From assembly GCF_014279975.1 (NCBI RefSeq), contig NZ_CP047936.1, positions 1,550,001 through 1,614,000 of the forward strand: DNA of 64,000 bases, in the 5' to 3' direction. The notes beneath the pieces are model-generated. The model did not search any database, was not told the DNA's origin, and saw nothing but the letters and a program-made list of their open reading frames with translations. This document shows positions 1 through 64,000 of the stretch, piece by piece. The position numbers and the translations under genes were made by a program. Positions within the stretch are counted from its first letter, which is position 1, and every line of letters starts with the position of its first letter. Source of the stretch: Synechococcus sp. BIOS-U3-1. GTDB lineage: Bacteria > Cyanobacteriota > Cyanobacteriia > PCC-6307 > Cyanobiaceae.

Positions 1-195
1 GAATAGATGGCTATATCGTGAGAGGCTCTTGCTCCAGAAATCAGACCTTACCTCTTCGCTGTAAAGCAAGCGCACTAATGGCTCAACACCGTCAGGACAA
101 CCAGAGTTCTGCTGGTTAGCCGACGCAGGAGCCAATGACATAGTCAACATGAGCCCCAGGAACCAAAGATGCATCGAAGGGATACTTGTATGCAT
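1..195 (-). CDS. Exported protein, N-terminal part (cut by window edge)
   Basis: The first 65 codons of a minus-strand gene run off the left edge. The N-terminus has a hydrophobic stretch (MHLWFLGLMLTMSLAPASA) followed by a polar segment, which is a convincing Sec signal peptide with an Ala-x-Ala cleavage site. The visible mature part contains one Cys and no recognisable domain. The start is ATG at 195; a second ATG seven codons in is also possible. Function unknown. Confidence 0.6.
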   Translation of the reverse strand, partial: MHTSIPSMHLWFLGLMLTMSLAPASANQQNSGCPDGVEPLVRLLYSEEVRSDFWSKSLSRYSHLF

Positions 196-542
196 TAACA
201 CATCCAAACAAAACATCAACCATTTAATCATCGGCGAGACAACCAACCTAAAAGGATAGAATTTTTAAAAATTAATTTAACGACTACAGTTTTGCTGCAA
301 CAAGTGTGCAATAACCATGGCGCCACTGAGTCAACACAAACACTGTTCAAGCCAGGTTCTGCTGAGCAGCCAGAACTGTTCCGTTGCCGAGCAATTCCTA
401 CAGACTCAGCTCCACCTACCAGAATGCTCCGGAGCGGGAAATTGGCAGCTTCGGAGATATGCTTTTTTTGCTTCATCGCCATCTCTGCAAGCAACAGATC
501 AGACTCAAATCACAGTAACAAGACACTGAGGCAACAACGGAT
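196..542. other. Intergenic region between divergent genes
   Basis: This 347-base gap separates the exported-protein gene on the minus strand from the amidohydrolase on the plus strand. Open frames on both strands here have no start-site or family support. It presumably carries the two divergent promoters, but no clear -10/-35 pair or operator was recognised. Confidence 0.4.
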
Positions 543-1583
543 GTGCAGGCGATGGCTGGTGCATCAATAACAAAACCGAAAATGAATCAGAACCGCACCT
601 CAGCATCACAGGTAGCAACAGACAAAGAGCCAACCATCAATAAGATCGCTCTCGAAGAACACTTCTCCATCGAAGAACTTCTCCCCACATCAGCGGAGTT
701 GGAGTTTTTCGACCCACAGGTGCTTGGCGTGATTGAACCGTTGCTGCCTGAACTAGCTGAACAGCGCCTGTCCAATATGGACAAGGCCGGGATCGAGATC
801 GCTGTGCTGTCACAGACTGCACCGGGAATTCAAGCGATCGCCCACTCGCCCGAAGCATCGGCCATGGCTAGACAAGCCAACGACGCTCTACACGCAGCCG
901 TAGAGATAGAACCTCGACGATTCAGAGGCTTTGCGGCGCTGAATCTGCACGACATCGATACAGCTTGTGCTGAGCTAAAGCGATGCGTAGGCGAGCTGGG
1001 TTTCGTTGGAGCTCTGGTCAACGGCAGCACACAAGGTGAATACCTCGACAGTCCCAGAGTCGATTCGCTGTGGTCGACGCTCGAGCAGCTTGACGTGCCC
1101 CTTTATCTCCATCCCGGACTTCCAACCAATCAACCCGCTTCGATGGTGAAGGAACTCGATGGTGCCACTTGGGGCTGGTCATTTGACACCGCTACCCATG
1201 CGCTGCGCCTGATTGTGAAAGGCGTTTTTGAAAAACATCCCAACGCCAAGGTGATCCTGGGACACATGGGGGAAAACCTGCCATTCTATCTCTGGCGACT
1301 CGACAGTCGATATTCGTCGACTCGCTATCGCGGCGACATCAGCACACCACCCAGCGATGTATTCCGGCAAAATTTCTTCATCACCACCTCAGGCGTCTGT
1401 GATGATGCTGCACTGCAATGTTCGATCGCTACCCTCGGCGCAGAACGCATCATGTTCTCCACGGATTACCCCTATGAAGACATCGAACTCGCAGGCCGAT
1501 GGATTGAGCAAGCAGCGATCGATCCACTCGCGAAGACCATGATCTGCAGAGACACAGCGCGGACGCTGCTTCGCCTTGGCTAA
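543..1583 (+). CDS. Amidohydrolase, decarboxylase-type (ACMSD / 2,3-dihydroxybenzoate decarboxylase family)
   Basis: A 346-residue TIM-barrel amidohydrolase. The metal-site residues of this family are visible in order: the E-x-H pair in KIALEEHF near residue 38, His in YLHPG near residue 190, His in GHMGE near residue 240, and Asp in the late STDYPYE motif near residue 307. Members are metal-dependent nonoxidative decarboxylases or hydrolases of aromatic or small carboxylic acids; the substrate here cannot be read from sequence. The annotated start is GTG at 543; ATG at 552 or 582 would remove only a non-conserved tail. It stands alone between divergent and convergent neighbours. Confidence 0.8.
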   Translation: MQAMAGASITKPKMNQNRTSASQVATDKEPTINKIALEEHFSIEELLPTSAELEFFDPQVLGVIEPLLPELAEQRLSNMDKAGIEIAVLSQTAPGIQAIAHSPEASAMARQANDALHAAVEIEPRRFRGFAALNLHDIDTACAELKRCVGELGFVGALVNGSTQGEYLDSPRVDSLWSTLEQLDVPLYLHPGLPTNQPASMVKELDGATWGWSFDTATHALRLIVKGVFEKHPNAKVILGHMGENLPFYLWRLDSRYSSTRYRGDISTPPSDVFRQNFFITTSGVCDDAALQCSIATLGAERIMFSTDYPYEDIELAGRWIEQAAIDPLAKTMICRDTARTLLRLG

Positions 1584-1628
1584 AAGGGCGAGCCCATAAA
1601 TGCAGTATCTCAGTTCACATTCAGTTCT

Positions 1629-2540
1629 TCAGCAAGTCTCTTGTACATGATCACGAATCAGACTCCAGGCTTCAGCAGCGGTATCAGCAAATTGGAACAA
1701 CTGACGATCTTCATCATTAATCAGTCCTGAGTCGGCCATAAATTCGAAATCGATCAATCGCGACCAGTAATCAGTTCCAAAAAGAATGATTGGCATTGCA
1801 CTTTTAGCCCCAACTTGTCGTAACGTCAAAACCTCAAAAAGCTCATCCAAAGTACCAAAACCGCCCGGAAACAAGACTGCACCAACAGAGCGCATCACAA
1901 AATGGAACTTACGTAGCGAGAAGTAGTTAAATTTAAAGCACAAGTTTGGAGTGATATAAGGATTTGGATACTGCTCATGCGGCAGTTCAATGTTAAAACC
2001 TATTGAACGACAGCCAGCGTCGAAGGCTCCACGATTGGCAGCCTCCATAATCCCAGGGCCACCCCCAGTCACAATAACGTGGGTTGAACAACAAGGTGTT
2101 GTGCTGTCTTTGGGTTGGCCATATCTAGAGGCCAAAAAGGCGAATTCTCGTGCTGAATCGTAGAAGCCTGAAAGCTCTAAAAGTTTTCGGGCCTGCTCCA
2201 CCCTTCGTTGCAGCAACTTAGAATTAGGATCAGCATTCACTGCATCAAGTGATTCCGCAAGACACGACTCTGCGGCTGAGCGCTCCTGAACTCGAGCACC
2301 TCCAAAGACAATGACGGTAGAAGTAATTCCAGCTTCCTCGAGTCGAAGTTCTGGCTTACTGATCTCCAGAAGCATTCTCACTCCCCGCATTGAAGGGCTG
2401 TTCAGCAGATCAAGATCGTGATGCGCCAACTTGTAAGTATCAGAGGCAATAATCTGATCAAGATTTTGTGCAATCAAGTTCTGATCGTCACTGACAAATT
2501 TGGAATCGCTTGATGCTGACGACATTGATAAACCATCCAT
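1629..2540 (-). CDS. LOG-family protein (lysine-decarboxylase-like Rossmann fold)
   Basis: A 303-residue LOG/YgdH-type protein. The diagnostic motifs GGGPGIMEAANRGA and PGGFGTLDELFE (the PGGxGTxxE signature) are both present in the C-terminal half. Characterised members cleave nucleoside 5'-monophosphates to free base and ribose 5-phosphate. The roughly 110-residue N-terminal extension matches the longer bacterial subgroup rather than the plant cytokinin-activating enzymes of about 200 residues. The cyanobacterial role is unknown. It lies 23 bases downstream of the next minus-strand gene and may share its transcript. Confidence 0.85.
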   Translation of the reverse strand: MDGLSMSSASSDSKFVSDDQNLIAQNLDQIIASDTYKLAHHDLDLLNSPSMRGVRMLLEISKPELRLEEAGITSTVIVFGGARVQERSAAESCLAESLDAVNADPNSKLLQRRVEQARKLLELSGFYDSAREFAFLASRYGQPKDSTTPCCSTHVIVTGGGPGIMEAANRGAFDAGCRSIGFNIELPHEQYPNPYITPNLCFKFNYFSLRKFHFVMRSVGAVLFPGGFGTLDELFEVLTLRQVGAKSAMPIILFGTDYWSRLIDFEFMADSGLINDEDRQLFQFADTAAEAWSLIRDHVQETC

Positions 2541-2563
2541 AACGACAGATTGGCAGCAAGGTT

Positions 2564-3367
2564 TTAGGTCATCACGCCCATTTCATGAAGTGTGGTCATC
2601 ACCTGTTGTCGTGCAGCAGCCTCAGTGAGCCTTGGATTCTCTCTCTTGATATTAGAAACCATTCGCTTAAACATCTCTCGATGTTCAATCGAAGCATGCT
2701 TCAGCCACTCTTCATATTCAGACCTGGTTTTATTTAAAAGTCTCTCCTCAAACATAATTTTATAGTGAGGATAAAGGAATGCATGATCTCTCTCACATCG
2801 GATCCCCATATCCGTTAGAAGCTGCATCGATGATCGACCACTCAGATAACTCAAGCCAACCTTCTTCTTGTGACCAAGCCAGTCGCATGCAGAAGCCAGG
2901 GCTTCATACGCACCTTGCTGATTGCTCATCACAAGCTTTTTCCATTCGTCGTAAGTGTCCTGATCGAACTGACCAATAATCAGTGTTCGAATGCCAGAGG
3001 GGGAGCATCGGAAGCGTTTGCCAGTCTTCACACCTAAGGTCCAAACCGGATACTTATGCCTCTTACCCGCTTCGTCGGTTAGCGCAAGCACAACCGCCCA
3101 AAGCCCGCACATAAAGGTAACGGCGTGTGGATGCTTCACCACAAACACACCGTGGCCTTGTTGTCCCTCTGGGATGGCTGCCAACAGATCTGGTTTCCAA
3201 ATCTTGTGTTCCTGGTTCTCCTCAGTCCACCTGTCATGGTCAAACCATTTTTGGGATGCCTCAATCTCATCAGGGGTGGCGTCCTTAAAGTTCTGATTGA
3301 AGATTTCCTTCGTCCGGCTTGCTGAGTAGCCATCACCGGCCTCAATCTCGTTCGCGAATGCTGCCAT
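2564..3367 (-). CDS. Conserved hypothetical protein, 267 aa
   Basis: A soluble, charged, 267-residue protein with no signal peptide or membrane segment and no family I recognise. The C-terminal third is helical and rich in Glu/Lys/Arg (around EEWLKHASIEHREMFKRM). It precedes the LOG-family gene on the same strand with a 23-base gap. Codon use is ordinary for the window, so it looks like a real gene. Confidence 0.6.
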   Translation of the reverse strand: MAAFANEIEAGDGYSASRTKEIFNQNFKDATPDEIEASQKWFDHDRWTEENQEHKIWKPDLLAAIPEGQQGHGVFVVKHPHAVTFMCGLWAVVLALTDEAGKRHKYPVWTLGVKTGKRFRCSPSGIRTLIIGQFDQDTYDEWKKLVMSNQQGAYEALASACDWLGHKKKVGLSYLSGRSSMQLLTDMGIRCERDHAFLYPHYKIMFEERLLNKTRSEYEEWLKHASIEHREMFKRMVSNIKRENPRLTEAAARQQVMTTLHEMGVMT

Positions 3368-3976
3368 CAGCCGATGAGAATTACTGCTTTGCTGGAATGA
3401 GTGATCAGAACCGAAGTCCTCTGTGTTCTTGCTGAAACCTGAAGAGTTCCATGATCGGCGGCATTCAGCAAGAAGCCCTGTTCGTAGTCCAACGAATGAT
3501 CCCAGTCCCGATCAGTGTGGACACCAGTGAGCGGCCTTGGCATGCGCGTCAGGACAACGACGTGATGTCAAATCAAGCGTGCATCAGAACCGAGGCAAAC
3601 CATTCTCACTATTGGAGGATTTGCCAATGAAGGCAATGCGCCATTTGACCGATGGCAAGACCGCCACTGCGGGTGGAGAGTGAGGCCACGAATCGGAGGA
3701 GCCCATGACGGCCGATACTCCACCTGAGCAGATCTCAGAAGCAGACTGACTTCTGGCCCCTACTCCAACAGTCTCATCCATGACCTGGGTTGGTCCTTTG
3801 GCAGGCATGACTTGTGCGCCACGCCAATCGACACTCCGCTTGCACCGCCCTAGGTGCCCCAGGAGTTCACAACCTCCCACCTAGAGCCAATGGCCCCAGG
3901 GCGCCTCTAGCCAGACGCTTCGACCCCTTCCTTCCACAACAAGTGATGGGTTGAACAATGCATAAACGAGCGAGTT
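3368..3976. other. Intergenic stretch with only very short ORFs
   Basis: About 600 bases without a convincing gene. Two tiny plus-strand ORFs have good ribosome-binding sites: 18 codons at 3627 after ttggaggatttgcca, and 14 codons at 3706 after cggaggagccc. A 59-codon plus-strand frame covers 3451-3629. None has recognisable similarity; they could be leader peptides or chance. Confidence 0.3.
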
Positions 3977-4012
3977 AGGCCGTCTTTCCATCCGGAAGGG
4001 CGGCCTTCCTTC
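3977..4012 (+). terminator. Hairpin with pyrimidine tail, candidate plus-strand terminator
   Basis: GGCCGTCTTTCC pairs with GGAAGGGCGGCC across a 4-base loop, allowing two G-T pairs, and is followed by TTCCTTCTT. It would end a plus-strand transcript from the gene-poor stretch to its left, and it faces the psbA terminator. Confidence 0.45.
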
Positions 4013-4085
4013 TTGGTGGTCTGCGACTGACGCACCGAGTCAACTCACCGATCTGACAACTTGCTGATCCAACAGCAAGCCAACA

Positions 4086-4113
4086 AAAAGCCCCCTCGTG
4101 AGAGGGGGCTTTC
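4086..4113 (-). terminator. Rho-independent terminator of psbA
   Basis: On the minus strand AAAGCCCCCTC and GAGGGGGCTTT form a stem of about 11 bp with a TCAC loop, followed by TTG. It lies 36 bases beyond the psbA stop codon. Confidence 0.85.
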
Positions 4114-4149
4114 CGATTCAGTTGACCTGAATCGTTTGTTGATTCCAGA

Positions 4150-5229
4150 TCAACCGATGGCAGGTGCTTGCAGAGCCACAGGTGTGGACTCAGCAGCAGC
4201 CAGGTCGAGGGGGAAGTTGTGAGCGTTGCGCTCGTGCATGACTTCCATGCCGAGGTTGGCGCGGTTCAGCACATCAGCCCAGGTGTTCAGGACGCGGCCC
4301 TGACCATCAAGGATGGACTGGTTGAAGTTGAAACCGTTCAGGTTGAAGGCCATGGTTGACACGCCAAGGGCGGTGAACCAGATGCCGACAACAGGCCAGG
4401 CAGCCAGGAAGAAGTGCAGGCTACGGCTGTTGTTGAACGACGCGTATTGGAAGATCAGGCGACCGAAGTAACCGTGGGCAGCCACGATGTTGTAGGTCTC
4501 TTCTTCTTGGCCGAACTTGTAGCCGTAGTTCTGGGACTCGCTCTCGGTTGTTTCACGAACCAAGGAGGAGGTCACCAGTGAACCGTGCATGGCGGAGAAC
4601 AGTGAACCACCGAAGACGCCAGCCACACCAAGCATGTGGAAGGGGTGCATCAGGATGTTGTGCTCGGCCTGGAACACCAACATGAAGTTGAAGGTGCCGG
4701 AGATGCCCAGGGGCATGCCGTCAGAGAAGGAACCCTGACCGAAGGGGTAAACCAGGAACACGGCGGAGGCAGCAGCCACAGGTGCGCTGTAAGCAACGCA
4801 GATCCAGGGGCGCATGCCGAGGCGGTAGGAGAGTTCCCACTCGCGACCCATGTAGCAGAAGATGCCGATGAGGAAGTGGAAGACAACCAGCTGGTAAGGA
4901 CCGCCGTTGTACAGCCACTCATCAAGAGAAGCAGCTTCCCAGATGGGATAGAAGTGAAGGCCGATGGCGTTCGAGGAGGGAACAACAGCACCAGAGATGA
5001 TGTTGTTTCCGTAGATCAGGGAGCCAGCAACGGGCTCACGGATGCCGTCGATGTCGACGGGGGGTGCTGCGATGAACGCAACGATGAAGCAGGTGGTGGC
5101 AGCCAGCAGGGTGGGGATCATCAGCACACCGAACCAGCCCACATAGAGGCGGTTGTTGGTGGAGGTGACCCACTCGCAGAACTGCTGCCAGCCGTTAGCG
5201 CCGGAGCGCTGCTGAATGGTGGTGGTCAT
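4150..5229 (-). CDS. psbA: Photosystem II D1 protein, high-light (Glu130) form
   Basis: A 359-residue D1 reaction-centre protein of photosystem II in the thylakoid membrane. It binds P680, the pheophytin, QB and ligands of the Mn4CaO5 cluster. The sequence aligns without gaps to cyanobacterial D1. Position 130 is Glu ([11 protein letters not shown]), the D1:2 form linked to high light; Gln would mark D1:1. The DE loop and the C-terminal ligand region ending HNFPLDLA are intact, followed by a 15-residue extension normally removed by CtpA. The open frame extends upstream to 5523, but homology fixes the start at MTTTIQQR (5229). Confidence 0.97.
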
Positions 5230-5706
5230 GAGAACGGGAAAGAAGCCTGTGGGTCGAAACCCGTCGGCAAGTAAAGAAAGTCGGATAACCGACCACATCA
5301 ATGTAAAGCTGTTTTGCGCAATGTGAACCGTTCGTATCGCCAAAAACGGGACAGCAACCTTGATCGCAATGATCAGCTCAGCTAATCGTTCCAGCAGGTG
5401 ACTGATTCCTAAGGGCTTGCTGCGAGCCAACCACAAGCCATCTCCATCGACGCAGCAGGCATCGAAGGCCTCAAATGAGGTGATCAAGCGATGCGCGCTG
5501 TTGAGCGAGCCGCCAACCGGCATCGAAAAGCAGGACCGGTTTTAGCCGCAAGCGATTCAAAGCCATCAAAATTGGCTTGAGTAACTAAACACTCGAGCAA
5601 CCAATAAATCGATTGCAATCAGCACCAGATCACGATGGAGATTGTTCAACTATCTGATCAATTAGCCATTTTGATTCCATATTTCAACATGGAAGGTCTT
5701 GCAATC
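5230..5706 (-). promoter_or_regulatory. psbA upstream region and leader
   Basis: About 480 bases upstream of psbA without a supported gene. Close to the start codon there are two small inverted repeats: gggtcgaaaccc at 5251-5262 and gtcggataaccgac at 5280-5293. Reading the minus strand, TTTACA (about 5310) is a plausible -35 element, but no -10 with ideal spacing could be fixed. The 5' leader presumably lies between the hairpins and the ATG. Confidence 0.45.
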
Positions 5707-5970
5707 TCACTTAATAGCATCATTATATGCTTTCATTTTTTCAGAGTAGGAGACAAACACAGCTCTCCAACTTTGACCTGAAGATTCCGTGGCATACGCA
5801 TAGGCTTCATCCCAATTCATGCGCTGCTTGTAAGCATCACAGCGATGCTCTGTATGCTCTTCTGCCCACACTGAGTAAGCATGCTTGGAGTAATCAGCAC
5901 CTCCTCCACCTCCTCCATGACCAAACAGAAGGGGGAGCAATGCAACCGGAAACAACAAAGGCATTTGCAA
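5707..5970 (-). CDS. Small exported protein with Gly-rich N-terminus
   Basis: An 87-residue protein with a short hydrophobic N-terminus (MPLLFPVALLPLLF) followed by GHGGGGGG, then a soluble aromatic and charged helical part with one Cys. It could be a signal peptide or a single membrane anchor. The opposite-strand frame over the same bases has no such organisation. No family recognised. Confidence 0.5.
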   Translation of the reverse strand: MQMPLLFPVALLPLLFGHGGGGGGADYSKHAYSVWAEEHTEHRCDAYKQRMNWDEAYAYATESSGQSWRAVFVSYSEKMKAYNDAIK

Positions 5971-6240
5971 AACTTTTAAAATCTTGAATCGCCAACCAGA
6001 CTGAGACTAGAGGTCGATCAATCGTTTTTTTGATACGAAGAGAGATCTGAATCATTGGCTCCTAATGGTTAGCGACTGGCGTCGAAACGACCACAGCGCT
6101 CCACCCCAAACAACCTGCTTATTGCGTAAGCAAGCAAATCACCTTGAAGCCAGTGAAAGCAGCGATCTCTACAACCAATGAATCGTGCCTCCAGGAACTG
6201 GCCAAACAGGATGCCGCACCTGAAACAACCACGTCAGTGC

Positions 6241-7344
6241 TTATGCAAACTGAGCAACCTGAAGATCGAGAAGTGCCACCTCAGCGCTCAGACCGGGACC
6301 GAACGCCAGTGCAAGACAAGGGCCCGCAACAGATCGCTTACGCAGGCGTTCGAGAATGAACAAGATCGTCGCCGAAGACATGTTGCCGTGATCCTGGAGA
6401 ACAGCTCTAGATTCCTCCAGATGCGTCATATCCAGCGCTAACGCCTCAGCGCAGGTCGAGAGAATCTTCGGACCGCCTGGGTGCACGGCCCAACTGCCTA
6501 TCGCCGAGAGATCAACGGCCCGATCCTGAAGCCAATCCTCTAACCAGGGAAGCAGTGCGGAACCCACCGTTTCCGGCACCAGCGGCGACAGTCCCATGGA
6601 AAAACCATGATCACCTATCTCCCAGTGCATGAGATCAGCACTGTGGGGAATCACAATCGAACCGCTGCTCTGCAGTACCAGGTCCCGACCAGACGATGGC
6701 GGCGTAGCGGAGCCGACAACGGCTGCTGCTCCATCGGCGAACAACGCATTGGCCACGACTCGTTCGGGATGCCAGCCGTACGACATATGCAGGCTGCACA
6801 GCTCCACGGCGCAGAGCAAAACCACAGCGTTGGGGTCCATCTCGGCAAAGGCATGGGCGACACGTAAGCCGTTGAGCGCTCCATGGCAGCCCATGAATCC
6901 AACATGCGTTCGTTGCACTGCTGCGGAAAGTCCGAGCTTGTCGATCAGGAACAAATCGACCCCAGGCGATTGAAAGCCCGTGCAGCTGACAGTGACAAGG
7001 TGGGTGATCGTCGATGCCGGCAAGCCGGAGTCATTCATTGCCTGACGGGCCGCCTCCAGGGCAAGCCTGCCGGCGTGCTCCGCAAAGGCCTGCATCCGCT
7101 CTGCCGTGCCAGGACTCTCCGTGCCGTAAAAACTCAGACGCTTCCGATTCACGCCTCCATCGGCTTCATTTGTAAGCAGCACACTGCCGCGGTTGAGCAC
7201 CTTGGTCTTTTGATAAATCCGAGCCATCAACCTGGCCTGATCTGGACTTTCGACATTGATCCGACGCGCAACCTCCAGCGCTTCCTCCTGACTCAACCTC
7301 TGAGTGGGCACTGCAGTACCGATGCCATGGAGTGTCAGTGACAT
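6241..7344 (-). CDS. Type III polyketide synthase (chalcone/stilbene synthase-like)
   Basis: A 367-residue homodimeric ketosynthase of the chalcone/stilbene synthase superfamily. The catalytic triad is visible: Cys in VSCTGFQSPG (about residue 120), His in WAVHPGGPK (about residue 290) and Asn in HGNMSSAT (about residue 322). Such enzymes extend an acyl-CoA starter with malonyl-CoA, giving pyrones or alkylresorcinols; the starter cannot be predicted here. It is the last gene of a minus-strand operon behind an FAD oxidoreductase (10-base overlap) and a methyltransferase, suggesting the product is oxidised or reduced and methylated. Confidence 0.9.
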   Translation of the reverse strand: MSLTLHGIGTAVPTQRLSQEEALEVARRINVESPDQARLMARIYQKTKVLNRGSVLLTNEADGGVNRKRLSFYGTESPGTAERMQAFAEHAGRLALEAARQAMNDSGLPASTITHLVTVSCTGFQSPGVDLFLIDKLGLSAAVQRTHVGFMGCHGALNGLRVAHAFAEMDPNAVVLLCAVELCSLHMSYGWHPERVVANALFADGAAAVVGSATPPSSGRDLVLQSSGSIVIPHSADLMHWEIGDHGFSMGLSPLVPETVGSALLPWLEDWLQDRAVDLSAIGSWAVHPGGPKILSTCAEALALDMTHLEESRAVLQDHGNMSSATILFILERLRKRSVAGPCLALAFGPGLSAEVALLDLQVAQFA

Positions 7345-8492
7345 GGATCAGAGAAAGCTGTGTTGGGAGCAACCCGATTGAGGCCACTGATGACACGCTC
7401 GGGGATTGCGGGCCAGTGGTATCCCAACCTGAACACGGCGGCGGTAGCGAGCGGTTGCCGCAATAACGTCGATAAGAGACGACAGAGACGCTGACGACTC
7501 ACCGTCAGATCGGACAACTTCTTTTGCCAGCGCAGCTCAAGATCAGCGGTCCATGCTCCCTGGGCCTCCTCCACAAAAGGGGCCACCGCCGCACCTGCAG
7601 CAAGAGCCCAGGCCATGCCCTCACCGGTGAAAGGTTCCACATAACCGGAAGCATCACCGAGCAGCAGAAAGCGCTCACCTGCAAACACTCCAGCACGACG
7701 TGTTAGGGAAGGAGTCAATTGCCAGCGTGATGATTCCAGAGCTCGAGGAATAGCGAACCCGGCCTGGCGTAGAACCTGATCAGCCGCACGAGACACTCCA
7801 CCTGCAGACCTCAACGCAGAGGGGTCGAAAGCAGCTGCCAGATTGAGAGCACCATCCTCACGGCGCACTAAGCCGACATAACCACGCCGAGCGATAGCCA
7901 TATGAATAGTCCCGCTGGCGTAAGCGATTTCGTCGTCATTAATCAGGCAACCTGCTCCAATCCTTGATTCGGGAGCGATCCAGGTCTTGTTCTGGTCGCT
8001 TGATGCCAAGACCTGATGTTGCAAACCAGCTGCGACAAGGACAATACGGGCCCGAACCCTCTCAGCGGATGCACCACCAGAAGGACGCAATCGCACCACT
8101 CGTGCATCGGCGAAAGTCTCCTCAACAGCGGCAGCGGTCTGGAACCTCACTGTGGCTCCTGCCGCCTCAGCCGCATCGACCAACGCTTGATCAAAACGCT
8201 CGCGTGAGAGTGCCCAGCCTCCTGGCAACCCCGCATTAAGTGTCCTGGAGTTCCAGCCGAGACGGACTTGATCAAGAGGAACACCTCCCTGATCACGAAT
8301 CAGGTCCGGTAACCCCAACTCAGCCAAGGCAGCCAAAGCATTGGCATTGAAGCAACAACCACAAACCTTCCAGCGTGGAAAAGAGCGCTTTTCAACGAGC
8401 AGGACAGTCAAACCTCGACGCGCACAGGCGAGGGCGGCCAGTCCACCAGCAACTCCAGCTCCAATCACCACGACATCCCAACTGTTTCGCAT
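7335..8492 (-). CDS. FAD-dependent oxidoreductase of the geranylgeranyl reductase-like family
   Basis: A 385-residue flavoprotein. The N-terminal dinucleotide-binding motif (VVVIGAGVAGGLAAL, then an acidic residue in LLVEKRSFPR) is followed by KVCGCCF, resembling the P-R-x-K-x-C-G element of geranylgeranyl reductase-type enzymes. The second FAD motif, LLLGDASGYVEPFTGEGM, sits near residue 275. It lies between the methyltransferase (1-base gap) and the polyketide synthase (10-base overlap), so it probably acts on the polyketide or its precursor. Substrate unknown. Confidence 0.85.
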   Translation of the reverse strand: MRNSWDVVVIGAGVAGGLAALACARRGLTVLLVEKRSFPRWKVCGCCFNANALAALAELGLPDLIRDQGGVPLDQVRLGWNSRTLNAGLPGGWALSRERFDQALVDAAEAAGATVRFQTAAAVEETFADARVVRLRPSGGASAERVRARIVLVAAGLQHQVLASSDQNKTWIAPESRIGAGCLINDDEIAYASGTIHMAIARRGYVGLVRREDGALNLAAAFDPSALRSAGGVSRAADQVLRQAGFAIPRALESSRWQLTPSLTRRAGVFAGERFLLLGDASGYVEPFTGEGMAWALAAGAAVAPFVEEAQGAWTADLELRWQKKLSDLTVSRQRLCRLLSTLLRQPLATAAVFRLGYHWPAIPERVISGLNRVAPNTAFSDPCH

Positions 8493-8493
8493 C

Positions 8494-9189
8494 TCAGTTG
8501 GGTCTCCAGCAAAGCCGATATCTCTCAGGCCAGTTGCGCTCCAGCACGGGATTGTGCAAACCAGCCTGGGCAGCGAGTTCGAGGATCTCCGAGGGAGTGA
8601 ATGCCGCTTGAACTGAGAGTGGTCCGTCGTAATGCACCACCCAAGAACGGCTCAACAACCGGGTTCCAGCCCAAGCAAGTGCATACCCCAGACGGCTGCG
8701 GATCAGATCATCCACCAGCACAAGACGACGCGCCCTTGCAGCCATCACGGACAGCAGTCGCACCACCTCCGGAGGATCGAGGTGGTGAACGAACAGAGTG
8801 CAATAGACCACATCAAACGTTCTGTCTTCAGGTGGATTCAGTGCATCAGCAACAAACAATTCGACATTGCTGTTCTGCCTGGCGACATTGCGACGGGCGA
8901 TGCGAATCGCCTCTGGGTTGAGGTCACAGGCGTGAACCGTCATCTTTAGCTGACGTCGTTGAGCCTGTGCTGCCAGCTCGATGGCGGTGTCAGCTCCTCC
9001 ACAGGCCAGCTCCAGCACACTTAAAGACTCTGCAGGAGACTCCAGCGCCAGAGCCTCCAGATGCCGAAACAAGCCTGGAACGCAACGGCTGATGGCATTG
9101 ATGCGACGTAAACCCCGAAGCGCCCGGTCATGTTCAGCTGGGTCCAATCCAGGTTGGTCCATCACCTCCGGCTTGCGATCTCGCAACAT
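8494..9189 (-). CDS. Class I SAM-dependent methyltransferase
   Basis: About 231 residues from ATG 9189; ATG 9162 (MDQPGLDP) is also possible. Motif I (VLELACGGADTAIELA) binds S-adenosylmethionine. The acidic residue after beta 2 (HACDLNPEAIRIA), motif IV (FDVVYCTLFVHHL) and a late VLVDDLIRS strand complete the fold. It is the first gene of the polyketide operon, so an O- or C-methylation of the polyketide is inferred. The frame extends to 9333, but that part does not look like the family N-terminus. Confidence 0.8.
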   Translation of the reverse strand: MLRDRKPEVMDQPGLDPAEHDRALRGLRRINAISRCVPGLFRHLEALALESPAESLSVLELACGGADTAIELAAQAQRRQLKMTVHACDLNPEAIRIARRNVARQNSNVELFVADALNPPEDRTFDVVYCTLFVHHLDPPEVVRLLSVMAARARRLVLVDDLIRSRLGYALAWAGTRLLSRSWVVHYDGPLSVQAAFTPSEILELAAQAGLHNPVLERNWPERYRLCWRPN

Positions 9190-9375
9190 CGGGGCCTGGC
9201 CTGGAACCATGGGCCTGAACCAACAATTGATCAAAGCTAGGCGCCAGGCGACACCAACTGCTGCGCGCTGGTCTAATTCGAACGCATAGATCCCGTTTGT
9301 GCGCGATGGTCTTCGCCGTGAGAAGCGAGGCAAAAAAACGAGCTATCAGAACAACGAAAGTCTCTCGCTCACAAC

Positions 9376-10812
9376 ATGACAGGCTCCGTTGGAAATCTTG
9401 CCTGGAAAGCCGACACCGACCGCCCGAACATTGTTTTGATGTTGGCCGACAACATCGGCTTCGGAGACCTCGGCTGCTACGGCAGCGGCGGAGACCTCCG
9501 CGGTATGCCAACACCGCATCTCGATGATCTGGCGGAAAAGAGCCTGATGTTGACCCAGTTCTTCGTTGAGCCCGGCTGTACCCCGTCTCGGGCTGGATTG
9601 ATGACCGGTCGATACAGCGTTCGGTCGGGACTCAACAGCATCATCGTCGCTGGAACACCCAGCACCCTGCAGGAAGGGGAGTTGACACTCGCGGAAATCT
9701 GCAAGGAGAACGGCTACTCCACAGGGATGGTTGGCAAATGGCATCTGGGTGAAGATGCGCAGAGCATTCCCACAAAGCAGGGATTCGATTCGTACCGCCT
9801 CGGCATTCTGGAAACGACAGACGCCACCCTCTATCCCCAGACCATGCGTCGCTCAGGGATGAGCGAAGAGCAGATCGAAGCAGCACAATCCCACATTTGG
9901 GAGTCGAATGATGACGGCAGTCTGCGCCGTGTTCGCCCTTATGACCTCGAGTATCGCCGTCACGTCGAAAGTGACATCGCCGATGCGGCAACGTCGTTTA
10001 TCAAAGAGAAGTCTGCTGACGACGATCCTTTCTTTCTCTATGTCGGATGGTCCCACGTGCACTACCCGGAGGGAGCCCACAGCGATTTCGAGAATCGATC
10101 GTCATCCGGTCCCTACGGCGACATGCTCATGGAACACGACCACCGTGTAGGACAGGTTGTGGCCGCTGTTGAGGCGGCAGGAGTCCGAGATAACACGATC
10201 ATCATCTACCTCTCCGACAACGGTCCGGTTCAGAACCAGGTGATCAGCACCGACTTCAAAGGCAGCTCGCCAGGACCCTTCCGGGGCGAAGTTGGCGACG
10301 TACTCGAGGGGTCCCTGCGTGTACCGGGAATGGTGTCATGGCCAGGCAATATTCCGGCGCGCAAGAGCAATGAAATGGTGTCAATTCACGATTTTGTGCC
10401 GACCATCGCAGGGATGCTGGGCTCCAAACTGCCGGACGATCGTGCTTACGATGGAGTTAATCAATGGACGTTCTTCGTTGGTGAAAGCGAGCAGTCGAAT
10501 CGCGATCATCTGATCAGTTTCATCGGTGGTGAGATTGCAGCTGTGCGCTGGAAACAATGGCGTCTTTATCCCAAACAAGTGATCCAGTCGCAGACCAATC
10601 CCTCATCGCTCGGAGTCTGCGCCTATCGAGTTGAAGGAATGGGATACCCGTCAATCTTCCATATCGAGCGTGATCCCAGGGAGGAATTCAACGTGGTCGG
10701 AACATGTGCCTGGGTCTTGGGTCCATACATGAAAATCGTCGGCAATTATCTAACCTCCATTAAGGAGCATCCCAATCCTCCAACCTTCAGCATGACGTCG
10801 TTTCCGCAATGA
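9376..10812 (+). CDS. Sulfatase (arylsulfatase family, Cys-type)
   Basis: A 478-residue alkaline-phosphatase-superfamily sulfatase. Metal-binding residues appear in PNIVLMLADNIGFGDLG near the start and in YLSDNGPVQ in the middle. The activation signature is CTPSRAGLMTGRYSVRSGL (about residue 75); its Cys must be oxidised to formylglycine. The substrate would be a sulfate ester, and no signal peptide is evident. The next gene overlaps by 4 bases (ATGA) and encodes the formylglycine-generating enzyme. That gene has a nonsense codon, so the activation state of this sulfatase is in doubt. Confidence 0.92.
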   Translation: MTGSVGNLAWKADTDRPNIVLMLADNIGFGDLGCYGSGGDLRGMPTPHLDDLAEKSLMLTQFFVEPGCTPSRAGLMTGRYSVRSGLNSIIVAGTPSTLQEGELTLAEICKENGYSTGMVGKWHLGEDAQSIPTKQGFDSYRLGILETTDATLYPQTMRRSGMSEEQIEAAQSHIWESNDDGSLRRVRPYDLEYRRHVESDIADAATSFIKEKSADDDPFFLYVGWSHVHYPEGAHSDFENRSSSGPYGDMLMEHDHRVGQVVAAVEAAGVRDNTIIIYLSDNGPVQNQVISTDFKGSSPGPFRGEVGDVLEGSLRVPGMVSWPGNIPARKSNEMVSIHDFVPTIAGMLGSKLPDDRAYDGVNQWTFFVGESEQSNRDHLISFIGGEIAAVRWKQWRLYPKQVIQSQTNPSSLGVCAYRVEGMGYPSIFHIERDPREEFNVVGTCAWVLGPYMKIVGNYLTSIKEHPNPPTFSMTSFPQ

Positions 10813-11681
10813 CGAAGCCGAGTGAATTGCAGTTGAACCCAATCGCGACGCAAGACCTTATTCACATTCGCGGTGGATCTCTACTGATGGGATCCGGCGC
10901 GTTTTACATCGAAGAATCACCAACAGCTGTGGTGGAGATCGACGATGTTCTGATCCAGTCGAAGCTGGTCACCAACGCGCAGTTCAGCCATTTCATAGCT
11001 GAAAGCGGTTATGTCACAACAGCAGAAAGCAACGACCGCCTGGGATCCGTCGTATTCGTTGGGACGACTGGACCCGTCGCTCTAGATGACTGGCGAAAAT
11101 GGTGGGCTTGGGTTCCTGGCGCGAACTGGCTTCACCCCCAAGGGCCTGAATCGAACCTGGATGAGCAGATGCATCATCCCGTTGTGCATGTGTCCCTACA
11201 CGACGCTCGGGCCTATGCGGACTGGGCCGGTCTGGCCCTCCCGCAGGAACCGGAATGGGAGTGGTGTGCTCGTGGGGGCCTTGAAGGAGCCACCTACACC
11301 TGGGGGGAGGAGCCCAATCAAGGTGAAACTCTCTTCGCCAACACCTGGCAGGGCGACTTTCCATTTGACAATCGTGGGGCCCATGGATGGAAAGGCACGT
11401 CACCAGTCGGAGCCTTTCCGGCCAATGGCTACGGCCTTTTCGACATGGCAGGAAACGTCTGGGAGTGAACGGAAAGTGCGTGGCAGGACATTCCTAGTGC
11501 ACATTCCTGTTGCTCAGGATCAGCAGCCGGTGGTGACCTGAAAATCATCAAGGGCGGCTCGCACCTATGTTCCCCTCAGTACTGCCTCCGCTTCCGTCCA
11601 GCTGCCAGATCTCCTCAGGAATCCAGCGAAAGCACGAGTCACATCGGCTTCCGCTGCATCTCGCGGCACAGGCCAAAGTGA
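10809..11681 (+). pseudogene. Formylglycine-generating enzyme (SUMF1-like) with one in-frame TGA
   Basis: This gene should oxidise the sulfatase Cys to formylglycine. From ATG 10809 the frame runs 219 codons to GNVWE and then TGA at 11466-11468. The same frame continues without shift for 70 more codons to a TGA at 11679. This distal part carries KIIKGGSHLCSPQYC, with the C-x4-C pair of catalytic, copper-binding cysteines, and STSHIGFRC, the usual C-terminus. The family motif is GNVWEW, so TGA replaces TGG. It is a one-base nonsense allele, a sequencing error, or a readthrough or recoding site. Without the distal part the protein lacks its catalytic centre. It overlaps the sulfatase by ATGA. 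Confidence 0.85.
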
Positions 11682-11697
11682 TCACGTTGCTGACTGC

Positions 11698-12867
11698 TCA
11701 GATCTCCCAGATCAGAGCCTTCTCACTGGCCACGTTGAGAATGTTGCTGCGTGCCTTCGCCTGCAGCTCGGCCGGGTACCAGACACCTGCGGGGATGGTC
11801 TGCTCTGCGGACGAGAGTCCTGAACGCCCCCGCAACAGCTCCAATGCGAATGCCGCTGTGGCCTGACCCACACAATCTTCGAGATCCGCATGCACACAGC
11901 GCAGGGTGACCTGAGCAGGCATTCCTGAGCTGGCATCACCCTTCCTGAAAGCATCAACACGGATGGCATTGGTGGCTCCGACAAGCTTGTCGACCACCCT
12001 GATGAAGGGCATCGAAAACAACGCCAGGCCCTGCATCGCTGAGCGATTGAACAGCCAATCGCTCGGCAGCAGTTTCATGGCCGCGAACAAACTGTTCCAG
12101 ACACCCGGCGCAGTGCCGAAACGCGAAGCGCAATTAGCAACAGCCAATGCTTCAACAGTGGTCGGCACATCGGGGTTGTCGAGCAGGAAGCAGGCGTGCC
12201 TGCCCACACCTGAACCAAAGTCAACGACCCGACGCTCAGTCCAGGGCTCTTTGAGCGTGAGACTGCCATCCAAATAGGTCAACACTTTGGTGGCCAGAAG
12301 CAGAAAGGTGGCACTCACGATGGTGGGCCCGGCACCACCGGTTCCGGCTGTGAAAAAGCTCAGCTCGATGCGTTCACAGCTCTCTGGACCTCCAAGCTGT
12401 TGTGCTGCCTCGATAGCCATCAGTGCGCTGACTCCGGGCCAGATGCCACAGGAGACCACCGCAGGGATCCCAGCAGCGGCAGCTTCACTCGAGAGCTCCT
12501 TGGCATGGCGACTGAGGGCAAATTCATCGCAAACATCGCAATACGGAACCCCTGCTGCGATGCAAGCCCTGAGTAGATCAGGTTGCGTACAACCCTGGAA
12601 CGGTCCGGCCGTATGCACAACCAGCTTGACGCCACGGACGACGGCGACGAGCGAGTCGAAACCAGTCTCGAGATCCACTGACCTAAAAACGAGCTTCGGG
12701 AGGGCGAGACGATTCTGTACGGCCTCAAAATGGGCCCTGCTGCGACCGCCGATGGCAAGCCTGAGTGGCGCACTCGCGTTGCGACGGAGAGAGAGCTGAT
12801 GGAGCCAACGCACTGTTGAGGCACCAACGCGCCCATTGCCACCGATCACGAGCACATCAATCGTCAT
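11698..12867 (-). CDS. Saccharopine dehydrogenase-like NAD(P)-binding protein
   Basis: About 389 residues from ATG 12867 (MTIDVLVIGG). The N-terminus has a Rossmann motif (VIGGNGRVGASTVRWL) followed by IGGRSRAHFEAV and VVHTAGPFQGC, characteristic of the saccharopine dehydrogenase-like / trans-acting enoyl reductase group (COG3268-like). Cofactor binding is supported; the substrate is not. The gene is convergent with the broken formylglycine-generating enzyme gene, their stops 16 bases apart. Confidence 0.75.
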   Translation of the reverse strand: MTIDVLVIGGNGRVGASTVRWLHQLSLRRNASAPLRLAIGGRSRAHFEAVQNRLALPKLVFRSVDLETGFDSLVAVVRGVKLVVHTAGPFQGCTQPDLLRACIAAGVPYCDVCDEFALSRHAKELSSEAAAAGIPAVVSCGIWPGVSALMAIEAAQQLGGPESCERIELSFFTAGTGGAGPTIVSATFLLLATKVLTYLDGSLTLKEPWTERRVVDFGSGVGRHACFLLDNPDVPTTVEALAVANCASRFGTAPGVWNSLFAAMKLLPSDWLFNRSAMQGLALFSMPFIRVVDKLVGATNAIRVDAFRKGDASSGMPAQVTLRCVHADLEDCVGQATAAFALELLRGRSGLSSAEQTIPAGVWYPAELQAKARSNILNVASEKALIWEI

Positions 12868-12980
12868 TGACGACACCATCACAGCTGGCTGCCGAGCAAG
12901 ACAAGCCACTAATGAATGAGCGGCATCCTTGGTGCGGCATCCTTGGCCCGCCATGGTTGCTGGACATGCCTCTAGATCGT

Positions 12981-15900
12981 TCAATCGATTGCATCAGCAA
13001 GCAGTCTTGAGCCAAAACGTGCATAAAGAGCAGGGATCATCACAAGCGTGAGCAGCGTTGAGGTGATCAGACCACCCAGCACAACAATTGCAAGCGGCTG
13101 CAGAATCTCGTTGCCGGCACCGAAGGCCAGAGCCAAAGGCAACATCCCTAGCGATGAGGTGAGGGCGGTCATCAGGATCGCGTTGAGACGCTCGATGGTG
13201 CCGGCCCGGATCAATTCCTTCAAACTCTCTCCCCTCTGATGACGTCGGTTGTAGTTATCAACCAGCAAAAGACCATTACGGACTGCCACGCCAAATAGAG
13301 TGATGAATCCGATCAGCGATGCCACAGAGAGCACGCTGCCACTGAGCAGTACGGCAACAAGGCCTCCAACCAGCGCAAGCGGCAGATTGAGCAGGATGGC
13401 AACCGTCGCCGGCAGAGACCGGACAGCCACCACCATCACTGCAGCGATGACAACAGCGGCCAGCAAGCTGTAGAGCACCAGAGAACGGCTGGCACGCTGT
13501 TCAGACTCAAACTGACCCCCGTAGCGCAGGGTATAGCCAGAGGGCAGTTTCACCGACTGCTCTACGCGGCGGCGGATGTCATTGACCACCGGCCCTAGCG
13601 GGCGACCGGCGACATTGGCTGAGACGACGATCCGCCTGGAGACATCTTCGCGATTGACCTCGTAGGGACCCGACGTCTGTTCGAAGGTCACGAAATCACC
13701 GAGTGGCTTCAATGCCCCAGATGCCGTTCGGATCGGCAGCTCCTGCAACGCCTGCAGGTCGCCCTGCTGCTCAGTGGGAAGGGTGACGACCAGAGGAACC
13801 TGAGCGCCGGAGGATGTCGTATTGCCAACGGCCGTTCCATGCAGGGCCACCTCAGTTGCCCGTGCCAGTGCTGCGACGCGGACTCCCTCACGCAGTGCCG
13901 CCTCGCGATCGATCTGAAGTTGGATCTGAGGTACCGGTAACTGTGGCTCCAGCTGCAGATCGACCACTCCGGAGACCTCGGCAACAGCATCGCGAACCTG
14001 CCCGCCGAGATCGCTCAGCTCCTGCAGATCAGGACCGGCGATTTTGATCGCGATAGCACTGCGTACCCCTGACAGCACCTCATCCATCCGATGGGAGATG
14101 AATCCACCCACATTGGGGGCCACACCAGGCAGGCCAACAAAAGCTTCACGGATGCGCGCGATCGCAGCAGGACGATCCCTCATCGCCTGATCACTCAGCT
14201 CAAGATCCACGTGGGCAATGTTCACTCCAGCACCATCGGCATCGCCTGGTGCACGACCAGCTCTCACCTGCACCCACTCCACATCGTCGCTGGACTGGAG
14301 CTGTTTGGAGAGAAGTCGACCGGCACGGCTGGTCATCTCTAGAGAAACACCGGGGTAAAGCACCATGGAGTTCACCAGTGACTGCTCCCGGAATTCAGGC
14401 AGGAAAACTCGGCCGAGACTGGGAAGAATCAACAAGGTGGCAATCACCACAGACACCGCCAGCACCAAAACCCGACGTGGGGATCGCAGGACAAGCTCAA
14501 GCAGCGGTTTGTAAACACGTTGAACACTGGATTCCACCCATGACGCACCTGCAGGCAGAGGAGCACGACTCAGTAGCAAGGCGCAAAGGGCCGGTGACAA
14601 GGTGAGCGCAACAGCTGTTGAGGCAACAATCGACAGCACATAGGCGATTCCCATCGGCATGAAAATGCGCCCCTCCACACCACTAAGGGTGAAGATCGGT
14701 GCGAACACCACAACGATGATCAAAGTGGAGAACAGCACGGGTTTTCGCACTTCCACCGAGGTGTTGAACACCACCTCAAGCGGATTCAACGGCTGGGCCT
14801 GAAGTCGATTGCGACGCAGCCCCCGATAACAGTTCTCCATATCGACGATGGCATCGTCGACAACGGAACCAATTGCCACCACCAGACCACCGAGAGTCAT
14901 CGTGTTGAGGTGAAGGCCGAACCCACGCATCAATAACAGCCCAACGAGCAGGGAGAGTGGAATGGCGCTGAGAGCGATCAAGGCTGTACGCCAGTTCATC
15001 AAAAACAGCAGAAGCACTACGGCAACAATCAACACTCCAAGCAGGAGCGATTCACTGACATTGCGGATGGCAATCTCGATAAACTTCGACTGACGGAAGG
15101 TCTGAGTGACCGAGACATCTGCAGGAAGCGACGACTGAAGACGGCGCATGGTGTCTTCAACAGCGCGTGTCAGCTGAGGCGTATCCACATCAGGCTGTTT
15201 GTTGATCATCAGCACAACAGCCGGTCGTCCGTTGAGGCTGGCCTCGCCACGACGCAGCGCTGCTCCGGATCTCACCTCTGCAACCAATCCCAGGGGAATG
15301 GCACGGCCATCACCCGCACGCACAACGGAACGCGTGATGTCATCGGCATTAGTGATGGCATGGTCGCTGAGGATGAGACGTTCCTGACCACCAGAAATCT
15401 GCACCCCACCGCGACCATTGAACTGAGCATTACCAGCGGCTTCAAGCAGCTCATTCAAGGCGACATCCTGATCCTGCAGAGCCTTGAGATCAAGCTGCAA
15501 CTCGGTCTGAGGACTGTCCCCCCCATAGATCGTGACCTGCGCCACTCCAGCAATGGCAAGCAGTGAGTGTTCATAGGTGCGCTGCACGATGCTGCGCAGT
15601 TGCAAGGTCTGCTCGAGCGAAGCGTTCTCCGGAAGCGTGAATGCGTATTGAAGAATCGTTCCCAGAGGTGAAAGCAACGGCGAAATTGCCGGAGCCTCCG
15701 CCGATTCGGGAAGCTGCATCCGAACTCGCTGCAAACGTTCCGACACCGCCAGCCGGGCACGCTCCAAGCTGGCCGAATCATCAAACACCACCTGCACCAT
15801 CGACAGACCAGGTTTGGACGCGGATCGAACCAGATCAACCCCTCTCAAACCGTTCACAGCCGCCTCGATCGGCTCACTGATCTGACGCTCGACCTGTTCA

Positions 15901-16085
15901 GGTGCCAAACCGGGTGCGACGGTCTGAATTTCGACCTGAGGCGGTGCAAAGGGCGGGAACACATCCAGTGGCATCTGCAGAACATTGATCACGCCAAGGA
16001 GGCTGATCAGCAAGCAGCTGATCAGAACTAGCCATCTGCGGGCGATTGACCAGCGCAGAATGTCATTCAGCAGATTGTTGAACAT
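12981..16085 (-). CDS. Heavy-metal efflux RND transporter (CusA/CzcA family)
   Basis: A 1034-residue inner-membrane proton/metal antiporter subunit. It shows the RND plan: an N-terminal membrane helix, a first periplasmic domain, six helices (including VVDDAIVDMENCYRG with acidic residues in helix 4), a second periplasmic domain and six more helices. ATG 16085 (MFNNLLNDILRWSI) is chosen over upstream starts because it matches the family N-terminus. It follows a very short adaptor-like gene by 46 bases, and the shared promoter region has a Zur-like box, so zinc or cobalt is a likely cargo. No outer-membrane TolC/CzcC gene lies nearby. Confidence 0.9.
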   Translation of the reverse strand: MFNNLLNDILRWSIARRWLVLISCLLISLLGVINVLQMPLDVFPPFAPPQVEIQTVAPGLAPEQVERQISEPIEAAVNGLRGVDLVRSASKPGLSMVQVVFDDSASLERARLAVSERLQRVRMQLPESAEAPAISPLLSPLGTILQYAFTLPENASLEQTLQLRSIVQRTYEHSLLAIAGVAQVTIYGGDSPQTELQLDLKALQDQDVALNELLEAAGNAQFNGRGGVQISGGQERLILSDHAITNADDITRSVVRAGDGRAIPLGLVAEVRSGAALRRGEASLNGRPAVVLMINKQPDVDTPQLTRAVEDTMRRLQSSLPADVSVTQTFRQSKFIEIAIRNVSESLLLGVLIVAVVLLLFLMNWRTALIALSAIPLSLLVGLLLMRGFGLHLNTMTLGGLVVAIGSVVDDAIVDMENCYRGLRRNRLQAQPLNPLEVVFNTSVEVRKPVLFSTLIIVVVFAPIFTLSGVEGRIFMPMGIAYVLSIVASTAVALTLSPALCALLLSRAPLPAGASWVESSVQRVYKPLLELVLRSPRRVLVLAVSVVIATLLILPSLGRVFLPEFREQSLVNSMVLYPGVSLEMTSRAGRLLSKQLQSSDDVEWVQVRAGRAPGDADGAGVNIAHVDLELSDQAMRDRPAAIARIREAFVGLPGVAPNVGGFISHRMDEVLSGVRSAIAIKIAGPDLQELSDLGGQVRDAVAEVSGVVDLQLEPQLPVPQIQLQIDREAALREGVRVAALARATEVALHGTAVGNTTSSGAQVPLVVTLPTEQQGDLQALQELPIRTASGALKPLGDFVTFEQTSGPYEVNREDVSRRIVVSANVAGRPLGPVVNDIRRRVEQSVKLPSGYTLRYGGQFESEQRASRSLVLYSLLAAVVIAAVMVVAVRSLPATVAILLNLPLALVGGLVAVLLSGSVLSVASLIGFITLFGVAVRNGLLLVDNYNRRHQRGESLKELIRAGTIERLNAILMTALTSSLGMLPLALAFGAGNEILQPLAIVVLGGLITSTLLTLVMIPALYARFGSRLLADAID

Positions 16086-16131
16086 CGATGAACTCTTGAA
16101 TCGCCAAACGACAAAAAGAAGCTGAGCAGGT

Positions 16132-16539
16132 TCAACGTTTGTTCTTCTGCGATTCGGCGAAGATCGACAAAGCACCGGAGACGACAATCTGCTCGTCTGC
16201 CGTTACACCCTTGAGAACCACCGTGCGATCAACAGAAACGGAACCGAGTTTGATGACAACCGGGTCGTAGGTGGTTCCACTGAAAACGAAGACATAGGGC
16301 TCTCCATTCGCCTTGACAATGGCAACGTTCGGCACACTCAACTGACCGTTGGCCTCGACCTTGGGCTTTTCAGAGACGATTCCGAGCAACTGATCGCGGT
16401 TGGGGTTGGCCTGCACCTGGCCCACGGCACCGGTCTGGACAAATTCATCGCCATGACCGGCGTGAGCCAACACTGGAGCCGTAGAGAAACCGCTGATACC
16501 GGCCAGGGCTGCCATACACATCAAAGCGAGAGCGCGCAT
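16132..16539 (-). CDS. Short periplasmic adaptor-like protein of the RND pump
   Basis: A 135-residue exported protein with a signal peptide ending near APVLA, then HAGHGDEF, a likely metal-binding stretch. The rest resembles only the C-terminal membrane-proximal part of CusB/CzcB-type adaptors (VPNVAIVKANGEPYVFVF, then VVLKGVTADEQIVVSGA). The hairpin, lipoyl and barrel domains of a full adaptor of about 400 residues are absent. It sits directly upstream of the RND gene and begins 29 bases from a Zur-like box. It may be a reduced adaptor or a separate regulatory metal-binding subunit. Confidence 0.75.
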   Translation of the reverse strand: MRALALMCMAALAGISGFSTAPVLAHAGHGDEFVQTGAVGQVQANPNRDQLLGIVSEKPKVEANGQLSVPNVAIVKANGEPYVFVFSGTTYDPVVIKLGSVSVDRTVVLKGVTADEQIVVSGALSIFAESQKNKR

Positions 16540-16567
16540 GCAAAATCCGTCGTTGTCTTCATTGTGG

Positions 16568-16582
16568 TGAGAATGATTATCA
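16568..16582. promoter_or_regulatory. Zur-like operator between divergent metal genes
   Basis: The 15-base element tgagaatgattatca is a near-perfect 7-1-7 inverted repeat of the Fur/Zur class. It lies between the RND/adaptor operon (minus) and the DUF3721/PepSY-like pair (plus). It matches the elements before znuA (14 of 15 bases) and znuC. Confidence 0.7.
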
Positions 16583-16736
16583 GTGGCCACTTTTGTGACA
16601 TCACACAGACAAGCCCGCTGCGACAAAAAGCCTCAAAGCAGCTTCAACAATGCCCAGTCCATGCTCAGCTCAGGCAAGATTGGCTCAGTCCAAGCCGACT
16701 GCACTCGGCGAGAGGGTCTGAACCTCAATCTGAATC

Positions 16737-16976
16737 ATGGCTTTTTCAGCGTTGGCGATTGCCTGGACGACGGTAGTTGTCATCTCTGGGGTTGGCATCT
16801 CTGACTTCGTGATGCCTGGCTCTGCACGAGCCCACAGCAAAGGCCTCTACGCAACAGAAGCCGAAGCACGCCAACGTGCTGAACAGATCGGCTGCAACGC
16901 TGTGCATGAAAACAACGGTCGCTGGATGCCCTGCGCAAATGAGCGTGAACTGCATCAACAGCTGCGCAAGCAATGA
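16737..16976 (+). CDS. DUF3721 protein, exported
   Basis: A 79-residue protein with an N-terminal hydrophobic signal ending around GSARA, then a DUF3721 core: GLYATEAEARQRAEQIGC followed by a His-containing NNGRWMPC. The two conserved Cys of the core are present. Function is unknown. A second family member lies at 37495-37767, also beside metal genes, which suggests a link to metal handling. The stop overlaps the next start by ATGA. Confidence 0.75.
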   Translation: MAFSALAIAWTTVVVISGVGISDFVMPGSARAHSKGLYATEAEARQRAEQIGCNAVHENNGRWMPCANERELHQQLRKQ

Positions 16977-17245
16977 AGCGCGGCCTTAGTTCACAACGGA
17001 AAGCGCGGCGCATTCACCGCTGGCTCGTTCCGATCGCAGCAGCACCATTGCTCATCACAGCGATCAGTGGCTCGCTATACAGCGTTTTACTGGAACAGGG
17101 TATCGATGCATTCTGGTTACTTAAGGTCCACACCGGCAGGTTCGGCATGCTGAACCTGCAGTCGTTTTATCCAGCGCTACTGGGAGTGTTCACCATTGTG
17201 ATCACAGCATCAGGAGTCACGCTGCTGATCAAGCCTCGCAACTAA
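16973..17245 (+). CDS. PepSY-associated-type membrane protein
   Basis: A 90-residue protein with two membrane helices (LVPIAAAPLLITAISGSLYS and ALLGVFTIVITASGVTLL) separated by a short loop. The R-x-I-H-R-W start and ISGSLYS resemble PepSY-associated membrane proteins. It is translationally coupled to DUF3721 by ATGA. Function inferred only from context (metal or redox at the membrane). Confidence 0.6.
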   Translation: MKRGLSSQRKARRIHRWLVPIAAAPLLITAISGSLYSVLLEQGIDAFWLLKVHTGRFGMLNLQSFYPALLGVFTIVITASGVTLLIKPRN

Positions 17246-17358
17246 CAATCCATTAAAGCAATTACTGATCCGTTCAGTGCAAATCTGCCGGTCTGATAGT
17301 TGGGACAGAGCCTCCAGAATTGCTAAGCCGTAAACAAACAAACGATCAACATCCACCA

Positions 17359-18207
17359 ATGCGTCGATTCGCTTACAACTGCGCCACGATCGGGTTAATT
17401 GCAGGCATCAGCGTTGCAGGTCTGCCAGCGGGAGCACAGACACCCACTTACTGCGAACCGGATATTGGCTCACCAGCGAATCTCAAAATAATTAAGCATG
17501 GGCTTCTCGAGGGTTATCTGGCATCCGATGCCGTACCCAACTCCCTAAGGCTGCTTCCCCCACATCCCAAACAGGGGTCTCTGGCCTACGACCTTGATGT
17601 TGCCAATGCTGAATCAACCTTCCCACTTCAAGGCACACCACGCTGGGAAGTCGCGGCGATCGATGCCAATCTGCATTTTCCTGAGGCTGCAGCGATCTAT
17701 TCATGCGCTGTTGGGGTGCCGATCACCAAGGACGGGACGCCAAGGCTCTACACCCTGCTGCAGCGCACACTGACCGATGCCGGTCTGGCGACTTACAAGG
17801 CCAAAAACAACTACAAACGCCCAAGGCCGTTCATGGTCAACGGCAAACCAATCTGCACTCCGGATGATGAGACTGAGCTCAGAGGCGATGGCTCCTATCC
17901 CTCCGGCCACACCGCAGCTGGATGGGCATGGGCCCTGGTTCTCAGCGAGATCGCACCAGAACGGCGCGATGCAATCCTGGCAAGAGGAATCGAGTATGGA
18001 AAGAGCCGCTACATCTGCAATGTGCACTGGCTGAGTGATGTGCAAGCCAGCCAGATCATCGCCTCAGGCACCGTGGCTCAATTGCAGAATGATCCGGTCT
18101 TCCGCGCTGATCTAAGAGCCGCAAAAGCGGAGGTCCAGACATTGCGTCTTCAGGGGCTGACCCCCAACGGAGACTGCGGCTTGGAGAGAAGAGCTTTTCA
18201 ACCCTGA
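17359..18207 (+). CDS. Class A nonspecific acid phosphatase (PAP2 superfamily), exported
   Basis: About 282 residues from ATG 17359 (MRRFAYN), with a signal peptide ending near AGAQ. The three PAP2 motifs are intact: K-x6-RP in KNNYKRPRP, PSGH in GSYPSGHTAAG, and SR-x5-H-x3-D in SRYICNVHWLSDV. The family dephosphorylates many phosphomonoesters in the periplasm, fitting phosphate scavenging. No Pho box was identified upstream. Confidence 0.88.
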   Translation: MRRFAYNCATIGLIAGISVAGLPAGAQTPTYCEPDIGSPANLKIIKHGLLEGYLASDAVPNSLRLLPPHPKQGSLAYDLDVANAESTFPLQGTPRWEVAAIDANLHFPEAAAIYSCAVGVPITKDGTPRLYTLLQRTLTDAGLATYKAKNNYKRPRPFMVNGKPICTPDDETELRGDGSYPSGHTAAGWAWALVLSEIAPERRDAILARGIEYGKSRYICNVHWLSDVQASQIIASGTVAQLQNDPVFRADLRAAKAEVQTLRLQGLTPNGDCGLERRAFQP

Positions 18208-18340
18208 GGTTGAGCTCCTGCTTGAAACCGATCAGGCCACTCGCCCATACCGTCGGCAAATCTTTGCAACATCCATCGGGAGATCTCTGCATCAGACCGA
18301 AGCTTGAGCCATGCCATAAGTCGATGACATTGACGTCACC

Positions 18341-19252
18341 ATGAATCTTCGTTCCCGGATCGGTGGTGATCCCGAAAATGTGCAGATCCACCTAAACGAC
18401 CGCGACGTCCGCGTCACACTTGAGCGTCGTGGCCCAGAGAACGGCGACCTCTGGCTGCTGCTGCCGGCATTGAGCACCGTATCGACCCGGGGCGAGTGGC
18501 ATGACTTTGCCGATGCCATGGATGAACGCTGTCAGCTGGTGAGCTTCGATTGGCCGGGGTTTGGAGATAGCGAACGTCCAGCAATGCCCTACGACGCGAA
18601 CGTTCTTCGTGAGGCTCTTAGCGGCATTCTTCAACACCTACAACGCGCTGATCTGGACAAGATCAATGTTGTAGCCGCTGGCCACAGTGTTCCCATCGCT
18701 CTCGGTTTAGCCGAGCAATACTCACAGCAATGGGCACAGTTGGTTGTGGTTGCACCCACATTCCGAGGTCCGCTTCCAACCATGACCGGTCGAGCAGGGC
18801 AGAGCTTCAACTGGGTGAGACAGCTGGTGGGATTACCAGTCGTAGGACCACTTCTCTATCGACTCAACACCAGCCGCCCGATCCTGAAACTGATGCTGCG
18901 TCGCCATGTCTGGATCAACCGCAACCTTTTGACGCCTCAACGTCTGCGGGAACAGCAACAGATCAGTCGGCAGCCGGGAGCTCGTTTTGCGAGCGTAGCT
19001 TTTGTCACTGGCGGCCTGGATGCAGCCGCAGACTCTCAGTGGTGGCTTGTGCAGACTCAGCGCCTGCACTGTTCTCTGCATGTGGTGCTGGCCAACGAAG
19101 CACCTCCTCGCTCCAAACAGGAAATGTTGACGCTGGCAGACAAAGCAAATCGTGTCACGGATCTCAATGGTCGCCTGGGGCTTCATGAGGAATTTGGCCG
19201 CTTGCTGGCCGAGGCAGTCGGCGCCAACGAAACAGGCATGCAAAAGCCTTAA
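18341..19252 (+). CDS. Alpha/beta hydrolase
   Basis: A 303-residue alpha/beta-fold hydrolase. The oxyanion strand region (LLLPALSTVSTRGEW), DWPGFGDSERP and the nucleophile elbow AAGHSVPIALG (about residue 111) are clear. The late LGLHEEFG could supply the catalytic His. Substrate unknown; no signal peptide. Confidence 0.75.
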   Translation: MNLRSRIGGDPENVQIHLNDRDVRVTLERRGPENGDLWLLLPALSTVSTRGEWHDFADAMDERCQLVSFDWPGFGDSERPAMPYDANVLREALSGILQHLQRADLDKINVVAAGHSVPIALGLAEQYSQQWAQLVVVAPTFRGPLPTMTGRAGQSFNWVRQLVGLPVVGPLLYRLNTSRPILKLMLRRHVWINRNLLTPQRLREQQQISRQPGARFASVAFVTGGLDAAADSQWWLVQTQRLHCSLHVVLANEAPPRSKQEMLTLADKANRVTDLNGRLGLHEEFGRLLAEAVGANETGMQKP

Positions 19253-19307
19253 AATGGAACCACATCTGCAATAACGCAGCACTGGTTCACCCTCTTCTGT
19301 ACTCGCC

Positions 19308-19514
19308 ATGGCATCCTTCACCTGGAATGAATCCACCCTGTCCGCAGATTGCGGAACTCTCGAAGACATGGCGGCACGTTTCGAAGACACCGCTGCACTG
19401 ATGAGGCGTCTCGCTCAGACCGGATTCGCTGTTAAGCAGCAAGAAGGATCCAGAAAGATCATCCACGCGAACAACGAAATTTTTGAAAGCTTCGGTTTTG
19501 TCATCGAAGATTAA
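19308..19514 (+). CDS. Small conserved-looking protein, 68 aa
   Basis: A 68-residue soluble acidic protein (starts MASFTWNESTLSADCGTL) with an amphipathic helix in the middle and one Cys. No recognised family. It lies 55 bases after the hydrolase and ends before the convergent CAAD gene. Codon use looks genuine. Confidence 0.55.
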   Translation: MASFTWNESTLSADCGTLEDMAARFEDTAALMRRLAQTGFAVKQQEGSRKIIHANNEIFESFGFVIED

Positions 19515-19549
19515 AAGACACATCATTCAGGTCGAAACAAACAAACCAT

Positions 19550-20071
19550 TCATTCCGACCCACCAAGTAGATCTTTTTTTAATGCCGCGATCCGAGCGAA
19601 CACCTCTGCTCGTCGATGTTGCAACAATAAATTTGACGTAATCAAACGCACAACAGCAACCAGGCCAATCAGTTCGGACACTCCCTGGAACAAACCACCC
19701 ACAATGGGTAGATGATTCACCGAACCCAAAAATGTAGCAATAAATGACAGCAGCAGGCCAAGAATTACGGAGCCAAAGACAATCAGAAAGATCGGGTAAA
19801 TCTGCTTGAAACCCTCGAGATTCAACTGTTTTAATGACTCCAAGCCAAGCAAAAGTTGTTGAATGAGGTGAGATACCGACAGTTCATTTCCATGATCTTC
19901 TGCCTCCAAGGATGAGGATGCTTCAACAGCGCTCAGCGGAGACTTGGCAATCTCAACACTTTGAACCTCTTCACCCTGAGTGGGATCAAGACCGAGATTC
20001 AGCTCAGATGCATCAACAGGTTCCTTGAATGGGAAGCCACCACTGTTGCCAAGACTTTCACCCACCTGCAC
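19550..20071 (-). CDS. CAAD-domain (CURT1-like) membrane protein
   Basis: 173 residues: an acidic, disordered N-terminal half, then two membrane helices (YPIFLIVFGSVILGLLLSF and a second ending AVVRLITSNLLL) and an amphipathic C-terminal helix. This is the layout of the CAAD/CURT1 domain, which anchors some cyanobacterial tRNA synthetases or bends thylakoid membranes. The N-terminal part is not a synthetase, so a thylakoid role is more likely. Confidence 0.72.
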   Translation of the reverse strand: MQVGESLGNSGGFPFKEPVDASELNLGLDPTQGEEVQSVEIAKSPLSAVEASSSLEAEDHGNELSVSHLIQQLLLGLESLKQLNLEGFKQIYPIFLIVFGSVILGLLLSFIATFLGSVNHLPIVGGLFQGVSELIGLVAVVRLITSNLLLQHRRAEVFARIAALKKDLLGGSE

Positions 20072-20425
20072 ACCTCAGAGACGAAGTTGCCAATATGCGT
20101 GAAACGAACAGGCGCACGACACTTAATTCAGCAAACAAAAACTCTCATTACAAAACTCATCAAGACAGGACAAATAAAACACAATGCTCAATGATTACTG
20201 CAACAAATATCCATCCTGACCACTTGTGCTACCGAGCCGCAGCGCAAAAAGAAAGAATTGAAAGCGGGATTGAGATGTAGATCTCCACAACAGACATCAT
20301 CGCGAAACCGCCAACGGCAGCGTTGAACTTACGCTGTCTGCAGCAGTGATCGATCATTGGCGAGGTCGCCGGCGGCCGCGCTGATCGAAGCCTCAAAGAA
20401 AGCTCAGACCTCGATCACCAACTCG
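20072..20425. other. Intergenic, no feature recognised
   Basis: About 350 bases between two minus-strand units. Frames on the plus strand here are low-complexity and start inside the CAAD gene. No promoter, terminator or RNA structure was recognised. Confidence 0.35.
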
Positions 20426-20662
20426 TCATGACTCGGTTAATGATGCAGCGTGAAAATTCCAGCTATCACCGTCCTCTAACCACAGCTCCCAAGTCATCGC
20501 CGTTCCATCACGTAGACGCAACCGACCACCAAAGCCGGCAGGAGAGGGTTGGTAGAGATCGGATAGCTCGATAACGGTGTCGCCATCTCGCGTCAGCAAC
20601 AGTTCAACACGCCGTCCGATTCGTTCGGACAGGTCGTGACGCAGCTCATCAACGGTCATCAA
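20426..20662 (-). CDS. Small hypothetical protein, 78 aa
   Basis: A 78-residue acidic protein, apparently a small beta-rich domain (RVELLLTRDGDTVIELSDLY ... TAMTWELWLEDGDSW). It overlaps the upstream gene by 4 bases (ATGA), so the two are translationally coupled. No family recognised. Confidence 0.6.
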   Translation of the reverse strand: MMTVDELRHDLSERIGRRVELLLTRDGDTVIELSDLYQPSPAGFGGRLRLRDGTAMTWELWLEDGDSWNFHAASLTES

Positions 20663-20988
20663 TCAGCAACGCTGAAATCAAGCACGAGGTCACCAAGATC
20701 CTCCCGGCTGATGGTGAAGGCAAAGCCATCGACCGTGCCACGCCAGACACCTGCAGCAGCATCGGCAGCCGTGCCCTCCAGCCGCTCAACCTTGTGATCG
20801 AAGAGAACAGAAAAGCAGTGAGACGCCACACGAGCAGCCTGGTCCTCATCCATCTCATCGAGCTCATGCCCCTGAACGGAACATCCTTCCAGCAGTTCGG
20901 CATCAATCACATTGCCGCCACCAACGTCGGCGACGAGAGCCTGCAACCCGGCAAGTTCGCTGTTGTCTGTCATGTCGTCATTGTCCAC
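20659..20988 (-). CDS. Hypothetical acidic protein, 109 aa
   Basis: A 109-residue, very acidic soluble protein (MDNDDMTDNSELAGLQ start). It is the first gene of a two-gene operon with the 78-residue protein downstream. No recognised domain; possible start at either of two nearby Met codons. Confidence 0.6.
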   Translation of the reverse strand: MDNDDMTDNSELAGLQALVADVGGGNVIDAELLEGCSVQGHELDEMDEDQAARVASHCFSVLFDHKVERLEGTAADAAAGVWRGTVDGFAFTISREDLGDLVLDFSVAD

Positions 20989-21128
20989 GAAGGACAGGCC
21001 TTAACAAGGAAGTGCAACAGGGTTATAGCCATCAGATGACGTAAGAATCAGCCGGAGACGAACCGATACAGCGCCCGGCGCAGAAATCATGGCTCCAGAC
21101 GATTTTGAAAACGGATCATTCCTGCAGA

Positions 21129-21683
21129 TCAGCGCACGAACCCGAGCACACCGGCAAGGCCACAGATCCCAATAAACACAAGGGGGGAAATTTTTGTCTT
21201 CAAAACAAAGAAGCAAACCATGAACGAGAGTCCGTAAGCGATCAAGCTGTGATTGGCTGTTCGCAGGATCGTGACGCTCACAGAGAACAGGATGCCGAGC
21301 GTCACTGGCCCGAGCCCCCTTTCAAAAGCCATCCGCCATGGAGAGTCACGCCAGCGGTTCCAATAAACCGATGCAATCAGCATGACCACTGTGGAGGGCA
21401 GCAGAATGGCAAGCTCTGCTGAATATCCAGTAACTAGAGCCCACGCCGGTCCGTGCTTCCAGCCCGCTCCAAGACCCAGAAGACCCACAAACATGGAACT
21501 TGGCCCAGGTGCTGCCTCGGCCAATCCATAAAGGTCAGAGAATTGACGATTGGTGAGCCAGCCGAATGTTTCCACGACCTCATGGTGATAGGCCTGCAGG
21601 AGAGTGTTACCCCCACCAATCGAAAACAATGAAAGCTTGAGAAAGGTGCACACCACATGCCACCAGGTTTCGATCGCAGTCAT
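21129..21683 (-). CDS. Chromate transporter, second half-subunit
   Basis: 184 residues, one CHR domain: an N-terminal FSIGGGNTLLQAY motif and GLAEAAPGPSSMFVGLLG, then hydrophobic helices. It is the second of two half-length chromate transporter genes, overlapping the first by 4 bases. The pair corresponds to a heterodimeric (split ChrA) transporter. Substrate chromate is a family assignment; sulfate or other anions cannot be excluded. Confidence 0.82.
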   Translation of the reverse strand: MTAIETWWHVVCTFLKLSLFSIGGGNTLLQAYHHEVVETFGWLTNRQFSDLYGLAEAAPGPSSMFVGLLGLGAGWKHGPAWALVTGYSAELAILLPSTVVMLIASVYWNRWRDSPWRMAFERGLGPVTLGILFSVSVTILRTANHSLIAYGLSFMVCFFVLKTKISPLVFIGICGLAGVLGFVR

Positions 21684-22261
21684 CGACGTTGTCCTCGAGG
21701 CCAGTACAAACTCATCGAAATCGCCCCTGAAACCAGGACCACTGGAATCAAGGGAAACTTAAAGCCCTGAAGGCAGACAAAAACAATCCCCGCAATAGCC
21801 AGGGCAAGATAATCTTTTTTATAGACATCCAATATTTTGAATCCCATGGACAGTGCCATGCCTGCGGCAGCGGCAGCCAGGCCAGCAAGAAGACGGTTGA
21901 CCTCAGAGATGGCACTGACCTGAAAATAGATCAGGCCTAAAACCATCAACAAAGTAAAAGGAAAAAGAATGATCCCAGCTATTGCAGCCAAGGATCCAGG
22001 AACACCTTTAAAAATTGAGCCGATGTATACCGACATATTGATCTGATTCGGTCCTGGGAAAAGACGCGCAACAGTCAATCCCGTGACAAACGATTCAGAC
22101 GTCATCCAATGACGTCGCTCAACAATGATCCGGTGACTCCAGAGTGACATTCCTCCACCAAAGGCAGAGAAAGCAACCTGCATCATGCAAACAAAAAGCT
22201 CAAGGAGACCTGGGTTTGCAGTTTGCTCCAGCTGCAAACCGGTGTCGGTGGTATCACTCAT
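21680..22261 (-). CDS. Chromate transporter, first half-subunit
   Basis: About 193 residues from ATG 22261 (MSDTTDTGLQ). The CHR motifs FSAFGGGMSLWSH and ARLFPGPNQINMSVYIG are present, with six or so hydrophobic segments. The start overlaps the end of the phospholipase D-like gene by 8 bases and the stop overlaps the partner gene by 4 bases, so all three form one operon. Confidence 0.82.
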   Translation of the reverse strand: MSDTTDTGLQLEQTANPGLLELFVCMMQVAFSAFGGGMSLWSHRIIVERRHWMTSESFVTGLTVARLFPGPNQINMSVYIGSIFKGVPGSLAAIAGIILFPFTLLMVLGLIYFQVSAISEVNRLLAGLAAAAAGMALSMGFKILDVYKKDYLALAIAGIVFVCLQGFKFPLIPVVLVSGAISMSLYWPRGQRR

Positions 22262-23261
22262 GAATAAAATTCGGATCCGGTGACAATTCCCCATGGTCAT
22301 GCAGGGAAGGATCGAGAGGATCGGGGGCGATGTAGTCCTTAGCTTCATGCCAATCGGACTCAAAGATTTGGCAACAGCGTGCAATCACCTCTGGCGCATC
22401 TGTTTCCATTCCCAACTCTCGACGAATATCAAATGCACTCCTATCAATATTCATTGACCCAATTACAGCCGATTTCTTGTCAACAATGATCATCTTGGTG
22501 TGCAGCTTAAGGTGTTTCTGCCGGCGAATTTTCACCCCGAAACGCGACATTACACGTAAATTTCCGAATGTATCGTAGATATCCCAGTCGGAAATCCCAT
22601 GTTTGCCACCACACAACAGGTGTACCTTGACACCCCTTACACAAGCTTCAACAATCCGATCAAGAATGACGGCATCAACAAATTTGGGATGTTGGACCCA
22701 TAAATGCGTCGTTGAGGAATCAATCAGCTTCGCCAACTGACCACGGCTATGCAGATTGCTCCACACAAGCCCAACCGTTAGATCAGGCTTGAATTCAACA
22801 TTGTTCCAATCAGCATCAAAACCAGCAATAACCTGCTTTATCGCATCTTTATTATAAGTTACCAACCCGTGATCTCTTGTTTGAGTGAAGTATTTTTCAG
22901 CCAAATTAAATGTAGCAACTAAAGCAAATTCATCATCAACAACAATTGATTTTTCATGAGTCACCGGGAAGGACTCACTCGTCCAGCGCACATCAATCCC
23001 TGATTTCTTAAAAAGTTCAAAAGCCTCGTCATTCCATCGATCCCCACCCGATGTGTGAGGGTTCAACATGATCTGCACTTTCACCCCACGATCATGGGCA
23101 TCCTGCATCGCCTTGATCACAGCAGGAGCCTGCAGCTTGAATTGCTTGATACGCAAGCTCTTTTTCGCCGACGCGAGCAGATCAAGAACCGCCTGCTCAC
23201 CGTCATCAGGCATCACAAGCAAACGTTGTTGATGCCCGAGACTCGTGACTCCAGTAGCCAT
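22254..23261 (-). CDS. Phospholipase D-like / cardiolipin synthase-like protein
   Basis: About 335 residues from ATG 23261. Two HKD catalytic motifs are present: HEKSIVVDDEFALVATFN and HTKMIIVDKKSAVIGSMN. The fold acts on phosphodiesters through a phospho-His intermediate. No membrane helix or signal peptide is obvious, so phospholipid or nucleic acid substrates are both possible. First gene of the operon with the chromate transporter halves. Confidence 0.85.
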   Translation of the reverse strand: MATGVTSLGHQQRLLVMPDDGEQAVLDLLASAKKSLRIKQFKLQAPAVIKAMQDAHDRGVKVQIMLNPHTSGGDRWNDEAFELFKKSGIDVRWTSESFPVTHEKSIVVDDEFALVATFNLAEKYFTQTRDHGLVTYNKDAIKQVIAGFDADWNNVEFKPDLTVGLVWSNLHSRGQLAKLIDSSTTHLWVQHPKFVDAVILDRIVEACVRGVKVHLLCGGKHGISDWDIYDTFGNLRVMSRFGVKIRRQKHLKLHTKMIIVDKKSAVIGSMNIDRSAFDIRRELGMETDAPEVIARCCQIFESDWHEAKDYIAPDPLDPSLHDHGELSPDPNFIHE

Positions 23262-23634
23262 ATCGCCTTCCCGTTTAAATTGGCAGTATTGACTCTTACA
23301 AACTAGCCACAAGAAAAAATCTGGCCAAGTGTCCTTTGGAAGCGGAATCGGAATATTTATAGCACCACATCAAATTTGAAAATTTGAAAACCATAGCTCC
23401 AATACAAATCGGATGCCATGGACATGGCAATGACAACCAATAGCCCATGACCCTTTGATGATCAAAAGATCAGATCAGCGAAATCATCATCAACGGATGA
23501 ACCACAGGCACGAGCTACGCAACAACCACATTCCTATGAGTTAACAAGTGATGTACTCATTGTGAGCACAACACAAAGGAATGACCGATCATCGATTGTG
23601 CTGCCAACTTGAACAAACCACCTGGAAGCATTTC
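23262..23634. other. Divergent intergenic region
   Basis: About 370 AT-richer bases between the phospholipase D-like gene and the OsmC gene. It presumably holds both promoters. The OsmC frame extends back to 23581, but the family N-terminus favours 23635. No operator recognised. Confidence 0.35.
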
Positions 23635-24036
23635 ATGCCCACTGTGTCCTGTCGGTATAGCGGTGAACTGCGATGTGAAGCCATCCATCATGGCTCTGGT
23701 GCTGTGTTGTTGACCGATGCCCCGGTCGATAACGCTGGCAAAGGGGAAGAGTTCTCGCCAACCGACCTACTAGCCACATCGGTGGCAACCTGCATGCTCA
23801 CCATCATGGGAATCACGGCTAAGAGCAGGAAGTGGTCCATTGAAGGGAGCACTGCCGATGTCGACAAACTCATGAGCGAATCAAGTCCCCGCAAAGTGGA
23901 GAAGCTGCGAGTGCATCTGAAACTGCCCCAGCAACTCAGCGACGAACAGCGCGCACTGTTGCAACGCGTTGCAGAGCAATGTCCCGTAAAGCGGAGCCTT
24001 GATCCTTTGATTGAACTGGAGCTGATCTGGAGCTAA
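23635..24036 (+). CDS. OsmC-family peroxiredoxin-like protein
   Basis: About 133 residues from MPTVSCRYSG. The two conserved Cys of OsmC/Ohr proteins are in VATCMLTIMG (about residue 61) and EQCPVKRSL (about residue 118). The family reduces organic hydroperoxides or handles related electrophiles. It converges directly on rsmE with no gap. Confidence 0.88.
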   Translation: MPTVSCRYSGELRCEAIHHGSGAVLLTDAPVDNAGKGEEFSPTDLLATSVATCMLTIMGITAKSRKWSIEGSTADVDKLMSESSPRKVEKLRVHLKLPQQLSDEQRALLQRVAEQCPVKRSLDPLIELELIWS

Positions 24037-24753
24037 TCACAACGTCAAACCCTGCGCCAGCACTGCCGGCAGGGCAGTATCAACGCTGAGGATGCGTTCG
24101 CCCAGATGGACCCGCTGTGCCACAACCGATGTCGCAAGCTCGATTTCAAAAGGCACAAATCCTCCCTCCGGACCGATCATGACCAGAGCAGGTACCGCTG
24201 GGGTCTGCGACAGGGACATTGGGGCTCCCTTGTCGGTGATCCAGCAGGGACGGCCGTTGCAAAGCTGAGGCAACTGGTCCTCCAGAAAGGGGCGGAAGCG
24301 TTGATGGCAGTGCACCACCGGAGCGATGGTGTCCTGCGAGCGTTCCATCCCCGCAACCAAAGCCTCCTTGAGTTTTGCCTTCGACAGCAAAGGGGACTGC
24401 CAATAACTTTTGTCGACCCTGGCACTGTTGATCAGATGCAGATTAGAAACTCCAAATTCGGCGACAGTTCGCAAAATTCGCCGCAGCATTTTCGGTCGAG
24501 GAAGTGCCAAAACAATGTCGAAGCGATGCCTAGGGGGCGGTGATTGCATCAACTGCACCGTCAAGGTCACACCCGCATCATCAATGACATCGACCCGAGC
24601 CTTCCCCTGAGCACCGCCGAATAACCCAACCCGAAGCGTGTCCCCGACAACCGCTCGCAGAACCGAACGGATGTGTTGAGCTCGGCGACCATTGGCCAAA
24701 AAGCAGCTGGTTCCTGACCAGGCATCATCGGCATAAAGCAAGATCAGATTCAT
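24037..24753 (-). CDS. rsmE: 16S rRNA m3U1498 methyltransferase
   Basis: A 238-residue SPOUT methyltransferase. It has the N-terminal PUA-like region (AQHIRSVLRAVVGDTLRVG) and the knotted SAM site, GPEGGFVPFE followed by LGERILSVDTALPA. RsmE methylates U1498 of 16S rRNA. In bacterial RsmE the last motif is usually L-G-x-R-I-L-R-x-E-T-A; here S and D replace R and E, a mild variation. Confidence 0.9.
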   Translation of the reverse strand: MNLILLYADDAWSGTSCFLANGRRAQHIRSVLRAVVGDTLRVGLFGGAQGKARVDVIDDAGVTLTVQLMQSPPPRHRFDIVLALPRPKMLRRILRTVAEFGVSNLHLINSARVDKSYWQSPLLSKAKLKEALVAGMERSQDTIAPVVHCHQRFRPFLEDQLPQLCNGRPCWITDKGAPMSLSQTPAVPALVMIGPEGGFVPFEIELATSVVAQRVHLGERILSVDTALPAVLAQGLTL

Positions 24754-24903
24754 GCTGATCGTTGATGAAAGGCTTGGAGATTTGCATTCCCGGTCATCAA
24801 TTGCATGCAGTCCGACAGTCTCCGGTCAAGAACAAAAGCGGTGAACCGAACAGTTCAGCTCGGCAATCACACCCTCCGATGAGTTGATGATCTGGTTTCA
24901 ATC

Positions 24904-25149
24904 GTGGACAGTATCACTATGCAGAATACGCAAAACAGCAACAGAACAAACACGCTCAAAGACTCTGAATCACTGCTGGACTTGCTCAGTGAGCGCCTAC
25001 TCCTCTGGGATCGTCAGGACGCGGCGCATGCAGCCGGTGAATGGCATCAGACACTTACTCTGGAGCAATCCATTCGATCCATCTCCCCTCGTATCCGACA
25101 GGCCATGGGTCTTCTCGTGAGCACACGAGACGGGAGCTCTGAACTTTGA
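24904..25149 (+). CDS. Small hypothetical protein, 81 aa
   Basis: 81 residues, soluble; helical middle (ESLLDLLSERLLLWDRQDAA). Overlaps the following TTG-start gene by 4 bases. A second frame over the same region (24884-25120) looks less protein-like. No family recognised. Confidence 0.5.
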   Translation: MDSITMQNTQNSNRTNTLKDSESLLDLLSERLLLWDRQDAAHAAGEWHQTLTLEQSIRSISPRIRQAMGLLVSTRDGSSEL

Positions 25150-25427
25150 GGCTGAGTGATGTCGTCGCCAATCATGGCTTTGCTCCATGCAACCTGGGGA
25201 CAATTGACAATGCACGTCTCTACCAACGCGAGCACGACGATGGGGTCCTGGAACTGCTCTGCATTCAGAAGATCGGAGCCGAGATGCGAGTTGATCGTCA
25301 ACCGCTGATTCCCCTTGTCATCGATGGACAACTCACCATGCCTGTTTTTCTTCCGGTAGGGAACGCAGTCTCAGATCAGCGCATACCGACGGACCGCCTT
25401 GAGGACTACCTCAACACCACTCTCTGA
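25146..25427 (+). CDS. Small hypothetical protein, 93 aa
   Basis: 93 residues from TTG 25146, which overlaps the stop of the upstream small gene (TTTGA). The sequence has a compact alpha/beta look (LIPLVIDGQLTMPVFLPVG). The next gene converges four bases later. No family recognised; the unusual start is the main uncertainty. Confidence 0.5.
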   Translation: MRLSDVVANHGFAPCNLGTIDNARLYQREHDDGVLELLCIQKIGAEMRVDRQPLIPLVIDGQLTMPVFLPVGNAVSDQRIPTDRLEDYLNTTL

Positions 25428-25430
25428 TCG

Positions 25431-26270
25431 CTAACGACAGTACGCCGCGATTTCTGTTGTCGGCTGGCAGATCGCCCTCAGAGAGGGACCTTGTTCCAGA
25501 CCATCACGCAGTGCTGAAACAACGCGTTTAGCAATCCTGTCCAGAGTCAGCTTGCGTTGTTGTGGGTCGCGCAATCCCCGCTCCAGAGCCCCCTCAAGCT
25601 TGCCAATTTCCAACATCGACACACCCCTGCGAGGTGCGCCCAACATGCCGCGATAGTCGTAGGGATAAGCCCCAAATTCCTTCGCTAAGGCTTCGTCCAT
25701 CACAGAAAAACCGAACGCGACGGCTGGGATGATTCCCGCTCCAATGCCATGTGGTGAGTAGGCGTCGTAATGGATTTCCATGACATAGCCCCCCTCCGAC
25801 GCGTGTTGTTGACCCACGGACCAGTTGGTGCGTGGATCCTGCACATTACGGATGGTGCGTACACCGGGGTCATAGAAGCTGATGTTCAGACCCTGCTTTG
25901 TGCCTTCAGCCACCACAGCCCTAGCGGTGCGCAGGTTCCAATAAAGCTCGTCCGTGATGCCCGATTGCATCGGAGCCGCTCCAGCAACACCGACCGCCCA
26001 GCCTGGTGTTCCAGAGCCATACATGCGCTGCGAATCGGCATGACCCGCCAGAACCAAAATCGACAACCCCTCCTTGGGCATGCGGTCACCGACCCAGTTC
26101 TTGCCACGGCCAGGCGTCAGAGGAAGCCGCGGAAGCTGTAGCCGCGACTTCTCAGGTTGCACCGGTTTCATGCTGTCAAGCAATTCCATCAAGCCGGCAC
26201 CTGATACCGGAGCAGGAAGCAGCAGGAAGCCCCCTAGGAGCCAAGCGATGCGACGCATGGGATTCAACAT
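25431..26270 (-). CDS. N-acetylmuramoyl-L-alanine amidase-like exported protein
   Basis: 279 residues with a signal peptide (IAWLLGGFLLLPAPVSGAG). The mature part has the order of zinc ligands and catalytic residues of amidase-3-type enzymes: VLAGHADSQ, later GYVMEIHYDAYSP, and SMLEIGKLEGALE. The family cleaves the amide bond between MurNAc and the stem peptide. The spacing is not canonical, so function is inferred. ATG 26258 is an alternative start. Confidence 0.65.
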   Translation of the reverse strand: MLNPMRRIAWLLGGFLLLPAPVSGAGLMELLDSMKPVQPEKSRLQLPRLPLTPGRGKNWVGDRMPKEGLSILVLAGHADSQRMYGSGTPGWAVGVAGAAPMQSGITDELYWNLRTARAVVAEGTKQGLNISFYDPGVRTIRNVQDPRTNWSVGQQHASEGGYVMEIHYDAYSPHGIGAGIIPAVAFGFSVMDEALAKEFGAYPYDYRGMLGAPRRGVSMLEIGKLEGALERGLRDPQQRKLTLDRIAKRVVSALRDGLEQGPSLRAICQPTTEIAAYCR

Positions 26271-26400
26271 GGTTGACCATGGTGCCTGGATTGGCTCAAT
26301 CCGTCACCCCCTCTTGGATGATCCAAGAGCTCAAGCAATCCACCCCAGCAATCATCAAGACAAATGTTGCTATCTCAAGAGCAGGAACCAACCCAATGAC

Positions 26401-26595
26401 ATGGCTGATCTGAGCGCACTGTTGATGGCATTGATTTGGCCAGGAGTCCTTCTCATCTCAGTACTGGTCATCAGCAGGACCATGCTCGTTGTGGCAAGGA
26501 GTGGAATCCGCGTAGAAATTTTCACCCGTGAGCCGATTCTGATCAGTACAGGACGCGCACCTCTTCGCGCAGAAGTTGGAAAAGTCAGGATCTGA
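26401..26595 (+). CDS. Single-pass membrane protein, 64 aa
   Basis: Starting at ATG 26401, the frame encodes one hydrophobic helix (LLMALIWPGVLLISVLVIS) followed by a basic, beta-like tail. The longer upstream frame overlaps the exported amidase gene and is not credible. No family recognised. Confidence 0.45.
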   Translation: MADLSALLMALIWPGVLLISVLVISRTMLVVARSGIRVEIFTREPILISTGRAPLRAEVGKVRI

Positions 26596-26747
26596 TCCTG
26601 TTGATTCGCACCGATCACAACCCAGCCCGCATCCCCCCTGAAACGCCAACCAAGGCGTATCAAAAGACACGCATAATAGGCACGCTTGCACTGTTATAAC
26701 CACAGCAATCCAAGGTGCATTCCTGAATCGCTGCACCAGCAACCGAT

Positions 26748-27389
26748 ATGGCGCAGGCCGAAGAAAATTTATCAAAACTGGCCACATCGGTTATTACGCT
26801 AAAAAAATCAAGCCAACACAGGATTATCACGAACGACAGTAAAAACAGAAACCTTCAACTTAACGTAGTGGATGGTTTTATTCGGCTTTTCTGTGTCAAC
26901 GAAAGCAAGAATAATTCAACTGAATCTACACTGGCGTTAATCCACTCTGGAACAGTCAGTTCATTTTCTTGGAACAATCACCGCAGACTGATGATTGAAG
27001 CCCTAGAAGCATCTAAAGTTGAATTCAACCCAAAAGAGCGACCCATCAATACCCACCATTTCCTGGAAAACTGGATGCTCGACCTCTACGAAATCAAGCA
27101 GCCAGCTGACAGCTTGGAACGATTGATCAAACTCTTCTTGCTGCTGGCCAAATCAAATAATGACCAGGATCGCACCCCTAGACAAACCCTAATTTCGGGT
27201 CTGTCGCACCGACGCATCGGCGAAATCATCAGCAGCACCAGACCGACAATCAGTAGACACCTTGGATGGATGCAACGTCAGAAACTCATCGAGGTAGATA
27301 TCACAACAAAAACAATGCGACTCAACCTTGTTCAACTGCAAGCCAAGCAGGATGAGCTTTTCGCTCAACCGCGCCCGCACTTGCACTGA
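26748..27389 (+). CDS. Crp/Fnr-family transcriptional regulator
   Basis: 213 residues with an N-terminal region of effector-domain size and a C-terminal winged helix-turn-helix: LSHRRIGEIISSTRPTISRH followed by LGWMQRQKLIEV. The nucleotide-binding motif of true cAMP receptors is not seen. It lies 183 bases upstream of the ferritin gene, and a second regulator of the same type flanks the ferritin on the other side, so control of iron storage is an inference from context. Confidence 0.8.
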   Translation: MAQAEENLSKLATSVITLKKSSQHRIITNDSKNRNLQLNVVDGFIRLFCVNESKNNSTESTLALIHSGTVSSFSWNNHRRLMIEALEASKVEFNPKERPINTHHFLENWMLDLYEIKQPADSLERLIKLFLLLAKSNNDQDRTPRQTLISGLSHRRIGEIISSTRPTISRHLGWMQRQKLIEVDITTKTMRLNLVQLQAKQDELFAQPRPHLH

Positions 27390-27457
27390 CCGCCTTTCCA
27401 TTTCGAGCACTTGGACTTTTTACAACCTTTCTTTTTCTGAGGCTGATGAACCGTCAC
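27365..27457 (-). CDS. Lys/Cys-rich microprotein, 30 aa (candidate)
   Basis: A 30-codon minus-strand frame from GTG 27457 encodes a basic peptide with four Cys (GCKKSKCSKW, then CKC). It overlaps the 3' end of the upstream Crp-like gene on the other strand. The ordered Cys/Lys pattern looks purposeful, perhaps a metal- or nucleic-acid-binding peptide, but the weak start makes it uncertain. Confidence 0.3.
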   Translation of the reverse strand: MTVHQPQKKKGCKKSKCSKWKGGQCKCGRG

Positions 27458-27571
27458 GATCCAAGCTGCTGAGAATGCATCTCATTATACAGCGTTGATC
27501 AATCAAGACACCAGCACCAATCGAAAGACTCGACAACCCATGTACATTTGATACATAGGTAGCTTGTTTTC

Positions 27572-28147
27572 ATGCAAACGGATCCCTCACAGCACGTTCA
27601 ACTGCAGGTCGGCCCTTCAGGTCGAGCCATGGCGGAGTCAATGGACCCGGCGCTGCTGGAGGGGTTTCAGGCGCACTTCAACATGGAGCGTCAGGCCCAT
27701 GCGACATATTTTGGCGCTGCTATCTGGATGGGGGAACGAGAATTACGCGGCTTCTCCAATCACTTCATGGATGAGGCAAAAGGAGAACAAGAGCACGCAG
27801 CGAAGGTTGCTGACTACCTGATCGCACGCGCACAATCACCCGAACTACAGGCTCTCGAAGCTCCTGATCAATCCTGGGGATCGATCATCGACGTGATGAG
27901 CACAGCCTTTCTGACGGAACGAGACGTGACGACATCACTCCAACAATTACTAATGGCTGCAGAACAAGTCTGTGACACACGCAGCACTGTGTTTCTTGAA
28001 GCGATGGTGGAGGCACAAATCAAAGCCGAACATGAAGCCGCTCATCTGCTCGGACGAACAAAGTTCGCTGACGGTCAGGCTGCTGCAGTGTTAGTCATTG
28101 ACAACGAACTGATAGAGGGTGTCGCGCACCCTGCCCAGCTTCAGTAA
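27572..28147 (+). CDS. Ferritin (SynFtn-type)
   Basis: 191 residues, a four-helix iron-storage protein forming a 24-mer shell. The first helix has FNMERQAHATYFGAA and the second DEAKGEQEHAAKVADY, giving the E...ExxH di-iron ligands of a ferroxidase centre; a later EMVEAQIKAEHEAA-type helix completes the site. There is no haem-binding Met typical of bacterioferritin. Two Crp-like regulator genes flank it and a Cys-rich small gene converges on its 3' end with no gap. Confidence 0.9.
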   Translation: MQTDPSQHVQLQVGPSGRAMAESMDPALLEGFQAHFNMERQAHATYFGAAIWMGERELRGFSNHFMDEAKGEQEHAAKVADYLIARAQSPELQALEAPDQSWGSIIDVMSTAFLTERDVTTSLQQLLMAAEQVCDTRSTVFLEAMVEAQIKAEHEAAHLLGRTKFADGQAAAVLVIDNELIEGVAHPAQLQ

Positions 28148-28438
28148 TCAGTTCACCGAAGATCGGATTTTCGCGACTGCCCGCCTGGCGACTTCACTGG
28201 CAAAATCCAATGCCAAGGGATCCAGAACGGACTCGCGATCCATTCCTGCAATCAGCTTCTGAAGCTGCTTGAGATGTGCTGTTAGCTGACACTGCTCAGA
28301 GCGCAATCGCTTAAGAAGTGTCTGATTCAGGCAAAAATTGCACTGTTGGTGGATCTGAAGACTCCGCCTAGAGCAACGCTCTGCATCACGACAGAGCGTT
28401 GCCAGGAGATTGCTGCTCTGGCAGTGGATCACAACCAT
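28148..28438 (-). CDS. Cys-rich small protein next to ferritin
   Basis: 96 residues; six Cys occur in the N-terminal half, including CNFC. The C-terminal half is a plain helix. Its ATG shares one base with the TGA stop of the upstream Crp-like regulator (TGATG), so the two are translationally coupled. An Fe-S or redox role beside ferritin, analogous to Bfd, is speculative; no fold is recognised. Confidence 0.55.
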   Translation of the reverse strand: MVVIHCQSSNLLATLCRDAERCSRRSLQIHQQCNFCLNQTLLKRLRSEQCQLTAHLKQLQKLIAGMDRESVLDPLALDFASEVARRAVAKIRSSVN

Positions 28439-29043
28439 CAGAGATGGGTCAGGGGAGCGGTGCTGATCATGTCGATTGAGAAGTTCATGGTGAATTCACC
28501 ACCCGAACAGTTCATCGGATCCACATTCCTCCACTTAGAGACCTGACGGGTCGTGGTGACGCGCGTGGCTCCGATCAGCTCTCCAAGTCGGTCATGGGTG
28601 AGGCGAAAAGGCAACTGGAAGCAATCGCTGCATCGCTTGCCAAGACGATTGACCAACAGCGAGAAGAGAGCATGAAGTCTTTGCTCGGCCTGTCCGAGGT
28701 GACGGATGCGCAAAAGCTGCAACGTCCACTCATTCACTGCATCCATACCGACTTCATCGTCAGATGAAACGCTGCGAGCCAGGCGAAGATCAGTGAGGGC
28801 TTCCACGCAGATGCCTTCGCTACAGAGGCGGTCAGTCCTCAGGCGATCTCCAGCCTGAAGGAAAGCCAGAGTCATGCCCTCTGTTTCTTCACAGGGGCAG
28901 TACACACGGCAAAAGCCTTCATGGACCTCAAGAATGCTGCCTTGGCCAGCAGAAGCCGGGTCGATCAACACGGTCTGGTGACGAGGCATCGTCATCAATG
29001 CCACGGGAGCATCGGGAAGAAACCGGTAAGCCGAAAGAGTCAT
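28438..29043 (-). CDS. Crp/Fnr-family transcriptional regulator (second copy)
   Basis: 201 residues with a shortened effector-like domain and a C-terminal helix-turn-helix (LTHDRLGELIGATRVTTTRQ). Organisation is similar to the regulator at 26748-27389. It is coupled to the Cys-rich small gene downstream and faces the ferritin gene, supporting a dedicated iron or redox control unit. Confidence 0.78.
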   Translation of the reverse strand: MTLSAYRFLPDAPVALMTMPRHQTVLIDPASAGQGSILEVHEGFCRVYCPCEETEGMTLAFLQAGDRLRTDRLCSEGICVEALTDLRLARSVSSDDEVGMDAVNEWTLQLLRIRHLGQAEQRLHALFSLLVNRLGKRCSDCFQLPFRLTHDRLGELIGATRVTTTRQVSKWRNVDPMNCSGGEFTMNFSIDMISTAPLTHL

Positions 29044-29460
29044 GGACGGATAACGTCCTGCTATTGAGAATCGATCTCGACTCTAGAAGCAAAACTGGCC
29101 TTCATGCAAGCGATTCTCAGAAGCAGTAGGAGGTTCCTTTGAGCCATTTGCTACGAAGAGGCCCAACAAGACGTGATCTGCGAGGTACGAATGGCACTTG
29201 CGCAACCGACCAGATCCCACTGGACAGCTACAAACACCGCGATTCGAGCGATCCCTGCAACGTTGCAGGAAAGGGGCATCGAAGCCAAGCCAGACACTGC
29301 CGATGGGCCGTAGTACCTCTTCACAAACGAGCCTCACGCGTCTGCAAATCACCATCAACAGGTACGCGAACTCACTTGCAGCTCACCGTTGCAAGAACAG
29401 TCAGCCTCCTGAGGAGCGATCCTCATCAGAACTTGAGCCCTGCCTGACCCGCTGCTAAGC

Positions 29461-29537
29461 ACTGACGCTCCATGCACCGACGCTCCATGCACCGACGCTC
29501 CATGCACTGAAGCTTTCATGCACTGAAGCTTCCATGC
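29461..29537. repeat. Tandem 15-16 bp minisatellite
   Basis: Five units of the form ac(t/c)ga(c/a)gct(c)catgc run head to tail: three of 15 bases and two of 16 with a/t variants. Unit length and the absence of spacers exclude CRISPR. The region 29050-29700 around it has no supported gene. Confidence 0.75.
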
Positions 29538-29699
29538 ACTGACGACGCCAACACAAAAGAAGGGGCAATCAACAAAGAAGGAATCCACACATTTGATACC
29601 AAAACAGCACAGAGGTGCATTTCGCTACGTACGAATGTTGAGCATGAATCCAGAAGCATTCGTTCATACAAGTAGACATTCCGCACCGAATCCAGCTCG

Positions 29700-29903
29700 A
29701 TGGATCTGCCGGAACAATGCCATCACGGATGCCGCAAAGCACAGGCAGTTGCACTACAGAACTGGTGCATGGGTCGGCTCTCTAAGCTCACACTTCAGGG
29801 ACGTGAAAATGATGCCCGAGCTTTGACGCAAGAGCACCTTGAAATATTGATTAAAGTCGATATCAGTAAAATTATGTGGATGCAAATCAAGAAATTTAAC
29901 TAA
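29700..29903 (+). CDS. Small hypothetical protein, 67 aa
   Basis: 67 residues starting MDLPEQCHHGCRKAQAVALQ, with a CHHGC motif and then an amphipathic helix (LTLQGRENDARALTQEHLEI). It looks more protein-like than the alternative frames and may bind metal through Cys/His, but no family is recognised. Confidence 0.45.
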   Translation: MDLPEQCHHGCRKAQAVALQNWCMGRLSKLTLQGRENDARALTQEHLEILIKVDISKIMWMQIKKFN

Positions 29904-30095
29904 AATTGCGTACAAAATCAAGCAAAAACAAGTATTCAAATTCAAACGATTATGCCTATTAAGTTATCTCTGAGCAGGACTTGAGTTTAGGCCTAAAACT
30001 GATCTGACCGTTACGCTTGACTAATACGATGTCAGTCAAGAATGCTGCAATTCAACGTTGTCTGCACAAGTGAAGTGCAGACAACGTTCGGCAGA

Positions 30096-31226
30096 TCAGA
30101 ACGAGAAGGTCACACCAGTTCCGATGTGATGATTCCAACCCTTGCCACCCTCAGAGCCCCAGTCTTCGGAGCTATAGACAGGTTCCCAGTGCGCGAAGAG
30201 CGCAATGGTGTCTGTAATTGGGTATTCCAGCTCAAGCTCTCCGCCCCAATCGGTGCGAGAGGAAAGACCTGAGTAGCTACCGGGTGAATAGAAACGCGGA
30301 CCAGCCGAAAGCGTGATATTTAGCAGGTCAACATTGAAACCAAAACCAGGCCAAAGATCGGTGTAATTACCGATATAGGTGCCATCAGATTCCCAACCAG
30401 TCCTGTTTTCAACGGAGATGAAAACGCCATCAATCACATCTTCCAGGCCATCACCCAGCGCGAAATTTACATCGCCGTCACCAAAGGCGTACGTGACATT
30501 GACGCCCACTTCGTTCTTCAGGCCTTCACCGAATTCCTCACCCTCACCTGTCACGTAGTAGGGCATCCAGGCAACCTGGAAAGCCCACTTTTCATTGGGT
30601 TGGTAGCGGGCAGCTAAGTAGCCCCTGACATCAGTCCGCTTAAAGGGTGCACCTGATCCATGTGCATGATCATCGTGCGCGCCGTGATCATCGTGGTCGT
30701 CATGATCAGCATGGTCGTCATGATCTTCATCGCCATGATCGTCGTGGCCATGATCATCGTGGTCATCATGATCTTCATCACCATGATCGTCGTGGCCATG
30801 ATCATCATGGTCGTCATGGTCACCGTGATCATCATGGTCTTCATGGTCACCGTGATCGCCATCGCCATGGTCATCGGAGCCATGGGCGTGAACCACGCCG
30901 TAGAAGTGTTCCGCCTCTCCGTAAACAGCAGAAGGTCCGATGGAACCTTCAATGGCAAACACTCCGTTGTTGGGCAATCCCCATTCGAAGACATAACCAA
31001 ACTGGCCATCAATGGCGTAGTGCTCAGGCTTGCCATCGAGGTTGGTTTCCATTCCTCCATGACCCTCAATGGTGATCACTGGAGTGACACGGAATTCACC
31101 GGCCGGCACTTGTTCACCACCACCATGTCCGCCGTGGGCATGGACCCCACGAATTGCAGCATCACCGGCTAGCAATAAAGCAAGTGCCGAGGCGGCATTC
31201 AAAAACGAAAGACGAGAAAAGATCAT
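30096..31226 (-). CDS. Outer-membrane beta-barrel with large His/Asp-rich metal-binding insert
   Basis: 376 residues. A signal peptide (ALALLLAGDAAIRGVHA) is followed by HGGHGGG. Residues 113-190 (30657-30890) are almost entirely His, Asp and Gly in repeating DHDDHG and DHGDED units with about 25 His. The rest alternates in beta-strand fashion and ends in Phe (GVTFSF), the outer-membrane insertion signal. It lies 49 bases downstream of znuA on the same strand and probably shares its Zur-controlled promoter. Zinc capture at the cell surface or periplasmic buffering is inferred; no TonB-box receptor features are seen. Confidence 0.8.
   Translation of the reverse strand: MIFSRLSFLNAASALALLLAGDAAIRGVHAHGGHGGGEQVPAGEFRVTPVITIEGHGGMETNLDGKPEHYAIDGQFGYVFEWGLPNNGVFAIEGSIGPSAVYGEAEHFYGVVHAHGSDDHGDGDHGDHEDHDDHGDHDDHDDHGHDDHGDEDHDDHDDHGHDDHGDEDHDDHADHDDHDDHGAHDDHAHGSGAPFKRTDVRGYLAARYQPNEKWAFQVAWMPYYVTGEGEEFGEGLKNEVGVNVTYAFGDGDVNFALGDGLEDVIDGVFISVENRTGWESDGTYIGNYTDLWPGFGFNVDLLNITLSAGPRFYSPGSYSGLSSRTDWGGELELEYPITDTIALFAHWEPVYSSEDWGSEGGKGWNHHIGTGVTFSF
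30657..30890 (-). repeat. His/Asp-coding low-complexity repeat
   Basis: Imperfect short repeats of catgatcatcgtgg-like units (plus-strand view) encode the His/Asp-rich segment of the outer-membrane protein. The regular period suggests growth by slippage; an antisense frame here encodes only Met/Ile/Val repeats and is an artefact. Confidence 0.8.
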
Positions 31227-31275
31227 CAGATCAAAAATTCAGAAATCCAAAAATTCAGAAAAGAGTGAAAATCAA

Positions 31276-32169
31276 TCAGCGAATTGAGGCCCAACGCTCC
31301 TGAAGCTGAGCTGCGCCGTTTTCATCACAACGTCCGCCCTGGGCAACAACGAACGTGCAGATGTTGCCAGTGGCTGTTTGCACAAGACTTTTCCCTGGAG
31401 CCTGGCCGTCTGCAAACAAGGGCTTGCTGGCAAGCGGGACGCCACTGGCTTTGCTGATCCGGCGCATGGTCTTGGACGGGGGCAGCGCCTCGGGGAAAAT
31501 CACCTTGGTTCCGGATTTTTTGATCGCCTTACTGATGGAACTCAGACTGGAAGGGCGCATGCGACCGCCAGTGGCATATTCATCAATAACGGGAAGTTCG
31601 CGAATGCCGAACCGACGCGCCAGAAAGGAATAGGCACGATGGCCCGTGATCAGAACCCTCTGTTCAGCGGGGACTGTCTTGATCTGCTGGCCGGTCCAGG
31701 TTCCGAGCGAATTGAGCACTGAATCCATAGCAGCGCGGCGCTGATCAATCGCTGCGTTCTGACTTCCGTTGAACACAGGCTTGAGCTTGGTCGCAACCAC
31801 ATTGGTCATCGATGCCGCAATTGCGGGGTCATGCCAAAGATGCGGGTCATTCAAGGGATTGCTGGGAACAGCAATTTCACCCACGGAGACCACCGGTCCA
31901 CCAGCTTTGACGCCCTTGAGAGCAGGTGTGAGGTTGTAGCCATTCAGCACAACAAGCTTGGCCTTACTGAGATTGCTGCGATCAGCAGGCCTCAGAGCCA
32001 TGGTGTGCGGGTCTGTCCCCGGCGGGATCAGGCAAATCACACGGGCCTGATCAGACACCAGCTTCTTGGTGATGTCGCAGAGAACGCCGTCAACTGCAAC
32101 AACCGTTGGGGTTGAAGAGGCAGCTGCTAGCAGGGTTCCTGCTGCTGCTGTGAGAAGAGAGAAGGCCAA
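31276..32169 (-). CDS. znuA: Zinc ABC transporter, periplasmic binding protein
   Basis: 297 residues, cluster A-I metal-binding protein. Ligand positions are visible: His in PPGTDPHTM, His in NDPHLWHDP, His in LITGHRAYSF, and the late acidic site in FPEALPP. The third ligand is His, as in zinc ZnuA, whereas the manganese protein at 40129-41112 has Glu there. A Cys pair near the C-terminus (ICTF ... GGRC) fits the ZnuA disulfide. No His-rich loop. The start TTG 32169 precedes a short signal sequence; a Zur-like box lies 25 bases upstream. Confidence 0.88.
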   Translation of the reverse strand: MAFSLLTAAAGTLLAAASSTPTVVAVDGVLCDITKKLVSDQARVICLIPPGTDPHTMALRPADRSNLSKAKLVVLNGYNLTPALKGVKAGGPVVSVGEIAVPSNPLNDPHLWHDPAIAASMTNVVATKLKPVFNGSQNAAIDQRRAAMDSVLNSLGTWTGQQIKTVPAEQRVLITGHRAYSFLARRFGIRELPVIDEYATGGRMRPSSLSSISKAIKKSGTKVIFPEALPPSKTMRRISKASGVPLASKPLFADGQAPGKSLVQTATGNICTFVVAQGGRCDENGAAQLQERWASIR

Positions 32170-32193
32170 CTTGTGACAAATGATCTCCGGAAA

Positions 32194-32208
32194 CGATAAT
32201 CATTCTCA
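32194..32208 (-). promoter_or_regulatory. Zur-like operator of znuA
   Basis: On the minus strand the 15-base sequence is TGAGAATGATTATCG, one base different from the box at 16568. It lies in the 52-base gap between the znuB stop and the znuA start, so znuA and the His/Asp-rich gene likely have their own Zur-controlled promoter. Confidence 0.75.
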
Positions 32209-32221
32209 CTACGAATGCAAG

Positions 32222-33013
32222 TCAAGCTGCATTGGCTGGTCGCAAGCTGGGCAGGCATAGCAGAACCATGCACACAACTCCGATGAGGGGGCCAGGGGGC
32301 AGATTCAGGGGAAGAGCCAAGAGGAAACCCACCGCGCTGAGGGCCAGGCCCACCAACGCGGACTGAAGCATCGCGGCACGCAGACTGGTGACCCGCCAAA
32401 GACCTGGAAGCACGGGAGCACAGAGCAAGCCAATCACCAAAATCACTCCAACAGCTGACATGGCACTGACGATCACCATGGAGGTGACCAAAGACTGAAC
32501 GAGTTGCAGAGCTCTCACTGGAAGGCCGGAGGCCTGAGCCCCCTCTGGATCAACACCCAGAAACACAAGCTGTCGGTAGCGAGTCAGCAGCAACACCGCC
32601 ATCGCGGCGGCAGCCACAAAAACCCTGTATAGGTCTGACCAGTCAACGATCAGCAAATCGCCAAACAGGAGAGCCTCAAGATCAAGACGAATATTCAAGA
32701 CTGGAATCAGCAGCACACCAAAGCCAAGGAAACCGGCAAGCACGGTGTTAATCACCGCTTCCTGGCCAGCCGGTTGCCCCCGCTGAAGCCGCTCGGCTGC
32801 CATGGACCCCAGCAAACCGCTCATCACCCCGCCGATGGCTGGGTCAACCCCGCATGCCACGGCAATGGCAACACCGGGAAGCACGGCATGGGAAATCAGA
32901 TTGGCTTGCAGAACACGTCTCTGGGTGACCAACAACGTGCCCGTCACCGGGCAGAGCACACCCACAAGCAATGCCATTAGCAGTGGAACCAGCCACAGAT
33001 CAAGTTCAGTCAT
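32222..33013 (-). CDS. znuB: Zinc ABC transporter, membrane permease
   Basis: About 263 residues from ATG 33013 (MTELDLWLVP). It has eight or so hydrophobic helices and the ABC-3 family look (SHAVLPGVAIAVACG; later LVTSMVIVSAMSAVGVILV). The start overlaps the znuC stop by 8 bases. Together with znuA and znuC it forms the high-affinity zinc importer. Confidence 0.88.
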   Translation of the reverse strand: MTELDLWLVPLLMALLVGVLCPVTGTLLVTQRRVLQANLISHAVLPGVAIAVACGVDPAIGGVMSGLLGSMAAERLQRGQPAGQEAVINTVLAGFLGFGVLLIPVLNIRLDLEALLFGDLLIVDWSDLYRVFVAAAAMAVLLLTRYRQLVFLGVDPEGAQASGLPVRALQLVQSLVTSMVIVSAMSAVGVILVIGLLCAPVLPGLWRVTSLRAAMLQSALVGLALSAVGFLLALPLNLPPGPLIGVVCMVLLCLPSLRPANAA

Positions 33014-33707
33014 GGCATGACTCCCTCGGAGCGATAGTGCTGCCGAGCATCCAACGCACCTGCTGCGGAGGACCATCCGCAAGGACACGACCATCCAGCA
33101 CGATTACTCGGTCATAAAGATCAAGAGCCGAACCCCAGTCATGGTTGCTCACCAGCAGTGTCTGCCCTGCATCGGCCAGTTGACGCATCAGGGCAATCAA
33201 CTGTTCTCGTGACGGAGGATCAATCGCGGCGCAGGGTTCATCCAGCAACAGAACCCGAGATGGCTGCACCAGTGTGCGTGCCAGCAAGGCCCGTTGCTGT
33301 TGACCTCCAGACAGTGCATCCAGCCGACGGTTCGCCAACATTTCCAAGCCAACACGTTGCAAAGCCGCTTCCCGATCGCAACAACCAAATGAACTGTTGT
33401 TCATCGCTCCAAGAGCCACGAACTCGCGCACGGTGATGGGGAAAGACCAGTCGATCCGACCACGCTGCGGCATCAGCACCACCCGGTCACGACAGCTCTG
33501 AATCGGCATCCCGTCGCAAGCAACCATCCCCGCCGAAGGCAGCAATCGGCCCTGGAGTAAGTGCAGCAACGTGGATTTACCCGCCCCGTTGGCTCCAACC
33601 AGTGCAGTGAGCGTTCCGGCTTCCAGGGTCAGCGAGACATCATCAAGAACAACTCGGTTGCCATAAGCGACCGACAGACCTTGTGCAACGAGGGGGGGCA
33701 CCCTCAT
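33006..33707 (-). CDS. znuC: Zinc ABC transporter, ATPase
   Basis: 233 residues. Walker A GANGAGKSTLL, signature LSGGQQQRALLARTL, Walker B VLLLDEPCAAID and the H-loop VSNHDWG are all intact. It precedes znuB with an 8-base overlap and has a Zur-like box 7 bases before its start codon. Confidence 0.9.
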   Translation of the reverse strand: MRVPPLVAQGLSVAYGNRVVLDDVSLTLEAGTLTALVGANGAGKSTLLHLLQGRLLPSAGMVACDGMPIQSCRDRVVLMPQRGRIDWSFPITVREFVALGAMNNSSFGCCDREAALQRVGLEMLANRRLDALSGGQQQRALLARTLVQPSRVLLLDEPCAAIDPPSREQLIALMRQLADAGQTLLVSNHDWGSALDLYDRVIVLDGRVLADGPPQQVRWMLGSTIAPRESCHD

Positions 33708-33713
33708 GGGCCA

Positions 33714-33728
33714 TGAGAACGATTCTCG
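33714..33728. promoter_or_regulatory. Zur-like operator of znuCB
   Basis: tgagaacgattctcg is a 7-1-7 inverted repeat related to the boxes at 16568 and 32194. It fills the 27-base gap between the upstream gene's stop and znuC. Binding here would control znuCB from the end of the preceding operon. Confidence 0.7.
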
Positions 33729-33734
33729 ATCAAC

Positions 33735-35120
33735 CTATCCAGACGGATCCGAAAAGTCAGTCAAGACACCTCCGGCCGGCAGCCAACGCGCCAGCACCGC
33801 CGGTTGCTCGAGCACCTCGATGCCGAGGGTAATGCCGGAAATCAAAGCTATACGTCCATGATCGGCAGCAGGCTTCTGAACCACGGTGAGAAGTTGATCA
33901 CTCACTGGGTCGTAGTCGAGTTCCGACCCAGAGCTCAAGCGCCACGGTCCCAGAGAGCGTCGACGAATCTCTTGCCCCTCGCTGTCGAGCTGCAACAGCA
34001 CGTCCTCAGTGCGCAGTCCGGCTTCCCGCAGCACCAGCCAGAGTCGTTCGCCGCCGTTATCGCAGGCCGCTGCCATCACCCCGGCCTCACCCAGCCAGAC
34101 CTGCTGCGGAGGCCGGGCTGGAATCACTAGCTCCAGCGATCGGCGGTAGTCAGGCCAGTGGCGCACCAGCAAAGCGCGACCGGAGCCAGAGCAGAAGGCC
34201 TTCACCTCCCGACTTCCTGGAAGCGACTGCCTTGACCCTCCATCCAATGAGGGGTTGAGGGGCAGCAACTCCAAACCGTCGTAGGACGGCAACACCAGTC
34301 CGTTTCCATCGGGCAACAAACGCAGAGGGCCGCTGGCCTTCAGATCCAAAAACCGTCGTGCTTTCCCTTCGGACTGAATCCAGACGCGATCACTGTCTGG
34401 TGCAAACCCCCCGAGCTGAACCAGCAATTCTCCGCGTTGATTGCTGCTCAGGTGAGCAAACAGCAAAGTTCCCGAGTTTCCGGATTCCAGCTCTTCAAGG
34501 CTGCCCAGCACCGGATCACCAAGACCTTGCTCACGGATGCTCAGAGCCTGCTGATCCAATTGACGCAGCAGCACTCGCTGCCGAGCCTCACTGTCATCAC
34601 TGACCAGTGCGACTCCAGCGCCATTCCCCAGTGGTTCAATCTGCAGGATGCGTTGCTGCGCCGGCGCAAGCGACTGCCATCGTCCATCTCGCTGGCGCAG
34701 CATCAACCGTTCTCCATCGCCGCTGGGCACCACCGCAAGCAGATGTGGTCTGGGGTTCCACCAGACCAACTGCGCCTTGAGTGGCAACTGCCTCAGATCC
34801 TGGCCAAGCAGTTCCAGGCGCAGAGGTCCGGCGATCGGTGGGCCGGGGTTTACCAGTAGCCGCAGACGATCCTGTCGACCGAACCAGCGATGAGCACGAT
34901 CAGGCGCCAGTGAACTAGCTGCGACAGTGGCGCGGTCCATCGGCCTGCTGAAGCTGACATCCAGCGCAGCGGCTCCAGAACGAAGCGGCTGAATGGCCAC
35001 GGACTGAAGCCGAGGTGGTCGTCGCAACAGAATCTGCTGCTGCACAACAGCCAGTCCAGCCAGAGCCGCAAGGCATCCGAGTAACAGCCGCGGCCGTGCC
35101 GATGGAGCCGACAAGGTCAT
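33735..35120 (-). CDS. Hypothetical membrane-anchored protein, 461 aa
   Basis: 461 residues: one N-terminal helix (LLLGCLAALAGLAVV), then a long region of short beta-strand-like repeats rich in Leu, Gly and Asp, suggestive of a beta-propeller facing the periplasm. An early SFSRPMDRATV resembles Ig-like Big domains. It overlaps the TIGR03943 gene by 4 bases and precedes znuC by 27 bases, linking it to metal transport. No confident family. Confidence 0.6.
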   Translation of the reverse strand: MTLSAPSARPRLLLGCLAALAGLAVVQQQILLRRPPRLQSVAIQPLRSGAAALDVSFSRPMDRATVAASSLAPDRAHRWFGRQDRLRLLVNPGPPIAGPLRLELLGQDLRQLPLKAQLVWWNPRPHLLAVVPSGDGERLMLRQRDGRWQSLAPAQQRILQIEPLGNGAGVALVSDDSEARQRVLLRQLDQQALSIREQGLGDPVLGSLEELESGNSGTLLFAHLSSNQRGELLVQLGGFAPDSDRVWIQSEGKARRFLDLKASGPLRLLPDGNGLVLPSYDGLELLPLNPSLDGGSRQSLPGSREVKAFCSGSGRALLVRHWPDYRRSLELVIPARPPQQVWLGEAGVMAAACDNGGERLWLVLREAGLRTEDVLLQLDSEGQEIRRRSLGPWRLSSGSELDYDPVSDQLLTVVQKPAADHGRIALISGITLGIEVLEQPAVLARWLPAGGVLTDFSDPSG

Positions 35121-35821
35121 GGTTCGAGCGGGCGCTCAGGCCTTGGAATCAAGGTCACACGGGTCGGCTTCACCACATTGACCGGAACCCCCTTGCGCTC
35201 CTTCACAGTCATGGTTCCCTCAATCGCGAACCACTGATCCACCTTTGGATCGGCTTCATCGGGCCAGTCCACGGGCAGGCCGGCGGGCGTGGCATCTGCG
35301 AGGCAGCAGCGCACCGTCAAGCGGGCAAGCTGCAATGGTTCCCCGGGTCGATCCAAAACAAAGCCACTAATTCGCACTGGATCTCCGGCATGCAACTCCG
35401 GATCAGGCTGACTGCGAAGCAAACGGACCCACTCCGTCAGCGTGCGCTGCTCCGGAGGCAGGAAAAAGCTCAGACTCGGTGCCGTTGGAAGACTATCCGG
35501 ACGACTGGCAGCAAGGTCACTGAATGATGGTTGGGGAGGCAGAAGCAAAATCAACAAAGCCACCAGTGCAGACAACAGCCAACCGACAGGCGCCAAAGGC
35601 AGGCGTCGCCGGCCAACGAACCGCAGCTGGATCAGTCCAACCACCATCAGGACCACACCGGCAACGGCTACTACCGGATGAAAAGCTGCATTCAGCAGTA
35701 GATCCAACCGCGAGGACAGACTGCTCCAGACCAGAACCCAACCCCAAAGTGTGACCACCAGAGGGGGCAGAACAGCGGCCCGACGTAGCTGTCGCAAGCT
35801 TCTCATCGGAAAGGACACCAC
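35117..35821 (-). CDS. TIGR03943-family putative permease subunit
   Basis: 234 residues with four hydrophobic helices in the first half, then a soluble domain with VRISGFVLDRPGEP, VRCCLADATPAGLPVDW and FAIEGTM, the pattern of TIGR03943. This family occurs beside DUF318/YraQ-type permeases, as here (1-base gap to the upstream permease). Such pairs often sit in zinc regulons. Confidence 0.8.
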   Translation of the reverse strand: MVSFPMRSLRQLRRAAVLPPLVVTLWGWVLVWSSLSSRLDLLLNAAFHPVVAVAGVVLMVVGLIQLRFVGRRRLPLAPVGWLLSALVALLILLLPPQPSFSDLAASRPDSLPTAPSLSFFLPPEQRTLTEWVRLLRSQPDPELHAGDPVRISGFVLDRPGEPLQLARLTVRCCLADATPAGLPVDWPDEADPKVDQWFAIEGTMTVKERKGVPVNVVKPTRVTLIPRPERPLEP

Positions 35822-35822
35822 A

Positions 35823-36782
35823 TCAGAGCTGAATCAGATTCACCCACTGGCCGATCAGCAGAACCATCAAAGATGCAGACAGCGCTGTGATTGCAATGGC
35901 TCGAGGAGTGAGCAGAACGGTGAACAATCCGGCCAGTTTGAGATCAACAACCGGCCCCAGCAACAAAAAAGCCAGCAACGCTCCCGGCGTGACCTGGGCA
36001 GCAAAGCCAAGTGCAAGGAAAGCATCAACACTTGAACACACCGAGACCACCAGCGCCAGCAGCATCAACGCAAGGACCGAGAGCGTCGGAGCACTTCCCA
36101 GCGCCAGCAACCAACTGCGCGGCAGCCAGGTCTGAACCACAGCGGCCAGAGCACTGCCGAGCACCAGCAATGTGAGCAGGCTGAGGAATTCCCGGGTGCT
36201 GTGGGAGAGAAGCTCACGGGGAAGAAGAGCTTGGGATTGGGCCTGCATCGCAGGCTTGACCGGACCTGCACCGACCAGTCCTGTACGCCGCTCCAACAAC
36301 CCGATGCTGGTTAGGGGCTGACTGAGCCTGCGCTCTTCCAGCAGTGCACCCTGAAGCAGGCGGGATTCAGGAATCAGCCCCAGCAGAGCACTCAGCGCAA
36401 GTGCAATCACAAAAGCCCCAGCAGGCCGGGCCCAAAGCAACCAGGTCTTATCGGGAAATGCCGCCCAAGTGCTGGCCAAAACGATGGGGTTCAGAACCGG
36501 CGCAGCGAAAAGGAAACCGAATCCCGTACCGAGCGGTGCGCCGCTGGCCAGTAGGCGGCGAGCCACTGGAACGTTGCCGCATTCACAGGCCGGGAGCGCA
36601 AACCCAAGCAAGGCTCCAACGATTGGCGCGAGCAGGGGATTGCGTGGCAGCCGATGAACCCAGGCCGACTGGGGGACCAACCAGCGAGCGAGGCCAGCGA
36701 TGGTGACCCCCAGCATCAAAAAAGGGAGTGCCTCGATCAGCAGGCCTTGGAAGATGGCCCAGGCTGTGGCAAGACGCGTCAT
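35823..36782 (-). CDS. Permease of the DUF318/YraQ (ArsP-like) family
   Basis: 319 residues with eight or more membrane helices. The family motif with clustered Cys/Glu (GFALPACECGNVPVARRLLASGAPLG) is present, and a second helix bundle has SVCSSVDAFLALGF. Members transport metal(loid) or organo-arsenic species; the cargo here is unknown, with zinc suggested by context. Its start overlaps a small upstream frame by ATGA. Confidence 0.82.
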   Translation of the reverse strand: MTRLATAWAIFQGLLIEALPFLMLGVTIAGLARWLVPQSAWVHRLPRNPLLAPIVGALLGFALPACECGNVPVARRLLASGAPLGTGFGFLFAAPVLNPIVLASTWAAFPDKTWLLWARPAGAFVIALALSALLGLIPESRLLQGALLEERRLSQPLTSIGLLERRTGLVGAGPVKPAMQAQSQALLPRELLSHSTREFLSLLTLLVLGSALAAVVQTWLPRSWLLALGSAPTLSVLALMLLALVVSVCSSVDAFLALGFAAQVTPGALLAFLLLGPVVDLKLAGLFTVLLTPRAIAITALSASLMVLLIGQWVNLIQL

Positions 36783-36952
36783 TCAGCCCAGGGCAATGAA
36801 GCCACAACCGTGATGGGTGCGCAGATCAACGTAGGGATCATCAGCAGCAATGTCGACATCACTCTGATTTGCAGATCAGTCATCTGGGGAGAACAGACAG
36901 CTGTTGGCATCACAACTAACGTCTGAAAAGAGACGTCGTCTTGGGAATTCAT
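36779..36952 (-). CDS. Small membrane protein upstream of permease (candidate)
   Basis: A 57-codon frame from ATG 36952 (or 34 codons from MTDLQIRV) with one hydrophobic helix (VMSTLLLMIPTLICAPITVV). Its TGA overlaps the permease ATG by 4 bases, suggesting coupling. Against it, the longer start collides with the start of the opposite-strand gene at 36951. Confidence 0.35.
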   Translation of the reverse strand: MNSQDDVSFQTLVVMPTAVCSPQMTDLQIRVMSTLLLMIPTLICAPITVVASLPWAE

Positions 36953-37439
36953 GGTGCGCCTCTCGCTGCAATGGGTCCTGAATCTGCTGTTAGCAGCCAC
37001 CGTCCTTTGGGCTCCCGGAGAGGCCATGGCCTGCATTCCTGGTTTGCAGTGGGGAATGGACAGCTCAACCGTTGAACAGCGTCTGGAGATTTCTCTTGAA
37101 TCAGCCCGATCTCTGGACACGGATTCGTCGGCCATTTATCGCGTCAGCAACCAGCACATCGGTGACTTTCCCGTTGAACAGCTGGATCTGCGCTTCGGCA
37201 ACCAAGGACTGGAACAACTGGTGTATAGCTTGCCCAGCGATGCGATGACTGAGGTGCTCGCAGGGCTCAGAACTCGTTATGGGTCACCGGTCAGTACAAC
37301 GATCAAACACACAGACCAGGCCCCTCAACAGGTCTGGATCTGGACTACAGAAGATGACTGCATCACGGCGGTTAGAGCCGAAGATCAGAAATTTTTGCTC
37401 AGCTACCGACCAAGCCGGATCAGGCCATCATTACTTTGA
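36951..37439 (+). CDS. Exported hypothetical protein, 162 aa
   Basis: 162 residues with a clear signal peptide (LSLQWVLNLLLAATVLWAPGEAMA), then a soluble domain with two Cys at positions that could form a disulfide. No family recognised. It is divergent from the permease operon. Confidence 0.65.
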   Translation: MVRLSLQWVLNLLLAATVLWAPGEAMACIPGLQWGMDSSTVEQRLEISLESARSLDTDSSAIYRVSNQHIGDFPVEQLDLRFGNQGLEQLVYSLPSDAMTEVLAGLRTRYGSPVSTTIKHTDQAPQQVWIWTTEDDCITAVRAEDQKFLLSYRPSRIRPSLL

Positions 37440-37494
37440 TGACCTGAAGCGACTAGCGAGATCAGTTGGCAAGGCCGATCAGTTGACAAGCTGA

Positions 37495-37767
37495 TCAGTG
37501 GCCATGGGATGAACAAGGCATCCATTGATTGCCCATCTTGTGAGCCCCCTTGCAATCGAATCCTGGTGCCGCGGCCTCAGCCTCAGCTTTGGTGTTGAAG
37601 ATGGTTTGTTTGCCCTGGGCCGTACTGGTGGACTGACCAGAAACGAGGGTGCCGGTGTGGTCGTCGCCTGGGACATGGTGGGCCCGGGCCGATTGTGCTC
37701 CCACGAGCGTGAGTGCGGCCAGTGCGGCCAGGGAACCCCGAACGACGGATCGGTTGGAGAGGAGCAT
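37495..37767 (-). CDS. DUF3721 protein with His-rich termini, exported
   Basis: About 90 residues from ATG 37767 (MLLSNRSVVRG), with a signal peptide ending SARA. The mature part begins HHVPGDDH, then the DUF3721 core (TIFNTKAEAEAAAPGFDC, KGAHKMGNQWMPC) and ends SSHGH. The His-rich ends and conserved Cys suggest metal binding. Family function unknown; compare the copy at 16737. Confidence 0.78.
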   Translation of the reverse strand: MLLSNRSVVRGSLAALAALTLVGAQSARAHHVPGDDHTGTLVSGQSTSTAQGKQTIFNTKAEAEAAAPGFDCKGAHKMGNQWMPCSSHGH

Positions 37768-37839
37768 CAGGCTGGACAACGCAGATGTGTTTGTTCCATT
37801 CTCCAACATCAGCCCAGCCATTGGCACCCCCTTTACGAA

Positions 37840-38433
37840 CTAACGGGCATCAAATGGTGCGGACGAGTGATGCAGCACGATGCGAACATCACCATTCATT
37901 TCACGGATGAAGGTCCAGGTCTTCTCAGGCTCTGCGGTCTGCCCATTGGAGTCGGTGAGGATCACCTGACCCATGGTGTTCGCAGTGTTACCAAACAACT
38001 GCACCACATAGTTCTTGAACTCACATTTGACCCAGTGCCGATAGGTCGTGAATCCAAGCTTCTTGTCCCTGTATAAGTCAATTGTGGGATCAGGACCCAC
38101 GAAGTATGCGATTGCACCCTCGCGGGTGGTTCGGAAGGTCTCGTCACCGACCGCGTAGGTGGGCTTGAAAGCGATCGGCCCGAAGTCAAAGGCATAAGCC
38201 GTATCGATCACGGCCTCAGCCTTGGCTTTGCCGGCCTCATAGCCGCCTTTCTGATAGGCGTCACTGATCGCAAGCACAGCATCACACCAACCACGCGCAG
38301 TTTGATTCACCTCAGCTTCAGTGATTGCTGTGCTGAAGACCTCTATGACAGGTTTGGAGTGGACCTGTGCACCTACCAAAGATGTGGCAGCAACAGCCGC
38401 AGCAGCAACTGATGTACGGAGCATGAATGACAT
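37840..38433 (-). CDS. Exported protein, SnoaL-like fold possible
   Basis: About 197 residues from ATG 38433 (MSFMLRTSVAAAAV), with a signal peptide ending GAQVHS. The mature domain (TARGWCDAVLAISDAYQKGG ... GAIAYFVG ... VRIVLHHSSAPF) has the size and conserved acidic/aromatic pattern of NTF2/SnoaL-like domains. Substrate and role unknown. It lies 55 bases downstream of mntB on the same strand. Confidence 0.6.
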   Translation of the reverse strand: MSFMLRTSVAAAAVAATSLVGAQVHSKPVIEVFSTAITEAEVNQTARGWCDAVLAISDAYQKGGYEAGKAKAEAVIDTAYAFDFGPIAFKPTYAVGDETFRTTREGAIAYFVGPDPTIDLYRDKKLGFTTYRHWVKCEFKNYVVQLFGNTANTMGQVILTDSNGQTAEPEKTWTFIREMNGDVRIVLHHSSAPFDAR

Positions 38434-38488
38434 TGAAGGGATTCTTCTAAGTAGTAGGTAGCTCAATACCGGGATAAGAACACGATCC

Positions 38489-39322
38489 TCAGGCCGACGG
38501 GCGACACAAGATTCCATGACGCGGCGCCAGCAGAAATGCCAGTAGAAAAAGACCTGTCTGAACGAGAACAATGCAGCCTGCCGTGGAGCTATCAGTCCAA
38601 TAGCTGAGATAGACGCCCAGAAGACTTGAGAGCACACTGCTGCCGATCGCCAGCCAGGTCATGCGATCGAAGCGATCAGTAAGCAGATAGGCCGTGGCGC
38701 CGGGGGTCACCAACATGGCCACCACAAGAATGATGCCAACGGTCTGCAGTCCGGCGACCGCGGCAAGCGAGAGCACCGACAGCAGCAGGTAGTGGAGCAG
38801 ACCGGTGTTGATACCGATCGAGCGGGCATGGGTGGGATCAAAACAGAACAGCAGCAGATCACGGCGGAACAGCAACAGCAACGCCACAACGACAAGGCAG
38901 ATCATCCAGGTCTGCTGGATATCAGCCGCGGAGATCCCCAGCACGTTTCCAAACAAGATCTGGGTGAGATCAATATTGCTACGCGTCTTCGACACCAGCA
39001 CCAAACCAAGAGCGAAGAAGCCTGTAAACACAAGGCCGATCACCGTGTCTTCCTTGATGCGCGACTTCTGCTTCACGAATCCGATGGTGGCCACCGATCC
39101 CACACCGAACACAAAAGCCCCCAAAGAGAAAGGCAACCCCAGGGCATAGGCCAACACCACTCCGGGAAGAACGGCATGGGAGACGGCATCACCCATCAGG
39201 GCCCATCCCTTGAGCGTCATGTAGCAGGAGAGCAGACCGCAAACTCCACCGACCAGTGCACTGATTAACAGCGCCCGCACCATGAAGTCGTGACGGAGAG
39301 GCTCCAACAAGAAGTCAGGCAA
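38489..39322 (-). CDS. mntB: Manganese ABC transporter, membrane permease
   Basis: 277 residues, ABC-3 family permease with eight or nine helices (GDAVSHAVLPGVVLAYALG; VLSLAAVAGLQTVGIILVVAML). Third gene of the mntC-mntA-mntB operon, 63 bases after the ATPase gene. Confidence 0.88.
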   Translation of the reverse strand: MPDFLLEPLRHDFMVRALLISALVGGVCGLLSCYMTLKGWALMGDAVSHAVLPGVVLAYALGLPFSLGAFVFGVGSVATIGFVKQKSRIKEDTVIGLVFTGFFALGLVLVSKTRSNIDLTQILFGNVLGISAADIQQTWMICLVVVALLLLFRRDLLLFCFDPTHARSIGINTGLLHYLLLSVLSLAAVAGLQTVGIILVVAMLVTPGATAYLLTDRFDRMTWLAIGSSVLSSLLGVYLSYWTDSSTAGCIVLVQTGLFLLAFLLAPRHGILCRPSA

Positions 39323-39385
39323 AGGTGAACTCCTTCTGATCTCGGCAGTGTTTCAAGAAAAAGGTTGTCTTGCAGACCATGACAT

Positions 39386-40132
39386 TCACTGGGTCTGCCC
39401 CCGAAGCACATCTGGTGGAAGACCGCCAAATGCCATCGAAAGGTTTTCGGGAGTGAAGACCTCGGATGTTTCTCCGTAGGCCAGCACGGTCTTGTTGATC
39501 AGCACCACCAGATCGCAGAAATCACGCACGTGGCTGAGATCGTGGGTCGAGATCAGAATCGAGCAAGACTGTTTGCGCAATTGCAGAAACAGCTCTGCCA
39601 TGAGCTTCTCGGTACGCACATCCACGCCGTTGAAGGGTTCATCAAGAAGCAGCACAGATGCTCTCTGAGCAATCGCCCTGGCCAGAAAAGCTCGCTTGCG
39701 CTGACCACCTGACAGGACAGAAAGGGGGCGATCCTTGAGATCCAGCAGTTCCACACGCTCGAGAGCATTACGCACCGCCAGGCGGTCGGACTGACGAGGG
39801 ATCCGCAACAGGTTCATCGAGCCATAGCGGCCCATCATCACCACATCCCAGACAGAAACAGGGAAATCGCAATCAATGCCCTCGCTCTGGGGCACATAAG
39901 CCACAGCCTGCTCTCGCTGAGCTTCAGACACTTTGAGCCCGTTGATGCGGATCATTCCACGGGACGGACGAACAAAGCCTGTGAGTGCCTTAAACAGTGT
40001 GGTTTTGCCGGCTCCATTCATCCCAACCATTCCGCAGATACAGCCAGCAGGAAGCGTCAGAGAGGCGTCATAAAGCGCGACGGAGCCGTTGTAATCGACA
40101 CAGAGCTGATCGGCTGCGATCCGAATTGTCAT
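39386..40132 (-). CDS. mntA: Manganese ABC transporter, ATPase
   Basis: 248 residues. Walker A GMNGAGKTTLFK, signature LSGGQRKRAFLARAI, Walker B VLLLDEPFNGVD and the switch His in STHDLSH are intact. Its start overlaps the mntC stop by 4 bases (ATGA). Confidence 0.9.
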   Translation of the reverse strand: MTIRIAADQLCVDYNGSVALYDASLTLPAGCICGMVGMNGAGKTTLFKALTGFVRPSRGMIRINGLKVSEAQREQAVAYVPQSEGIDCDFPVSVWDVVMMGRYGSMNLLRIPRQSDRLAVRNALERVELLDLKDRPLSVLSGGQRKRAFLARAIAQRASVLLLDEPFNGVDVRTEKLMAELFLQLRKQSCSILISTHDLSHVRDFCDLVVLINKTVLAYGETSEVFTPENLSMAFGGLPPDVLRGQTQ

Positions 40133-41112
40133 GGCTTTGGATCGGCGGCGGAACCCAGCCCTGCTCGAATGAGTTTCACATTGTGGCGCTGCAAATCAAG
40201 AAGGGTGGCGGCAGGACCGTTGCTATCCGATAAGGAATCGACATAAAAGCTGCCACCAAAACGACTCCCAGAAGCTCTTGCCACCTCGCGCTGGGCCTTG
40301 TCACTGACCGTGGTTTCACAGAACACCACTGGAACTTCATCGCGCTTAACCCGCTCAATCAATCGGCCCATACGTCGTGGTGAGATCTGACTCTCTGCGT
40401 TGACGGGCCAGAGATAGGCCTCTTCAAGGTCATAGTCACGCGCCAGATAGCTGAAGGCGCCTTCACAGGTCACCAGTAGGCGTTGGCCAGCAGGCAAGAC
40501 CTGCAGGGTGTTTTGGAGCTCCACATCCAGCGCCTGAAGCTCCCCTTTGTAAGCCTCTGCATTGTCCTCGTATTGCTGCGCACCTTCAGGATCCAGTGAC
40601 GAAAAAGCCTCAACAAGCCGATCAACGTAGAGCTGGGCCGTCTTCGGAGACATCCAAGCATGCGGGTTGGGGCGACCGGCATAGGCATCTTCACCAATCA
40701 GCATCGGTTCAATGCCATCGGTGAGCGTCACTGTGGGCACATCTCCAGCCGCGTCAGTGAAACGCCTGGCCCAGAGCTCAAGACCCAGGCCGTTTTCAAC
40801 GATCAGGTCGGCACCTGCAGCACGCTCGATATCGCTGGGAGTGAATTCATATCCATGGATCTCCGCACCGGGCTTGGTAATGGACTCCACCTGCAGCCTG
40901 TCGCCTGCAACATTGCGGGCCATATCAGCAAGGATCGTGAAGGTGGTCAGAACCTTGGGGCGGCTGTCTTGAGCCGAACGAGACTCTCCACGACTGTGCT
41001 TTGAAGTACCGGACGACTTTGAGATATCCAGCCGTGTCGGACTGCTGCAAGCCGTCGTGATCAAGAGAGAACCGATGCAGGCAGCAATGAGAGGCAGGCT
41101 TCGCTTCAGCAA
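40129..41112 (-). CDS. mntC: Manganese ABC transporter, substrate-binding lipoprotein
   Basis: 327 residues. The lipobox is LLITTACSS (Cys 22). Metal ligands match MntC: His in GAEIHGYEF, His in RPNPHAWMSP, Glu in VTCEGAFSYLARDY, and a late Asp in YVDSLSDSNG. The Glu at the third position argues for manganese over zinc. In the periplasm it delivers Mn2+ to MntAB, supplying photosystem II. Regulation by ManS/ManR is known in relatives, but no operator was recognised here. Confidence 0.9.
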   Translation of the reverse strand: MLKRSLPLIAACIGSLLITTACSSPTRLDISKSSGTSKHSRGESRSAQDSRPKVLTTFTILADMARNVAGDRLQVESITKPGAEIHGYEFTPSDIERAAGADLIVENGLGLELWARRFTDAAGDVPTVTLTDGIEPMLIGEDAYAGRPNPHAWMSPKTAQLYVDRLVEAFSSLDPEGAQQYEDNAEAYKGELQALDVELQNTLQVLPAGQRLLVTCEGAFSYLARDYDLEEAYLWPVNAESQISPRRMGRLIERVKRDEVPVVFCETTVSDKAQREVARASGSRFGGSFYVDSLSDSNGPAATLLDLQRHNVKLIRAGLGSAADPKP

Positions 41113-41739
41113 AACAGAATCACCAATACCACAATCACTCCTAAAGACTAAGGAATGAGATGAACCTCAGGCAAAGACCAGCAAAATCTCAAGACCCCGC
41201 CCATTCGTCGCAGACCTATACGCAGACTCAACAGAAGCAATCATGGGTATTGACGATCGGAGCCAAATGATCAACGAGTTTTCTTCACTGAAAACGAAGG
41301 CTTAGGTCATTCTGTGTTCTGCTTATCTAAGGATATTCACGATCATTGTATCAAAAAATCGTCCTGACTGGTGATCCGTAACAGCAAAACATGGCACTGA
41401 ACTCGACAAAAACAAGCTCAAGCTATTGAGAATAGAGTCATGCTTTACATGTCACTTCTATATTACCAAGACAAGCAACAATGAGCATAATCGCGCAGTA
41501 CATGATCAACATCGTCGAAAGAATTAGAAGACAGACAATCTCCAACACAGGGAATAAAGATGCATTTCAGTGAAGATCAATCTTCCTGAGAAATGTTGGA
41601 ATACGACAACTGAGACCAATCGATCCAGCTGAGACCCGCTTGCGGTTTCGCTCACGAAGCATCAAAGACTGAACAATTCACTCCACATGTAGCGGCATAA
41701 ACCTGTAGCAACGCCACACGAGAGCTGAATGGCAATACT
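41113..41739. other. Upstream region of mntC, AT-rich, no supported gene
   Basis: About 620 bases. A 30-codon plus-strand frame from 41481 to 41573 (starts MSIIAQYMINIV) is the only small candidate; it has no clear ribosome-binding site. The mntC promoter should lie at the left end. Confidence 0.35.
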
Positions 41740-41921
41740 CCGACCACGCAACCCGTCTTTGACACCAGATCTGGGGCTTGCGCAAAAGCACACACCAGAC
41801 CTATTGGTAGAGGGGTGAATGGGAAGCAGCCATCGCTGCTGGAATCCCATTCCAGGGCCGGGTGTTGGGGACTTCAATCTCCGGCTTCAAATTCCCCGAT
41901 CAATGATCGGGGAATTTTTTT
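41740..41921 (+). ncRNA. Candidate structured small RNA
   Basis: No protein frame is convincing on the plus strand, but the segment contains stacked short hairpins: AGCAGCCATCGCTGCT, TGGAATCCCATTCCA, and a strong terminator at its end. Together they look like an RNA gene of up to about 180 bases. SRP RNA, RNase P RNA and tmRNA signatures are absent. 6S RNA is possible but not demonstrable by eye. Confidence 0.35.
41888..41921 (+). terminator. Strong Rho-independent terminator
   Basis: AATTCCCCGATCA and TGATCGGGGAATT form a 13-bp perfect stem with a single-base gap, followed by TTTTTTT on the plus strand. It also covers the stop codon of the convergent DUF2256 gene. Confidence 0.8.
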
Positions 41922-42085
41922 TGGCGCCTGCAGCGTTCAGAGCAATAACGCACCTCATCCCAAACGTCCTTCCACTTTTTACGCCACTGAAACGGCCTGC
42001 CACAGACTGGACAGATTTTCGTCGGGCGATCACGACGGCGTGTCCCAGACGCAACGCTGACCTGCCCCGTTCGCTGTCTACCCAT
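41900..42085 (-). CDS. DUF2256 protein (small zinc-finger-like)
   Basis: 61 residues. The DUF2256 pattern is present: [20 protein letters not shown], then [11 protein letters not shown], giving four Cys in two CxxC/CxxxC pairs that would bind zinc. Basic and probably nucleic-acid or ribosome associated, though no function is established. Confidence 0.85.
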
Positions 42086-42347
42086 CTACACGAAAAGCAC
42101 TGAAATCGTCGAGGGCACAAAACTAGAGCAACTGCTGATCCATCAGAGACCTGAACTCATCAGATCAGAACAAGCGCGACGACTAAACCAAGACCATCGC
42201 CGACATCATCACCGCAAGGGATGGAAAGGATCGGGGCGGTCCAGTTAATTCTTTAGGAAAAATAAATACCTATTTGAGATTTAAGAAGCTGCGTGCCTGT
42301 AATCCTGCACTGGTCATAGTTTGAACACCTTCAGCTTCTAACGTGAT

Positions 42348-42611
42348 ATGGCTTTGCATCATTCAGCTCCATCCTGCTTCATGCACTGGAGCGTTCAGCG
42401 CGTCACCAACAACCTGTTCTCGGTATCGGCAACCAGCGATGGCCTCGATTACACCCATGTCGGCAATTACCGATCTGTGGAAGATGCAAATCGCGCTGGG
42501 CGACGCTTTGTTTCAGCCAAAGCTCATGATCAAGGCCACAACACACCTGAAAGAGCAGAAGCAAAGATCCATCAGCAACGCCATCTAGCCAGTAGTGCTA
42601 TGGAAGGTTAA
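42348..42611 (+). CDS. Small hypothetical protein, up to 87 aa
   Basis: The likely start is MHWSVQRVTNN (42381), giving about 76 residues; the frame opens at 42348. The protein is basic and His-rich toward the C-terminus. No family recognised. Confidence 0.45.
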   Translation: MALHHSAPSCFMHWSVQRVTNNLFSVSATSDGLDYTHVGNYRSVEDANRAGRRFVSAKAHDQGHNTPERAEAKIHQQRHLASSAMEG

Positions 42612-42950
42612 TCAAGGGATCTCTAGCTTCGACTTCAGGGCTGAGAAGCAACTCGAAAGTGGAAAGGAAAAACATAAACAATTGGAGGAACATTTCAGCA
42701 ACAAACCTCATGCTTTGATAGCGGGCATCCATGAAGCAGGAGAGATAATGCACTTCACCAAATGACGACAGAGTGAGATACGGCATTGACTTGCCATGAC
42801 AAGGCCCAAAGATCAAAGCAAATAAATTGCTTCTTAAAATAGAGCACCAAGAAGCAAAAACCTTCCCGGGATTATAGATTAAGCAATGATCAATTAAATC
42901 ACAAAAAAATTGGCTATTAATTTGGAGGGTTGCAGCACATTTTCTAAAGG

Positions 42951-43157
42951 TCAAGCCAGTTCTGGAGGACGTTCAGGAATAGCAAGTGACCTTTCTTGAG
43001 TGACTCGTTGCTGTAGACAGCTAAAGCGTTCATCCTTATCAAGGACAGAAAACCAGCGGCGCTTTCCTCCGACAACAATGAATTCCTTAGGACTAGTGGG
43101 TGTCTCGTTGGCCATGGATTTGTCTGATTGTCGAGCCATCGCAAGCCCAGCGTTCAT
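42951..43157 (-). CDS. Small protein with IVxGxKRRWF motif
   Basis: 68 residues; the centre reads KEFIVVGGKRRWFSVLDKDE. The protein at 46785-46940 has DDYIVIGSKRRWFETP, so the two are paralogues of a small unnamed family. The start could also be at MANETPTSP (43115). Confidence 0.5.
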   Translation of the reverse strand: MNAGLAMARQSDKSMANETPTSPKEFIVVGGKRRWFSVLDKDERFSCLQQRVTQERSLAIPERPPELA

Positions 43158-43488
43158 TCTGAAGAAGCTAACGAAGCCTTGATTGCCATGACGATCAAAT
43201 CAGCTCTTTTTCAGCCGATTTTAAGAATTCAGCAAGAGTGAGTCATTACTGCTCGTGAACATGGCAAGAGCGATACTCTGAGCAGCAAACGAACAGCAGT
43301 CCTTATTGAAGCTTGAACTCGAATCGCTTCTACAAAGCGATTAATCGTGACAGGCCAGAATTTAAATTTATTGTAGGTATCGACAAAACAAAAAAAATTT
43401 CTACAGCAGAGGTTCTGCAGTAGAGCGCTTCCTCGAGGCACCATCCCGCCCAGCCTATTAAACGAAACTAGTGCACCAGGGTTGAAAT
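43158..43488. other. Intergenic, no feature recognised
   Basis: About 330 bases upstream of the DUF3104 gene. The long minus-strand frame across it is opposite the DUF3104 gene and shows biased, non-protein-like composition. Confidence 0.3.
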
Positions 43489-43758
43489 ATGGCATTCGAT
43501 CACGGGGTTCACAGCTCGCTCGAGTCAGAAAGGCCAGTCTTCCTGGATGTCGCTCCAGGGATGACGGTGATCGTGAAACAGAATCACCAGATTGGCGAAA
43601 AGGCTCATAAAGACTGGTGGATGGGGCAAGTGATCCACTGCGGCGGAGCAGCTCATGATCCGAAGATCCACAACCTCTTCCAGATCGCCGAGGTGGACTC
43701 GGGAGAGATCCGCTGGGAGAACTCTGATCAAGTAACGCACATCTTTTCCTCGTTCTGA
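43489..43758 (+). CDS. DUF3104 protein
   Basis: 89 residues. Recognised from FLDVAPGMTVIVKQ, DWWMGQVIHCGG, and the C-terminal IRWENSDQVTHI, the conserved line of DUF3104 proteins known mainly from marine picocyanobacteria. A small beta-barrel is likely; function unknown. Confidence 0.75.
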   Translation: MAFDHGVHSSLESERPVFLDVAPGMTVIVKQNHQIGEKAHKDWWMGQVIHCGGAAHDPKIHNLFQIAEVDSGEIRWENSDQVTHIFSSF

Positions 43759-43806
43759 GAGGGACTTTGATCAACCTCTAGGTTCAAAATTTATAGAAAC
43801 CATTAA

Positions 43807-44058
43807 TTAATACTCTCTCCGCCTTCTAGAGGTTCCACATTCACCAGGAGAAAGACGGCCTGCTCGACAGGCTTTCTGGATCACTTCCCATCGCTTAGTG
43901 GGAGTGTTGGCGCCATGACTCTTAAGGAGCACATACACAGCTGGGGTGATCAGACGTTCCTGCAAAAGCTGTTGATTTGTTAGAGCAGATGCTTGAATCC
44001 CATGCGGTGAAGTGAGAGCTAGCGACAAACAAAGCGCTTGAAAAGAGGTGTGAGTCAT
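43807..44058 (-). CDS. Small exported protein, 83 aa
   Basis: 83 residues with a signal peptide (SFQALCLSLALTSPHGIQAS), then a helical region with two Cys. It overlaps the upstream Cys-rich gene by ATGA, so both are likely translated together. No family recognised. Confidence 0.55.
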   Translation of the reverse strand: MTHTSFQALCLSLALTSPHGIQASALTNQQLLQERLITPAVYVLLKSHGANTPTKRWEVIQKACRAGRLSPGECGTSRRRREY

Positions 44059-44237
44059 GGGTGATTTATGGGATCTAAACCCCTCGGCTTCTTCAAGATC
44101 ACAGCCCTTCTGGTGAGACGAACTACACGGCTGTGGTGAGCTTCTGGTGAATGGCTGAGGCCATCTGCCACGCGAGCAAGTTCGTATGGATCACAACGCG
44201 CACAAACACAAGTACATCCGCCACAGGACTGTGACAC
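44055..44237 (-). CDS. Cys-rich small protein (CxxCxCxCxxC)
   Basis: 60 residues from GTG 44237. The N-terminus SCGGCTCVCARCDPYELARV packs five Cys within 11 residues, a spacing suited to zinc, copper or an Fe-S cluster. The rest is basic. Coupling to the exported gene downstream (ATGA) supports it. It is not a known metallothionein. Confidence 0.45.
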   Translation of the reverse strand: MSQSCGGCTCVCARCDPYELARVADGLSHSPEAHHSRVVRLTRRAVILKKPRGLDPINHP

Positions 44238-44357
44238 TGTCGTTCACATTGCAAGAGTGTTGGGAATGATCGCTGAGGCGTCCAAGTGATTGTTCTGGTC
44301 TTGCTGGTGATCCTGGTGGTGGTTTTCCTGGGCATTGGCAGAGCCTGATCCCACCAG

Positions 44358-44573
44358 CTAGGGCATTCCCGCGCACCAGCCGAAAGCACATCCCAAGGCA
44401 TCAGGCGTGATCTCAGCAGACTTCTTGAGCTCCTCAGCAAACGAGCAGCAATCTGCTGGCTGCCCACCAGGGCAAAACCCTTTGATCACAACGGATGGAT
44501 GAAAAACCGGTCTTGGCATCCATTGCCAAAAAATCACCTTTTCTCGGTGTCCAATGAACCTCCAGTGCTCCAC
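44358..44573 (-). CDS. Cys-rich small protein (candidate)
   Basis: Frame of up to 71 codons; the credible part is the last 43 to 53 residues, with GFCPGGQPADCCSFAEELKK, then GCAFGWC. Five Cys and a Gly-Gly could mark a modified peptide or redox protein. No leader of the Nif11 type and no modification gene nearby, so evidence is thin. Confidence 0.3.
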   Translation of the reverse strand: MEHWRFIGHREKVIFWQWMPRPVFHPSVVIKGFCPGGQPADCCSFAEELKKSAEITPDALGCAFGWCAGMP

Positions 44574-44619
44574 AACCGGCTAACGAGCCCGCTTAAGGTT
44601 GAAACAGAACAGGCCACCC

Positions 44620-44775
44620 ATGGTTGAGCTTTACTTAAACGCCAAGCTTCACAGCTGTATGAGCGAGGCAGCCTATCGATCGGTGCTCACACTGAAGGAC
44701 CTTGATGACCAGGATCTCAAGCTGCGCAAAGACCTACTCAAACAGGTCGATAACGGATCAATCAGGCTTACTTGA
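44620..44775 (+). CDS. Small helical protein, 51 aa
   Basis: 51 residues from ATG 44620, starting MVELYLNAKLHSCMSEAAYR and rich in Leu, Lys and Asp; mostly helical and soluble. Normal codon use. No family recognised. Confidence 0.5.
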   Translation: MVELYLNAKLHSCMSEAAYRSVLTLKDLDDQDLKLRKDLLKQVDNGSIRLT

Positions 44776-44786
44776 ACCTGAGAATT

Positions 44787-44894
44787 TTGAGAGCCTTGTT
44801 TCAGGTCAATGACCCACGCTTCTGGAAGTCTCTACTGGGAGTCATTTCGTTGTTCGTGGGCGGTTGGATGGCTTGGTTCATTCTCAATCTATGA
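44787..44894 (+). CDS. Membrane microprotein, 35 aa (candidate)
   Basis: 35 residues from TTG 44787, with FWKSLLGVISLFVGGWMAWF as one hydrophobic helix. It follows the 51-residue gene by 11 bases and ends 4 bases before the convergent gene. Confidence 0.35.
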   Translation: MRALFQVNDPRFWKSLLGVISLFVGGWMAWFILNL

Positions 44895-44897
44895 GGT

Positions 44898-45251
44898 TCA
44901 GCTCATCAACATCCAAAGCAGCGATACAACAGCCATTCCTAGACCAACACTCAATAGAGCCAGCAGCAACAGACTTCCCCCAGCAAGCCAGAGCAATCGG
45001 CGGAATGTCTCGGGAAATAGCAGGTGAAGACTGAGCCCAAGAGCGACAGGCCAAAGGGGAGGAATCAACACACAAATAACAGTGAAGAGACCGAGCTTCA
45101 GACGTCGTCGTGAAGTCTGATCCTGCTCGAGTCGGGTCAAGCGCTTGTCATGCTCCATCTTCTCGAGCTCATCGTCACTCAGCCAGCGACCCATTTCGCG
45201 AGCACGGGTCAACTCCTGCTCTAACTGCTGAGAAGACATCGAATCAGCCAT
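44898..45251 (-). CDS. Two-helix membrane protein with coiled N-terminus
   Basis: 117 residues: an acidic helical N-terminus (QQLEQELTRAREMGRWLSDDE), then two membrane helices separated by a short basic loop. Second gene after the 68-residue membrane protein (13-base gap). No family recognised. Confidence 0.65.
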   Translation of the reverse strand: MADSMSSQQLEQELTRAREMGRWLSDDELEKMEHDKRLTRLEQDQTSRRRLKLGLFTVICVLIPPLWPVALGLSLHLLFPETFRRLLWLAGGSLLLLALLSVGLGMAVVSLLWMLMS

Positions 45252-45264
45252 GCACTGATGCTAT

Positions 45265-45471
45265 TCAGCGATGGTTACGCGTGTCGCTTTTCAACCAGGA
45301 CCTCTCAAGTGAGGCGCGCGCCTGATCGGGATTGAGTGACTCAAGCCGCTGCTGAGCTTTCAGCTTGGAACGAAACGGACCAGTGAGTCTCCAGAAGCGC
45401 AATGCGGAAGCAACCGCCACCACAGCCCAGGCCACCAGGATCCAGCGGGGATCATGCAAGTTCATCGACAT
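45265..45471 (-). CDS. Single-pass membrane protein, 68 aa
   Basis: 68 residues with one helix (WILVAWAVVAVASALRFW) and a basic cytoplasmic tail. Likely in one transcript with the downstream two-helix membrane protein. Confidence 0.6.
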   Translation of the reverse strand: MSMNLHDPRWILVAWAVVAVASALRFWRLTGPFRSKLKAQQRLESLNPDQARASLERSWLKSDTRNHR

Positions 45472-45479
45472 CCGTTGGC

Positions 45480-45605
45480 ATGACTAAAAGCGACTGCTTC
45501 ACCTCGACAGGTGAACGAACGTACGAGCAGTCTGTGACCGAACCGCTGAAGACATGCAAGAGAGCTGAACTTCTTGACGACTTCAAAATTGATGCATCAG
45601 GTTGA
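45480..45605 (+). CDS. Small ORF, 41 aa (weak)
   Basis: A 41-codon plus-strand frame starting MTKSDCFTSTGERTYEQ; soluble, acidic, two Cys. It lies just before a 400-base stretch with no better candidate. Reported with low confidence. Confidence 0.22.
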   Translation: MTKSDCFTSTGERTYEQSVTEPLKTCKRAELLDDFKIDASG

Positions 45606-46003
45606 ATGACAGTCAGACGTCAGAGACCCCACAAACTTAACCAGGTCTAGGGAACAGAAGATGACGACGGCGGACCCTGAAGACAACAGTCACTGACTGC
45701 AGCGACACAACTGTAGAAAACCAATGCCACTCAAGGGGCATGAGAAGTGTCAGCTCAGGTCGAACCACGAACGCACCCCCCTGGGGGTGCGACAACGCAA
45801 TAGGACTCAACAGGAGGCCAGAACAGTCAATGAATCGATCCAGAGACTTCACTTCAGTGGTGCAGTCAATCAACGTCACAATGTGTTCAAGCATCAAAGC
45901 TGCTCAAACAGATCGAAGACCAAAAGGCTGCTACAACTCCGATTTAACAATCAAAGGGGAACTAAGATCTAGCGACAAGACAGCACATGATCACGTCAAT
46001 ACG

Positions 46004-46321
46004 ATGAAAACTCTTCCAATATTTCTAGCATTAGTGGTTGGCAGCTTGACAGCATGCGACAACAACTATCAGTCAGTCCTAGAGGCCGAGAAAGCATGCG
46101 AGGACTGGGCTAGCCGAGGCATTGAATTTACTCTTGAGCCCAATGGATACCTACAAAGCATTGAATACAAGGGTGCAACAACTAATCGATTCTGCGAGAA
46201 AAAAGAAATCCAATACATCGGCTATACATTTAGCCTGCCCAACAATGGCAGACCTGTTATTGCCGATGAATTAATGAAGCTCAGAGGAGGTGCAAAGCCC
46301 ACAGAAAAATTCAGATGGTGA
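46004..46321 (+). CDS. Small lipoprotein
   Basis: 105 residues from ATG 46004: MKTLPIFLALVVGSLTACDN has a lipobox LTAC. The mature part has two further Cys (KACEDW, RFCEKK). The longer upstream frame is rejected because the signal fixes the start. Location: membrane-attached, periplasmic side. No family recognised. Confidence 0.65.
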   Translation: MKTLPIFLALVVGSLTACDNNYQSVLEAEKACEDWASRGIEFTLEPNGYLQSIEYKGATTNRFCEKKEIQYIGYTFSLPNNGRPVIADELMKLRGGAKPTEKFRW

Positions 46322-46387
46322 ATAAACAGCTTGAACACAGGCTGTAGCCAAACAATCGAGCACAATGGTTGAAACAGCCATCAAGTC

Positions 46388-46582
46388 ATGACGTACGAGC
46401 AAGAGATCATCATTAAATGCGCGATCAAGGGAACGATCGGGGGCCTTGACAAAAAGATGACAGCAGAAGAGCTCGATGACTTACTGAATGGCTCACAGGA
46501 CTGGAAAAAAAACTTAGTGATTGAGGAAATCACGGAAGTTGCAACCATTCATGCAGGGAGGAGACGTCCAGAAATTGAATAG
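46388..46582 (+). CDS. Small acidic protein, 64 aa
   Basis: 64 residues (MTYEQEIIIKCAIKGTIGGL start), helical, acidic, one Cys. Upstream of the KRRWF-motif gene by about 200 bases. No family recognised. Confidence 0.5.
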   Translation: MTYEQEIIIKCAIKGTIGGLDKKMTAEELDDLLNGSQDWKKNLVIEEITEVATIHAGRRRPEIE

Positions 46583-46784
46583 TGTCAAGACAATGCGCCT
46601 CGAACAGTTTTAGCACTTCCATTAGAACCCTCAGAGCACGACGACGTTCTCAGCCCAATCGTTGATAGAGGTTGCGATTCGAGCTTCCATGGAACATAAC
46701 AGCTAAAATTGTATTTGAAATTTAGTTAAGGGCGCTGGCAATCGAACACAGATTCGCAACGATTAGTCAATCAGAAGCGTTTCT

Positions 46785-46940
46785 ATGCTTAACAAGCATC
46801 AAAACAGTAGCGATGATTACATCGTGATCGGTAGCAAGCGACGTTGGTTCGAAACACCAACGACATCCAAAGATTCACCAGCGACGCAAGATGCTTATCG
46901 TGAACAGACTTCATCAGTCAAGGAAGGCACGATTGACTAA
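46785..46940 (+). CDS. Small protein with IVxGxKRRWF motif (second copy)
   Basis: 51 residues from ATG 46785. It shares the core DDYIVIGSKRRWFETP with the gene at 42951-43157 but has a different tail. A paralogue pair within 4 kb suggests the motif is functional. Coding potential is supported by this similarity rather than by length. Confidence 0.5.
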   Translation: MLNKHQNSSDDYIVIGSKRRWFETPTTSKDSPATQDAYREQTSSVKEGTID

Positions 46941-46960
46941 CAGGTTGAAGGTTTGCATTC

Positions 46961-47164
46961 ATGGTGTCCGAGCCTTTTGAATGTCTGATCTGTGGCCAAT
47001 CAGTTGGGGGTTCAATGGAAACATATTGGATTCGCCATGGCCACATGTTCTGTTCGTCCTGCTGGACCGGGGTTCCACCACTGAACGAGACATCACCAGA
47101 ACAAAGACTTGTCATGCAACGTCGTTTGCTCATGCTGATCAAACACAAGCGTTGCTTCTTGTGA
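46961..47164 (+). CDS. Small zinc-ribbon-like protein
   Basis: 67 residues with CLIC ... CSSCW, two CxxC knuckles about 26 residues apart, a zinc-ribbon layout. The protein at 52142-52327 has a similar plan (CDLC ... CTNCW). Possibly related; function unknown. Confidence 0.55.
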   Translation: MVSEPFECLICGQSVGGSMETYWIRHGHMFCSSCWTGVPPLNETSPEQRLVMQRRLLMLIKHKRCFL

Positions 47165-47187
47165 GTAGAAAACATGTCGATAAAAGT

Positions 47188-47493
47188 TTAGGAAGCAAAA
47201 AAGCCTGACTCATCGTAATCTGGTGGGCCAACCAAGAGCACATCGCAATCGCGCTGATTCACTTGAATCACCAAGATTCGTCTCGGGCATTCGTCATAGC
47301 CCTTTTTTGCAGTTGAGATTGCCTCAACCAGATCGTCCATCGTTGTGATGGCTCCTCGCTGCAAATCCGATTGAGCCTCTTTCCATAACTGAGCGAATTC
47401 CTCTCCCGCCTCCATCAACATCTTGTGCATAGCGTTCTCTGCGCCTCTGTCTTTCGCTAGAGCAATGAACTGCTTCACCAATGGATTCGACAT
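47188..47493 (-). CDS. Hypothetical protein, about 101 aa
   Basis: The credible part starts at MSNPLVKQFIALAKDRG (47493) and is helical, ending in an alpha/beta segment (RRILVIQVNQRDCDVLLVG). The frame extends to 47712, but the extra part looks non-coding and a GACCC-GAAA-GGGTC hairpin lies within it. No family recognised. Confidence 0.5.
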   Translation of the reverse strand: MSNPLVKQFIALAKDRGAENAMHKMLMEAGEEFAQLWKEAQSDLQRGAITTMDDLVEAISTAKKGYDECPRRILVIQVNQRDCDVLLVGPPDYDESGFFAS

Positions 47494-47784
47494 TGCAGAC
47501 GAGACCTTTAAATGAGTGGAGAGACCCGAAAGGGTCGTCTGCATCACTTCGTTCTGCTGATCGATCACCACGCACTCCGCACTGAGATCGAATGCTGTCC
47601 TGCTGCTCAGTCGCATCCAATGCGGCTCTATATCAGTCCAATTGCGCTTCATGAGTTGATTGTGGCTGATCTGACAACGAGAATCCATTGGCACATTTCT
47701 CGAATCACTCATCGAGAAATAAGCATTAATCCTTAGTCGTCGAAAAGAAAAATGCGTCCATAGTCAAGGCCCTTAAGGAAACCA

Positions 47785-47877
47785 ATGAAAGGACTTCACT
47801 TATCTCTCCCCCTCTTTGGATGCATGGTTGCACTGGCCGTGATGGTGATGACCTTTATGGTGAAAGCAACAGCCTGA
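47785..47877 (+). CDS. Membrane microprotein, 30 aa (candidate)
   Basis: 30 residues from ATG 47785 after an aagga ribosome-binding site, one helix (LFGCMVALAVMVMTFMV). Similar microproteins occur in photosynthetic complexes, but no match is recognised. Confidence 0.35.
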   Translation: MKGLHLSLPLFGCMVALAVMVMTFMVKATA

Positions 47878-47965
47878 AGACAGAGGGGGTCTCCCGTTTG
47901 CCAGCCTGCGCTCTCGTTGATCTGACAGCGCCAGAGCCAACAGGCAACTGACAACCGTTGAAGAG

Positions 47966-47992
47966 TAAAAAAGGGGCATCCCACTGCCCCCC
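47966..47992 (-). terminator. Candidate minus-strand terminator
   Basis: Reading the minus strand, GGGGCA...TGCCCC is followed by TTTTTTAC. It would end a transcript from the gene-poor stretch to its right. Confidence 0.5.
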
Positions 47993-48181
47993 TTGTTGGT
48001 AGCGGGATCCCGTCCAAGGAAACTCGCTCAAGCAATAGTAAAGATTTATACAAGGATTCGTGGCTTGAGGCACGGGGGCCTGGCCCAGCAACAACTGGCA
48101 CAGTGCCACTCGAGTCGCTTCCAAGAGGCATTGAAAAAAGACCACGGAGTAGAACAGAAGACAAACTCCCGCAGAATTTCC

Positions 48182-48213
48182 AAAACTCCTGCCTTTGGCG
48201 GGGATTTCTTTTT
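48182..48213 (+). terminator. Plus-strand terminator, shared sequence with 62046
   Basis: aactcctgcctttggcgggg forms a hairpin with loop TTT followed by ATTTCTTTTT. The same stem-loop recurs at 62046-62075. Together with the terminator at 47966-47992 it flanks a 190-base stretch lacking a convincing protein gene. Confidence 0.6.
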
Positions 48214-48410
48214 AGCTGAGCAGGAGAGCATTCTGGACTCCGATCCTGAGCACGGAAAGCTCATCACGTTGGCCCAGCATTGACCGAAGACAGCGGCAAG
48301 CCTGAAGCAAACAAGGCTGCGCGGTCACAGACAATGAAAATGCCGGGAGCGAAACTAATTGTCAATATTTGATGCTAAATTAGAATTACAAAACGCAATC
48401 AATCAGGACC

Positions 48411-48701
48411 ATGAGGCTCACGAGAAGGGTTATTATCGGTTCATTGTTTAGCTCTTCGCTTGTACTGCCTGCAGACATCAAAGCTCAGGTCGGCATTGAA
48501 TACCACAAAGGATATTACATTGGAGCAGTTCATACGGCGTGCGAAATGTATTCAGAAGGCATTATTTCGAGATCAATGGTAAGAGAATTTATCAAATACC
48601 TCAAAAAAGGAGATGACAATACTCCTCAAAGAGCAACCAATGAAGCCTTTGCGCTTCTCGCAAATGACCAATCCATTAAAAATTGTCCAGTGCCCCGCTA
48701 A
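48411..48701 (+). CDS. Small exported protein, 96 aa
   Basis: 96 residues with a signal peptide (VIIGSLFSSSLVLPADIKAQ); the mature part has two Cys at its ends and helical structure between. A terminator follows 5 bases after the stop, so it is a single-gene transcript. No family recognised. Confidence 0.6.
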   Translation: MRLTRRVIIGSLFSSSLVLPADIKAQVGIEYHKGYYIGAVHTACEMYSEGIISRSMVREFIKYLKKGDDNTPQRATNEAFALLANDQSIKNCPVPR

Positions 48702-48706
48702 AACCT

Positions 48707-48738
48707 AAAAAAGCAGGACAGTTCGCACCCTGCTTTTT
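48707..48738 (+). terminator. Terminator of the 96-aa exported protein gene
   Basis: AAAAAGCAGG and CCTGCTTTTT flank an 11-base loop, ending in a T run. Confidence 0.7.
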
Positions 48739-49017
48739 GCAAGCTAAAAACAGCAGCAAACAGGGGGTGGTTATTCACAGGCGAAATCAATCCTCACATT
48801 TCAAATGAGGTTATGGAGTGACTATTCGCATGCGTCCATCAATTGCAGCATCGCTTCATCACGCTGAAAAGTTGTGGCCTTTTTGACATACGCCTTGATT
48901 GGTGTCGCTAAGCCACCACACTGCTCAGCTCAAAAGCATGATCCCAAAGCTCCCCTATACCTTCCTAGTGAAAGGGCCCGACTGAATCCAGGGTGAAGGG
49001 AGAGGTCAGGCATTTCA
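48739..49017. other. Intergenic with a start-less coding remnant
   Basis: On the minus strand, 48822-48930 reads as a protein-like fragment (LATPIKAYVKKATTFQRDEA, then a stop) with no start codon before an upstream stop. It may be a decayed gene end. Nothing else was seen. Confidence 0.3.
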
Positions 49018-49272
49018 GTGTTTTCAATACAGCGACTGACAGACAAGGGTTGGCAAACGCAGCAACGGGAGCTCACACTTGACGAAGCCAAGGCCAGTGT
49101 GAGTGTCTTGTCAGGTCAATGCCAGAGCGTCTATCGCGTTGTTGATCAGGAATCGTTCGAAATGCAGTGTCTTTGGCGACACGGAACGGTTTTGGTCGAT
49201 CAATCAGAGGCCCTTGAGCCGCCCATTCATCAGGAGAATCAATCAGCCCCATCCATCACAGCGAAGAACTGA
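49018..49272 (+). CDS. Small hypothetical protein, 84 aa
   Basis: 84 residues, starting MFSIQRLTDKGWQTQQRELT; soluble with two Cys. It precedes the larger hypothetical gene by 49 bases on the same strand. No family recognised. Confidence 0.5.
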   Translation: MFSIQRLTDKGWQTQQRELTLDEAKASVSVLSGQCQSVYRVVDQESFEMQCLWRHGTVLVDQSEALEPPIHQENQSAPSITAKN

Positions 49273-49321
49273 AGCAAGACCAGCTCAACACATTGCTTTA
49301 AGAGGGGTCCAACCGATTAAG

Positions 49322-50446
49322 GTGCCAGCCCTCGGGGCGGGGAACTTGACGCATCAGGTGAACAATCGGGTAGTCGTGATCTGCCGCTCAGACGAAAGCA
49401 TCTGGCGGCCGAACGGCATCAAGGGAGCCCCTATCGGGTCGTATTCAATCGGAATTGATCCGATCACAAAGAAGATTCGCAGTGAGCGTTCGCCTGAGAG
49501 CTGCCTGCACAGCTTCAGCCACAGCGCCAACGGCACGCTGATTGAGTTGTCCAGCGAGGGAGCAGGTGTGATCGCCATCGACACGATCGATCTTCCACTT
49601 AGCACGTTGGCGGTGGTGCGACTGATTTCCACACAACAGAACAGCGACATTCACTTAGTGGAAGGGGTGAAAGCTGAGGATCTATCGGCTTACAACTGGA
49701 GCCTTGAAGGCAAAGAGAGATTTCAGCTGTTCCGGGAGCCAGAACCACCAGAGCTCTACAGATCCCATCAAGAGGATTTCGATCAGCGGCTGGAACAGGA
49801 GTTCGCATCAGCGGTGCAAGCCCTCTCAATTCACATCACTGAAGATGATCAAAAAGTTTTTGATGCCTTCATGACCAGTGCCTGCGCGAACAATCCTGGC
49901 TTGTTCTGGGACATTCGCAAAGCTGCAGCTATGTACGCACTACAGGGAAGCTTCAGCAAAAATGATCTATCCCGAATGGTTTATTTGGCGCAAGAAGGAA
50001 TCGACCCCCAGCAATTGTCATTTGAGTGCACACCTCAACAGTTCATCAAAGCCCTCTTCGATCACTGCAAGCAGACAGCAGAGGCTCTGAGCGATGAGCA
50101 GATCTGGGAGGCGCAGACCACTTGCAATCTGCTGACACTGAATCAGCTGATGCCCATCGTGCAGTCCAACTCGACATACAAACCATTTCTGTACCAATGG
50201 CTATGGAGACTGAACGGCAAACCGGATCCAAGCCTGATCGAAAACCCTGATCTCTACGAGATCTACAGAGAGGAATTAATTGCCGATCGAGAGAAGATCA
50301 TGATGGCCTTCGGGATCGATGGAGCCCTTGAAGTCGACTATCGCGATCAGGTGATCAACTCCATGCTTCGTGATGACGGCTGGACCCTGGTGGAGACAGA
50401 CCGGTTCGAAGAGGAAGAACAACGACGGAGAAGGGGCGAGTTGTAG
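49322..50446 (+). CDS. Hypothetical protein, about 374 aa
   Basis: The frame opens at 49103, but the first 70 codons overlap the small gene at 49018 and look non-coding; GTG 49322 or TTG 49346 are the plausible starts. The N-terminal third is beta-rich, the rest helical and acidic (long regions around EDFDQRLEQEFASAVQAL). No recognised motif. Large for this region and clearly coding by composition. Confidence 0.55.
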   Translation: MPALGAGNLTHQVNNRVVVICRSDESIWRPNGIKGAPIGSYSIGIDPITKKIRSERSPESCLHSFSHSANGTLIELSSEGAGVIAIDTIDLPLSTLAVVRLISTQQNSDIHLVEGVKAEDLSAYNWSLEGKERFQLFREPEPPELYRSHQEDFDQRLEQEFASAVQALSIHITEDDQKVFDAFMTSACANNPGLFWDIRKAAAMYALQGSFSKNDLSRMVYLAQEGIDPQQLSFECTPQQFIKALFDHCKQTAEALSDEQIWEAQTTCNLLTLNQLMPIVQSNSTYKPFLYQWLWRLNGKPDPSLIENPDLYEIYREELIADREKIMMAFGIDGALEVDYRDQVINSMLRDDGWTLVETDRFEEEEQRRRRGEL

Positions 50447-50509
50447 CCCATCAATGGCATTACCCCTAAATTAGGTTTCCATTGGCTCTGCTCAGCAGAC
50501 AGACTCTCC

Positions 50510-50617
50510 TTGGAACGCATTGACGGTCGAGTACTGATTGGTGTGATCGGAGTGTTTCTCCTAGCTGCGGCAGCCTATGAATACTCACTTGTACAGGGAT
50601 TGGCACCCGCATCCTGA
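50510..50617 (+). CDS. Membrane microprotein, 35 aa (candidate)
   Basis: 35 residues from TTG 50510: MERIDGRVLIGVIGVFLLAA forms one helix. It ends 12 bases before the stop of the convergent gene. Non-ATG start; low confidence. Confidence 0.35.
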   Translation: MERIDGRVLIGVIGVFLLAAAAYEYSLVQGLAPAS

Positions 50618-50628
50618 AGCCAACAGAT

Positions 50629-51075
50629 TTATGTCTCAGGGCTGCAGGCATAACTGACGATTCCCCCTTTGCGTTGGCGGAAATCGGGCTGCTCAGGATT
50701 CTCGGCCTGCCACCACCACCGACCATCGGTGTAACTGGGAGCCCCAGCATTGTTGGTTCGAGGTAATTGCAGGGTTACACCCCGCCAATTGAGCAGGATC
50801 ACATCCCCGGGAACGGTGCCGTCCGCAGTGTTAGGGATTGGCTCGTCCATGACACCGAAGGCGTCCCGACCCAACTGAATGGGTTCGGCCGTAAGCCGAT
50901 CACCGTCACAAATCCAGGCCGCTGACACCGGCAGTCCCGCCGTGATCATGACGATCAACACCAGCAAGACCTGGAACAGACGGCCACCCCAAAGATGTAG
51001 CTGTCGCAGAGGGTGATCCACAGCAGCGTCAGGGAAACGACAGGATGACACTGTCGCACCCTCGTGCAGGTTCAC
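50629..51075 (-). CDS. Exported protein of unknown function
   Basis: About 148 residues if started at GTG 51075. A hydrophobic stretch (FQVLLVLIVMITAGLPVSAA) acts as a signal peptide, and the mature domain has WICDGD, then YACSPET at its end, a Cys pair. The frame extends further upstream but overlaps the divergent gene. No family recognised. Confidence 0.55.
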   Translation of the reverse strand: MNLHEGATVSSCRFPDAAVDHPLRQLHLWGGRLFQVLLVLIVMITAGLPVSAAWICDGDRLTAEPIQLGRDAFGVMDEPIPNTADGTVPGDVILLNWRGVTLQLPRTNNAGAPSYTDGRWWWQAENPEQPDFRQRKGGIVSYACSPET

Positions 51076-51196
51076 TTTGATGCTCCCTCCTTTCGTTCCC
51101 TTCTGTCCGATCAGCGCCGCAAAAATTGCAGGGCTCAAAGCCACAGTGACACTGTTATTGATCCTGCTGATCAAATCCAAGCTGCTGCGAGTGAAG

Positions 51197-51319
51197 ATGT
51201 CGTTGCTTGGGTCTGTGATCGGACTGATCTTGCTGACAGGATTCCTATTGAGCACGGGGCTGCTCACCTTGGTCGCCGGTGGAGCCGTGGCCTATGGGGT
51301 TAACCAAAACAAAGCATGA
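51197..51319 (+). CDS. Membrane microprotein, 40 aa
   Basis: From ATG 51197, MSLLGSVIGLILLTGFLLST and a Gly/Ala-rich second hydrophobic stretch. ATG 51077 (80 aa) is an alternative. Its stop overlaps the next gene by ATGA, which supports translation. Confidence 0.5.
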   Translation: MSLLGSVIGLILLTGFLLSTGLLTLVAGGAVAYGVNQNKA

Positions 51320-51639
51320 GTACGGAGTCTTCAGACGAGATGATCCTTCCCAACCGTGATCAGGTTCTTGCCGCATCGGCAGGGTGGGTGGCCGTACTGC
51401 TGAATGTGTTGCCAGGGCTCGGTGCGGGTTATCTCTATCAGCGTCGCTGGAAGGCTTACTGGATCACTTCCGCTCTAGCGTCAGCCTGGTTTGCTGCCGG
51501 AGCTGTACTTGGACAGGGCGCGACTGCTGATGTCGGAAGTCAGAACCAGCTAATAGGTCTGATCGGACTCCTCTTGCTGGCTGCCGTCACAGCAGTGGAA
51601 GCAGGTTTAGCCGTTAAACGGGTCCGCAATGCCAGTTGA
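51316..51639 (+). CDS. Membrane protein, 107 aa
   Basis: 107 residues with three hydrophobic stretches (VAVLLNVLPGLGAGYLYQRR; WITSALASAWFAAGAVLG; LIGLLLLAAVTAVEAGLAV). The first resembles small TM2-like proteins with a G-x-G-x-L-Y turn. Coupled at both ends: ATGA upstream and an 11-base overlap with the DUF924 gene. Confidence 0.6.
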   Translation: MSTESSDEMILPNRDQVLAASAGWVAVLLNVLPGLGAGYLYQRRWKAYWITSALASAWFAAGAVLGQGATADVGSQNQLIGLIGLLLLAAVTAVEAGLAVKRVRNAS

Positions 51640-52138
51640 GGGACCTCCCCTCGCTGAAAATATCCTTCGCTTCTGGTTCGAAGAATGCAAACCATGGCAA
51701 TGGTTTCGACGTGACTGCGAATTTGACCGTTCTGTGAGTGAACGATTCAGGTCGCTCACGGAAGACGCTCAAGATGAGAGGTTGATCGACTGGGAAGTCA
51801 GCCAAGCGTCGTCTCTGGCACTCGTGTTGTTGCTCGATCAATTCTCTCGACACATTTGGCGTGATCAAGTTCGCGCCTACCAGGGCGATCTCCGTGCACA
51901 ACGATTGAGCCAAAAAGCACTGGATCAACGTTGGTTGGAGCAGGAGCCTCAGAAGGCGCGTCGACAGTTCTGGTTGATGCCGCTGTTGCACGCTGAATGC
52001 CTCGACACAGTGAACAAGGCGATCCCTCTTCTGGAGAGATGGGTTGATGTCGCAACCGCCGATGTTGCACGGCGAAACCGCGGCATGCTTCTCAAGCACG
52101 GGCGATACCCCTGGCGAGACACAGCGCTAGGCCGATGA
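51629..52138 (+). CDS. DUF924 family protein
   Basis: 169 residues. The family line is clear: ILRFWFEE at the start, SLALVLLLDQFSRHIWRDQV in the middle, and HGRYPWRDTALGR at the end. Members are helical TPR-like proteins; function unknown. Overlaps the membrane-protein gene by 11 bases and is followed 3 bases later by a zinc-ribbon-like gene. Confidence 0.85.
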   Translation: MPVEGPPLAENILRFWFEECKPWQWFRRDCEFDRSVSERFRSLTEDAQDERLIDWEVSQASSLALVLLLDQFSRHIWRDQVRAYQGDLRAQRLSQKALDQRWLEQEPQKARRQFWLMPLLHAECLDTVNKAIPLLERWVDVATADVARRNRGMLLKHGRYPWRDTALGR

Positions 52139-52141
52139 TCC

Positions 52142-52327
52142 ATGGCTGAGCAAGGGTTCTGCTGCGATCTTTGTGGGCTTCTGGGGTCTGTCCACTACCG
52201 CGTCCGCAGCGAAGTCACAATGGAGTGGAAGCTTGTATGCACAAATTGCTGGACAAGAATTGCTGCTCAACCTGGCTACAGATACGGAGGTACACGCAAG
52301 GGCAATCGCCGACGACGAAAGCGGTAA
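52142..52327 (+). CDS. Small zinc-ribbon-like basic protein
   Basis: 61 residues with CCDLC ... CTNCW and a very basic tail (GGTRKGNRRRRKR), a zinc-ribbon nucleic-acid-binding look. Three bases after DUF924, likely the end of the operon. Compare 46961-47164. Confidence 0.6.
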   Translation: MAEQGFCCDLCGLLGSVHYRVRSEVTMEWKLVCTNCWTRIAAQPGYRYGGTRKGNRRRRKR

Positions 52328-52488
52328 GGCATCAGTTCACCTTCATTCTCTTTCCATTTGAACAAGGCTCAGCTTGCATCAGCACGCTCAAATGGCATGA
52401 TCAACTCAGTTCGAGATGGATCAGAGGTCGGAGTAATCCGATCTCTTTTTTTGAGAGATTGCCCTTTCGCGTCGAAATCAATAAAAAA

Positions 52489-52506
52489 CCACTGCATCAG
52501 CAGTGG
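52489..52506 (-). terminator. Minus-strand terminator
   Basis: CCACTGC-ATCA-GCAGTGG forms a 7-bp stem; on the minus strand it is followed by TTTTTTAT. It lies 11 bases after the candidate microprotein at 52517. Confidence 0.6.
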
Positions 52507-52516
52507 TGGGAAATGG

Positions 52517-52585
52517 CTATCGGATAATCCCCATCACCCGGACCAATACCACAATGCTAGAGATCATCAACTCGAAATAGGTCAT
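52517..52585 (-). CDS. Membrane microprotein, 22 aa (candidate)
   Basis: MTYFELMISSIVVLVRVMGI... reads as a single hydrophobic helix from ATG 52585. The adjacent minus-strand terminator shows that something is transcribed here. Very short; low confidence. Confidence 0.3.
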   Translation of the reverse strand: MTYFELMISSIVVLVRVMGIIR

Positions 52586-52793
52586 CTTGTACACCTTGTG
52601 ATGAACTTCAAATTCAGTTCACCATCCGCGTAGTTGAATCAAATCATGGCGGTACTCACCGTGGTCTTTTTGAACAGACTGCATTGTTGATCAAAACGGA
52701 GAGCACCAAGAAGCACGAAGAAGCTGTCTCGAGATTGCAACCAGGTGTGTGTTCAATGCACTGAAAGACACCGTAGTGGCTATACCTCTTGTA

Positions 52794-52860
52794 GTTGGCT
52801 CTCCTCACCGAGATTCCCAACTCCTCACACCCACAAAAGACCCTATGGGTCTTTTTTTTT
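52794..52860 (+). ncRNA. yfr1: Yfr1-like small RNA (copy 1)
   Basis: The segment has the Yfr1 plan: a 5' hairpin (GTTGG CTCTC ... GAGA ... CCAAC), then the single-stranded core ACTCCTCACAC known from cyanobacterial Yfr1, then a terminator hairpin AAGACCC-TAT-GGGTCTT with nine T. TATACCT, suitable as a -10 box, lies just upstream. Yfr1 is a trans-acting RNA that pairs through its core with target mRNAs such as porin mRNAs. An almost identical element lies on the minus strand at 61836-61899. Confidence 0.75.
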
Positions 52861-52953
52861 GCCTTGGGTCAGATGTCTGATTGGCGACCCACAGATGAAG
52901 CAGTCCAGTCGTCATAGTCGGAGTCCGATTTGCGTCGAGCTTTCGGGCGTTTA

Positions 52954-52987
52954 CCAATCCAGTGGATAGGGATACCCACTGGATTGG
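52954..52987. repeat. Perfect 12-bp inverted repeat (hairpin)
   Basis: CCAATCCAGTGG and CCACTGGATTGG flank a 10-base loop (atagggatac). There is no T run on either side, so it is not a standard terminator. It lies about 95 bases after the Yfr1-like gene. Confidence 0.6.
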
Positions 52988-53593
52988 AGAGCGTTTCAGG
53001 CGTTGACGTTGATCCACTTGATCATTCCATTCAGCCGCCGTTACAGACACGCATGCGTTCAATCGACCAGGCTGCTGAATGCGAGCTTGGCCTTCCAAAG
53101 CAGCTGAGCTGAGCTAGGCAAGCCATACCCAAGGGAATCAGAGTGATCGCAATCACAATCAGTGCCACCCCCGTTCCAGGTGAGTGGATGTTTGCTTGAA
53201 AAAAAGGCTTGTTTCCCATACAGACCATTCAAGCAAGATCCGGGAGTCGGTGAATGGACTGAAACTCTGCTGCTACAAATGAGTTTTGATCCAAAAAAAC
53301 CTCACGAAGAGGAGCGTTTTGAGATGTCTTCAAATTTTTATCTTAAACATGCTCTCCTTTGCGATCAGAAGGATGGAGGGCTTCAACCTTGAAGCATCAG
53401 TTCACTTGCCTTCAGATTTGTTATCAGCGGTCTGATTCATGTGACATTCAGCTTAAGTACAGCTGATGGTGATTCGTCGACTGAGCGCTCACTGAAAGTC
53501 CAACAAAAGCAAAGGATTGAGAGAACGGTTACCACTCTCACTCCTGACATCCATCTCGATGTTCAGGCCGGCCATCCCATCAATGCTGGGCGA
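52988..53593. other. Intergenic, weak ORFs only
   Basis: About 600 bases. A minus-strand frame at 53031-53228 has one helix (GVALIVIAITLIPLGMACL), and a plus-strand frame at 53162-53392 is charged; neither has family or start support. The left end may contain a small membrane protein gene. Confidence 0.3.
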
Positions 53594-53767
53594 CTAACCT
53601 CCACAGGTGCAGCCACAGGCACCAGCCGCGTCGTGACAAGGCTCCTGGTTCGGGTGACCATTAGCGCAGGCATCTGAGCAAAAACTTTGCCCATTTTTGC
53701 GAACAACAGACGAACCGTCAGCTTCACAGCTGCAGCTTGGGCATGCACATTTCAAAGAAGTAGTCAT
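53594..53767 (-). CDS. bmtA: Bacterial metallothionein
   Basis: 57 residues from ATG 53767. The Cys layout is that of SmtA/BmtA: KCACPSCSCE at the N-terminus, a central FCSDACANGH with its His, and a C-terminal CGCTC. Ten Cys and two His are available for a four-metal cluster plus zinc finger. Cytosolic zinc storage and buffering is the family role. A Zur-like box lies 91 bases upstream; in marine Synechococcus Zur is reported to activate bmtA. Confidence 0.88.
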   Translation of the reverse strand: MTTSLKCACPSCSCEADGSSVVRKNGQSFCSDACANGHPNQEPCHDAAGACGCTCGG

Positions 53768-53857
53768 AATCCAACTTTTGCATCTGAGATAGGTCTAGCA
53801 GCAGATGGAGATTAAACGACTTAAAAACAACTGAGAGTCATGCAATTGAACAAAAAA

Positions 53858-53872
53858 TGAAAATGATAATCG
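53858..53872. promoter_or_regulatory. Zur-like box upstream of bmtA
   Basis: tgaaaatgataatcg matches the znuA box at 13 of 15 positions. The following bases extend it with a second half-site (tgataatcgttttatca at 53864-53880), so two dimers could bind. The distance to the gene (91 bases before the start) would suit activation better than blocking. Confidence 0.55.
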
Positions 53873-53947
53873 TTTTATCAGGCAAATCCGAGTTGCGTTA
53901 TCATAATTCCTCTGAATGCTTATGTTGTTGCTTACCACGCAGTCTGA

Positions 53948-54154
53948 TTAGGCACCATCCAAAAGCTCACACAAATGCTCAGGGTTGGGCGTTTCATAAC
54001 TCCAAGCGGCGTTGGGAATGAGCTTGCGCACATCCCAGTAGCGAGCATTGCCCTTCCAGCCGCAAAGAGTGGTGTGGTTTGATTCGCGGAAGAACTCCTG
54101 ACGGATTGCAGAGCGTGGGAAGTACGGAACTGTTGCATCTAGAACCGCTTTCAT
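53948..54154 (-). CDS. DUF427 protein, short form
   Basis: 68 residues. The DUF427 core is visible: EFFRESNHTTLCGWKGNARY, then NAAWSYETPNPE. The usual N-terminal strand and the C-terminal VAFW segment are missing or altered; a -1 frame at the end gives ICVSFW, which may be the shifted remainder. Function unknown. Confidence 0.6.
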   Translation of the reverse strand: MKAVLDATVPYFPRSAIRQEFFRESNHTTLCGWKGNARYWDVRKLIPNAAWSYETPNPEHLCELLDGA

Positions 54155-54321
54155 ACCTCATCCAGACCGTGGACAAGACCACAAATTATCGACTTCGTCG
54201 GTGCATAGCGTGCATACAATAAAAATGGCAGAACCACTGCACTTCAGTCAGGCATGAGCATCAGCCATTGATCACAGCGACCAAATCACAACAGCAGAAT
54301 GGCCAGAAATAAATGTCTCCA

Positions 54322-54849
54322 ATGCGCCTTCTTGCCTCTCTGCTTTCCCTGTGCGTCGCCCTGCTGCTGCCAGGCAAGCTTCAAGCCAGTTCTCTAGAGA
54401 TTGATATCCACACCATCTCTAAGGACGGAGTCGGTGAATCGATCGGAACGATTGTTGCTAGCGACAGCACAAACGGGCTTGTGATCGCACCATCCCTCAA
54501 CAACCTGAGCGAAGGCGAGCATGGTTTTCATCTACATGCCGGCACGTCCTGCCAAGCGGCTCTCAATGATGAAAAGGTCAGCATCCCTGGGCTCGCGGCC
54601 AAGGGACACTGGGATCCAGAGAACACCAACACGCACAGCGGTCCGTTCGGCGATGGACATCGTGGTGATCTCAGCCGTTTGGTTGTGAATGCCGACGGCA
54701 CCACCACGACGGAAGTTGTAGCTCCGCGGTTGAGCACAGCTGATTTGCGCGGGCGGGCTCTGATCGTGCATGCCGGTGGAGACACGTACAGCGACAATCC
54801 TCCACTCGGCGGCGGCGGTGAACGCATCGCATGCGGTATCGCAGGCTGA
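54322..54849 (+). CDS. sodC: Cu/Zn superoxide dismutase, exported
   Basis: About 175 residues from ATG 54322 (54313 also possible), with a signal peptide (LLASLLSLCVALLLPGKLQA). Metal ligands: HGFHLHAG (Cu), GHWDP and later Asp in RGDLSRL (Cu/Zn bridge and Zn), and the last Cu ligand in LIVHAGGD. The disulfide pair is TSCQ and ACGIAG. It detoxifies superoxide in the periplasm and needs zinc and copper, fitting the metal theme next to bmtA. Confidence 0.93.
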   Translation: MRLLASLLSLCVALLLPGKLQASSLEIDIHTISKDGVGESIGTIVASDSTNGLVIAPSLNNLSEGEHGFHLHAGTSCQAALNDEKVSIPGLAAKGHWDPENTNTHSGPFGDGHRGDLSRLVVNADGTTTTEVVAPRLSTADLRGRALIVHAGGDTYSDNPPLGGGGERIACGIAG

Positions 54850-54864
54850 CCGGTGGACGTTATT

Positions 54865-55389
54865 TCAGAAACTGCTCTGGTTCTGGCCTGCGAAACGCCC
54901 TTGATAGCTCTCTTCGCCATCGAGGGTCTGGAAAATGAACTGACAAATCGCTGTTCCAGGATGGACGGCGAGAGGCGCTGGACCGAAATTGCTCATCTCC
55001 AGCACCTGCTGGCTGTCGATGCCCGGACCCATGAAAGGAGCACTGATGTGCACCATCAGTCCCAAACGAGCAAAGCGACTACGGCCCTCAAGCCATCCGC
55101 AAAGACCAGGGGCGAGCGTCAAACGCTCTTCGGTGATCCCCAAGATGGTTTCACCAGGCATGATCAGGATGTGCTCTCCCTCTGAGAGGTCGACCTTGTC
55201 GGTAAACGAGCGGTAGTCGGTGTGTTCATTCACATCGACAATTTCGTGCACTTTGCGAAAGACCCGGAAACTGCAGGCAAGCGTGAGGTCCACCGATGCA
55301 GGGCCCACATTCTCTGGAATGAAAGGAGTGATTGTGATGGTGCCACCGTCGATTGCCCGCAGGATGGCCTGACGCCCTAGAACCGCCAT
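54865..55389 (-). CDS. dcd: dCTP deaminase
   Basis: 174 residues. Family motifs: ENVGPASVDLTLA near the start, MPGETILGITEE, GWLEGRSRFARLGLMVH (catalytic Ser-Arg and Glu region), and EMSNFGPAPLAVHPG. It converts dCTP to dUTP for thymidylate synthesis. Converges on sodC with 15 bases between the stops. Confidence 0.9.
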   Translation of the reverse strand: MAVLGRQAILRAIDGGTITITPFIPENVGPASVDLTLACSFRVFRKVHEIVDVNEHTDYRSFTDKVDLSEGEHILIMPGETILGITEERLTLAPGLCGWLEGRSRFARLGLMVHISAPFMGPGIDSQQVLEMSNFGPAPLAVHPGTAICQFIFQTLDGEESYQGRFAGQNQSSF

Positions 55390-55460
55390 GACAAGGATGA
55401 ATGGCTATTCAGACTATGGAAAACTGACCAAGAGGGCCAGTAGAACAGACGAAAATTCTG

Positions 55461-55799
55461 TCAGCCAAATGTGCTTCCGTTCCAACCGAAGGAACTAGCA
55501 GGAACATCCTCGAAGTGGACATAGACCCTGTCGGCAGGAATCCCCATTCGAGCCTTAATCAGCTCACAGAGTGACGCCGTCATTGCAGAAGGACGCAGGG
55601 CCCCAATTGACTTGACCTCAACGAATGCGGCAGGAGCGGAGCTGCCAGCAAAGGTCATCGGTACATCGGTCTCGAGGAGTGTCATCACATAATCCTCAGG
55701 TTTACCGGTCTGCTCGGCCAGGTTGGCGGACAACTCGAGCAGCAGCTCGTCGGGATGATCGACAGAAGCAAGCGAAGTGCGCAAATTAATTAGAGGCAT
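55461..55799 (-). CDS. MIF-like tautomerase
   Basis: 112 residues of the macrophage migration inhibitory factor family. After Met removal the N-terminal Pro (PLINLRTSL) is the catalytic base; KSIGALRPS and VYVHFEDVPASSFGWNG complete the trimer-type fold. Related marine cyanobacterial enzymes have phenylpyruvate tautomerase activity. The Cys thiol-oxidoreductase motif of vertebrate MIF is absent. Confidence 0.88.
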   Translation of the reverse strand: MPLINLRTSLASVDHPDELLLELSANLAEQTGKPEDYVMTLLETDVPMTFAGSSAPAAFVEVKSIGALRPSAMTASLCELIKARMGIPADRVYVHFEDVPASSFGWNGSTFG

Positions 55800-55834
55800 A
55801 GTGTTGTTTTTAGGAATGAATCAGCCTGAATCGC

Positions 55835-56080
55835 TTAGCCCTGCTGAGACTCTCGAAAGGCCTGAAGCTTGTCGATGTCTTTTTCCTGATCAATCGCGTA
55901 ATCAGTCAGGATCAAAGCCTTCCCGATCGTGCCAAGGGCGTACTCGATCCGTTCGAGGTTCACACGCCCATGCTGATCTGCACGAGCAGCACGAATCACA
56001 GAAGGAGTGAGCTGGTCGGCCAAATGCTCGATTGCTTCCGCAATGGAGCTGGCTTGGATGAGGGGGTCGATGGAGCCCAC
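55835..56080 (-). CDS. Small helical protein, 81 aa
   Basis: 81 residues, mainly helical (PLIQASSIAEAIEHLADQLT; LERIEYALGTIGKALILTD), no Cys. Upstream of the MIF gene by 35 bases and probably in one transcript. No family recognised. Confidence 0.55.
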   Translation of the reverse strand: MGSIDPLIQASSIAEAIEHLADQLTPSVIRAARADQHGRVNLERIEYALGTIGKALILTDYAIDQEKDIDKLQAFRESQQG

Positions 56081-56151
56081 GGGTCAAGACAGATGTGGTT
56101 CTCAACCGATGATGCCAACAGCACACAGCAAAGAACCATTGCTCTGATGGT

Positions 56152-56421
56152 TCAGCGTCTGCGCCAACGATTCCAAACCCTTCGTTGCCAGGGGGTCACA
56201 TCTTTAGGAGGAACGGGCTCACCACGTTGCGTTTGCTCGAATTGATCGATTTCCTGACGGAGTTGCTTCAGCACAGGAATCAACAGAACCGCTGCAATCA
56301 AGCCGACGACAAGCAAAACCGGTAGAAGCGTCACTAACCAAACCGTCACGATGATCAGAGCAGCAAAGCTGATCAACTGTTGAAGCCAGGGTGGGCGACT
56401 ACGCCCGGGCAGTTGCTTCAT
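56152..56421 (-). CDS. Two-helix membrane protein, 89 aa
   Basis: 89 residues: two joined hydrophobic stretches (FAALIIVTVWLVTLLPVLLV; LIAAVLLIPVL), then a Gln/Arg-rich cytosolic tail ending in RRR. No family recognised. Confidence 0.55.
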   Translation of the reverse strand: MKQLPGRSRPPWLQQLISFAALIIVTVWLVTLLPVLLVVGLIAAVLLIPVLKQLRQEIDQFEQTQRGEPVPPKDVTPWQRRVWNRWRRR

Positions 56422-56494
56422 GCGCTGCAGAGCGAAGTGATCAACCTGCCAAGGAGAACACAGGATCAGGTCTCAAAACAAGAGAGCTTTTCAC

Positions 56495-56710
56495 TCAGCT
56501 GTATTCCCCGGGGGGCTGACGCTTGGACACCGTGACGCGACCCACCTTTTGACCAGAAAAGCGCAGAAGTTCATCACCAGCGAATTCATACCCAAGACCG
56601 GCAGCAATCTTGGCCACATCATCAGCAGTCGAGGAAGCAAGCACAGCCTCTTTCAAGGCCAGGTCGTTCTGCATCAGAACCAGAAACGCCTTGAGCTGAT
56701 CAAGAGCCAT
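56495..56710 (-). CDS. Nif11-domain protein
   Basis: About 71 residues from ATG 56710 (MALDQLKAFLVLMQNDLALK). The Nif11 pattern (F-x3-xQ-D-x-L, then IAAGLGYEFAGDEL) is present. In marine picocyanobacteria such domains are leaders of lanthipeptides (prochlorosins), but here there is no Gly-Gly site and no Cys-rich core, and no LanM-type gene in the window. It may be a stand-alone Nif11 protein. Confidence 0.72.
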   Translation of the reverse strand: MALDQLKAFLVLMQNDLALKEAVLASSTADDVAKIAAGLGYEFAGDELLRFSGQKVGRVTVSKRQPPGEYS

Positions 56711-56857
56711 GGGCAAAAGCAACGGAGCTGATCATCGCCTGCTGAGGCCTCAATCAGACACGGAACAGCATCAAGGCTCAATGTTCAAGCTGAATGTGAT
56801 GTTTTTTGCATCAACAACGCAAAGATTAATTTAGATTGAACAAAATTTACAAGTTTA

Positions 56858-57244
56858 ATGAAGCTCAGCCTACCTTCACTGCAAGAGTTAAAAAAGAAGC
56901 TCGAAGAAGGATTGCTGAGCAATAAAACGTATATCGCGACATTACTCATTTTCAACATTCTCTACATTCTTCCAAAATTCACTGCAGCATCGGATCCATC
57001 AAGCATCCTGATTGCAACAATTCCCCCAGCATTTATTATTTCAGTAGTAATAACATTTGCAAGGGACCGATACATCAAAAATACCCTTGTACGCAGATTA
57101 ATGGAAGATTCATACATCCCATCTGTTTACAAGAGCGACATCGACCTCAGAGCCCTCGACAATTCGACACCCTTAAAAAAGGAAAGAGCTCAGACCAGGC
57201 AATGGATTGAGATTAATATCCTCGATCGAATCAGCAGCAAATAA
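56858..57244 (+). CDS. Membrane protein, 128 aa
   Basis: 128 residues: a charged N-terminal helix (LQELKKKLEEGLL), two membrane helices (YIATLLIFNILYILPKF; ILIATIPPAFIISVVITF) and a soluble basic C-terminus. AT-richer than its neighbours, possibly acquired. No family recognised. Confidence 0.55.
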   Translation: MKLSLPSLQELKKKLEEGLLSNKTYIATLLIFNILYILPKFTAASDPSSILIATIPPAFIISVVITFARDRYIKNTLVRRLMEDSYIPSVYKSDIDLRALDNSTPLKKERAQTRQWIEINILDRISSK

Positions 57245-57524
57245 AGATCAGCCGTATGAAACACTTGGCGTTACAAAAATGACCAAAAGAAGATCGACAG
57301 TTCTATGTCAATATCAAAAGCTCGGTTTTGACTAGCGACGAAGCAATACCAACAACAAGCCAGAAATTTAATTTCCACAAACATATGTAAATGACCACCC
57401 GACCCTACCCAATCAGCAAAGCGACCTGATTCAGCATTGATTCAGCAGCTGAGAAGGGTGTTAATGATTAAGGAAGTCACCATATGAGACGGCCAAAGAG
57501 CCATAAATCTGCTAAGGATGAATA
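57245..57524. other. Intergenic, no feature recognised
   Basis: About 280 AT-rich bases between two plus-strand genes. No frame, hairpin or operator stood out. Confidence 0.3.
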
Positions 57525-57734
57525 ATGATCACCAACCGTTCAATGCTCCAGGGTCGATACGAGCACAAAGGCATGGCCTATGTCATCAAGGAAATGACTG
57601 GTGGTCCTGGATATCTTGTGCTTGGCTCACCTAAGGGTCACCTCAAACAATTGGGCAGAGAATACCCATCACTAAAAGCTGCCGATGCTGCTGCACGACG
57701 TGCCATTGACCAGATGCTTGCAGAAGACCAATAA
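57525..57734 (+). CDS. Small basic protein, 69 aa
   Basis: 69 residues (MITNRSMLQGRYEHKGMAYV start), beta then helical (YPSLKAADAAARRAIDQMLA). A terminator hairpin begins directly after the stop codon. No family recognised. Confidence 0.6.
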   Translation: MITNRSMLQGRYEHKGMAYVIKEMTGGPGYLVLGSPKGHLKQLGREYPSLKAADAAARRAIDQMLAEDQ

Positions 57735-57762
57735 AAAGCCCTCTCATAAGGAGGGCTTTCGA
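57735..57762 (+). terminator. Terminator of the 69-aa gene
   Basis: AAAGCCCTC and GAGGGCTTT with a short ATAAG-type loop. Only a short T run follows. Confidence 0.65.
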
Positions 57763-57849
57763 TGCAGGTGGGCTTACATATAGTAGAAATACTTAGACCT
57801 GATCTGTGGCTGTCCTGGCGAATGAAGGATTAACAGATTGAACTTCTGA

Positions 57850-58326
57850 TCACACCCAGGCACGGAGAAGCTGAGGGAATCGATCGCGGTAGAGCTTGGA
57901 CAGACTCAGTGAACCTGAGCCGGCAATCGCGAGGACCAGAAAAATGAACAGATAAAGCGCTGAAGTCTCGTACTCGTAATTGTGAGCTTCTACAACTGCA
58001 AAGGGAGCGCCTTGAAGACCCGTATCCTGAAAGTGAAAGGCCATAGCAAACAGCATGGTTGACAATAAACCAATCACTGCAGGGCGGGTCGCGATCCCAA
58101 AGATGAGAACAATCGATCCTATGATTTGGGTATAAGCAGCTAGATAGGTCCAGAGGACATGGTCAAAGGGGAGAAAAGAAAAATACTGATCAATAATAAA
58201 TGAGGTGAATCCGGCAGGATCTTGCAATTTCTCAAAACCATGATGGATGATGAGAACACCAGCTGAAACACGCAGAATCAGTAAGCACAAGTCAGAAGAA
58301 AATTGATTCGACGTTTCTTCACTCAT
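57850..58326 (-). CDS. DoxX-family membrane protein
   Basis: About 158 residues from ATG 58326 (MSEETSNQF). Four helices and the DoxX motif line: LRVSAGVLIIHHGFEKLQDP, then LAAYTQIIGSIVLIFGIATR. DoxX proteins associate with quinone or redox and stress systems; the exact role is unknown. Confidence 0.82.
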   Translation of the reverse strand: MSEETSNQFSSDLCLLILRVSAGVLIIHHGFEKLQDPAGFTSFIIDQYFSFLPFDHVLWTYLAAYTQIIGSIVLIFGIATRPAVIGLLSTMLFAMAFHFQDTGLQGAPFAVVEAHNYEYETSALYLFIFLVLAIAGSGSLSLSKLYRDRFPQLLRAWV

Positions 58327-58698
58327 GACTTTTGGCAAACAAAAACTAGATGACTCTACACCTGATCAAAGCTTGCCTGTCGTGCATGAAAGCGATAAGG
58401 CAAGCACTCTAAATCAGTTGCGCTGGTGAAACCATCCCTAGTCCTCACCAGCCCAACCTGGCTGATTCGAGTTGAATGAAGGAGTCTCCATCAATCAAAT
58501 CAAACCAATTGCGGATCAGCAATCGGCAAGACAATGCTCGGACAAGCTCATCAATCAGCCTGAAATGAATGAGACCACATCAGGTGTCGCCCGTTGCTGA
58601 ACCCATGTAGCAAAACGCTTGCAGGGAAGAGACGATCAAAGAACTAGAGAATCCACGCCAAAACCGACTACTGATAGCATCAATCAACACACCGCCAC
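58327..58698. other. Divergent intergenic region, no gene
   Basis: About 370 bases upstream of both the DoxX gene and the next small gene. No convincing ORF, operator or RNA structure was recognised. Confidence 0.3.
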
Positions 58699-58923
58699 AT
58701 GCCTGAACGAACGCCAATTCCAGTCGCTGATCAATACAAGCCGCAGCGGCTAGCCAAAGAAGGTGTTCCAACCCTCCATACAACTTCTTCTCAAGGAATT
58801 ATTCATAACACCCACCACATCAACATTCAACGTGTCAATGGAATTCGACAGTTTGTGGCTGCATCAGCTCTCTTAGATGACTTCCTGCTGGAAAAGGCAA
58901 GTCCTGCAGCTTGTCCTAGCTGA
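58699..58923 (+). CDS. Small hypothetical protein, 74 aa
   Basis: 74 residues (MPERTPIPVADQYKPQRLAK start), His-rich middle (IIHNTHHINIQ), soluble. Followed 31 bases later by another small gene. No family recognised. Confidence 0.45.
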   Translation: MPERTPIPVADQYKPQRLAKEGVPTLHTTSSQGIIHNTHHINIQRVNGIRQFVAASALLDDFLLEKASPAACPS

Positions 58924-58954
58924 CTTTTGATACAATAAACAGATTGTGTGAGTA

Positions 58955-59158
58955 ATGACTGTGGAAAGACTCTATGGCGAAGACAAAAAAAAGGCCCTTT
59001 CAATCTTCTATGACAATTTCTGCGAGGAAATTGACCAACTTTTTTTTAATAAATTCCAGGAGCTATCAGACTTAAATGTAGGCGAAGGTGAAACAACCAG
59101 GATTGTTGGACGTCTTCTGAATGCGAAAACTAATGTGATGGATCAGATCAAAGGTTGA
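58955..59158 (+). CDS. Small helical protein, 67 aa
   Basis: 67 residues (MTVERLYGEDKKKALSIFYD start), acidic and helical with one Cys. AT-richer than average. No family recognised. Confidence 0.45.
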   Translation: MTVERLYGEDKKKALSIFYDNFCEEIDQLFFNKFQELSDLNVGEGETTRIVGRLLNAKTNVMDQIKG

Positions 59159-59307
59159 TTGCTCAGAACGTTGGAAGTTTGTAGAAGCCAAGAGATCAAC
59201 GCCTTAATCTAAGAATCAACAAACCGTTCTGATCGTTATGGAGAGTCGAAGCGATACAAACGGCACAGAGAAAAACGCTAAATTGTGTGAGATTCTCATC
59301 TGAAAGC

Positions 59308-59466
59308 ATGGAGACTCAAAAGCAAGATCATCCATCATCTATTTGGGCTTGGTTGCTCCAACCACTCGACAAACTGAAAAGGCGAGTTGCAGTGGTTCCC
59401 TCCGTCAATGACACCGTGAGTGCAATGAAGGAGATTGGTGTGGACTTAACCAACGATGAAAAGTAA
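59308..59466 (+). CDS. Small protein, 52 aa
   Basis: 52 residues from ATG 59308: METQKQDHPSSIWAWLLQPL, then a basic segment and an acidic tail. Reads as coding; soluble or peripheral. No family recognised. Confidence 0.45.
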   Translation: METQKQDHPSSIWAWLLQPLDKLKRRVAVVPSVNDTVSAMKEIGVDLTNDEK

Positions 59467-59515
59467 GGCTTGAACACTGAGCACACTGCTCATTCATTGA
59501 AATGTGGAGATTGGC

Positions 59516-59998
59516 ATGCCATCGAGACCCCGCGATCGTGTTGGCGAGATCTATGGGAGGTTGACTGTTGTTCGCGCTTCTGAACGCCGTACCAAAAGTG
59601 GTAATGCTTATTGGTGGTGCCAGTGCAGCTGTGGCAGGGAAAGGGAAGTACCAGGAGACAAGCTTTCGACCAACACAGCTCGCAAAAAGCCGGTGGTTAC
59701 AGCTTGTCTGGTCTGTTCCAGGGAACTGCAAGTCGAGGGGGTCTGCACCAAGAACGATCGTGAAGAGCGACAAAGACGAGACAATGCAGAGCGTCAACGC
59801 AAAGCGTTAATGGGTCAAGTACCGGACAGTTGGCTACGACTTCCACTGACCGATGCCCATGCTCGAGAACTAGGGCAGGTCCTGTTTTTCCGTGGAACGT
59901 ATTGCCTGAGGGGTCATCTGGCCCCTTATCGCATCAATGGTGGTTGTCTGGCTTGTTCCGGCCAGAAACACTCTGCCCACGAATCCCTAATGCCATAG
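59516..59998 (+). CDS. Zinc-finger protein related to phage HNH/AP2-type regulators
   Basis: About 160 residues from ATG 59516. The opening GEIYGRLTVVRASERRTKSG and WWCQCSCG resemble the N-terminal zinc knuckle of phage HNH/AP2-type DNA-binding proteins. Further Cys pairs follow (ACLVCSRE; YCLRGH ... GGCLACSG), giving two more treble-clef sites. No HNH catalytic motif is seen, so a DNA-binding or decayed phage function is suggested. Confidence 0.6.
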   Translation: MPSRPRDRVGEIYGRLTVVRASERRTKSGNAYWWCQCSCGREREVPGDKLSTNTARKKPVVTACLVCSRELQVEGVCTKNDREERQRRDNAERQRKALMGQVPDSWLRLPLTDAHARELGQVLFFRGTYCLRGHLAPYRINGGCLACSGQKHSAHESLMP

Positions 59999-60093
59999 GT
60001 GCGCGGCTTGTCAGAGGATCAAGACTTGGCCTGATTGAAGACCTGACTCGCTCACTCCCTCTGGCTACCAAACCATCAAGGCATTCAACGACG

Positions 60094-60291
60094 ATGACGA
60101 GATTTGTGCTGAGAAACGGTGACGTATTCGATTCACACAGAGATCCCTCTAATTTCGACACCTTTTGCTATGGACAAAATGGAGCTGAACAGACTTGTCA
60201 TCTGCTCTCGTTCCAATCAGAAATCGCTTTCTTAATGGTGTTGGGTGATGACCTCAACCTCCGTTATGAGCCTATTCAAAGCCAAGGCTGA
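60094..60291 (+). CDS. Small hypothetical protein, 65 aa
   Basis: 65 residues from ATG 60094: MTRFVLRNGDVFDSHRDPSN, then a Cys-containing beta-rich part. The frame upstream overlaps the zinc-finger gene and is not used. No family recognised. Confidence 0.45.
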   Translation: MTRFVLRNGDVFDSHRDPSNFDTFCYGQNGAEQTCHLLSFQSEIAFLMVLGDDLNLRYEPIQSQG

Positions 60292-60381
60292 AGGGGTCAT
60301 CGACCCTTCATTGATGACAACTCTGTGTCGTCGTAAGACGCGAGTTGTGCATCAAGAAGGAAGACTCGCTAGAAAGCAGCG

Positions 60382-60522
60382 ATGAAAGACATCAGCAAAA
60401 GGCGAGCACTTGAAGCTCTGATCGAGAAAGCAGCCGAAAACCTCAACCTCAGCGAAGAGGAATCAAAGGCATTAATCGCCCCAATTTCTGAGCAGTTCAG
60501 GCGACTCGAAGCCGATAACTGA
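60382..60522 (+). CDS. Small helical protein, 46 aa
   Basis: 46 residues, starting MKDISKRRALEALIEKAAEN, two short acidic helices resembling a helical bundle. Its stop is one base from the stop of the convergent 55-residue gene. Confidence 0.45.
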   Translation: MKDISKRRALEALIEKAAENLNLSEEESKALIAPISEQFRRLEADN

Positions 60523-60523
60523 T

Positions 60524-60691
60524 TCAGTGAAAGCGCTTTTGCTCGAGCTCACGCAAAGATTCATACGCAGCCCAGAGCCCTTCTGTAACGGTGCAACTGC
60601 GGCCCTGATCGCAGACTCTGTACTGACCACCTCCGAGAGCATCAATTGTGGATCCCTTTGATGTCAGGCAGATGCGACTTGAATGAGCCAT
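60524..60691 (-). CDS. Small protein, 55 aa
   Basis: 55 residues from ATG 60691: MAHSSRICLTSKGSTIDALG then QYRVCDQGRSC and a C-terminal helix. Three Cys. Convergent with the 46-residue gene. No family recognised. Confidence 0.5.
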   Translation of the reverse strand: MAHSSRICLTSKGSTIDALGGGQYRVCDQGRSCTVTEGLWAAYESLRELEQKRFH

Positions 60692-60852
60692 TGAGATTCT
60701 GCTTCGCTCCTATAGGTCTACAACTGCAAAATTCCGCCTTTCAATCAAATGTTAATGATCTAAATTATTTTCTCTAATGAATATCAAGGTTAAGACTCTA
60801 AGCGAATTGGCCATTGAGTGCCGTGAATCTAGAGAACGGCCATGGTTGACTT

Positions 60853-61035
60853 CTAAAAAAACGTCTTACCGGCAATCCAAGCATCAAAGGGCGCAGTAGC
60901 AGCCTCAGATAAGGCCAGATAGCAAGTCGTGACGATACCAGTCAACGCGATACCAACCCCAGTCACAATCAGCGAATCGTAAAGTTTCTGGGCGGCCCTT
61001 GTCTCAGGACTTGGGAAGACGCGACGACGAGCCAT
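60853..61035 (-). CDS. Single-pass membrane protein, 60 aa
   Basis: 60 residues: a basic N-terminus (MARRRVFPSPETRAAQKLYD), one helix (LIVTGVGIALTGIVTTCYLAL) and a short tail. Similar small membrane proteins accompany thylakoid complexes, but no match is recognised. Confidence 0.55.
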   Translation of the reverse strand: MARRRVFPSPETRAAQKLYDSLIVTGVGIALTGIVTTCYLALSEAATAPFDAWIAGKTFF

Positions 61036-61287
61036 ACCTACTCCTGCATATGATTAGTCTGGCCTCTCAACACAGGAAAGAGCAACAACAAGAAGCAAAG
61101 ATTTGCAAGTCACTACCATGTAACTTTCGCTTCACGTTGTAAAGATCACGTTACGAATAAGGATGTACAACGATCACGAACAAGACCAGCATCATCGTCG
61201 CAGGAGAATTAACAAAGACCTCAGAATCGAGTGCCTTGACAATCATGTGGTCTGCTTCTCAATAGTGATGCCCTTTGTGACTCAGTG

Positions 61288-61437
61288 ATGACGGATCGAA
61301 GACTGACGATTCTTCTGCAAGAAGCGGAAGAGCATCTGCTCAGACAGAGCTGCCGCAGTCGTTACGAGAGATCAGTTGTGAGACTTCCTGACAGCAGGAG
61401 AAACATCTGGCTCAAAGATGACAAACGCGCAGCCTGA
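61288..61437 (+). CDS. Small basic protein, 49 aa
   Basis: 49 residues from ATG 61288 (MTDRRLTILLQEAEEHLLRQ start), basic and helical. A frame from 61418 (67 aa) starts at its end and is weaker. No family recognised. Confidence 0.4.
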   Translation: MTDRRLTILLQEAEEHLLRQSCRSRYERSVVRLPDSRRNIWLKDDKRAA

Positions 61438-61835
61438 CCAACATTGTTTCTCAAAGCAGCACGGTTGGAGGGTTACCTCGTCAGTTGAGACCAGAGTGCA
61501 GGCGCTAGCACAGCCGCTCGTCGCTGTTGTTCAGAGCCTTGCCTTGAAAGTCTTTATGGCAAAGCAGACTTTCCCAATCGAAGAACCGCCCCAGAACAAG
61601 GGCAGTTCCTATGTGGAGTGACTCAAGCCGCACTGCAGACTCCAGTGGACTGTTAACAGTCTTGAAACACTTACGAGCAAACCCTGCATCTAGCGCTTCA
61701 GCGACCTAACTTTGGAAACCCCATCACCCGGCCTGCCCAAGCGGCAGGCTTTTTTATTGAAAAGCACCAGCGGTGGTGTGCCGCGTGCAGCAACTGTCTG
61801 GGAAGCCGTGGGAACAACATCTTCACGATCAACAC
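61438..61835. other. Gene-poor stretch left of the second Yfr1-like gene
   Basis: About 400 bases. The frame 61418-61621 may include a short real peptide starting MAKQTFPIEEPPQNKG but lacks support. At 61736-61750 cctgcccaagcggcagg can form a small hairpin followed by CTTTTTTATT, a candidate plus-strand terminator. Confidence 0.35.
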
Positions 61836-61899
61836 AAAAAAAGGCCCAAAGGGCCTTCGGTGGGTGTGAGGAGTTGGAATCTCTGTGAGGAGAGCCAAC
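61836..61899 (-). ncRNA. yfr1: Yfr1-like small RNA (copy 2)
   Basis: On the minus strand GTTGG CTCTC CTCACA GAGATT CCAAC forms the 5' hairpin, followed by the core AACTCCTCACACC and a terminator GGCCC-TTT-GGGCC with seven T. TAGAACT lies just upstream as a -10 candidate. It matches copy 1 at 52794-52860 over most of its length. The CTCCTCAC word occurs twice, once in the hairpin loop and once in the open core. Confidence 0.75.
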
Positions 61900-61988
61900 T
61901 TCGTGAGTTCTAGCAGCTCCTGTGTGCCATTCAAGAGACCGGCCTGCTAATTAGTGTCACTGTGCCAGTCCAATGGCTAAATTGCTCT

Positions 61989-62075
61989 TGTGAGGAGAAA
62001 AGCTCACGTGGTGGAAACAAGGACACACTCACGTTGATCTTTTGGAACCCCTGCCTTTGGCGGGGGTTTCTTTTT
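61989..62075 (+). ncRNA. Yfr2-like small RNA candidate, head to head with Yfr1
   Basis: A plus-strand transcript starting near TAAATT (-10 candidate, 61978-61983) would begin TGTGAGGAG, the exact complement of the Yfr1 word CTCCTCACA. Next, AAAAG-CGTG-GTG pairs with CAC-CACG-CTTTT to enclose a loop with GGAAACAAGGACA, recalling the GGAAACA loop of the Yfr2 family. It ends in a terminator (ACCCCTGCC-TTT-GGCGGGGGT, T run). The 5' end is not fixed, so the complementarity may lie at the very start. Confidence 0.55.
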
Positions 62076-62131
62076 GGCTCATCACTCCAAGGCTGCATTA
62101 GCCAGTTCTTCAGCATTTGACGGATAACCCG

Positions 62132-62284
62132 ATGACAGAAAAGGATTGTTTGGTCGAACAGGTCTACGCAAAATATCGGTCCTACTGCAAGAACATCGGC
62201 ATCACACCGGCGGAGATGATGCAGCAGGCTTATCTCAGACACCTCAAAAGCCTCACAACAGAACAGCTCAAAGCGAAGCTTTGA
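62132..62284 (+). CDS. Small helical protein, 50 aa
   Basis: 50 residues from ATG 62132: MTEKDCLVEQVYAKYRSYCK, then helical (TPAEMMQQAYLRHLKSLTTE). Good codon use; two Cys. No family recognised. Confidence 0.5.
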   Translation: MTEKDCLVEQVYAKYRSYCKNIGITPAEMMQQAYLRHLKSLTTEQLKAKL

Positions 62285-62442
62285 GGCAGACCACTTGCGC
62301 ACATGCGACAGACAAGGCTTTCAGGCCTGGGTAAATATGCTTAAAACCAAGGCCACAGAAGCATTTTGAACATCCTTCCGTGATCAAGCCAACGAAGCGT
62401 CAAAGGAGAACTTGCCAGAATCTGCTGGCATGAAGTTTTGTA

Positions 62443-62613
62443 ATGGACTCCCAGATTCGAAAAGTCCTTCAACGTGAAATCCTTGAGCGCTGTAACGAGG
62501 AGGAACGTGAAGCCGTTGAAAGATGGTTCAAAAGTTTTCAGGCCATTGGGTTGTCCAAGCGGAACGGCATGTCAGTAGCAAGGGGAACCACCATGTCTTG
62601 CCCTCTTTATTGA
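62443..62613 (+). CDS. Small basic protein, 56 aa
   Basis: 56 residues from ATG 62443: MDSQIRKVLQREILERCNEE, a charged helix, then a short C-terminal part with one Cys. AT-rich non-coding sequence follows to 62833. No family recognised. Confidence 0.45.
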   Translation: MDSQIRKVLQREILERCNEEEREAVERWFKSFQAIGLSKRNGMSVARGTTMSCPLY

Positions 62614-62833
62614 TCCCTCTTGACTGAGGAGCATCTAACCCTCTGAAGTGATAGTCCAGGCAATATTGAATGTCTATAATAATAAAAATTTAACTGAAAA
62701 ATTGAACTTATCATTCGCTGGGAAGAAAGGTCCAAAAACCTATATCCAACTGATAGTCACCAAATCTGAATTTGATTGATTTTCAAATTAACAGGAACTA
62801 AACTCGAATTCCTGGCGCCAAGTCATAAGAAAG

Positions 62834-62923
62834 TTAAATAAATAATTTATCGACAAACAGCACAAACATAATAAAACCGACATTGAGCAATGCGAGAACT
62901 CCACAAAATGCCAGGGTCAACAT
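62834..62923 (-). CDS. Membrane microprotein, 29 aa (candidate)
   Basis: MLTLAFCGVLALLNVGFIMF... is almost wholly hydrophobic, one helix, from ATG 62923. It is the last of four small minus-strand membrane-protein frames in a row. It resembles the size class of photosystem or cytochrome b6f microsubunits; no identity is claimed. Confidence 0.4.
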   Translation of the reverse strand: MLTLAFCGVLALLNVGFIMFVLFVDKLFI

Positions 62924-62984
62924 CACACAAACCCATTCAGAATGTCTCTTGATTGGAACAAGCTACCAATTAGGTGTATCAACA

Positions 62985-63071
62985 TCATTCTTCGTCACGC
63001 TCAGCTTGTCGCGCACCAATGGCGAGAGCAGCAACAAAAGGCAGAATAGCAATAGCAGTAAGGACTTCCAT
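62985..63071 (-). CDS. Membrane microprotein, 28 aa (candidate)
   Basis: MEVLTAIAILPFVAALAIGA... from ATG 63071, one helix followed by a charged tail. It lies 17 bases after the DUF2973 gene. Confidence 0.45.
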   Translation of the reverse strand: MEVLTAIAILPFVAALAIGARQAERDEE

Positions 63072-63088
63072 CCGTTCACAACCCAAAA

Positions 63089-63325
63089 TTAAGAGTTAAC
63101 AGACAATGCATTACCGTCGATGCCACCGAAGTGAACAACGAGTAATTCTTCTTTGGTGATAAACCCATTTTCATCAAGCAATTCAGGGTGAGTAGTTTTT
63201 AATCCTGTTCTGTCGCCATGCCTGGATTGCTTTTTAAAAGTGAGAGCCATACCACGAAAGGCCGATAAAAGTACAAACGCGCAAGCTGCGGTGTACGCCA
63301 GAGGGATCAGTGCAGAAGACATCAC
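63089..63325 (-). CDS. DUF2973 protein
   Basis: 78 residues: one membrane helix (IPLAYTAACAFVLLSAFRG), then the family line THPELLDENGFITKEELLVV. DUF2973 is restricted to cyanobacteria and has no known function. Its start directly abuts the stop of the upstream 40-residue membrane protein. Confidence 0.75.
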   Translation of the reverse strand: MMSSALIPLAYTAACAFVLLSAFRGMALTFKKQSRHGDRTGLKTTHPELLDENGFITKEELLVVHFGGIDGNALSVNS

Positions 63326-63448
63326 TCAGTTCCTCGCTTTTTTGGCCGAAGGCAGGTCAGTGGGCTGAGCCAACACATACACCACACCTGCTGTGATGAC
63401 GGCTGTAAAAGCGATCAGACCATAAATGGCAGCAGAATAATCGGTCAT
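63326..63448 (-). CDS. Membrane microprotein, 40 aa
   Basis: MTDYSAAIYGLIAFTAVITA... from ATG 63448: one helix, then PTDLPSAKKAR. It is the first gene of a compact operon with DUF2973 and two further microproteins. No family recognised. Confidence 0.55.
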   Translation of the reverse strand: MTDYSAAIYGLIAFTAVITAGVVYVLAQPTDLPSAKKARN

Positions 63449-63559
63449 CGCGGTCCTGTGAACTTGTGTGAACAATCTAGGCGCTTTGTAAAGCTGTTTA
63501 ACCAGGTGTATTTGCTTATCTTGCCGATCGCTCTAGATCCGTTCAAAACCCTGAGGCCA

Positions 63560-63973
63560 TCAGCCTCCTACAGCAGCACGAATGACCCCAACATCAGCCA
63601 GGCCAAGGACTCGGATAAAGACAGCACTAATAATGCTGTAAGCCACGGCACCGAGCACGGCACTGCGCAAGCCTTCCTTCAGACGAAAACCATCAATTAA
63701 TGACGCCGCCAAGCCAAACAGAATCACAGTGATCAACCAGTCGAACAGCCAGTTGACTGGGGCGATCAATCCGCCAAGGCTGGATACAGCCCAGGGAAGC
63801 GCCAACACGAATTTCAAAGGAAGAATCAGAAGCGTGCCCAGCAAACCAATGGTGACGGCAGATGAAAAAGCCGCCTGAAAACCAGCCAGCTCGACACCCA
63901 GGGGCATCGCTGCAACGAGCAGCAACACCAAGGCTCGAACAGGCCACTGCAACAACCAGCCGATCAGGCCCAT
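63560..63973 (-). CDS. Multi-helix membrane protein, 137 aa
   Basis: 137 residues with four hydrophobic segments (ALVLLLVAAMPLGVELAG; SSAVTIGLLGTLLILPLKF; and two more) and few charges. The pattern resembles phage-holin-4/YvlD-type membrane proteins of unknown function. It starts 27 bases before the window edge. Confidence 0.6.
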   Translation of the reverse strand: MGLIGWLLQWPVRALVLLLVAAMPLGVELAGFQAAFSSAVTIGLLGTLLILPLKFVLALPWAVSSLGGLIAPVNWLFDWLITVILFGLAASLIDGFRLKEGLRSAVLGAVAYSIISAVFIRVLGLADVGVIRAAVGG

Positions 63974-64000
63974 GGGAACAGTGCAATGAGAACTGAAGGC

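Follow-up and report, generated by a model that had tools for sequence, protein, structure and literature searches.

A formylglycine-generating enzyme gene interrupted by a single in-frame TGA in Synechococcus sp. BIOS-U3-1, probably a nascent pseudogene of a dispensable sulfatase operon

Gene content of the locus

The window analysed here, a stretch of 64,000 nucleotides of the Synechococcus sp. BIOS-U3-1 genome (NZ_CP047936.1, positions 1,550,001 to 1,614,000), carries a sulfatase gene followed by a gene for a formylglycine-generating enzyme (FGE), the pair being enclosed by a divergent gene upstream and a convergent gene downstream (Table 1). The FGE gene starts at the ATG at 10809, which overlaps the sulfatase stop as ATGA. 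Its frame of 291 codons contains stops at codons 220 and 291 only and no frameshift; the first of these follows directly after the family motif GNVWE, and sense codons 221-290 then lead to the terminal TGA at 11679-11681. A preliminary description, made from the sequence alone, had reported both the overlap and this order of GNVWE, in-frame TGA and 70 further codons running through the C-x4-C pair, and both are confirmed here.

Table 1. Features of the sulfatase-FGE locus, of its remnants in related genomes and of the tRNA-Trp gene
Feature	Location	Strand	Description	Evidence
Upstream flank gene	8494..9333	-	Divergent; methyltransferase domain	
Sulfatase gene	9376..10812	+	478 aa, uninterrupted, CTPSR, ends in TGA	PF00884, 174.2 bits
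FGE frame to premature TGA	10809..11468	+	219 aa	ORF list, translation
Premature TGA	11466..11468	+	Codon 220, at Trp of GNVWEW	Sequence, alignment of loci
Open FGE continuation	11469..11681	+	70 codons with C254-x4-C259, plus terminal TGA	
Downstream flank gene	11698..12867	-	Convergent; saccharopine dehydrogenase NADP-binding domain	
Remnant in G008			Sulfatase reduced to about 10 codons, followed directly by FGE from about codon 198	
Remnant in G030			FGE from about codon 192, in-frame stops	
Remnants in G018 and G014			FGE from about codon 240, breakpoint common to both	
Remnant in G009			Last 39 bases of FGE only; different upstream side	
Remnant in G028			About 52-60 sulfatase codons, no FGE	
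tRNA-Trp(CCA) with A24 (L165)	G000:C1:1927629-1927701		Outside the window	

When the premature TGA is read as Trp, the product matches PF03781 with 232.6 bits over residues 15-284 (cut-off 23.3), and when it is entered as X, solved FGE structures match on both sides of it (8aru_A, E 1.6e-60, residues 13-288). Matches that run across the stop in this way indicate that the two halves are one gene and that the open continuation is more than chance. The C-x4-C cysteines, which are catalytic in known FGEs, correspond to C254 and C259, both downstream of the premature TGA, and Cys occupies both columns in all 110 aligned FGE loci. The full-length domain and the cysteine pair of the family are therefore present at this locus; what is missing is an uninterrupted frame.

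The partner sulfatase is uninterrupted; it retains its CTPSR signature, as the preliminary description had it. At the place where metal-binding sulfatases usually have DD, the sulfatase reads LADN; its nearest relatives in the family, G285 and G259, read LLDN and the remnant in G028 reads LADN, so that the motif looks like a trait of the subgroup and not like decay. No FGE was found within the 1.5 kb flanks of G285 and G259, whose sulfatases are about 40% identical to that of the window, and they are thus of no help in tracing the pair.

The downstream flank gene, for which the start at 12867 was chosen by the analyst within a mechanical ORF extending to 12984, served as the marker for finding the same locus in relatives. 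At 12888-12934, four of these (G008, G030, G018 and G014; L033, L034, L035 and L036) hold about 1.4 kb extra between the matches, with a 457-codon frame that in L035 matches MFS_1 (PF07690); this stretch is absent from the window's genome, and the match to G009 passes through without it. Farther along the window, long frames are few at 41113-64000: one of 447 aa without a Pfam match (49103-50446) stands out, and the other listed frames are of at most 212 aa. Pfam matches were obtained there for three of the ten scanned frames (DUF924, Cu/Zn superoxide dismutase and DoxX), and the region may consist of small genes or of decayed ones.

The codon expected at the stop

When the site is taken as the codon next after the E of GNVWE in the alignment, TGG occupies it in 110/110 FGE loci examined, comprising the second FGE of the same genome (1/1), the second FGE of other genus genomes (19/19), the genome_contigs loci (80/80) and other genomes of the family (10/10). 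Taken by alignment column, the count is 98/110, an aligner insertion sitting directly after GNVWE in 12 loci. From genome_contigs, where 565 loci were confirmed, the best 80 were taken; since MAGNVWEW was among the six peptides used to look for them, they carry a bias towards Trp that does not affect the remaining 30 loci, which came by another route. Two decayed orthologues extend over the site, those of G008 and G030, and TGG is found in both. The disabling lesion is absent from these homologues, as is expected of a pseudogene, and the proposal that Trp (TGG) belongs at the position of the TGA is well borne out.

The FGE frame holds 13 TGG codons, and 39 single C:G-to-T:A changes within it would yield a stop, which makes such a mutation unremarkable and calls for no special cause.

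Age of the lesion

The C-terminal stretch behind the stop was compared with the remnants in relatives, giving dN/dS values of 0.148 for G008 (89 codons), 0.119 for G030 (74 codons), 0.069 for G018 (51 codons) and 0.070 for G014 (50 codons); these estimates rest on 50-89 codons and on reference remnants that are themselves dead, and they reflect mostly the time before the lesion. The flank genes give 0.14-0.23, and the C-terminal FGE stretch lies in that range or below. The lesion appears to be young, because the frame is otherwise free of internal stops and frameshifts, and because the substitutions after the stop follow a pattern of purifying selection. The undecayed distal part had earlier been held to argue against an old pseudogene; it does speak for a young lesion, and for nothing beyond youth.

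Fate of the pair in related genomes

Among 31 genomes of the genus, a full-length orthologue of the window's FGE or sulfatase is present in the window's genome only. Six other genomes of the genus have the downstream flank gene at 78-84% identity, and none of the six keeps the sulfatase-FGE pair: they retain remnants only, mostly with different breakpoints, so that several different deletions have removed the pair. Further decay is visible within the remnants, that of G014 having TAA in place of Y258. The region of the upstream flank is conserved in G008, G014, G018 and G028, and the G030 contig gave no match to the sulfatase or to the upstream flank. Three of the assemblies are incomplete (G014 70%, G018 80%, G030 80%), with both flanks lying on the fetched stretch in G014 and G018. 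A seventh genome, G016, has the flank gene at 68% identity and no orthologue of the pair either. A search of viral contigs for intact copies was negative both for relatives of the sulfatase and for exact matches to a 26-base stretch before the stop.

Loss of the pair throughout the six relatives is, like the lesion at the Trp codon, what a pseudogene would be expected to show, and the window's genome seems to have gone less far along the same course. Stops or frameshifts in sibling strains had been named beforehand as the mark of a plain pseudogene; deletions and further stops were indeed encountered, in a comparison set made up of related species of the genus and not of strains of the same species.

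A second FGE in the same genome

A further FGE gene without stops lies at G000:C1:762874-763689; its product is 51% identical to that of the window by profile search and 45% by tblastn, and 299 bases separate the end of its frame from a downstream frame of 825 codons matching the sulfatase. Genes of this second type occur in 20 of the 31 genus genomes, that of the window included, at E <= 1e-60. The CxPxR motif is the target of FGEs in different sulfatases. The second enzyme, whose gene is present, may therefore activate the window's sulfatase in trans. Given this additional FGE, itself uninterrupted, the premise that the adjacent sulfatase needs the window's FGE, on which the preliminary description had relied, becomes unsafe: the sulfatase need not depend on its neighbour if the second FGE could serve it.

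Discussion

The observations are very probably explained by a recent nonsense mutation in the FGE of a dispensable sulfatase-FGE operon that the genus is losing, so that the gene would be a nascent pseudogene. In the FGE gene of the two-gene operon, the Trp codon of GNVWEW would have become TGA through a single substitution, and translation would then end after codon 219. The truncated product, deprived of both C-x4-C cysteines, should not make formylglycine. Such a loss would be tolerated because the operon is dispensable, as its disappearance from 6/6 relatives with the flank gene at 78-84% identity indicates, and probably also because the second FGE could activate the sulfatase in trans. 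A recent nonsense mutation was one of the options raised beforehand, and it is now well supported by the TGG found at all 110 loci and in both remnants, by the loss of the pair in all six relatives and by the second FGE. A point that speaks against a nascent pseudogene is that the partner sulfatase gene is still uninterrupted.

The best of the alternatives, though an improbable one, is an error of base calling or assembly, the living cell having TGG and an intact FGE. The clean remainder of the frame and the universal TGG among the loci examined would both agree with it, but the genome was assembled as one contig with 99.89% completeness and 0.18% contamination, and the stop falls in the very pair that 6/6 relatives with the flank gene have lost, a place that a random error would not favour.

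More doubtful still is background readthrough, in which the ordinary tRNA-Trp(CCA) misreads UGA as Trp and yields a little full-length FGE, perhaps enough for a catalyst in low demand. Several features would suit it: the residue expected at the stop is Trp, the distal frame is clean, and the base after the TGA is A, a context in which UGA is leaky in E. coli. The tRNA-Trp of the genome also has a U11-A24 pair; according to PMC13092985, the G24A change of E. coli tRNA-Trp (Hirsh) permits UGA readthrough. Against this, A24 was found in 29/29 inspected copies of tRNA-Trp in the family, and an identical tRNA-Trp in 22 other family genomes (56 of 61 genomes gave a match), so that A24 is a trait of the family and nothing special to the window's genome. 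Readthrough is further disfavoured by a 5-bp anticodon stem, by the dispensability of the operon and by the presence of another FGE. A short anticodon stem of the tRNA-Trp, an idea prompted by PMC13092985, was discarded in view of the 5-bp stem. A structured recoding element was sought in 9300-11800 and gave no Rfam match at E <= 1. A restart of translation behind the TGA was likewise set aside, the first GTG after the stop being out of frame (judged by eye).

It is tempting to hypothesize, at long odds, that the A24 tRNA-Trp of the family reads UGA-A efficiently enough that, in an enzyme in low demand, replacing Trp by UGA gives a weak allele and not a null one, such stops then being tolerable to marine picocyanobacteria for some time. 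Were this so, weak readthrough would be relevant to the question of how UGA at Trp positions is tolerated in bacteria ahead of a change of the code.

A sense meaning of UGA in this organism, as Trp or as selenocysteine, is suggested by the TGA at a conserved Trp and is exceedingly improbable, given that prfB (RF2) is present (profile score 475.8 bits against a cut-off of 370), that the anticodon UCA occurs at none of the 44 tRNA places, all run through ARAGORN, the one tRNA-Trp found having the anticodon CCA, that both the sulfatase and the FGE terminate with TGA, and that, as to selenocysteine, the homologues have Trp at the site (110/110 loci) and not Cys or Sec, with no tRNA-Sec (RF01852) over the cut-off in the genome (the highest match reaches 45.3 bits, the cut-off being 47, and falls on what ARAGORN calls a tRNA-Ser). 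Both reassignment to Trp and selenocysteine are accordingly rejected, and the reading of UGA as Trp, which had been listed among the initial options, is contradicted as far as a change of the code is concerned.

Taken as a nascent pseudogene, the locus offers a clean example of early gene loss, with one species carrying a single stop and six relatives carrying remnants, and its flanks allow the steps of the loss to be dated. It also serves as a warning that partnership in an operon is no proof of need when an enzyme of the same family is encoded elsewhere in the genome.

Comparison with known systems

As an FGE of the SUMF1-like type (PF03781), the read-through product matches the whole domain and has both GNVWE and the C-x4-C pair; it differs from the family in that a TGA at codon 220 cuts the frame before either cysteine is reached. 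With organisms that use UGA for Trp the genome shares a TGA at a conserved Trp and a tRNA-Trp with A24, whereas it departs from them in having RF2, a 5-bp anticodon stem and TGA as a terminator, and in that no UCA anticodon was found. The locus also resembles nascent pseudogenes of bacteria, arising in genes that are dispensable or redundant, with which it shares a single lesion, an uninterrupted second gene of the family and the loss of the pair in related species; no difference from such cases can be named, and the partner sulfatase is still open.
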